Positions 1 through 27,407 of a stretch of DNA of 27,407 bases are shown here, piece after piece; positions within the stretch are counted from its first letter, which is position 1; each line of letters begins with the position of its first letter. Source of the stretch: a virus; the IMG/VR virus record IMGVR_UViG_3300025598_000142, positions 1 to 27,407 of that record; one strand, written 5' to 3'. Position numbers and translations under genes: made by a program. The notes beneath the pieces were generated by a model, which worked only from the letters and a program-made list of their open reading frames with translations, made no database searches and had not been told where the DNA came from.

Positions 1-113
1 CTCATGTTCTCATAGTGAATAGCGTTACGTTTGTTCACGAAGGTTTCTTTAGTGGTAGGGTCAAATATATGAATGTGCCCTTCTATATGAATTCCTGTTG
101 CGTCCTTGTGCAT
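1..113 (-). CDS. Small conserved-looking phage protein, 3' part outside the window
   Basis: Reading the minus strand from an ATG at 113-111 gives 37 codons without a stop up to the window edge. The peptide begins MHKDATGIHIEGHIHIFD and later reads NKRNAIHYENM. The start is supported by a purine-rich GAGAGA about 6 bases upstream and by a late-promoter-like GATAAATA about 20 bases upstream. The alternating hydrophobic pattern (GIHIEGHIHIFD) suggests a small beta-rich protein. From memory, a similar N-terminus (GIHxEGHxxIxDP followed by RNAIHYENM) occurs in hypothetical proteins next to baseplate genes of marine T4-like phages, but I cannot confirm this by search and assign no function. It is the next gene after the S53 peptidase and has its own promoter. 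Confidence 0.72.
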   Translation of the reverse strand, partial: MHKDATGIHIEGHIHIFDPTTKETFVNKRNAIHYENM

Positions 114-133
114 AGTGATCTCTCTTTATCTTG

Positions 134-141
134 TATTTATC
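134..141 (-). promoter_or_regulatory. T4-type late promoter (GATAAATA)
   Basis: The plus strand reads TATTTATC, so the minus strand reads GATAAATA, which fits the NATAAATA late-promoter consensus of marine T4-like phages. It lies in the 49-bp gap between the peptidase stop and the ATG at 113, about 20 bases before that ATG. This leaves room for a late transcription start and a ribosome binding site. Late promoters of this type need no -35 box and are read by the phage sigma factor (gp55-like) with the sliding clamp. Neither protein is encoded in this window. It would give the left-edge gene its own late transcript. Confidence 0.55.
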
Positions 142-155
142 AATGTTTATAATGT

Positions 156-171
156 GCTAGTTTTATCTAGC
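156..171 (-). other. Short hairpin across the peptidase stop codon
   Basis: GCTAG (156-160) and CTAGC (167-171) form a perfect 5-bp inverted repeat around a 6-base loop. A flanking T:A pair could extend it to 6 bp. It overlaps the TAA stop of the peptidase gene (163-165). No run of T follows it in the transcribed direction, so it does not look like a classic rho-independent terminator. It may be chance in AT-rich DNA, or a weak RNA-stabilising hairpin just before the next late promoter. Confidence 0.22.
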
Positions 172-1392
172 AATGGTAGTCTGTCTAGGATATGTGGGCC
201 CTGTTGAAGATCTAAATCCATAATTACGTTTAGGAAATACTGTACCTGTTCGTATTGTTTTGTATAAAGCAGTTCCAATTGGTGGTCCAAGACCGGTTAC
301 TGGATCCCATCCGCTAGTTCCAGCATAGCCGCTGGTTATTTTTGTATTGTTAGTTCCCACAGTTATATCATAAAATGCGCTGGGGTTGGCATAGGCAATA
401 GTATTCCAATCAGGAGCAGATCTTTTTACTCCTGTTAATTGTAAGTATCTAGCAAGTATGCCTGCCAAAGTTGGACAAGATAAGCTGGTTCCGCCATATC
501 CGCTGATTGATCCGTTTACATAAACTGCATAGGCATTCATGGGAGCTGAAAAATCTGGTAGTCCTCGAGCATTTAGTGCTGTTGGACTGCCTGTTACACC
601 ATTAGTAATTGGGGTATAGTATAATCCTGTTTGCCAACTAGGCAAATTAAACAACACGCTTAAACCACCACCGCCACCCCATGTAGTGCCAAACCCTGCG
701 TCTCTATTGTCATCTGTTTCGCTAGCTCGAGTATTAGTGCCTGAATTGAGTGTTAGTTTTGTACCACCTGCGGATATCACATAAGGACTAGCACTGGGAT
801 AAACTACTCCTAATGCATTCGATGTAGGACTTACTACACTGCCGTAATCTCCAGATGACGCCAAGCAGGTAATTTTTGCAGTTGCCAACTGTTGAAGATA
901 CTGTTCGTCACTATTATATTCGTTGCCTCCCCAGCTGATAGTAACAATATGTATACCATCGGCAATAGCGGCTGACACCATGCTAGAAAGGTAATTGCCT
1001 ATATAAATTGTGATCTGTGCTTGAGGTGCCATACAGGCCGCACAATAGATATCCACTGTGTTTTCTCCGCTGCCTGTATCTGGACTTACACTGAAAGTAC
1101 CGGTCTGACCATCTAACAGCACTTGTCTAACTGTAGGAACTGTATAACTACTACTGATTAGTCCAGCAGTTTGTAAATCACTAAATGACTTGTTCAAATC
1201 ACTTTGAAGGAACCCGCCGCCAAAACTAAAAATTCCAATCTTAACTCCTAAACCAGTAGCAGTAGGAATACTGTATGCTGTTGCTATTTGCGGTGGGGTA
1301 AGATACCCATTGACAGGAATAGCATATGGCGTTTGGCCAGTGTCTGGATCTATTACTGTTTCAGGAATTAAATGTGCAGGAGTGTACGTCAT
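163..1392 (-). CDS. Sedolisin-family (S53) serine-carboxyl peptidase, no pro-domain
   Basis: This 409-aa protein matches the catalytic domain of sedolisins such as kumamolisin. The domain opens at residues 30-43 with LTPPQIATAYSIP, which matches the 'TP..IA.AY.IP' start of mature sedolisins. The acid pair is E110 and D114 (ENTVD), the oxyanion aspartate is D182 (SSGDYG), and the nucleophile is S303 (GGTSLSCP). The glycine-rich 'GGGGLSVLFNLPSWQ' loop is at 239-253. The C-terminal calcium-site pattern is YDIT (341-344) and GWDPVTGLG (361-369), with D342 and D363 as likely ligands. Cellular sedolisins normally carry an N-terminal pro-domain of roughly 180 residues. Here only about 29 residues precede the domain, and I see no signal peptide. 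The basic tail (about 377-409, with KR and several R) is an extra. The ATG lies one base after the fibre stop (TAATATG) with no clear Shine-Dalgarno, which implies translational coupling to the fibre. Family assignment is strong. A role in the virion, either processing of fibre or baseplate or attack on host surface proteins, is inferred from position. Confidence 0.9.
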   Translation of the reverse strand: MTYTPAHLIPETVIDPDTGQTPYAIPVNGYLTPPQIATAYSIPTATGLGVKIGIFSFGGGFLQSDLNKSFSDLQTAGLISSSYTVPTVRQVLLDGQTGTFSVSPDTGSGENTVDIYCAACMAPQAQITIYIGNYLSSMVSAAIADGIHIVTISWGGNEYNSDEQYLQQLATAKITCLASSGDYGSVVSPTSNALGVVYPSASPYVISAGGTKLTLNSGTNTRASETDDNRDAGFGTTWGGGGGLSVLFNLPSWQTGLYYTPITNGVTGSPTALNARGLPDFSAPMNAYAVYVNGSISGYGGTSLSCPTLAGILARYLQLTGVKRSAPDWNTIAYANPSAFYDITVGTNNTKITSGYAGTSGWDPVTGLGPPIGTALYKTIRTGTVFPKRNYGFRSSTGPTYPRQTTIAR

Positions 1393-1393
1393 A

Positions 1394-4051
1394 TTAATTT
1401 TCTAATTTTAAGTATGTTATAGTCACTGTAATAGCCTGTGTTGATCCGCTATTATTTGTAATTCTCAAATACATGTTTGTGCTAGGAGTTCCATCAGCAT
1501 TGTAACCATATACCGCAGGAGTAAAATAAGTTGTAGTTGCAGTAGTTGTTATTGCTTCTGCTACAACACCACTACCTGGTGTTGGATCTGTTGTGATTGT
1601 TCTGCTACTGTCACTTGACTGTGCTGTAGAACTAGTGTAAATTGATACCCAGGCTCCTGCACTTACCTGAATACTATACAATGCATATCCTTTTGCGGCC
1701 GTAACTGTTGCAGTGGCAGCGGCATTGGCAGCCAAACTTGACGTTGTAGTTGCTACTGTTGCTCTACTACTCAATGCTCCACCAAATGTTGGTGCGGCGC
1801 TAATTACTCCATTATTGATAGTAACTGTAGTTCCGTCAATTTTAACACCACCCAACACACTTGTAGTTGCAGTTGGCAATGTGTATGAATACGCATTACT
1901 AATTACTCCGTTACTGATAGTAATAGTTGATCCATCAACTTTGACTCCGCCTAACTGTGTAGTACTAGCAGTGGCAAGACCAATTGTACCGCTAGTGTTT
2001 AGGATACCGCTAGTAGTACTTACCGGAATATAAACTCCGCCTAGAGTAGTTGGACTAGCTGATGGCAATGAGTATGTGTAAGGTGCGCTAATAATTCCGT
2101 TATTAATTGTAACGGTAGTTCCATCTATTTTAACTCCGCCCAATACTGTAGGACTTGAAGTTGGTAAAGTATATTGCGTTGAGCTTATGATACCATTTGA
2201 TATTGATATCGTGGTTCCGTCAACTTTAACTCCACCTAGTACACTTGTACTTGCAGTTGGCAATGAGTATGCACTGGCACTACTAATAACACCGTTGTTA
2301 ATTGTAATACTAGTGCCGTCAACTTTGACACCACCCAATATACTAGTTGTTGCTGTTGGTAATGTATAGTTTGTATAGTTTGCTGTAATTGTACCGCTAA
2401 CGATACTAATTGTTGAGCCATCAACTTTAACTCCACCTAACACACTTGTACTTGCAGTTGGCAAAGTATAAGACGACTGTACAGCACTAATTACACCATT
2501 ATTAATTGTGACCGTGGTTCCATCTATCTTAACACCACCTAGGGTACTTGTTGTTGCAGTTGGCAATGAGTATGCACTGGCACTACTAATAATCCCTGTT
2601 ACAGGATTGATTATAATTGTTGTACCGTCAGGTTTTACACCACCTAATGAAGTAGCTGTTGCAATCGGTAAAGTATAATTTGTATAATTAGCAGTAATGG
2701 TTCCATTAACAATGCTAATGGTCGATCCGTCAACCTTAACTCCACCTAACACACTTGTACTTGCAGTTGGTAAAGTATAATTTGTATAATTAGATGTGAT
2801 AACACCATTACTGATAGTAATTGTTGAGCCATCGACTTTGACTCCACCAAGCACACTTGTTGTTGCTGTGGGTAGTGTGTATTGTGGTGCTGTAATTACA
2901 CCGTTACTGATAGTAATTGTTGAGCCATCAATTTTGACTCCACCTAACACACTTGTTGTTGCTGTAGGTAATACGCTACTAATAACTCCACTTGTTGCAG
3001 TTATTGTTGTACCGTCAGGTTTTACACCACCAAGTACTGTAGTTGTTGCTTGAGGTAATGTATAACTACCTGTATTAATTGTTAATGTAGCTACACCGCC
3101 TGATACACCTGCGGTCACTCCAGTACCTGTAAAATTCAATGTTGTAACTGCACTTGCTACACCTTGTGTAGTTCCCGAATTTTGAACAGTCACACCAGTA
3201 ATACCAGATCCGCCGGCACCGTTTGTGTTGATGGATGTCATCAATCCTGTTCCAGAATTATAAGAAAAAGTTAATCCGGTTTGAGTTCCACCTGTAAACA
3301 TAGCGGCAGCCACAGCTCTAATATTAGATGCTAGTGCAGAAATGTTTCCGCCACTTGCAGAAATTGTAGTACCGTCAACAGTAACTCCGCCTAGTGTGCT
3401 TGTTGTTGCTTGAGGTAAAGAATAATTTGAACTAATAATTCCGTTGTTTATAGTGACCGTTGACCCATCAATCTTAACTCCACCTAATACACTAGTTGTT
3501 GGAGTAGGTAATGTATAATTATTCCCCGAACTACTGATAACACCGTTGCTAATAGTAATTGTTGATCCGTCGACTTTAACTCCACCTAGTACACTTGTAC
3601 TTGCGGTTGGTAGTGAATAATTACTAATTCCGCTTATGACGCCAGTTGTAGGATTAACTATAATGGTTGATCCGTCAACTTTAACTCCGCCTAATGTAGT
3701 AGTAGTCGCAGGAGGAAGAGCATACGAGTAAGGAGCACTTATAACTCCGCCGTTTACTATAACTGTTGATCCGTCAACTTTGACTCCTCCTAGTACACTT
3801 GTACTTGCGGTTGGCAAGGTGTAACTAGAAAAATTAGCACTAATTACACCACCAGCATTGATAGATATAGTTGTACCATCAATCTTAACACCACCTAGTC
3901 TGGATCCCGATGCCACTGGCAATGTATAAGAATTTACTAAACTAGCATACAGCTCAGTAAAATTTGAATTTATTTTAAGGCCGGCGGTACGTAATGTATC
4001 TCCAGTCTTATCTCCAACGGTTGTTCCGGTGTTTATCAGTTGTAAAGCCAT
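1394..4051 (-). CDS. Repeat-built tail fibre / adhesin (19 LGGV units)
   Basis: This 885-aa fibre protein has three parts. Residues 1-40 (GDKTGDTLRTAGLKINSNFTELY) form the short N-terminal motif often seen at the start of baseplate-attached structural proteins in T4-like marine phages. Residues 43-755 hold 19 units of about 30-35 aa. The unit core is Y(T/S)LPTATTSVLGGVK(V/I)DG followed by a short beta stretch and NGVIS. Residues about 237-329 interrupt the repeats between units 6 and 7 with a different segment (VAAAMFTGGTQTG...). Residues 756-885 are a non-repetitive, Ser/Thr-rich, beta-predicted C-terminal domain, likely the tip. Such repeats usually form trimeric beta shafts. Unit 17 is degenerate (LGGVYIPVSTTSG). 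Translation is supported by AAGGA 7 bases before the ATG. Fibre is the best reading. The specific attachment site and receptor are unknown. No chaperone gene of the gp38 or endosialidase type follows; the S53 peptidase occupies that place. Confidence 0.85.
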   Translation of the reverse strand: MALQLINTGTTVGDKTGDTLRTAGLKINSNFTELYASLVNSYTLPVASGSRLGGVKIDGTTISINAGGVISANFSSYTLPTASTSVLGGVKVDGSTVIVNGGVISAPYSYALPPATTTTLGGVKVDGSTIIVNPTTGVISGISNYSLPTASTSVLGGVKVDGSTITISNGVISSSGNNYTLPTPTTSVLGGVKIDGSTVTINNGIISSNYSLPQATTSTLGGVTVDGTTISASGGNISALASNIRAVAAAMFTGGTQTGLTFSYNSGTGLMTSINTNGAGGSGITGVTVQNSGTTQGVASAVTTLNFTGTGVTAGVSGGVATLTINTGSYTLPQATTTVLGGVKPDGTTITATSGVISSVLPTATTSVLGGVKIDGSTITISNGVITAPQYTLPTATTSVLGGVKVDGSTITISNGVITSNYTNYTLPTASTSVLGGVKVDGSTISIVNGTITANYTNYTLPIATATSLGGVKPDGTTIIINPVTGIISSASAYSLPTATTSTLGGVKIDGTTVTINNGVISAVQSSYTLPTASTSVLGGVKVDGSTISIVSGTITANYTNYTLPTATTSILGGVKVDGTSITINNGVISSASAYSLPTASTSVLGGVKVDGTTISISNGIISSTQYTLPTSSPTVLGGVKIDGTTVTINNGIISAPYTYSLPSASPTTLGGVYIPVSTTSGILNTSGTIGLATASTTQLGGVKVDGSTITISNGVISNAYSYTLPTATTSVLGGVKIDGTTVTINNGVISAAPTFGGALSSRATVATTTSSLAANAAATATVTAAKGYALYSIQVSAGAWVSIYTSSTAQSSDSSRTITTDPTPGSGVVAEAITTTATTTYFTPAVYGYNADGTPSTNMYLRITNNSGSTQAITVTITYLKLEN
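1787..3925 (-). repeat. Coding repeat array, 19 units of about 100 bp
   Basis: The fibre gene holds 19 copies of a unit encoding LGGV plus flanks. The copies are diverged overall but share long exact stretches. For example, 39 bases at 2251-2289 recur at 2554-2592, and 35 bases at 2427-2461 recur at 2736-2770. A gap without repeats lies at about 3065-3343. Units vary between 'SVLGGVKVDGST', 'LGGVKIDGTT' and 'LGGVKPDGTT' versions, interleaved rather than clustered. That pattern suggests duplication and recombination among units. Length changes by whole units would stay in frame. Confidence 0.88.
2251..2289. repeat. 39-bp exact direct repeat, copy 1 (copy 2 at 2554-2592)
   Basis: The 39 bases starting TTGCAGTTGGCAATGAG and ending CACTACTAATAA occur identically at 2554-2592, 303 bases away. 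The bases just outside differ on both sides. Recombination between the copies would remove or add 303 bp, which is exactly 101 codons, and leave the fibre frame intact. Confidence 0.9.
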
Positions 4052-4055
4052 GTTA

Positions 4056-7000
4056 TTATCCTTGATCCATTGTTAAATCGCCCTGATCGAACGATGTGCT
4101 AGGTGCATCAAATGTTAAAGCAACAGCTCTCTTTGCACCCAGTGTCTTATTACTTATTTGATTATACTCTGCATACCAAATACCCGGCTCAGCTTTAATA
4201 AATTGAGCTATTTCACTAGTATCTACTAAAATATTTGGAGAGTATTTTCCGTCCCAATCTGTTCCTGTACGTTGATATACAGTGACTCTTGTGCCCAAGT
4301 CTACTTTATTAGTCAATCTTACACGAGCACTAGAGCCGTCAACTGCAAAATCTGCGTCAAATCTAACATCGCCCGCAGGACTATAAGGGGCAATATTAAC
4401 ATTATGTACACTGTATGGTTGTTTTTTCAAACGTATATTTCCAATAAAGAATTTCCAAAAATACAAATAATTTTCTATTGTTGTTGTGCCGTCTAAGTTG
4501 GTTACTGTAATGTCATCAAAGAAAGTTGCGCCACTTGTATGTGCTTCTTGACATTGATATGTATAACTTCCAACATTGACAATATCTCCAACCGCATATG
4601 AAGATCCGCTAGACCAATCGGCAGTGTCTTTGTAACCTCCAACAAAAACTTCTATTTGGTCTGATTGACCAAAATTTGGAGGAATTATAGTATCATACAG
4701 TGACCAACAAGTTTTCACGGTTGTATTTGCAGGAGTGTAATCGATGGTTGCACTTCTGAGCGATGTTTGCGGGACGAATGTTGTACAATAATAATATTGG
4801 CCATTGTACACTACTACATCATTGATATTGTATGATTGTGAATTATTAAATGTACCAATATATGTATAACCTCGCTGAGCAAACCATTCTAATATTCCTG
4901 TAGTGTCTGTTGTAGATCCGCGCACTGGCACAAAATCTACAGAAACAAAATTTGATCCGTCAGCAATAATTGTCTGAACAGTGATTGTATCTTTATAAGG
5001 AATAGTCTCACTAGAACTTATATCTTGAACATACGTTCCAGCAGGATTTGATTTTGCAATTCCAGTTCCTAAAATGCCTCTGCGTAATTGACTTAATACA
5101 TTACCATTTTTTGCGTAATATTGTATACGTTCGCCCTGTATTTCAATAATACCTGGAATTTTATTATCTGTACTTGGAACTTGGAAGTTGGATGCATCTG
5201 TCAGTACTATACTAGTGTCTGTCCATAATAAATCTTGTGCCAATGTTGTTCGTTTCTTCAAACTTAATCGAGTAAACGATGTTTTGTTAGTCATATCTTT
5301 GAATTGTACGTAGGCAATTCCTGTTGTTAACACATTAGTGCCATAAGTTAACACTTCAAACACATCGGATAAAGTAGGAATAATTGCCAGTTGAACTGTA
5401 ATTCTATCGTCATTTAATCTGTAGTCTACTCCTGGAACTAGAAGTGTTGAATTTTTTGTAACCCATATATAATTTTCATCTATAACAGATCTTTCAAGTG
5501 TAATTAATCCTCCCGAAACTCCAGTTATAGAGTAATAGACTGGACTGTTAGCTACTAGTGTTGAATTACTTTCAACAATAACTTCTGTTCTTTCAAGGTC
5601 AACTGAATCATGTTCATATGATGTTAATACTTCTACGATATGAGAACTATCATAGGATTGCGCAAAAGTAATTTGTCTTGTACTAGCATTGTATGTGTAG
5701 CCGTTTGGTAATAGCACACTAACTACAAGTGTTTTTCCTTGATACACTGTATAGGCGGTAGTTGTAATTGTGATGCTAACTACACTTAAATCTACAGTAT
5801 AATCTCTTCCTGCTAATAATAAATTATTTCCTACCAAAACTGATATGCTAGATGCATTGATTGAATAGGGAGGAATTTTATTTGAATTTAACGTATAAGT
5901 AAATTGGTTACTTCCTACTGTAAAATAACTATTAACTGGGGCTGGTAGAATCTGCTGGTCAACCCTTACAATCATGTAAGTTTCATTTGGTAATAAATTG
6001 CCAATTAAATTTTGCAATTGATATGTAGTCGATCCGTTTGTACTAATCCTTTCAGTATTTGTGATGGCAAATGTCTGTTCTGATCCGCTAACAACAATAT
6101 AATTGATTACAGTATTAAGCGCAGGCGGATTAATAAATCTAATTCCTACAGATTTAACTAATACATAATTGCTGTCTGTTTGGAAATACTGAACTTGCGC
6201 TGGCACACCATCAACAAACACAGTAGCAGTAAAATTATCAAGCCACGGTGCTTGGGTAATAAATTCTGTTGTTATTCCGTCGCCGATAAAATAATCTAAA
6301 TCTAAAATATTTTCTCCAGCATATCCTATATTAAAGATTGTTACTATAGAGCTATTAGAAGGTGCTACTGCAAAATTAATGGCACTGTTTTCATAGTCAA
6401 TTGTATAGTCGGTATTCAATGTTTGAATACCCAAATTACCATTTGTACCGGTAACTTTAACCAAAATGCTATTAACTGTAACTGGTTGTTGACCAATTGT
6501 ATAGTTTGTTCTAGATCCGTCAGCAATATAATTGTCTACTTTTATGCGAGCAGAACCCTGTGATGGTCTGTCAAAAACTTTAATAGCAAGAGTATCAACA
6601 ACTTGTCCTGGTACAACTTCTTCAGGAGCAGGACTACTTGTTGGAGTAACTAGGCCGTCACCGTCTAATATAATATCATCTGCCGCTATTCCACTAGCTG
6701 TGGTATAAGCTAAATCTCCTCCAGAAATATCTGTGTCTCTATCTGCAGGAGCAATAGAACCGTCGCTAGTTTCTTGTCTAAATATAAAACTATCACTAGC
6801 GTGTGCTATACCTGCCGGCACTGATACTACACCATCGTGACCGTTAGCATAGATAGTTTGCATAACCGCATAAGGATTAGTAGGACTAGATCCAGAAACA
6901 TCATCATAATCCCCCGCATCTATTCTTATAGGATCAAATTGGCCAATTATATGCACTTCTGTACCGCTAGATGGAGCAATAGCAAATTGAATAACATTAG

Positions 7001-10000
7001 TTGGACTTGTAAAATCTTTTGGAATTGATTGGTCTCGTCTAAAAACTATGTTAATACCATCTGCAATATTTAGATATAAAATTTGATCAAGTGTCAGTTG
7101 AGTGGCTGAATCTATACTTTTTACTTTAACTGTAATTCCAAATGCCGTTAGATAGTTTGTGTTTGTTGTATAAACTGAATCGCCTACTTGTATCAACGAA
7201 GTGTTATTAACTGTTAATATACTACTTCCGGCAGCGTTGGTAACAAACGCAATAACATCACCGGCAACTGGAATAATGTCAGGAGCACGATTGAGAATAA
7301 TTGTAGTTGCATCTATTATTTTAGATATTGTTTGTGTATTAAATGCTGTGCCTACAAGTCCAAGTCCAACAGTTAATCCAGAAGTAGATCCAAGCGTTAG
7401 AACCGTTCCTAATACAAAGAAAGAGTAGGATTGGCCAACTGCGGCTACAGTAAGATTATTACTTAGAATAATTTGAGTTCCGGTAACTGATACAACTGTA
7501 GTGTTATAAGGAACACCAATACCTGATACAAATTGTCCGGCAAAAATATTAGAAGGAAAATCAACTATTATAGTAGACTGTCCGGAAGCTCCGCCTACAC
7601 CCGTTGCTACAGCTACAGTTGTGGTGCTTATAGGATAATTAGTACCATTAGCATTTGCAGAATATTTTGTTTGAACTGTTGAACTTTGTGCAGATGCATT
7701 GTTTGCCAAGAAAACTGTTGGATATAAAAAGAAATTAAACGGAAATATTTTATTCACTCCGTCGCCGTATTCAACAATTTCTGTATACTGACCCCAGTAA
7801 ACGTTAATAGCAGTTCCGCTAGCCGGAACATATGGCAACGTCCATGTTGTTTTAATAGGATTTGAAGTCGTAGGAACTGCGGGTTCAGTAACTGTATAAT
7901 CAGTAAAAGTTGGATCAAATGAATCCCACTTGTCTGTACCGTATGGTTGTTCACTCCATCCACCGCCAGCAGTAAATCCTAAATTGCCAACAATGGTTCC
8001 GCCGTAGTCAACACCTAACATTAGTTGATTATATTCTTTACCTACCATTCCGCTGATAGGATTATAATTAAAATTGATCCTGTCAATAGAATTTAATACA
8101 GATGTATCTTTTACATAAGATAAGGTAGCAATTACATTTGCCGCAAGAGGTTTTACAAAAGTTATAATTCCCGAGTATTGTGTTTCACCATTTATTTTAT
8201 TTTTAATTTGAGACAACGAATAATCTTCTGGTAGCAAAGGATAGCTTTGATTAGTATTTTTATTCAATACTGTTATCGAAGACTTGTTAGTACGCAAATC
8301 TGGTGGCCACGGTAACTCATACGATAACAAAGATCCAGATCCCGGTAATTCAATAGTTTCTTCAATTTTAGAAATATAAGGCTTGTAACTGATACGATCG
8401 AATTTAATTCCAGTTAAGTTGGATCTAACAACACTATTGCCTAATATGGCCACTACTGTTGCAGGTGTTCCGGTCGTACTCAATCCTCCAACTATAGATA
8501 CTGTTGGAGCTTCTAAATATCCAGATCCCTTAGTAAGCAGTATAATTCTGTTAACAACGCCATTTGTAAAAAACGCCTGCGCAGATGCTCCACTGCCACT
8601 TGTACTTGTAAATATCACCTGGGGTTGTGTTACATATCCGCTACCACCTGAAACAATTTTCAAATCAATAACTTGGAATCCAACATTGTCTAACCAGAAT
8701 TTCCAAGGGTACACTTGAACTTCTGGAGAATCTGAAGATATTTTTCCATCAACCACAAATGAATTAATAATACTTAATGAACTATTTTTAATATCAGCAG
8801 GTAAATCAAAGTCAGTGACTGCTGTAGAACTAACATCAGGAGTATTAGTATTTGTATATTGACTTATATACTCTCTAATTTTTGTTCTATAGGGCTTAAC
8901 TTCAGCTATGTAGTCTTGGAAATTGCTAAGATTATCTACAGGATAATAAACAGGTTGTGTAAATCCGCCAACATTATGAGTGGCTCTGACAAAACTAGTT
9001 TTGAACGCCCAGTCAATATAAGGCTGTTCACTATGTGCATAACGTATACTTCTAAAAAATAAATCTAAATAATTTTTATATAGATCCCCAATTAGGATTT
9101 TATCTTGTAAAGTACTAAGAATAATTCGCAATTCAGTACCGGCTTTGATATCGTATGCACCAGTATCATACGTATCTGCATCATAGCCAACTGCGGAGAA
9201 ACTTGTTTGATATACTGTAGAATTGAACTGAATTGTACCAGCTTGAATTCCAACGACTCGATAAGATTGTGTCCAATCTACAGAGTTAGAATTTGCATAT
9301 TTTTCTAACAACATCCACTGTGTCGATGTTGCCATTGAAACTTTTACAATGTTACCAATCTGAGCATTTAAGAAATTCAAATCCACAAATAATTGAACAG
9401 AATAATCTGCCGCAGTAAACTGATTGTATCCGCTGGCATACCAATCAACTTTAGTCCAGTACTGCGTTACATCATATGCTTGTGTTGCTGATCGACTCCA
9501 ACGTCCTACAATACTACCAGTCATATCTTTATAGGTAGGATCAAAAGAATAAATGCTCCAAGAATTACTAGCTTGACTATCACTGCGTACAAGTACAGAA
9601 TAGTCTCGAACAGTGGCAACTGTCGAATCATCATAGCCTATTCCGCCTGCTAGCACAGTTACAGATTGTATTCTTCCATTAGTATCAATATTAGCTCTTA
9701 CTAGAGCATCTTTACCTGAACCAGAAATAGTTATATAAGGCGGTTGAATATAACCACGCCCTGTTGAAATAATAGTAATACCAGTAATTCTACCATTAAC
9801 TATGATAGGAGCCAACTCGGGTCTTATAAACAAATTGATCGAGTATGACAAATCTGCATCTGTATCTACTATTTTGTCATACGACCCAGATATAATGTTT
9901 GGCGGTGGATCTACTTTATACAAATCTTCAATATTATAATTATCGACGATTTGATTTTTTAATAAAATCAAATTTACTGCTTCTATAAATTGTTTCAATG

Positions 10001-13000
10001 CTTCAACACGATTTACAAACATACCTTGGCGTGGTCTATTTTCAACACCGTATTTTAATTTCGGAGGTAACAGTACATCAGGAACTGCTCGTCCTGTTAC
10101 ATCGACTCCGCATAGACTGTCGATCCATTTTTCTTTAATTGTTTTTGGCAGTTGTACAATAGTATCTGCACTGATTAGTTTCCATTGACTATGGATATTT
10201 TGATGTATTTTATCTGTAGTCCAATATTCTACTGCTAGTACAGTATCTGTTGATTTTAGATAACCGTACACATTTACAAGACTGAAAGAATCTGTGCCCA
10301 TCAACGCTAGATAGGTATAACCTTGCCCCCTTGGATTAGAAATTAAACTTGAAACATCTTGAGCAGAAATGTGTCGTCCTGGAACATCTGGAACTGTGGT
10401 TTTATTTTTAACCCAATAGTAATAGGTATTCTTAAATGTTTTAGTTACACTATTATATGTTTTAGTTACAGAATATGCACTATCGCCGTATAGCGTTGTT
10501 CCAGTTATACCTTGTGATTGTCCAGCAGGTGTAGATGATTGTGCATCCCACTGACTTGGTAATAAAGGTGTAGTAACCCATTCGTAAATATCCACACTCG
10601 CGCCAGTGGCCAATGTATTCCAAGTGTTATTTCTATATATTGGATTTGGAAAATATGGAACTACAAATTTTGTTGTAGACAGATTCCACCATAGTTGTCC
10701 CTGTTGTTCTGTAGACCAGAATCCGCTAGAATTAACTGTTACGGATGCAGATCCATTACTGTATGAATATGTTGCTGGATCGTAAAATGTTTTATATTTT
10801 AATTCTTCCTCAGCAGGTCCAGCAATTTTTCCCTGTAAAGGATCAATTATATCAATATAAGTTAATAATTTATTTGTTGATCTGCTATACAAAAATGCTT
10901 TCTTAATTTTTGATACATCGGCTATAGGCACAGGTGTTTTATCTATAGTCCACGATACTGCATTTGGATCTTTTGAATAAATTGTTAATAGTCCCTGAGC
11001 TCCTGCTGTACCAACTGTTAATAGTGGTGCCCCAACAAATATATTATTTGCGCCCACTGACAATCCTTGGCCATAGCCGCTAGTAAAATCAAATGTGTGA
11101 GGTAAACTTTCACTGTAAACCCAATTTACATTATATCTATCATACACATCGACCCGTCCGCTGGCAATCTGTGTGGTAATAAAATTGGTAGATTTTTTAT
11201 CAAAAGTAGTTGCTACAGAAGTTTTATCAAAAGTAGTTGTTGTTGTACTAGATCCATAACGACTATAAACTGCTAGTGTCTTGTAGTCATTCATGAAGGA
11301 GATCGAAGTACCAAATTCTCCATTTGTTTCAGGAGTGTGCGGTACTAGGTTTGAAACTAATTGATACGTGTTGTTTGATGACAGTTGATAAACACCAACA
11401 CTGCCTCGTTGATTTATATTAGAAACTCCAGTGGTGTTATCGCTTACAGCAATATATGTTCCATCATCTGATACTGTAATTCCTTGACCGAATGTTGGTA
11501 AAAATCCTGTCAAGGTCTGTATTAAGACTCCTGCTTGATACACATAAACTTTTCCTACAGAACCGCCTATTGCTGACACTGCTAATGTGCTACCATCTCG
11601 ACTCAATGCTAACTGAGATCCAAAATAACTATTAACTGTATCGCCAGCAAATGATCGAGTATATGACCATCCAACTGATGAGAATGTTAAACTTCCATTT
11701 GGAGTTAAATCAGGTGCAGATGATAAAATTACAGCTTTACTACTCTGAACGTATGTAGAACTTATATTAAAGGTTAAAGTAGGATCTCCGTTAGGAAAAC
11801 TTGTACTACCAAATGTTACTCGAGTAATTGGTAAGGTCGATGAATTAGTTACAAGATCTTTTTGACCTTTTATTTCAACAAAATTGTAATTTATAATTTT
11901 ATAAAAAGCATACGTTCCAGTACCTGTTGCTATAAAATTTTGTATAGCCCTAGATGCACCTTGCGAATCTACTACAGTAATTTGTGTTTTGGCGGGCGCA
12001 CCGACACTTGATATTGCGCCAACATAACTGCTTGGCGGTAATCCATAACCAACAATGAGATATCCAACAGCTATGTCAGATACAGTTGTTGTTAAAATAA
12101 ATGTATTTGTGCCAGTAACGCCACCGCTAGACAACGTATGTGTAGTGACCAACTGGTTAATTGACGTCAATCCTGTTGACGATACTGTTAAGTTTGGAAT
12201 ACTGTAAGCATATGAACTATTATATAGAGAAACAGTAGCGCCTGATAGGATACTAGAAACATTTATTTGTGTTGAACTAGTATTATAAACAGTATTAATT
12301 ACTTCTTTCCCAGTTGTGTCTATAGCTGGTGAAAACAATAATCTTGTAAGAACATATTCAACTACTTGATCGGAATTAAAAGCAGAATTTCCAAAGATAT
12401 CATTACCAGAAATTATCATTCCAGCAGATATTCCAGCAGTAGATTGTAATTTTAATACAGTGCCTGTACTATTAACTTCGTCGTAAATTGACGTTACTTG
12501 CGGGGTAGTTGTATACGAAAATTGATAAACTCTTCCAGTGTTATTGTTATAGGCAGGAGCACTTACATACATATTGCTTGAATCAAATACAATAGCAGAT
12601 CCAAATTTTTCATTTGAAATAACTGGACTTAGAATAGAATCAACTATCTGATAGATATTGTTTGCATCTTTTTGATACAGCGTTATCATACCATTTGCTG
12701 TTACTCCAGTATTGTAAGTGGATGTATCAGATATAGGTGTGTAAAAAATTTGATTCCAGAAAACACTGTTTTGATTTGGTGTATTTCCGGCAGGCACTGG
12801 GAACAATGCTTGATAAAGTATACTGTTGTAAGACACGATAGTGTTAACAGCATATACAGTTGCAGGAGAATATACTCCAATATAGTATGTGCTAGAAGAA
12901 CCCGATGTAGGACTTCCAGTAGCCAACCATGTTCCATCAGGACTAACTGCCGCGGTACTAATTACGGTTGCTGATGCTGGTGAACCTACACTGTTGAATG

Positions 13001-16000
13001 GCGGTTGTATTAACTGTCGCTGTGTCCAAGGAACTGCTGTTGACACTTTGTCATAAGTGGCAATTTGCGATGTTCCAACAGACACCGCGGCTGTATTTCC
13101 GTTTTTACTTACAGCAATAAACTGAGCAAAATTTATTCCGGCACCAACTACAGGTGAATTTTTCGTAGTAGATTGATAAACTTTTTTATATTTCCAAGTT
13201 GCCCAACCGCTATTGATATCAGAACTAGCATAATCAGTCCATACAATATTGCCATCTTCTAATCTAGCAGGAAGAATATTATCTATAGTATCAATATACC
13301 CAGTACGTTGAGATAACAATGTATAGACTGTTAAATTATCTAAATCAGTAAAAGGCGAAGGTACCGATAATCCAGGGGCTATAATATTAATGTTGTTTAA
13401 TGTAATACTGTCAATTTTATAAAAGCCCTGAATAGATTCAGACTGTCCTATGCCTATATAAGTCCCAACCTTCAATGATGTCTCATATTGTGTTGTTAGT
13501 GTAAGAGTATGCGTGGTTTTGTTGTAAGTTACATTTGTTACATTCAAATTTATATCTGTAAATCTATAAACGTTCCAACTATTTGCACCATCAAATGCAC
13601 ACCAGAAATATGCACCTTCATTTATTTGTGAAATATCTAAAACCACTGTTCCAGTTCCAGTTCCAGTTCCAGTAGCAACAAATGTAGTGCCAACTGTACT
13701 AGCACTAGCACCTATTTGTGTAAAATCGGTTGTACCAACTGTTGAAATTTTATAACTTAATCCAACAACAATTGAAGATGCCGACTGCCCTGTTAGATCT
13801 TTTAACTGGCCAATAGATACAAATACATCTGTATTATCAACGTAACCTGCACTTCTTAAAAACTGATTAATAGCAACTGGACCGTTTTCAGAATCTACTG
13901 TTGTCTTTAATTCTAAGAAAGGTCTTGAATTATATCCGTGAGGCTTGACGTAAATGTCATTAGGAGTAAGTTGAATAATAAATGGATTTATTGTAGGATC
14001 AACTCGTTTTATCAGTACTGTTCCTTGAGGATTATTAATATTGTATTTTGCCTGATCTAATACAAATTCAATATCCTCAAATGCTTTACTAGCACCGTAT
14101 TGCGATACTCGAATAGCCCACTCTTCATAAAAAGTTAGACTTTCTTTATTTTCAGAATTTAAGACACCAAACAATTTATTAAGAACATTCTGAGTACCTT
14201 TGTCTCGGATCATGCCTTGATAAAATTTGAATTCACTAACATCGTCTTGAATAATATTATTCAAGTATTGACGTTTTTGATATCCTATTAAGTGCTGAGC
14301 CATTTGTTGTTGAGGAGCATCGAAACTATCAACTTCTAGGCTATAAAAATCTGTAAACTGTGTAGCAATATTAGTCCAGTTAGGAATAATAGCCGGTGTT
14401 GGTTTTTTATCTAATTTTTTCCAATTTGAAGAATTGAAAACAGCGGATCCAGCTATGAACGCATTTGCAGAATAATAATAACTGTGATGGTTTACAATAT
14501 CCCCAATATTATAATCTTGCCAAGGTTGCCATTCTTTTACAACAGCACTATCAAAAATAAATCCTGGGATATCAAGACCACCATACCAATCGGTTGTGGT
14601 GTAGCCTGATATTTTTAATCTTTCTTGTCTGTAACCAGTTGTTGGACTATAAATGACATCATTAAAAATTGTTTTATTATCTATAACAATTACGTGTTCA
14701 TTTTGTACTAGATAAAAACTTGCACCATAGATGCCGTCACTGTTTCTTGGAGTATAACTTACAGTATTTTCTTGTCTATAACTATCAAGATTTTGTACAT
14801 CAAACGGTGTTCCATTAACTTTAACAATCTCGTATGAATTAAAACCGTTAGTAATACTGTCCACTACAGATAATACTGTATTAAAATTAATAGTATTTGC
14901 ACTAGGGCTTAAACTAATTACACTTGCGCCTTCTACGTTGAGGCCCGATAATAAATTCCATTTTGTGAATTCAAATTCGTTAGTTAATGGGATATTTTGT
15001 AAAGCACTATAATAATCACCGTCATATCGAACAATAGTTGCGTATTTGTAAGATTTATTTGGTTCCCAGTCTTCCCACTTGTCGTGTCCTGTACTCCAGT
15101 TTTGTGTAGTCCAGAACATAAATTCTCTTGCACTTGTTTCCCAGTTAGACACAGTGCCTAAGTTGTTATTAAAATTATCAAATACAAATCCCTGATCTTT
15201 TAACCACTCACCGTAGCCTAACAAAAAGTCTACTACTTGTTGCACGGTGGCAAATAATGTACCATAAGGAGCAACTGTAGTTGTTTCTTTATCCCATGAA
15301 TTGCGCAAAGTTGCTGTAGCTCCTCCAGTCATAGGCAATGAAGGTAATGATGCTAGTACTTGAGAATTAAATGTACTTAATGCTGTGAAATTAGCTAATG
15401 CTCTGTAGTACTTTCCATTGTATAATATTACGGTACCTGCAATGTATTGTTGACCAACAGTCCACTCTGCATAACTTTCGCTGATTCCGCCTACATTTAT
15501 GGTGGCTCCTGAACCATTATATTGATAATAATTAAAGTAAGGTTGTGTTAAACTATATCCTTTAATTTCAAAACCAGTAGATAGTTTGGTAATAATAACT
15601 CCACTATAAACTAATTTTTTTACAGTTGATGATTTATTAAGAAAAACTTTATAATTTTCTACTGGTATAAACACGTTACCAGTACTACTAGGAGTTTTAG
15701 ATTCTAATAATATATTAAATTGAGCCTGATTTGTAAATGCTCCTACACGATATCCAAGTCGAGGAGTCATGTTTTGCAAATCAAACAAATAGCTATTATA
15801 CCCTGCTATGTCATTACTAAAAATATAATTAAAAATTAAATCTACAACATAGTTAACGAGGCCGGCTGTTTGTACACGAGTAATACTAGAATAAATTGAT
15901 GGTAAAATAATATCTGCTGGTTTGATACGTAATCCAGTTGGCTTATAAATCAATTGATTGGCTAGATTTCGAATAATATTATGTCTGTCTAATATCAATC

Positions 16001-19000
16001 CAAAAGTTTTTGCAGGATTAAGTAATATTGCAGTTGAAATTACACTAAAAGGATAATAACTACTACGGGTCCAAGCATTTTCTACAGGACTCACGTCTCC
16101 AAACACAAAATTATTATCAATGTTTGGTTGCACAAGGCCCGATGCTAAACCGGAAGCCTGTGGACTAATTAAGTTTCCAGAGCTATCTACTGGTATGTGT
16201 TTGATTAAAAATGGTTTTACATATTTTGCATTTACAGTTGCTGGAACTCCCGGTGCTTTTATTACGCCGTTTGCAATATCAGTCCACATAGGAATGTTAT
16301 CGCTAGTATAAGGAGCGTCTCCATATAACTTTGTCCACCAAGTCGGTCTTACTGAAAATCCTAGCATTTCCCAAGGGCACAAATGAGGTCTATCTGTGTC
16401 CAACAACCATTTATACACACCTCTCCAGTAGCCTGGTAAAGAAGTACCGTTGGGAGCAGAGTTTAGCGAGTAATTATAAGTAAAACTATTTGTTCTATCG
16501 TAATTCAATGGAGTTGATAAATCCTTACCGACTAACCCAATCCAACTATAAAAATTAGTAGATAACACACTATCAAATTCTTTTTTAGAATAAGGTGTAT
16601 CTCTATTGTAACTAGGAATAATATCTGTAAGATCAAAGATTGTTGGATCGTATTCAACTTTAATGTTATTAAAAATTCTTTTTTCTAATTCTAATAGTAT
16701 ATCATCTCGGTAGTCATTGTAAGCCAAGACAATACTGCCATCATGACCTTGTATTACATTTTGTGGAGAAATCAGTGTTGTATCAAGATATTTTCTTGGT
16801 TCAAACTTTGGCCATAACCCTAATTTAGTTGGAGTGGCTGGAACAAAACTACCGTCTGTACTATCATATTCTATAGTTGTAATAATATCACCGTTACTTA
16901 ATGACACGCTCGATGATATTTCAATGAAGCCTTGGTCATCAAATATATATTGAGTTCCATATAATAATTGTGAATTGTTTAGATATACCCCAACTGCTTT
17001 ATTTGAAAGCGTTGTTAAATTAAATGTGTTGTTTAACGGATATTTTTTAATTCTATAATCAACTACAGACAGGTCAGTTTTAACATTGGCGCCGTACGGA
17101 ACCATATCGCTGAAATAGTAAGGAGCCACTTTAGGTTTGTTAGAATTAATTTTTGTCATTATTAATTCTACAAATTGTACAGGATCAGTATGTACACCTA
17201 AAGAACTGGCAGTGTTTATAAAAAGTCTTTTGAAATCACTATAATCAGTTTTGGCTTGTGTCAACGCTTTGACAACATTGTTTGATTCTGTTGTAATATG
17301 ATATACTGCAAGACTTAAAGGACCACTGTGTTGAACAAACTTTGTACCGTATTGTGTTATGTTTCCTAAATCGCGAAGATTGCTTGCTCCTGGAAAATTT
17401 CCAGAAAATGATGCTGTATTATCAACAATACTGTTGACATGGTCAATTACTTCACCTAGTGTAAAATTACCAATATCATCATTCAACGGATTGTTTTGTA
17501 GATTTAACGGAATTTCATAAAATCCGTTTGAATTTATTGGTTGATCTGAAAAAGCTCTAATTGTTAGTATGTCAGTTGGTGCTAGATCTTTGTTTAATAC
17601 TACCTGATAGTATGTGTTTTTAGCAACTATTGACCATAAAGATTTATCAAGTCTCTGTCCGTTTACATAAATTTTAACTTCGAGATCTGTTAAATTGTTT
17701 ATATTGTCATAGATATCAACTGGAAAATTATTTACTAATCCAGAATTATCATAGATTCTAATTGCGGCTTGTAGATTTTTAGTCTTGCACAATTGCCAGC
17801 CGTTCAAATAGATAGTATTGTTAGAATAATCTAAACTGGATAAAAATCCTACATCGATGGCTTTAGATTCTAGTGAATTAGTGTTTAGATTTTTATATTG
17901 AAAAGTATCTATTGCTAGGTTAAAATTAAAAACAATATCACCTATATTACTTACATTTTGATATTGTAAAGGAAATCCTAGAACTAAATCGTTAGTACCC
18001 GAACCAGTAGCATAACTGAACAACGCAGTTCCCTTAAATGTTGATCCAGAATAAACAGATGAGTCGCCGTAACTAAATCCGTTAGAATCGTAAATATCAA
18101 ATAGTGGCGGCTGATTAGCTGACGTTTTTTGTTGTGCTTTTGTCCAGTTGGTACCATTGTACCAGTACATGCTTCCTTGATTAGTAATGCCTTGACGTGC
18201 TAACACCACTCGATCTTTCATTGGAGATGCTACTTCTACTAGATGCAATTGATTGCTTCCGGTATCTAAATGTAACACATCAATGTATTCTACTTGAAAA
18301 ATTTTACCAGCAACTAGTGGATCAGTGTCTGCTGTAAATAATATCAGCATACCTGCTTGTACTGTAACTCCGTCGATGTTATATCCAGCGGCACCTTCTA
18401 TAGTTGCAAACGCTGTTGTAGTGAAGCTGTCAACTAAATCAACATCCACAGTTGCAACTGTGCCAAAATTGAAAAGTCGTAGATCTGCTGAAAACTCTAT
18501 GATAGGTCTTTTTGCTCTAAGTGTTTGATCTAACGACGGATTATTGCCATTATACATAGCACTTGTAGAAATTACATCTTTATGAAACCATCGATTATAA
18601 CGACTCCACGGATTGTGATCCTTACTGGCTCGATTAACTAATATATAATCTAAATTGCCTGCGTATCCTCTAGCAGTATCAAATGGTTCTTGATCAAACG
18701 GTGTTTGATCAAATTCTACATTAATAGATGTTGTATAAGCTCCAATAATTTCTAAAGTATTAGAATCGATTAGTTTAATAGCAGTGCCTACGCCCTCTAC
18801 ATAGTATTCACCCGTAGCATAACTTGTTGGATATACTTGTCCTTTGAAATTTAATTTCATTCCATTGCTCAACGGAGTTCCGTTAGACAACGTATAATTA
18901 ACTTTTCCTAGTATTTCAGATTCAACATTGATAGATGTAGCATCTGATGCGGCATATATTTGTATGGTTCCGCCAAGATTAATATCAGTTTCACTTTGAT

Positions 19001-19745
19001 AATAAAGTATTGATGGAGCATCAATTGGAACCACAAATGTTATTGTTCCTGATTCAACTGCATAGTTGTCTATAGCATTTGGAAATATATAACGATCGGT
19101 TGTGCCTGTTGATCTTAGAGTTTTAATACTGAAAGGATTACCAATACTATCAATATAAAATGTGTATGTTTGACCTTTGTATAGTCGCAATACTGGGTTA
19201 GGTGTTAATCCATCTGGGGTAAAAATGTATTGGTTGTTGGAACCTTCTGCTTGTACTTGAACTGAAAAAGAACTTTCTAATGGAATTTCATGCCCGTATA
19301 CCGTGATGGTTTCAGGGCCATAAGGCAACCAGTAATAGTTTTGAAAATTAACAAATTTATCCCAGTCAATATGTGGATCCCAAGAATACATTTCTTGGTT
19401 GTTTAAGCGAGTGTGGTTACTAGTATTGCCACCAAATACTGAAAGTTGATTAATATAATCAATATAATCTTTATAAAATACTACATTGTCTAAATTATCT
19501 TTAATAGTGATTGCAGGTTCTAATTGATAATTTTGTCTTACTGAATCAGCAGCCTTGACATAAACATCTTCACCTGTACTGGCCTTAGCATTTTTTCGGC
19601 CAATATATCCGCTAGTTTTTGTCAGTGTACCTGGACGGTATAATTGATCAACTGTCGATTGTAAAAACTTTTTATTAGCGTCGGTCTGATAAAATTTAGG
19701 TAATAAATTTACACTAAATCCATTTCTTTTAGAAGGTATAGCCAT
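4056..19745 (-). CDS. Giant mosaic baseplate/virion protein (5229 aa)
   Basis: This is one open frame of 5229 codons (about 570 kDa) with no frameshift or stop. Its ATG overlaps the gp6 stop by one base (TAATG), implying coupled translation. Residues 1-150 (NLLPKFYQTDANKKFLQ..., YSWDPHIDWDKFVNFQNYYW) resemble the large structural protein after gp6 in marine T4-like phages, a comparison made from memory. Modules follow, positions approximate. Chitin-binding-like (CBM5/12-type) segments with a 'Y..GDIV.Y...YY.A' pattern lie at 1420-1465, 1550-1590, 1735-1777, 2285-2330, 4960-4992 and 5040-5070. A Gly/Thr tract is at 2003-2040. An FG-GAP-like propeller spans 2200-2935. Paired 'GxGY..P.V' repeats are at 3313-3372 and 3697-3752. 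Conserved blocks include RPRQGMFVNRVEALKQF near 3250 and EQPYIDWAFKTSFVRATHN near 3570. Many 'V.VDG....DY.V' beta units lie at 4000-4800, and GERIQYYAKNGNVLSQLRRG is at about 4868-4887. It has no coiled coil or membrane segment, so it is not a tape measure. I infer a peripheral wedge or fibre-network protein in the place of T4 gp7/gp8. Confidence 0.85.
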   Translation of the reverse strand: MAIPSKRNGFSVNLLPKFYQTDANKKFLQSTVDQLYRPGTLTKTSGYIGRKNAKASTGEDVYVKAADSVRQNYQLEPAITIKDNLDNVVFYKDYIDYINQLSVFGGNTSNHTRLNNQEMYSWDPHIDWDKFVNFQNYYWLPYGPETITVYGHEIPLESSFSVQVQAEGSNNQYIFTPDGLTPNPVLRLYKGQTYTFYIDSIGNPFSIKTLRSTGTTDRYIFPNAIDNYAVESGTITFVVPIDAPSILYYQSETDINLGGTIQIYAASDATSINVESEILGKVNYTLSNGTPLSNGMKLNFKGQVYPTSYATGEYYVEGVGTAIKLIDSNTLEIIGAYTTSINVEFDQTPFDQEPFDTARGYAGNLDYILVNRASKDHNPWSRYNRWFHKDVISTSAMYNGNNPSLDQTLRAKRPIIEFSADLRLFNFGTVATVDVDLVDSFTTTAFATIEGAAGYNIDGVTVQAGMLILFTADTDPLVAGKIFQVEYIDVLHLDTGSNQLHLVEVASPMKDRVVLARQGITNQGSMYWYNGTNWTKAQQKTSANQPPLFDIYDSNGFSYGDSSVYSGSTFKGTALFSYATGSGTNDLVLGFPLQYQNVSNIGDIVFNFNLAIDTFQYKNLNTNSLESKAIDVGFLSSLDYSNNTIYLNGWQLCKTKNLQAAIRIYDNSGLVNNFPVDIYDNINNLTDLEVKIYVNGQRLDKSLWSIVAKNTYYQVVLNKDLAPTDILTIRAFSDQPINSNGFYEIPLNLQNNPLNDDIGNFTLGEVIDHVNSIVDNTASFSGNFPGASNLRDLGNITQYGTKFVQHSGPLSLAVYHITTESNNVVKALTQAKTDYSDFKRLFINTASSLGVHTDPVQFVELIMTKINSNKPKVAPYYFSDMVPYGANVKTDLSVVDYRIKKYPLNNTFNLTTLSNKAVGVYLNNSQLLYGTQYIFDDQGFIEISSSVSLSNGDIITTIEYDSTDGSFVPATPTKLGLWPKFEPRKYLDTTLISPQNVIQGHDGSIVLAYNDYRDDILLELEKRIFNNIKVEYDPTIFDLTDIIPSYNRDTPYSKKEFDSVLSTNFYSWIGLVGKDLSTPLNYDRTNSFTYNYSLNSAPNGTSLPGYWRGVYKWLLDTDRPHLCPWEMLGFSVRPTWWTKLYGDAPYTSDNIPMWTDIANGVIKAPGVPATVNAKYVKPFLIKHIPVDSSGNLISPQASGLASGLVQPNIDNNFVFGDVSPVENAWTRSSYYPFSVISTAILLNPAKTFGLILDRHNIIRNLANQLIYKPTGLRIKPADIILPSIYSSITRVQTAGLVNYVVDLIFNYIFSNDIAGYNSYLFDLQNMTPRLGYRVGAFTNQAQFNILLESKTPSSTGNVFIPVENYKVFLNKSSTVKKLVYSGVIITKLSTGFEIKGYSLTQPYFNYYQYNGSGATINVGGISESYAEWTVGQQYIAGTVILYNGKYYRALANFTALSTFNSQVLASLPSLPMTGGATATLRNSWDKETTTVAPYGTLFATVQQVVDFLLGYGEWLKDQGFVFDNFNNNLGTVSNWETSAREFMFWTTQNWSTGHDKWEDWEPNKSYKYATIVRYDGDYYSALQNIPLTNEFEFTKWNLLSGLNVEGASVISLSPSANTINFNTVLSVVDSITNGFNSYEIVKVNGTPFDVQNLDSYRQENTVSYTPRNSDGIYGASFYLVQNEHVIVIDNKTIFNDVIYSPTTGYRQERLKISGYTTTDWYGGLDIPGFIFDSAVVKEWQPWQDYNIGDIVNHHSYYYSANAFIAGSAVFNSSNWKKLDKKPTPAIIPNWTNIATQFTDFYSLEVDSFDAPQQQMAQHLIGYQKRQYLNNIIQDDVSEFKFYQGMIRDKGTQNVLNKLFGVLNSENKESLTFYEEWAIRVSQYGASKAFEDIEFVLDQAKYNINNPQGTVLIKRVDPTINPFIIQLTPNDIYVKPHGYNSRPFLELKTTVDSENGPVAINQFLRSAGYVDNTDVFVSIGQLKDLTGQSASSIVVGLSYKISTVGTTDFTQIGASASTVGTTFVATGTGTGTGTVVLDISQINEGAYFWCAFDGANSWNVYRFTDINLNVTNVTYNKTTHTLTLTTQYETSLKVGTYIGIGQSESIQGFYKIDSITLNNINIIAPGLSVPSPFTDLDNLTVYTLLSQRTGYIDTIDNILPARLEDGNIVWTDYASSDINSGWATWKYKKVYQSTTKNSPVVGAGINFAQFIAVSKNGNTAAVSVGTSQIATYDKVSTAVPWTQRQLIQPPFNSVGSPASATVISTAAVSPDGTWLATGSPTSGSSSTYYIGVYSPATVYAVNTIVSYNSILYQALFPVPAGNTPNQNSVFWNQIFYTPISDTSTYNTGVTANGMITLYQKDANNIYQIVDSILSPVISNEKFGSAIVFDSSNMYVSAPAYNNNTGRVYQFSYTTTPQVTSIYDEVNSTGTVLKLQSTAGISAGMIISGNDIFGNSAFNSDQVVEYVLTRLLFSPAIDTTGKEVINTVYNTSSTQINVSSILSGATVSLYNSSYAYSIPNLTVSSTGLTSINQLVTTHTLSSGGVTGTNTFILTTTVSDIAVGYLIVGYGLPPSSYVGAISSVGAPAKTQITVVDSQGASRAIQNFIATGTGTYAFYKIINYNFVEIKGQKDLVTNSSTLPITRVTFGSTSFPNGDPTLTFNISSTYVQSSKAVILSSAPDLTPNGSLTFSSVGWSYTRSFAGDTVNSYFGSQLALSRDGSTLAVSAIGGSVGKVYVYQAGVLIQTLTGFLPTFGQGITVSDDGTYIAVSDNTTGVSNINQRGSVGVYQLSSNNTYQLVSNLVPHTPETNGEFGTSISFMNDYKTLAVYSRYGSSTTTTTFDKTSVATTFDKKSTNFITTQIASGRVDVYDRYNVNWVYSESLPHTFDFTSGYGQGLSVGANNIFVGAPLLTVGTAGAQGLLTIYSKDPNAVSWTIDKTPVPIADVSKIKKAFLYSRSTNKLLTYIDIIDPLQGKIAGPAEEELKYKTFYDPATYSYSNGSASVTVNSSGFWSTEQQGQLWWNLSTTKFVVPYFPNPIYRNNTWNTLATGASVDIYEWVTTPLLPSQWDAQSSTPAGQSQGITGTTLYGDSAYSVTKTYNSVTKTFKNTYYYWVKNKTTVPDVPGRHISAQDVSSLISNPRGQGYTYLALMGTDSFSLVNVYGYLKSTDTVLAVEYWTTDKIHQNIHSQWKLISADTIVQLPKTIKEKWIDSLCGVDVTGRAVPDVLLPPKLKYGVENRPRQGMFVNRVEALKQFIEAVNLILLKNQIVDNYNIEDLYKVDPPPNIISGSYDKIVDTDADLSYSINLFIRPELAPIIVNGRITGITIISTGRGYIQPPYITISGSGKDALVRANIDTNGRIQSVTVLAGGIGYDDSTVATVRDYSVLVRSDSQASNSWSIYSFDPTYKDMTGSIVGRWSRSATQAYDVTQYWTKVDWYASGYNQFTAADYSVQLFVDLNFLNAQIGNIVKVSMATSTQWMLLEKYANSNSVDWTQSYRVVGIQAGTIQFNSTVYQTSFSAVGYDADTYDTGAYDIKAGTELRIILSTLQDKILIGDLYKNYLDLFFRSIRYAHSEQPYIDWAFKTSFVRATHNVGGFTQPVYYPVDNLSNFQDYIAEVKPYRTKIREYISQYTNTNTPDVSSTAVTDFDLPADIKNSSLSIINSFVVDGKISSDSPEVQVYPWKFWLDNVGFQVIDLKIVSGGSGYVTQPQVIFTSTSGSGASAQAFFTNGVVNRIILLTKGSGYLEAPTVSIVGGLSTTGTPATVVAILGNSVVRSNLTGIKFDRISYKPYISKIEETIELPGSGSLLSYELPWPPDLRTNKSSITVLNKNTNQSYPLLPEDYSLSQIKNKINGETQYSGIITFVKPLAANVIATLSYVKDTSVLNSIDRINFNYNPISGMVGKEYNQLMLGVDYGGTIVGNLGFTAGGGWSEQPYGTDKWDSFDPTFTDYTVTEPAVPTTSNPIKTTWTLPYVPASGTAINVYWGQYTEIVEYGDGVNKIFPFNFFLYPTVFLANNASAQSSTVQTKYSANANGTNYPISTTTVAVATGVGGASGQSTIIVDFPSNIFAGQFVSGIGVPYNTTVVSVTGTQIILSNNLTVAAVGQSYSFFVLGTVLTLGSTSGLTVGLGLVGTAFNTQTISKIIDATTIILNRAPDIIPVAGDVIAFVTNAAGSSILTVNNTSLIQVGDSVYTTNTNYLTAFGITVKVKSIDSATQLTLDQILYLNIADGINIVFRRDQSIPKDFTSPTNVIQFAIAPSSGTEVHIIGQFDPIRIDAGDYDDVSGSSPTNPYAVMQTIYANGHDGVVSVPAGIAHASDSFIFRQETSDGSIAPADRDTDISGGDLAYTTASGIAADDIILDGDGLVTPTSSPAPEEVVPGQVVDTLAIKVFDRPSQGSARIKVDNYIADGSRTNYTIGQQPVTVNSILVKVTGTNGNLGIQTLNTDYTIDYENSAINFAVAPSNSSIVTIFNIGYAGENILDLDYFIGDGITTEFITQAPWLDNFTATVFVDGVPAQVQYFQTDSNYVLVKSVGIRFINPPALNTVINYIVVSGSEQTFAITNTERISTNGSTTYQLQNLIGNLLPNETYMIVRVDQQILPAPVNSYFTVGSNQFTYTLNSNKIPPYSINASSISVLVGNNLLLAGRDYTVDLSVVSITITTTAYTVYQGKTLVVSVLLPNGYTYNASTRQITFAQSYDSSHIVEVLTSYEHDSVDLERTEVIVESNSTLVANSPVYYSITGVSGGLITLERSVIDENYIWVTKNSTLLVPGVDYRLNDDRITVQLAIIPTLSDVFEVLTYGTNVLTTGIAYVQFKDMTNKTSFTRLSLKKRTTLAQDLLWTDTSIVLTDASNFQVPSTDNKIPGIIEIQGERIQYYAKNGNVLSQLRRGILGTGIAKSNPAGTYVQDISSSETIPYKDTITVQTIIADGSNFVSVDFVPVRGSTTDTTGILEWFAQRGYTYIGTFNNSQSYNINDVVVYNGQYYYCTTFVPQTSLRSATIDYTPANTTVKTCWSLYDTIIPPNFGQSDQIEVFVGGYKDTADWSSGSSYAVGDIVNVGSYTYQCQEAHTSGATFFDDITVTNLDGTTTIENYLYFWKFFIGNIRLKKQPYSVHNVNIAPYSPAGDVRFDADFAVDGSSARVRLTNKVDLGTRVTVYQRTGTDWDGKYSPNILVDTSEIAQFIKAEPGIWYAEYNQISNKTLGAKRAVALTFDAPSTSFDQGDLTMDQG
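4059..4063 (-). promoter_or_regulatory. Shine-Dalgarno of the fibre gene, inside the giant gene's end
   Basis: The minus strand reads AAGGA, 7 bases before the fibre ATG at 4051. The motif overlaps the last sense codon and stop of the giant gene (CAA GGA TAA). Ribosomes finishing the giant protein would uncover or directly reuse this site, so the two genes are probably translationally coupled. It is the clearest ribosome binding site in the window and supports the fibre start. Confidence 0.75.
10940..13130 (-). other. FG-GAP-like beta-propeller region of the giant protein
   Basis: This stretch encodes about residues 2200-2935 of the giant protein. I count seven blade-like motifs of the form 'FG..(I/L)..S.DG..LAV....' followed by a 'G.V.VY' strand. 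Examples are SRDGSTLAVSAIGG with GKVYVY, and VSDDGTYIAVSDNT with GSVGVY. Seven is the usual blade number for integrin-alpha-type propellers. Two blade connections hold foreign modules: a chitin-binding-like segment between motifs 2 and 3 (about 2285-2330), and a longer beta-rich insert between motifs 3 and 4 (about 2400-2620). Propellers of this kind commonly bind proteins or glycans. That this one does so is inference. Confidence 0.65.
13649..13672. repeat. Hexanucleotide tandem repeat (TTCCAG)4
   Basis: Four perfect TTCCAG units lie inside the giant gene and encode alternating Thr-Gly (ATGTGTGTGTV) near residue 2025, next to a DFTQIGASASTVGTTF segment. Gain or loss of a unit changes the protein by two residues without a frameshift. 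It probably encodes a flexible turn or linker. Confidence 0.85.
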
Positions 19746-22700
19746 TACAAATTGCCCCCATACGCTGTGCTAGTAACCGATTGATTATTTGAAAAATTTG
19801 TATTTTGAGGTGTTACTGTTTTTAGATTAGATCCAGTAAAGCCAGACACCACAACTATATTATCTGTAGTAGCTGAGCTTATTAAAATCTGATCGCTAGG
19901 ACATTGGATTTCAAACAAATTGCCAAAATATAATCCTGGCTGTGTTGGAACAATAGCAAAATTAATAATGTCAGGTGTTAATTGATTCATAACGTAAGTA
20001 GATAATTCTGTAAAATAAAAAGAGTCGCCAAAGTTCCAGTTATCTAAACTAAAAAATGTGTTTATAGCTGTGAGTATTCTTGCTTTAATATCAGAGTTGG
20101 ATGCAGTACCCGATGGGTTGATCATAACATTGAAGGTAGCTTGTACACTAGGATCTGCATTTGATCCAAATAATAATTTGTAACTGACTGGATGATATAT
20201 AATTTCATCTGATATAGATTTAATTAAATCTAAATTTGTTGATAACAACGAATGTAATTCATCAGAGCTTGGTGGTAACGGTAACGTGCCGCCTGATGAC
20301 AACCATTGTCTGAATGCAATATCGTAATTTTTTGTTAATACATACACATCCATGATATTACTAGATCCTGGATCTATTCTACTGTCGTAGTCTGCACTGT
20401 GTACATATTGAAATTTTAATTTAGAACGACCAACATATACTTTATAATCAAGTGTTGGAACTAATTTTAGTACACCTGACAGATTTAGTTTAACAACTGT
20501 AGCAGTATCTATAAAATAAAAATATGTACCGTCCGCATAAGATGCAAAAGAAGCATTGCCTTGTGAAGGCAATACTATCACAGGTCCCAATATTGGATCA
20601 TTGGCTACATATCTGTAATCTTCTTGGCCAGAAGAAATTGTATATCTTTCTTCTACAATATATTTGGTTGTAACATCACCTGTTAATGGACTTACAATAT
20701 CCACAAACAACTGAGGATTATCTACTACTCCACTGCCTGTTGAATCTGCAAAGGTAACTACAATCTTCTTAGGATCAATGTAGCCATCTTGTCCATAATA
20801 TTCGGATACAATTTGCCAAGTAAGATCCTGTGTGAAAGGAGTTGGCAAATCAGGTTGTGGATTAACACTAAGAATTTTAACAGTATCTAATACTGTAGAA
20901 CTAGAAGTACTATCGTATACTGGCACATTAGAGTCAAAATAGAATGTCAGTTCTGCATCGCTTTCAAATATATAACGCAATTTTCTTGTGTTAATTGTAT
21001 ATTGTACTGTGTTGGATGTAAACAATAAAATCCAGCTTGAATCTAAATTTTGTAACGTTGTATCGCCTTGGTTAGCAAGACTAAATGCGTTAACAGAATT
21101 CAAATTATTTGCATAGACAATTTGCCACGTAGTTGTTAATGCATCGTATCGCAAACCAAAATTATCATTTGCCTTAATTAAATCAATCATTGCTGTTATA
21201 ATAGACGGGGTTAATGTTCTATTAAATTGCGGCATTATCTGAGATAAAATTGCTTTCGATGGAATAACTTTATCTAATACGATTGGTCCTGATCCGTCAG
21301 TCAACACTCCGCTACCGCCAGCAGTACCATCGTCAGTTACTTTAACAACTTGCGCCCATATATAATTGGCTGTGTTATCTGCTGATATTGATCCAGTTGT
21401 TGCTGTTGCTGTTTGAGACTTGTTTACTATCCATGTTGTTCCAGATCCTGAAACAATATATGTTCCAGCGGCAACTGTTCCACCGCTTAAAGACATGCCG
21501 GTAACAACATTACCAGTTACATTAGTTATAACTAACGTATTACCAGAAATATTTCCTACAAAATTTACTGTAGATGTTATCAATGTGTTTGTAGTTAAAT
21601 TAAAACATTGTCCTGCAGGGGCTATAAATTTAATCAAAGATCCTGGAGTAATATATTTCAAATCTGTAGCAGTAGATGATCCTACAATATATGGAATAGT
21701 TTGTCCTGGGGCATTAATAAATCCGCTAACTGTATTACTGTCAATAGTAACGCTAGTCCAGGCAGCATTGATACTAACACTAAGATAATCTAAAAAATTT
21801 GCGTAATAAAAATTTCTTAAATCAGGAGAATTTAATATATCATAAATTGTATTATCAATTACACCTTGAATATCTAAATCAGTTACATAGGAAAAATTTG
21901 TTGAATAGGTGTATGTTTCTTGATATATGATCCCGTCATCACCAAACAAATTAGTTGTGCTATATTTTCCTGTAGGGTCAAGCAAGTCAAAATATCTACT
22001 TATACCACTACTAGTTCTGTTGACTGCTTTGACTTTTGCAATTTGTAAATTAGCACTCAACGGACTAATATTATAATCTTCGCCAGTAATCATACGATTT
22101 TGAGTATAATATGTCTGTGGAGCATTTGTCTTAATACTGGCGTTTGACTCTGAAGGTGCTGAATTTATTACACTGGTTGCTAGACTTAAACTAATTGTTA
22201 ACGTTTCTGTTTGGTTGCTTGCCGATGTATAAGGCACGCTGAACAAAACATTTACAATATCATTGGCATTGATAGTATAGTTTAATCCATTACTGGTTCT
22301 ATAATAAACTCTAAAATTTCCAATTGGTAAATTACCAAATGTACCGTCGCTAAAAGAAAGACTTATTGCATCTTGTGCTTTAGTTATTATACTAAAAATA
22401 TTTTTAATAGAATTGTTAATACTATTATAGATTGAGTTGCTACCTGATGTAGAAGGAACCTGTGTCCACAATGTGTCTTCTAAACCAGTTTGTTGATTTA
22501 ATGAATATAACCACACATCTGTATCATTAATTTGTTGTGTGTTAATATCTATGGTTTGATTGGCTGTTGGATTTGTTATTGTAAATGTACTTTGATTTAG
22601 AGTACCCTGCACAAAATTAAAAAAGAATCCAGTGCCTGGACTACTTGCACTATGTCCGTCATCAGAGTATATAAATGCCAAGGCGTTTCCTATTTTAGGA

Positions 22701-23386
22701 GGCTCTTCGTATATGTAAGTTTGATTTTTGAATGTAGTACTGGTGATTTCAAAATTCATACTACGACCAGCAATATTTTTTGTAAAAGGATAAACAGGCA
22801 CTTCTGTTGGATTAGAATTAAATCTATATTGTGCTGTAGGAACTCCGTAAATCGTAGCAGAATCTATAGGATTTCCAAATTGATGAGTAGATGGCAATGC
22901 GGCATTTAATACTGAAATAAACTGATTGTGCCAATTAGAATTACTAGGATCATTCCAAGTAACATATTGTCCTGATAGATTCCTGCCATTGCTATCAAAC
23001 ACTGTTTCTGTTGTGCTGATTGCACTGAATTTTAGTAGGCCGTTTGCTGGAACGTTTCTATGGGCAGTGTAGTTAATCATACGAGATAAGCGTAGTACAC
23101 TTTCTCTGCGTTCTGCTAACTCTAAAAAGTTCTCGCGGGCGTTCAAGTCCACACGGAACGCTATACTTTGACCAACAAATGCTATAAGATCTATTAGGGC
23201 AAGGTATTCACTAGACTCAATATAGTCATTAAAATCTTCAGGAAAATTTGTACGGACATATTCAATCATTGTACGACGTAAATTTTCAAAGTCATAGCTT
23301 TGAAAATCGGCATTCTTGAAAGATTGATAGATTTTTTGCCAATTTTCTGACACTAATAAATTATTTTGTCTGTCCGTTGAACTCAT
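19745..23386 (-). CDS. 6: Baseplate wedge protein gp6, enlarged
   Basis: The N-terminus (LLVSENWQKIYQSFKNADFQSYDFENLRR, then DYIESSEYLALIDLIAFVGQSIAFRVDLNARENFLELAERRESVLRLSR, residues about 10-105) is characteristic of T4-like gp6. The C-terminal block, residues about 1000-1190 (MDVYVLTKNYDIAFRQWL, SISDEIIYHPVSYKLLFGS, NWNFGDSFYFTELSTYVMN), is the other conserved part. gp6 proteins dimerise into the inner ring of the baseplate wedge and join neighbouring wedges around the hub. T4 gp6 is 660 aa. This one is 1213 aa, with extra material between the conserved ends, including a beta module at about 598-668 (NISGNTLVITNVTGNVVTG...SGSGTTWIVNKSQT). An AGGA 7-8 bases before the ATG and a late promoter upstream support the start. 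The gene begins a coupled group with the giant protein. Confidence 0.93.
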   Translation of the reverse strand: MSSTDRQNNLLVSENWQKIYQSFKNADFQSYDFENLRRTMIEYVRTNFPEDFNDYIESSEYLALIDLIAFVGQSIAFRVDLNARENFLELAERRESVLRLSRMINYTAHRNVPANGLLKFSAISTTETVFDSNGRNLSGQYVTWNDPSNSNWHNQFISVLNAALPSTHQFGNPIDSATIYGVPTAQYRFNSNPTEVPVYPFTKNIAGRSMNFEITSTTFKNQTYIYEEPPKIGNALAFIYSDDGHSASSPGTGFFFNFVQGTLNQSTFTITNPTANQTIDINTQQINDTDVWLYSLNQQTGLEDTLWTQVPSTSGSNSIYNSINNSIKNIFSIITKAQDAISLSFSDGTFGNLPIGNFRVYYRTSNGLNYTINANDIVNVLFSVPYTSASNQTETLTISLSLATSVINSAPSESNASIKTNAPQTYYTQNRMITGEDYNISPLSANLQIAKVKAVNRTSSGISRYFDLLDPTGKYSTTNLFGDDGIIYQETYTYSTNFSYVTDLDIQGVIDNTIYDILNSPDLRNFYYANFLDYLSVSINAAWTSVTIDSNTVSGFINAPGQTIPYIVGSSTATDLKYITPGSLIKFIAPAGQCFNLTTNTLITSTVNFVGNISGNTLVITNVTGNVVTGMSLSGGTVAAGTYIVSGSGTTWIVNKSQTATATTGSISADNTANYIWAQVVKVTDDGTAGGSGVLTDGSGPIVLDKVIPSKAILSQIMPQFNRTLTPSIITAMIDLIKANDNFGLRYDALTTTWQIVYANNLNSVNAFSLANQGDTTLQNLDSSWILLFTSNTVQYTINTRKLRYIFESDAELTFYFDSNVPVYDSTSSSTVLDTVKILSVNPQPDLPTPFTQDLTWQIVSEYYGQDGYIDPKKIVVTFADSTGSGVVDNPQLFVDIVSPLTGDVTTKYIVEERYTISSGQEDYRYVANDPILGPVIVLPSQGNASFASYADGTYFYFIDTATVVKLNLSGVLKLVPTLDYKVYVGRSKLKFQYVHSADYDSRIDPGSSNIMDVYVLTKNYDIAFRQWLSSGGTLPLPPSSDELHSLLSTNLDLIKSISDEIIYHPVSYKLLFGSNADPSVQATFNVMINPSGTASNSDIKARILTAINTFFSLDNWNFGDSFYFTELSTYVMNQLTPDIINFAIVPTQPGLYFGNLFEIQCPSDQILISSATTDNIVVVSGFTGSNLKTVTPQNTNFSNNQSVTSTAYGGNL

Positions 23387-23405
23387 TATTTTTTCCTAGT
23401 ACTTG

Positions 23406-23413
23406 TATTTATT
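23406..23413 (-). promoter_or_regulatory. T4-type late promoter (AATAAATA)
   Basis: The minus strand reads AATAAATA in the 48-bp gap between gp25 and gp6, about 20 bases before the gp6 ATG. It matches the NATAAATA late-promoter form and the same spacing as the site at 134-141. It would start a separate late transcript for gp6, the giant protein, the fibre and the peptidase, about 23 kb of RNA. No terminator hairpin is visible in the gap, so read-through from gp25 is also likely. Confidence 0.6.
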
Positions 23414-23434
23414 GAAACAAATTAAGTGCGTATT

Positions 23435-23869
23435 TTATGCCGGACCTAGCAGACCGTTGTCTTGATCAAATTTCAATTGTATAGATTCTTGCAAATTGTA
23501 TAGAAAATATTTCAAATCACATTGTATTTGTATGCCATTATCATAAGGTGTAACTAAAATATTTGTTGCCTGAACACGAGGATCACTGTTAAAAATCTCG
23601 TTAACATTTTCTAATATTGCATTTTGTACATCAGGTGTCAATGGCTCAAACAGTAGATCCCAGATTATAGATCCAAACTCAGGTTGCATCAAACGTTCAC
23701 CTTTTCTTACAAAGAAATTATTCAACAAGTCTTGCTTGATAAGTGCAAAATCGTATAGTGCATAATTTTGTGTATCTTTGCTAACAGTACTGAAGCCCCT
23801 GTAGAACTGTGTTTTGACAGGGCTGTTAGGTTGATTTTGTGGTAATTGTGGAACAGTATAAATGGTCAT
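23435..23869 (-). CDS. 25: Baseplate wedge protein gp25 (GPW/gp25 family)
   Basis: This 144-aa protein is close in length to T4 gp25 (132 aa) and has the family's features. These are the N-terminal DFALIKQDLLNNFFVRKGERLMQPEFGSIIWDLLFEPL block (residues about 40-80) and the ENVNEIFNSDPRVQ helix-and-turn (about 87-102), where 'DPR' stands at the position of the family's conserved 'EPR' motif. gp25 joins gp6 and gp53 in the wedge core and contacts the sheath, helping to start sheath polymerisation. The fold is conserved in type VI secretion (TssE) and other contractile systems. The ATG follows the gp5 stop by one base (TGATATG), with AAAGGA about 10 bases upstream, inside the gp5 3' end. It directly precedes gp6, as in related phages. 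Confidence 0.95.
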   Translation of the reverse strand: MTIYTVPQLPQNQPNSPVKTQFYRGFSTVSKDTQNYALYDFALIKQDLLNNFFVRKGERLMQPEFGSIIWDLLFEPLTPDVQNAILENVNEIFNSDPRVQATNILVTPYDNGIQIQCDLKYFLYNLQESIQLKFDQDNGLLGPA

Positions 23870-23870
23870 A

Positions 23871-25391
23871 TCAATTGTTTCCTTTTAAGAAGGTATCTGA
23901 CGAAGATGTATATGTTTTCCAAGATTTTGGAACACTGATAGCTGAGGCTTTTTCCCTATCAGTAGCATCAGGCTTAAACAAAGACCCATCTAGATTTTCA
24001 TGGTGCGGATAAGGTTCTGTAGTTGGTATTCGAGCCATTATACTTGTAATTGTTGTACCGTCAGTTTCTGTTGGATTGTCTATGGTAGACAATGCAGTTG
24101 CACTGGCTGCGCTGGTTGCAACACCTGAATTAAAATTAATGTTACCGCCATCGATGGCAGTATTGGCTGCCATGATATGCGTATCTCCGCCTGATGTAAA
24201 TTTGTTACTAGAGCCAGTATGAACATCATATTTTCCAGTAATAGTAAGTTTGCCATCGCCTCCGACAATCACATTATAATCTTTGCCCGACTCTGATTGA
24301 AATCTTTCTGCGGCTTTGATATTAACGTTGCGGCCTGCTTCAAAATTAATGTCTCGATCAGCATAAAAATTTAAGTCGTTACTAGAATGAACACTTACGC
24401 TGTCCTGAGCATAGATATCTATTTTACCATCACTGGTTAATTCTATCCAAGCAGTGCCTCGACTATTGGTAATATAAATTAAATCCTCAGTATTATGCAT
24501 TAATATCTGATGACCAGTTCTTGTACGTAACCTAATTAGTTCGTTGGCAGGTTTTGTAACATCGCCGTCTGTATCACCATTATCAATACTGGCGTATTCT
24601 GGAGGACCATCCGTAGGAGCTTTTTTTCTAAGCCAGTTGGCATCTCCATCATCCATAACAAATGTACTACCGCCCAGCCTACTTACTGGAGCATTTAATC
24701 TTTTCCACTCTGCTTTACCAACGTCTGCACGTTTTGCATCTGTTTGCTTATCTGTTGGGCCAGGAGTGCTAATACCAAATACCATACTAGGACTTTCTCT
24801 TCTAGCACTGCTGGTAGTAATTCCACGAATGTCATCTAACAACAATCCTTGGTTTTTTAGTATCTGTGCAAAGGGATGAACGGGTTTGAGATTTTTTTCA
24901 GGATCTCCTGTAGTGGCACTGTCTGGAGCCGCTTTGTTATATTCAGAAGTTGGCACTCGACTAGCACTGCCGTAATTGGTGTCTATTGCACCGCCCACTA
25001 CTTGTTGTGTGGCAGCCAAACCTGGAATCATAAAATTCATTGTGTCATCAATTACACACCCTAACCAGTAACCTCGCTTAGGATCTCCGTTGACAAACAT
25101 TATCATGACAATAGTACCTACATCAGGTGGTACCATCCACATGCCGTAACTTTTTTGTGTATCCTGATAATCATTATTAGGTCCAGTAAAATCTACACTG
25201 GTTACGCCATAAAAAGGACTTAGATATTTTACTTGATGTAGTTGTGTTTCACTATCAGTTGATCCTACGGGTCTTAAAATTTCAACTTCAAGGATACCCA
25301 TGTAGGTAGGATCAAGATTGCTGACAACCTTTGCTAAAAACGGGCCTGGTTTTGGTTCCGTTCCTTGTGAGGAATAATCTTCATTCATCAT
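23871..25391 (-). CDS. 5: Central spike protein gp5-like, without lysozyme domain
   Basis: This 506-aa protein combines an N-terminal OB-fold, residues about 15-125 (GPFLAKVVSNLDPTYMGILEVEI, MVPPDVGTIVMIMFVNGDPKRGYWLGCV), with a C-terminal triple-stranded beta-helix at about 282-425. The helix shows alternating patterns such as IRLRTRTGHQILMH, GKIDIYAQDSVSVHS, DINFEAGRNVNIKA and GKLTITGKYDVHTG. This is the gp5/VgrG spike layout, a trimer that sits under the hub and pierces the outer membrane. T4 gp5 has a lysozyme domain between these parts. Here the linker (about 130-280) is Gly/Pro/Lys-rich and shows no lysozyme motif. The ATG overlaps the upstream stop in ATGA; a second ATG follows at once, so either could be used. 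AGGA lies about 9 bases upstream. Confidence 0.92.
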   Translation of the reverse strand: MMNEDYSSQGTEPKPGPFLAKVVSNLDPTYMGILEVEILRPVGSTDSETQLHQVKYLSPFYGVTSVDFTGPNNDYQDTQKSYGMWMVPPDVGTIVMIMFVNGDPKRGYWLGCVIDDTMNFMIPGLAATQQVVGGAIDTNYGSASRVPTSEYNKAAPDSATTGDPEKNLKPVHPFAQILKNQGLLLDDIRGITTSSARRESPSMVFGISTPGPTDKQTDAKRADVGKAEWKRLNAPVSRLGGSTFVMDDGDANWLRKKAPTDGPPEYASIDNGDTDGDVTKPANELIRLRTRTGHQILMHNTEDLIYITNSRGTAWIELTSDGKIDIYAQDSVSVHSSNDLNFYADRDINFEAGRNVNIKAAERFQSESGKDYNVIVGGDGKLTITGKYDVHTGSSNKFTSGGDTHIMAANTAIDGGNINFNSGVATSAASATALSTIDNPTETDGTTITSIMARIPTTEPYPHHENLDGSLFKPDATDREKASAISVPKSWKTYTSSSDTFLKGNN

Positions 25392-27407
25392 TTAGATGGT
25401 TCCTGTACTTTGGCTTTTTCTGGAACGTTAACGTTAAATGTATTTGATGCAGAACCGGTACCTTTGAATTCCTGACTTGGTACACGATTGCCTTTAAGCG
25501 TTTGTGTAAATTGTCCGCCAGCAAATTTGCTTGTAACAGTTAATAGATGATAAAATCCACTCCACATTAATACAGGTGCGCTCTTTGTACTTTTTCCAAA
25601 GTCATATAAACCAGTAGCTTGATTCAAATCAACTGGTGTTCTAAAATTAATAACGATATGCACTTCTCCATTTTGATGATTAATAGTCATATCACTATTG
25701 AGATTTTTGTATTGACTTGGTTTAGCTGTATAATTGCCGTTGCCACTTTGTGCAATATAGTAAGGATCGCCTATTATGTCCATCTCTAACTGTTGCATGG
25801 CTGACTGATCATTTACAGCATCGTGAAATAGTCTAGCCGCACGGGTATTAGGAGTTTCAAGTCCACCGCCGCCTTTGTTATCTGATTTTGTTTTAGTGCC
25901 AGTATATCTAACTTGTGACGGAACTGTTCCTTTTTGAGCTTTTTGTCCATCTGGCAAAGGATTAGAATTATTTAATTTAGGTTCTGCGGCACTGTCTGAG
26001 TCGGCTAATTTTGCATCGGCTGTTTGATCTATTGCCGTTGCTCCCATTATGGCTGCAAAAGAAGTTTTGAAACTTAAATTAAATCTTATAACATCAACGT
26101 TTTTTCCAGTATAGATGTAATTGTATTCTTTAACAATTTGTTTTTTAAGTTCAGTAAACCCTGAAGCTTTTGTATTAGGTGCCATAAGTTTAGTAGAATG
26201 TACTTCATAGGGCACTACCCTGTACACTATAATTCTAGGTTGTCTACCTGTAGTTTTTTCATTAGAATTATCGCTGACAATAAAAACTTGTGTGTCAATT
26301 CTCCACCACACTTTCATACCGTCTTTAGTTACTTGTGCTTCGCCTAGTGCGCTGGATGCATATTCGCTGTTTAACAATACTTGATTTATTGCTGTTGGTA
26401 TATCAGTATCTTGGCTAAACCTAATGTCACTAATTTTAGGATCTACAGTATTGTTACTGCGTATAACATTGCCTTTACTGTCAATTACCTTGTTGTCTTT
26501 GCCCACAGGTGCATCACCTTTTCTAGTGTCGCTAAATCCCATTTTGGCTTTGCCAAGTTCGTTCACATTGGCAGGATCTTGTACAAATGTATTGTTGCCT
26601 GGAACTTTGCTTTGCACCAAATGTAATTGCTGTGTGATTGCAGACATTGTTGATGTAGATATAGTTGCTCCAGACGAATTTTCACCCTTTGACTGTGTTG
26701 ATCCAGCTGCCGAAGAAGAAATATCTTTGGGAAAAAGAATAAAAATTTGATCAGGAGTTTTTACAATACCTTTTTTTACTTGATCTTTTAGTCGTTGATT
26801 GATAACCACTTGCAAACTTTTTTCTCCTGTTTGCAAAACTTCTTGTACAGTAATACCTTTTACACTTACATCAGTTTTTATTTCACTGTTGTGTGCGCTG
26901 TGTGCTTCTCCGTTGGCTGCTGTACATTCGCAATGATAAACTGACCCGTGTTCGTTCACTGTCATTTCGATATTCAAAAATTTGAAAGGAATCTTTCTAC
27001 TAGTTTGAGGTATAGTGGAAATTTTTCCTGTTTCTGTGTTGCCTCTAAAATCAATAGTTAACAAATACGGAGCCATTGTATAATTGTCATGCTTATTTTT
27101 CCAAGCGGCTTCTTCAATTGCCATTAAAAAAATACCCATACTGTAAGGCTCGATGATATCAAACGACATGTTCAGCATGTTTGACGAACTGTTACCCTCC
27201 ATGCCCATGCTAGAATTAATTTCTAATTTGTCTATATAGAAATCAAATTTTCCAAAGGCAGTTTGTACTCGGTTGCCGGGATCTATGTTAGCTGATTTAC
27301 AAATCCAATCAAACTTGGAAGTGTTACCCATATAACCTTTATCTGGATTATTCAACTGTTCATTAGTAATAGATGCAATGCCTAAAATATAATCGTAACA
27401 GCATAGG
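25388..27407 (-). CDS. Baseplate hub-region structural protein, 5' end outside the window
   Basis: The frame is open from the stop at 25388-25390 to the right edge, giving 672 codons. The N-terminus is therefore missing. A TTG at 27355-27353 is not a credible start, because the frame continues through it for 17 more codons (CCYDYILGIASITNEQ...) without a stop. Visible features are a beta-rich first part (FDFYIDKLEINSSMGMEG, SMGIFLMAIEEAAWKN, KIPFKFLNIEMTVNEHG), a low-complexity Ser/Lys/Asn linker near codons 235-320, and a second ordered part with VVPYEVHSTKLMAPNT and KQIVKEYNYIYTGKNVDVIRFNLSFK. The stop overlaps the gp5 ATG by four bases. Its place just before gp5 and the two-part beta layout suggest a gp27-like hub protein that seats the spike, but I recognise no diagnostic motif. 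It could be another virion structural protein of the hub. Confidence 0.75.
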   Translation of the reverse strand, partial: LCCYDYILGIASITNEQLNNPDKGYMGNTSKFDWICKSANIDPGNRVQTAFGKFDFYIDKLEINSSMGMEGNSSSNMLNMSFDIIEPYSMGIFLMAIEEAAWKNKHDNYTMAPYLLTIDFRGNTETGKISTIPQTSRKIPFKFLNIEMTVNEHGSVYHCECTAANGEAHSAHNSEIKTDVSVKGITVQEVLQTGEKSLQVVINQRLKDQVKKGIVKTPDQIFILFPKDISSSAAGSTQSKGENSSGATISTSTMSAITQQLHLVQSKVPGNNTFVQDPANVNELGKAKMGFSDTRKGDAPVGKDNKVIDSKGNVIRSNNTVDPKISDIRFSQDTDIPTAINQVLLNSEYASSALGEAQVTKDGMKVWWRIDTQVFIVSDNSNEKTTGRQPRIIVYRVVPYEVHSTKLMAPNTKASGFTELKKQIVKEYNYIYTGKNVDVIRFNLSFKTSFAAIMGATAIDQTADAKLADSDSAAEPKLNNSNPLPDGQKAQKGTVPSQVRYTGTKTKSDNKGGGGLETPNTRAARLFHDAVNDQSAMQQLEMDIIGDPYYIAQSGNGNYTAKPSQYKNLNSDMTINHQNGEVHIVINFRTPVDLNQATGLYDFGKSTKSAPVLMWSGFYHLLTVTSKFAGGQFTQTLKGNRVPSQEFKGTGSASNTFNVNVPEKAKVQEPSK

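Follow-up and report, generated by a model that had tools for sequence, protein, structure and literature searches.

What is a serine peptidase gene doing one base behind a tail-fibre gene, at the end of a phage tail operon? The question is raised by the window, i.e., the whole stretch of 27,407 nucleotides analysed here (IMG/VR virus record IMGVR_UViG_3300025598_000142). The large genes of the window are all encoded on the minus strand, in the order virion structural protein, hub/spike, gp25-like wedge, 1213-aa wedge subunit, 5229-aa protein, 885-aa fibre, S53 peptidase. The genes referred to below are as follows, the first four as context only:

23871-25391 (part of 23435..25391), minus strand: baseplate hub/spike protein
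23435-23869, minus strand: gp25-like baseplate wedge
19745..23386, minus strand: baseplate wedge subunit of jumbo-phage type, 1213 aa
4056..19745, minus strand: giant structural protein of the tail operon, 5229 aa
1394..4051, minus strand: tail-fibre gene, 885 aa, with repeats
163..1392, minus strand: S53 (sedolisin, kumamolisin-like) peptidase gene, 409 aa, ATG start

The nearest relatives of the wedge subunit belong to the jumbo phages Phosso, SCTP-2, Atu_ph07 and 121Q (34-37% identity). Judging from its sequence, the window phage is not T4-sized and has a baseplate wedge of the jumbo-phage kind. Residues 4-51 at the N-terminus of the fibre resemble baseplate-wedge/fibre proteins (phrog_958). 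The 5229-aa structural protein, which lies between the wedge and the fibre, is without an assigned domain; in many S53 loci a counterpart, either shorter or longer, stands ahead of the fibre. In near-identical longer contigs (73 and 75 kb) the S53 gene is followed by a gene for a 202-aa protein (phrog_11259) and by more fibre-like proteins.

A sequence-only reading of this locus had described the last gene as a catalytically complete S53 peptidase, and both sequence and fold agree with that description. The best phmmer match in the PDB was kumamolisin (E=2.9e-38, residues 31-378, approximately 31% identity), followed by kumamolisin-As, tripeptidyl-peptidase 1 and sedolisin. A structure model built from 58 phage homologues (pLDDT 89.3, pTM 0.89; an earlier model from 12 sequences had pLDDT 50) was matched by Foldseek to kumamolisin-As (E=5.5e-28, TM 0.74/0.85). 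The sole Pfam match, partial and weak, was Peptidase_S8 (5.5e-08), a family with the same clan SB fold; the assignment to S53 is therefore based on the phmmer and Foldseek matches. We rejected membership in S8: the Asp/His/Ser triad is absent, Glu110 and Asp114 lie on the helix that holds the His in S8, and S53 structures score far above the Pfam S8 match. By sequence and fold, the window gene is an S53 peptidase of clan SB. S53-like folds were also seen among BFVD matches in metagenomic giant-virus proteins (Homavirus, Barrevirus, Sylvanvirus, Terrestrivirus), though these are named subtilase.

The catalytic residues are encoded at the following positions:

1051..1065, minus strand: codons of the catalytic Glu110 (1063-1065) and Asp114 (1051-1053), from alignment to kumamolisin
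847..849, minus strand: codon of Asp182, the oxyanion-site aspartate (kumamolisin Asp164)
484..486, minus strand: codon of Ser303, the nucleophile in GGTS

E110, D114, D182 and S303 match the kumamolisin motifs GExxxD, GD and GGTS, and all four are invariant in the alignment of phage relatives (58/58 rows). The calcium-site pattern claimed earlier is likewise recovered as a predicted site (Asp-Ile, Gly, Gly, Asp): D342-I343 and GWD363 align with kumamolisin, and the two aspartates, D342 and D363, are D in 54/58 and 55/58 phage copies. The protein thus shares its fold, catalytic Glu/Asp/Asp/Ser and calcium-site residues with kumamolisin, kumamolisin-As and pro-kumamolisin (S53; PDB 1gt9, 1zvj, 1t1e). 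It differs from kumamolisin in having neither a prodomain nor a signal peptide, in carrying a tagged C-terminal tail, in showing Ser where kumamolisin has Glu23 and in being encoded in a phage tail operon.

With the whole protein, its C-terminal third or its N-terminal third as seed, IMG/VR scans turned up about 70 different S53 ORFs, one of them in a 345-kb contig. Every copy that covers a catalytic site keeps it. A pseudo-enzyme was considered and rejected: none of the copies found had lost a catalytic residue, and this includes those from the scans seeded with the N- or C-terminal third only. None of the outcomes that the sequence-only reading had named as refuting it was observed, neither a missing S53 match, nor misplaced catalytic residues in the fold, nor relatives without them. 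Values of dN/dS between 0.03 and 0.38 in close pairs show that phage S53 is under strong purifying selection. A chance match is excluded by the E-values, the tetrad kept in 58/58 copies and these dN/dS values. Searches of 50,697 phage records and of isolated phages yielded no S53.

In a quick tree (midpoint root) that included 55 S53 sequences from bacteria and archaea, the phage copies group as a single clade (SH-aLRT 99), neighboured by enzymes of Acidobacteria, Acetobacteraceae and Caballeronia. The single clade, together with the identity of bacterial S53 to the phage copies (26-39%), rules out recent capture of a bacterial gene. The IMG sample numbers of many S53 contigs may be those of humic bog lakes, a habitat in which an acid peptidase would be at home. 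In two contigs (L029:10001-11267 and L090:6885-8139) S53 is split over two frames, by assembly error or real decay.

The prodomain of S53 is missing from the window protein, which begins about 30 aa ahead of the mature domain. A search for a prodomain encoded elsewhere showed PF09286 to be absent from four related contigs, all of them fragments. A prodomain-length N-terminal extension is present in about one third of phage S53 copies; Pro-kuma_activ was matched in both extended copies tested (L067, L111), and one extended phage copy aligns along its length with pro-kumamolisin. Because L067 and L111 retain the prodomain, we regard the window lineage as S53 with secondary prodomain loss. The position of kumamolisin Glu23, a second-shell site (window residue 56, codon 1225-1227, minus strand), is occupied by Glu in 20 of 21 prodomain-length copies and by Ser, Ala or Gly in all 37 copies without the extension; the loss of the prodomain and the change at this position go together.

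Read by eye, the N-terminus MTYTPAHLIPETVIDPDTGQTPYAIPV is without a hydrophobic core, and no signal peptide of the kind that secreted sedolisins carry is evident. An intracellular product must therefore get outside on the particle or after lysis. A rival explanation is a maturation protease, which would trim the fibre, itself or the 5229-aa protein in assembly and need not remain on the particle. Kumamolisin-type enzymes are acid-active, and such an enzyme suits the outside more than the cytoplasm. Consistent with maturation, the prodomain loss in the window's subgroup would permit immediate activity inside the cell, the gene ends the tail operon and is coupled to the fibre, and a maturation role has been proposed for group-specific peptidases among jumbo-phage structural proteins (PMC7824862).

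The link of the peptidase to the fibre is formed by two features:

1397..1726, minus strand: C-terminal fibre domain (LE domain), within phrog_15343, ending in ...TYLKLEN-stop
1393, minus strand: single base that separates the stop codon of the fibre gene (1394-1396) from the ATG of the peptidase (1390-1392)

Both the one-base spacing and the lack of a clear ribosome binding site had been pointed out before, and they hold: the ribosome-site position of S53 offers no more than a weak AGAA, which falls within the final codons of the fibre gene. A frameshift fusion of fibre and peptidase was rejected, since the open overlap ahead of the ATG amounts to no more than three codons, which leaves no long alternative frame. 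The fibre-S53 pair, which the sequence-only reading had proposed to seek in marine virus contigs, recurs in contigs of IMG/VR. Exactly one base separates S53 from the gene ahead of it in 44 loci, and 0, 2 or 3 bases do so in 11 more, even though the length of the protein encoded ahead varies between about 150 and 1162 aa. The LE domain ends 66 of the 79 upstream genes, cyanophage ones included. The peptidase is thus strongly tied to the fibre gene, both by position and by translation.

To see what follows the LE domain irrespective of S53, we used an IMG/VR scan with this domain only, blind to the neighbouring gene, and took the best 80 of 582 confirmed loci. Among these 80 the junction is one base in 54, and the next gene encodes S53 in 20 and S8 in 54; the rest have a truncated gene with an S-CAM1-type S8 start (two loci) or no peptidase (four). 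The 74/80 with a peptidase is not a census, because these are the loci most like the window's LE domain. Pfam confirmed five of seven S8 calls checked at LE loci, the other two being S-CAM1-like; the slot protein of S-CAM1 itself matches PF00082 at 3.5e-10.

S8 one base behind the fibre is also found in isolates, namely S-CREM1, S-CAM1, S-H9-1, S-RSM4, S-WAM2, S-CAM4, ACG-2014e and ACG-2014h. The cyanophage slot S8 proteins (phrog_9158, phrog_3677; S-CREM1 gp165, S-RSM4 gp039, P-SSM2 gp297 'T4-GC 292, PF00082'), some of whose records already bear the label 'subtilisin-like serine protease', resemble the window S53 in the LE-domain fibre ahead, the one-base junction, the C-terminal tag and the clan fold. 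They differ in the S8 catalytic domain, in an N-terminal region of their own and in their presence in isolated marine phages. The earlier view of the peptidase as an unusual component is therefore only partly right: S53 is the rarer occupant, but a peptidase behind the fibre is common and, with S8 in the same slot of cyanophages, is a standard module in these phages.

Not every slot holds a peptidase. In three contigs (L349, L354, L355) the LE fibre is followed by 57 bases and then by a 202-aa gene that is 75-83% identical to the one behind S53; no S53 or S8 was found elsewhere in these contigs, which are fragments, so that a copy elsewhere is possible. These empty slots mark the peptidase as a discrete cassette, dispensable to some relatives, and argue against its being required for fibre formation. 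Moreover, S8 and S53 replace each other despite being unlike in mechanism and specificity, and one 1362-aa chain (L094:6071-10159) has both, S8 at residues 139-504 and S53 at approximately 737-1128, with a cadherin-like domain. For these three reasons, of the two roles proposed earlier, we prefer that of a protease acting on the host surface; maturation of the fibre or of the giant protein we consider unlikely.

In other loci non-peptidase proteins occupy the slot as alternative cassettes, which would also be expected if the occupant were a fibre-tip adhesin or assembly partner, its fold binding a receptor or capping the fibre and its catalysis being incidental. T-even phages encode adhesins or fibre chaperones directly behind the fibre gene (gp38 behind gp37), the very position of the slot one base behind the fibre. 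A pure adhesin would lose catalytic residues, whereas the tetrad is invariant in 58/58 diverse copies with no dead copy among them, and the surface divergence of phage S53 is ordinary, not hypervariable. An adhesin is thus quite improbable.

The C-terminus of the peptidase suggests how it could be held at the fibre:

166..252, minus strand: C-terminal tail, residues 381-409, with no kumamolisin counterpart and low model confidence; holds the tag
184..213, minus strand: C-terminal tag RSSTGPTYPR, residues 394-403, of a form common to slot S53 and S8

The window model falls below pLDDT 50 only at residues 384-391 and 404-409, which places the tail outside the fold. The consensus of the tag in S53 and S8 slot proteins is about R-P-x-x-G-x-x-[YFW]-P-R; examples besides the window are RPTTGHIFPR (S-CREM1), RPVEGATYPR (S-CAM1), RPDSGAVFPR (Sf-FR1) and ERVNGMTFPR (S-RSM4). 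The window protein matches the pattern R..xG..[YFW]P[RK], which occurred 54 times across the loci collected at that stage, 49 of them at most 40 residues from the C-terminus. The tag is present in 44 of 63 phage S53 and in none of 79 cellular S53. In the whole of S-CREM1, S-RSM4 and the 345-kb contig it was found once each, on the slot peptidase; one further match in the three genomes looks like a coincidence, resembling a UDP-glucose dehydrogenase motif. With one tag per genome, a general motif of these phages was rejected. Where the slot holds a non-peptidase, the small next protein carries the tag (S-H9-1, ACG-2014i, Sf-CH1b, S-BM3).

The tag goes with the LE fibre: 39 loci have both, none has the tag alone, six have a variant tag and nine have neither (Fisher p 9e-7, kinship ignored). 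In about one third of phage S53 the tag is absent or different, and those copies have other fibres; behind a fibre without the LE domain, S53 lacks the tag and ends in another, tryptophan-rich tail. A second S53 subgroup (L093, L100, L101, L103, L114, L117) has a fibre ending in GDIWYQTF and a tryptophan-rich repeat tail (..TWSNVKAIWTKTINGWQQTF), a different fibre going with a different tail. The 345-kb contig (G005), with S53 at L167 (324669-325727, minus strand), has a second clan SB gene, a 523-aa S8, which lacks the tag and has no LE fibre ahead of it.

We consider it probable that the peptidase is a fibre-docked, virion-borne, exchangeable catalytic domain that acts on a host-surface protein. 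The fibre gene would be the first half of the module, its product ending in the conserved LE domain, and the peptidase gene the second half, translationally coupled across one base. The serine peptidase would be attached to the fibre end through its flexible C-terminal tag, which we infer docks to the LE domain. The catalytic domain would be exchangeable, S53 in the window's phage group and S8 in cyanophages. The virion would carry the peptidase at the fibre, and host-surface proteins (S-layer, outer-membrane or other cell-surface proteins) would presumably be its targets, cut during adsorption; alternatively, the peptidase might free the particle from debris. Two exchangeable catalytic types and one protein with both favour broad cutting of a protein layer over a single precise cut. 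The enzyme would then be the protein-degrading counterpart of tailspike polysaccharide depolymerases.

The peptidase might instead be released, acting off the virion, late in the cell or post-lysis, on extracellular protein, with the fibre link setting its expression only. In favour of release, bacterial acid peptidases are usually secreted, free enzymes. A tag common to unrelated catalytic types and linked to the fibre domain speaks against release, as do direct fusions to Ig-type virion-like proteins in other phages, and we regard a released enzyme as very improbable. In one such fusion (L028, 1413 aa), which adjoins a collagen/S74 fibre, S53 stands ahead of Ig repeats (Big_9, He_PIG) and of a C-terminal region common to the S8-Ig proteins of Atu_ph07 (gp329) and Phosso and to 121Q gp54, annotated as a virion structural protein. 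Agrobacterium phage Atu_ph07 gp329 and Sinorhizobium phage Phosso gp119 also combine a clan SB peptidase with Ig repeats beside fibre genes; unlike the free, one-domain window protein, they are S8 fused in a long chain.

Most MS-identified virion proteins of Atu_ph07 fall in three clusters, one of which is CDS 284-329; gp329, its last CDS, is without mention by name in the main text (PMC6102473). S-SCSM1, for which a virion proteome exists (PMC9602691), has an S8 match in the corresponding position, gp228, annotated 'virion protein'. A virion role is the most economical reading, and we infer that the peptidase is present in the virion.

In its manner of working, the module would resemble polysaccharide depolymerase tailspikes and T-even gp38 adhesins, in which an enzyme or tip protein at the fibre end is likewise encoded adjacent; they are not homologous to the window gene, whose enzyme is a peptidase. 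More tentatively, with the odds slightly against it, an interchangeable fibre protease may be shared by many aquatic contractile-tailed phages, the LE domain serving as socket, the tag as plug and S53, S8 or other effectors being swapped, with S53 as the version found in a single freshwater jumbo-phage group. If so, socket-tag fibre proteases would make up a general class of protein depolymerases carried on virions.

S53 and S8 themselves are old families, and in the literature outside subscription papers we found no account of S53 or S8 as a fibre module, nor of S53 in a phage tail. What seems new, as far as the sequences indicate, is the virion setting of an enzyme family known from elsewhere, and the form that a fibre-linked enzyme takes here. 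The phage enzymes known to clear the way to the host are mostly hydrolases of polysaccharide or peptidoglycan. A serine peptidase that is conserved and linked to the fibre, with two catalytic types for a single slot, would extend the means of host entry by a class of proteases and would point to protein surface layers as a barrier. The socket-and-tag pair might serve to place other proteins on fibres, and existing cyanophage isolates with the slot S8 make the module testable. In the contig with the S53-Ig fusion, an iron/manganese superoxide dismutase gene (L028:9107-9658) lies just upstream of the fusion, with glycosyltransferase/methyltransferase genes ahead of it.
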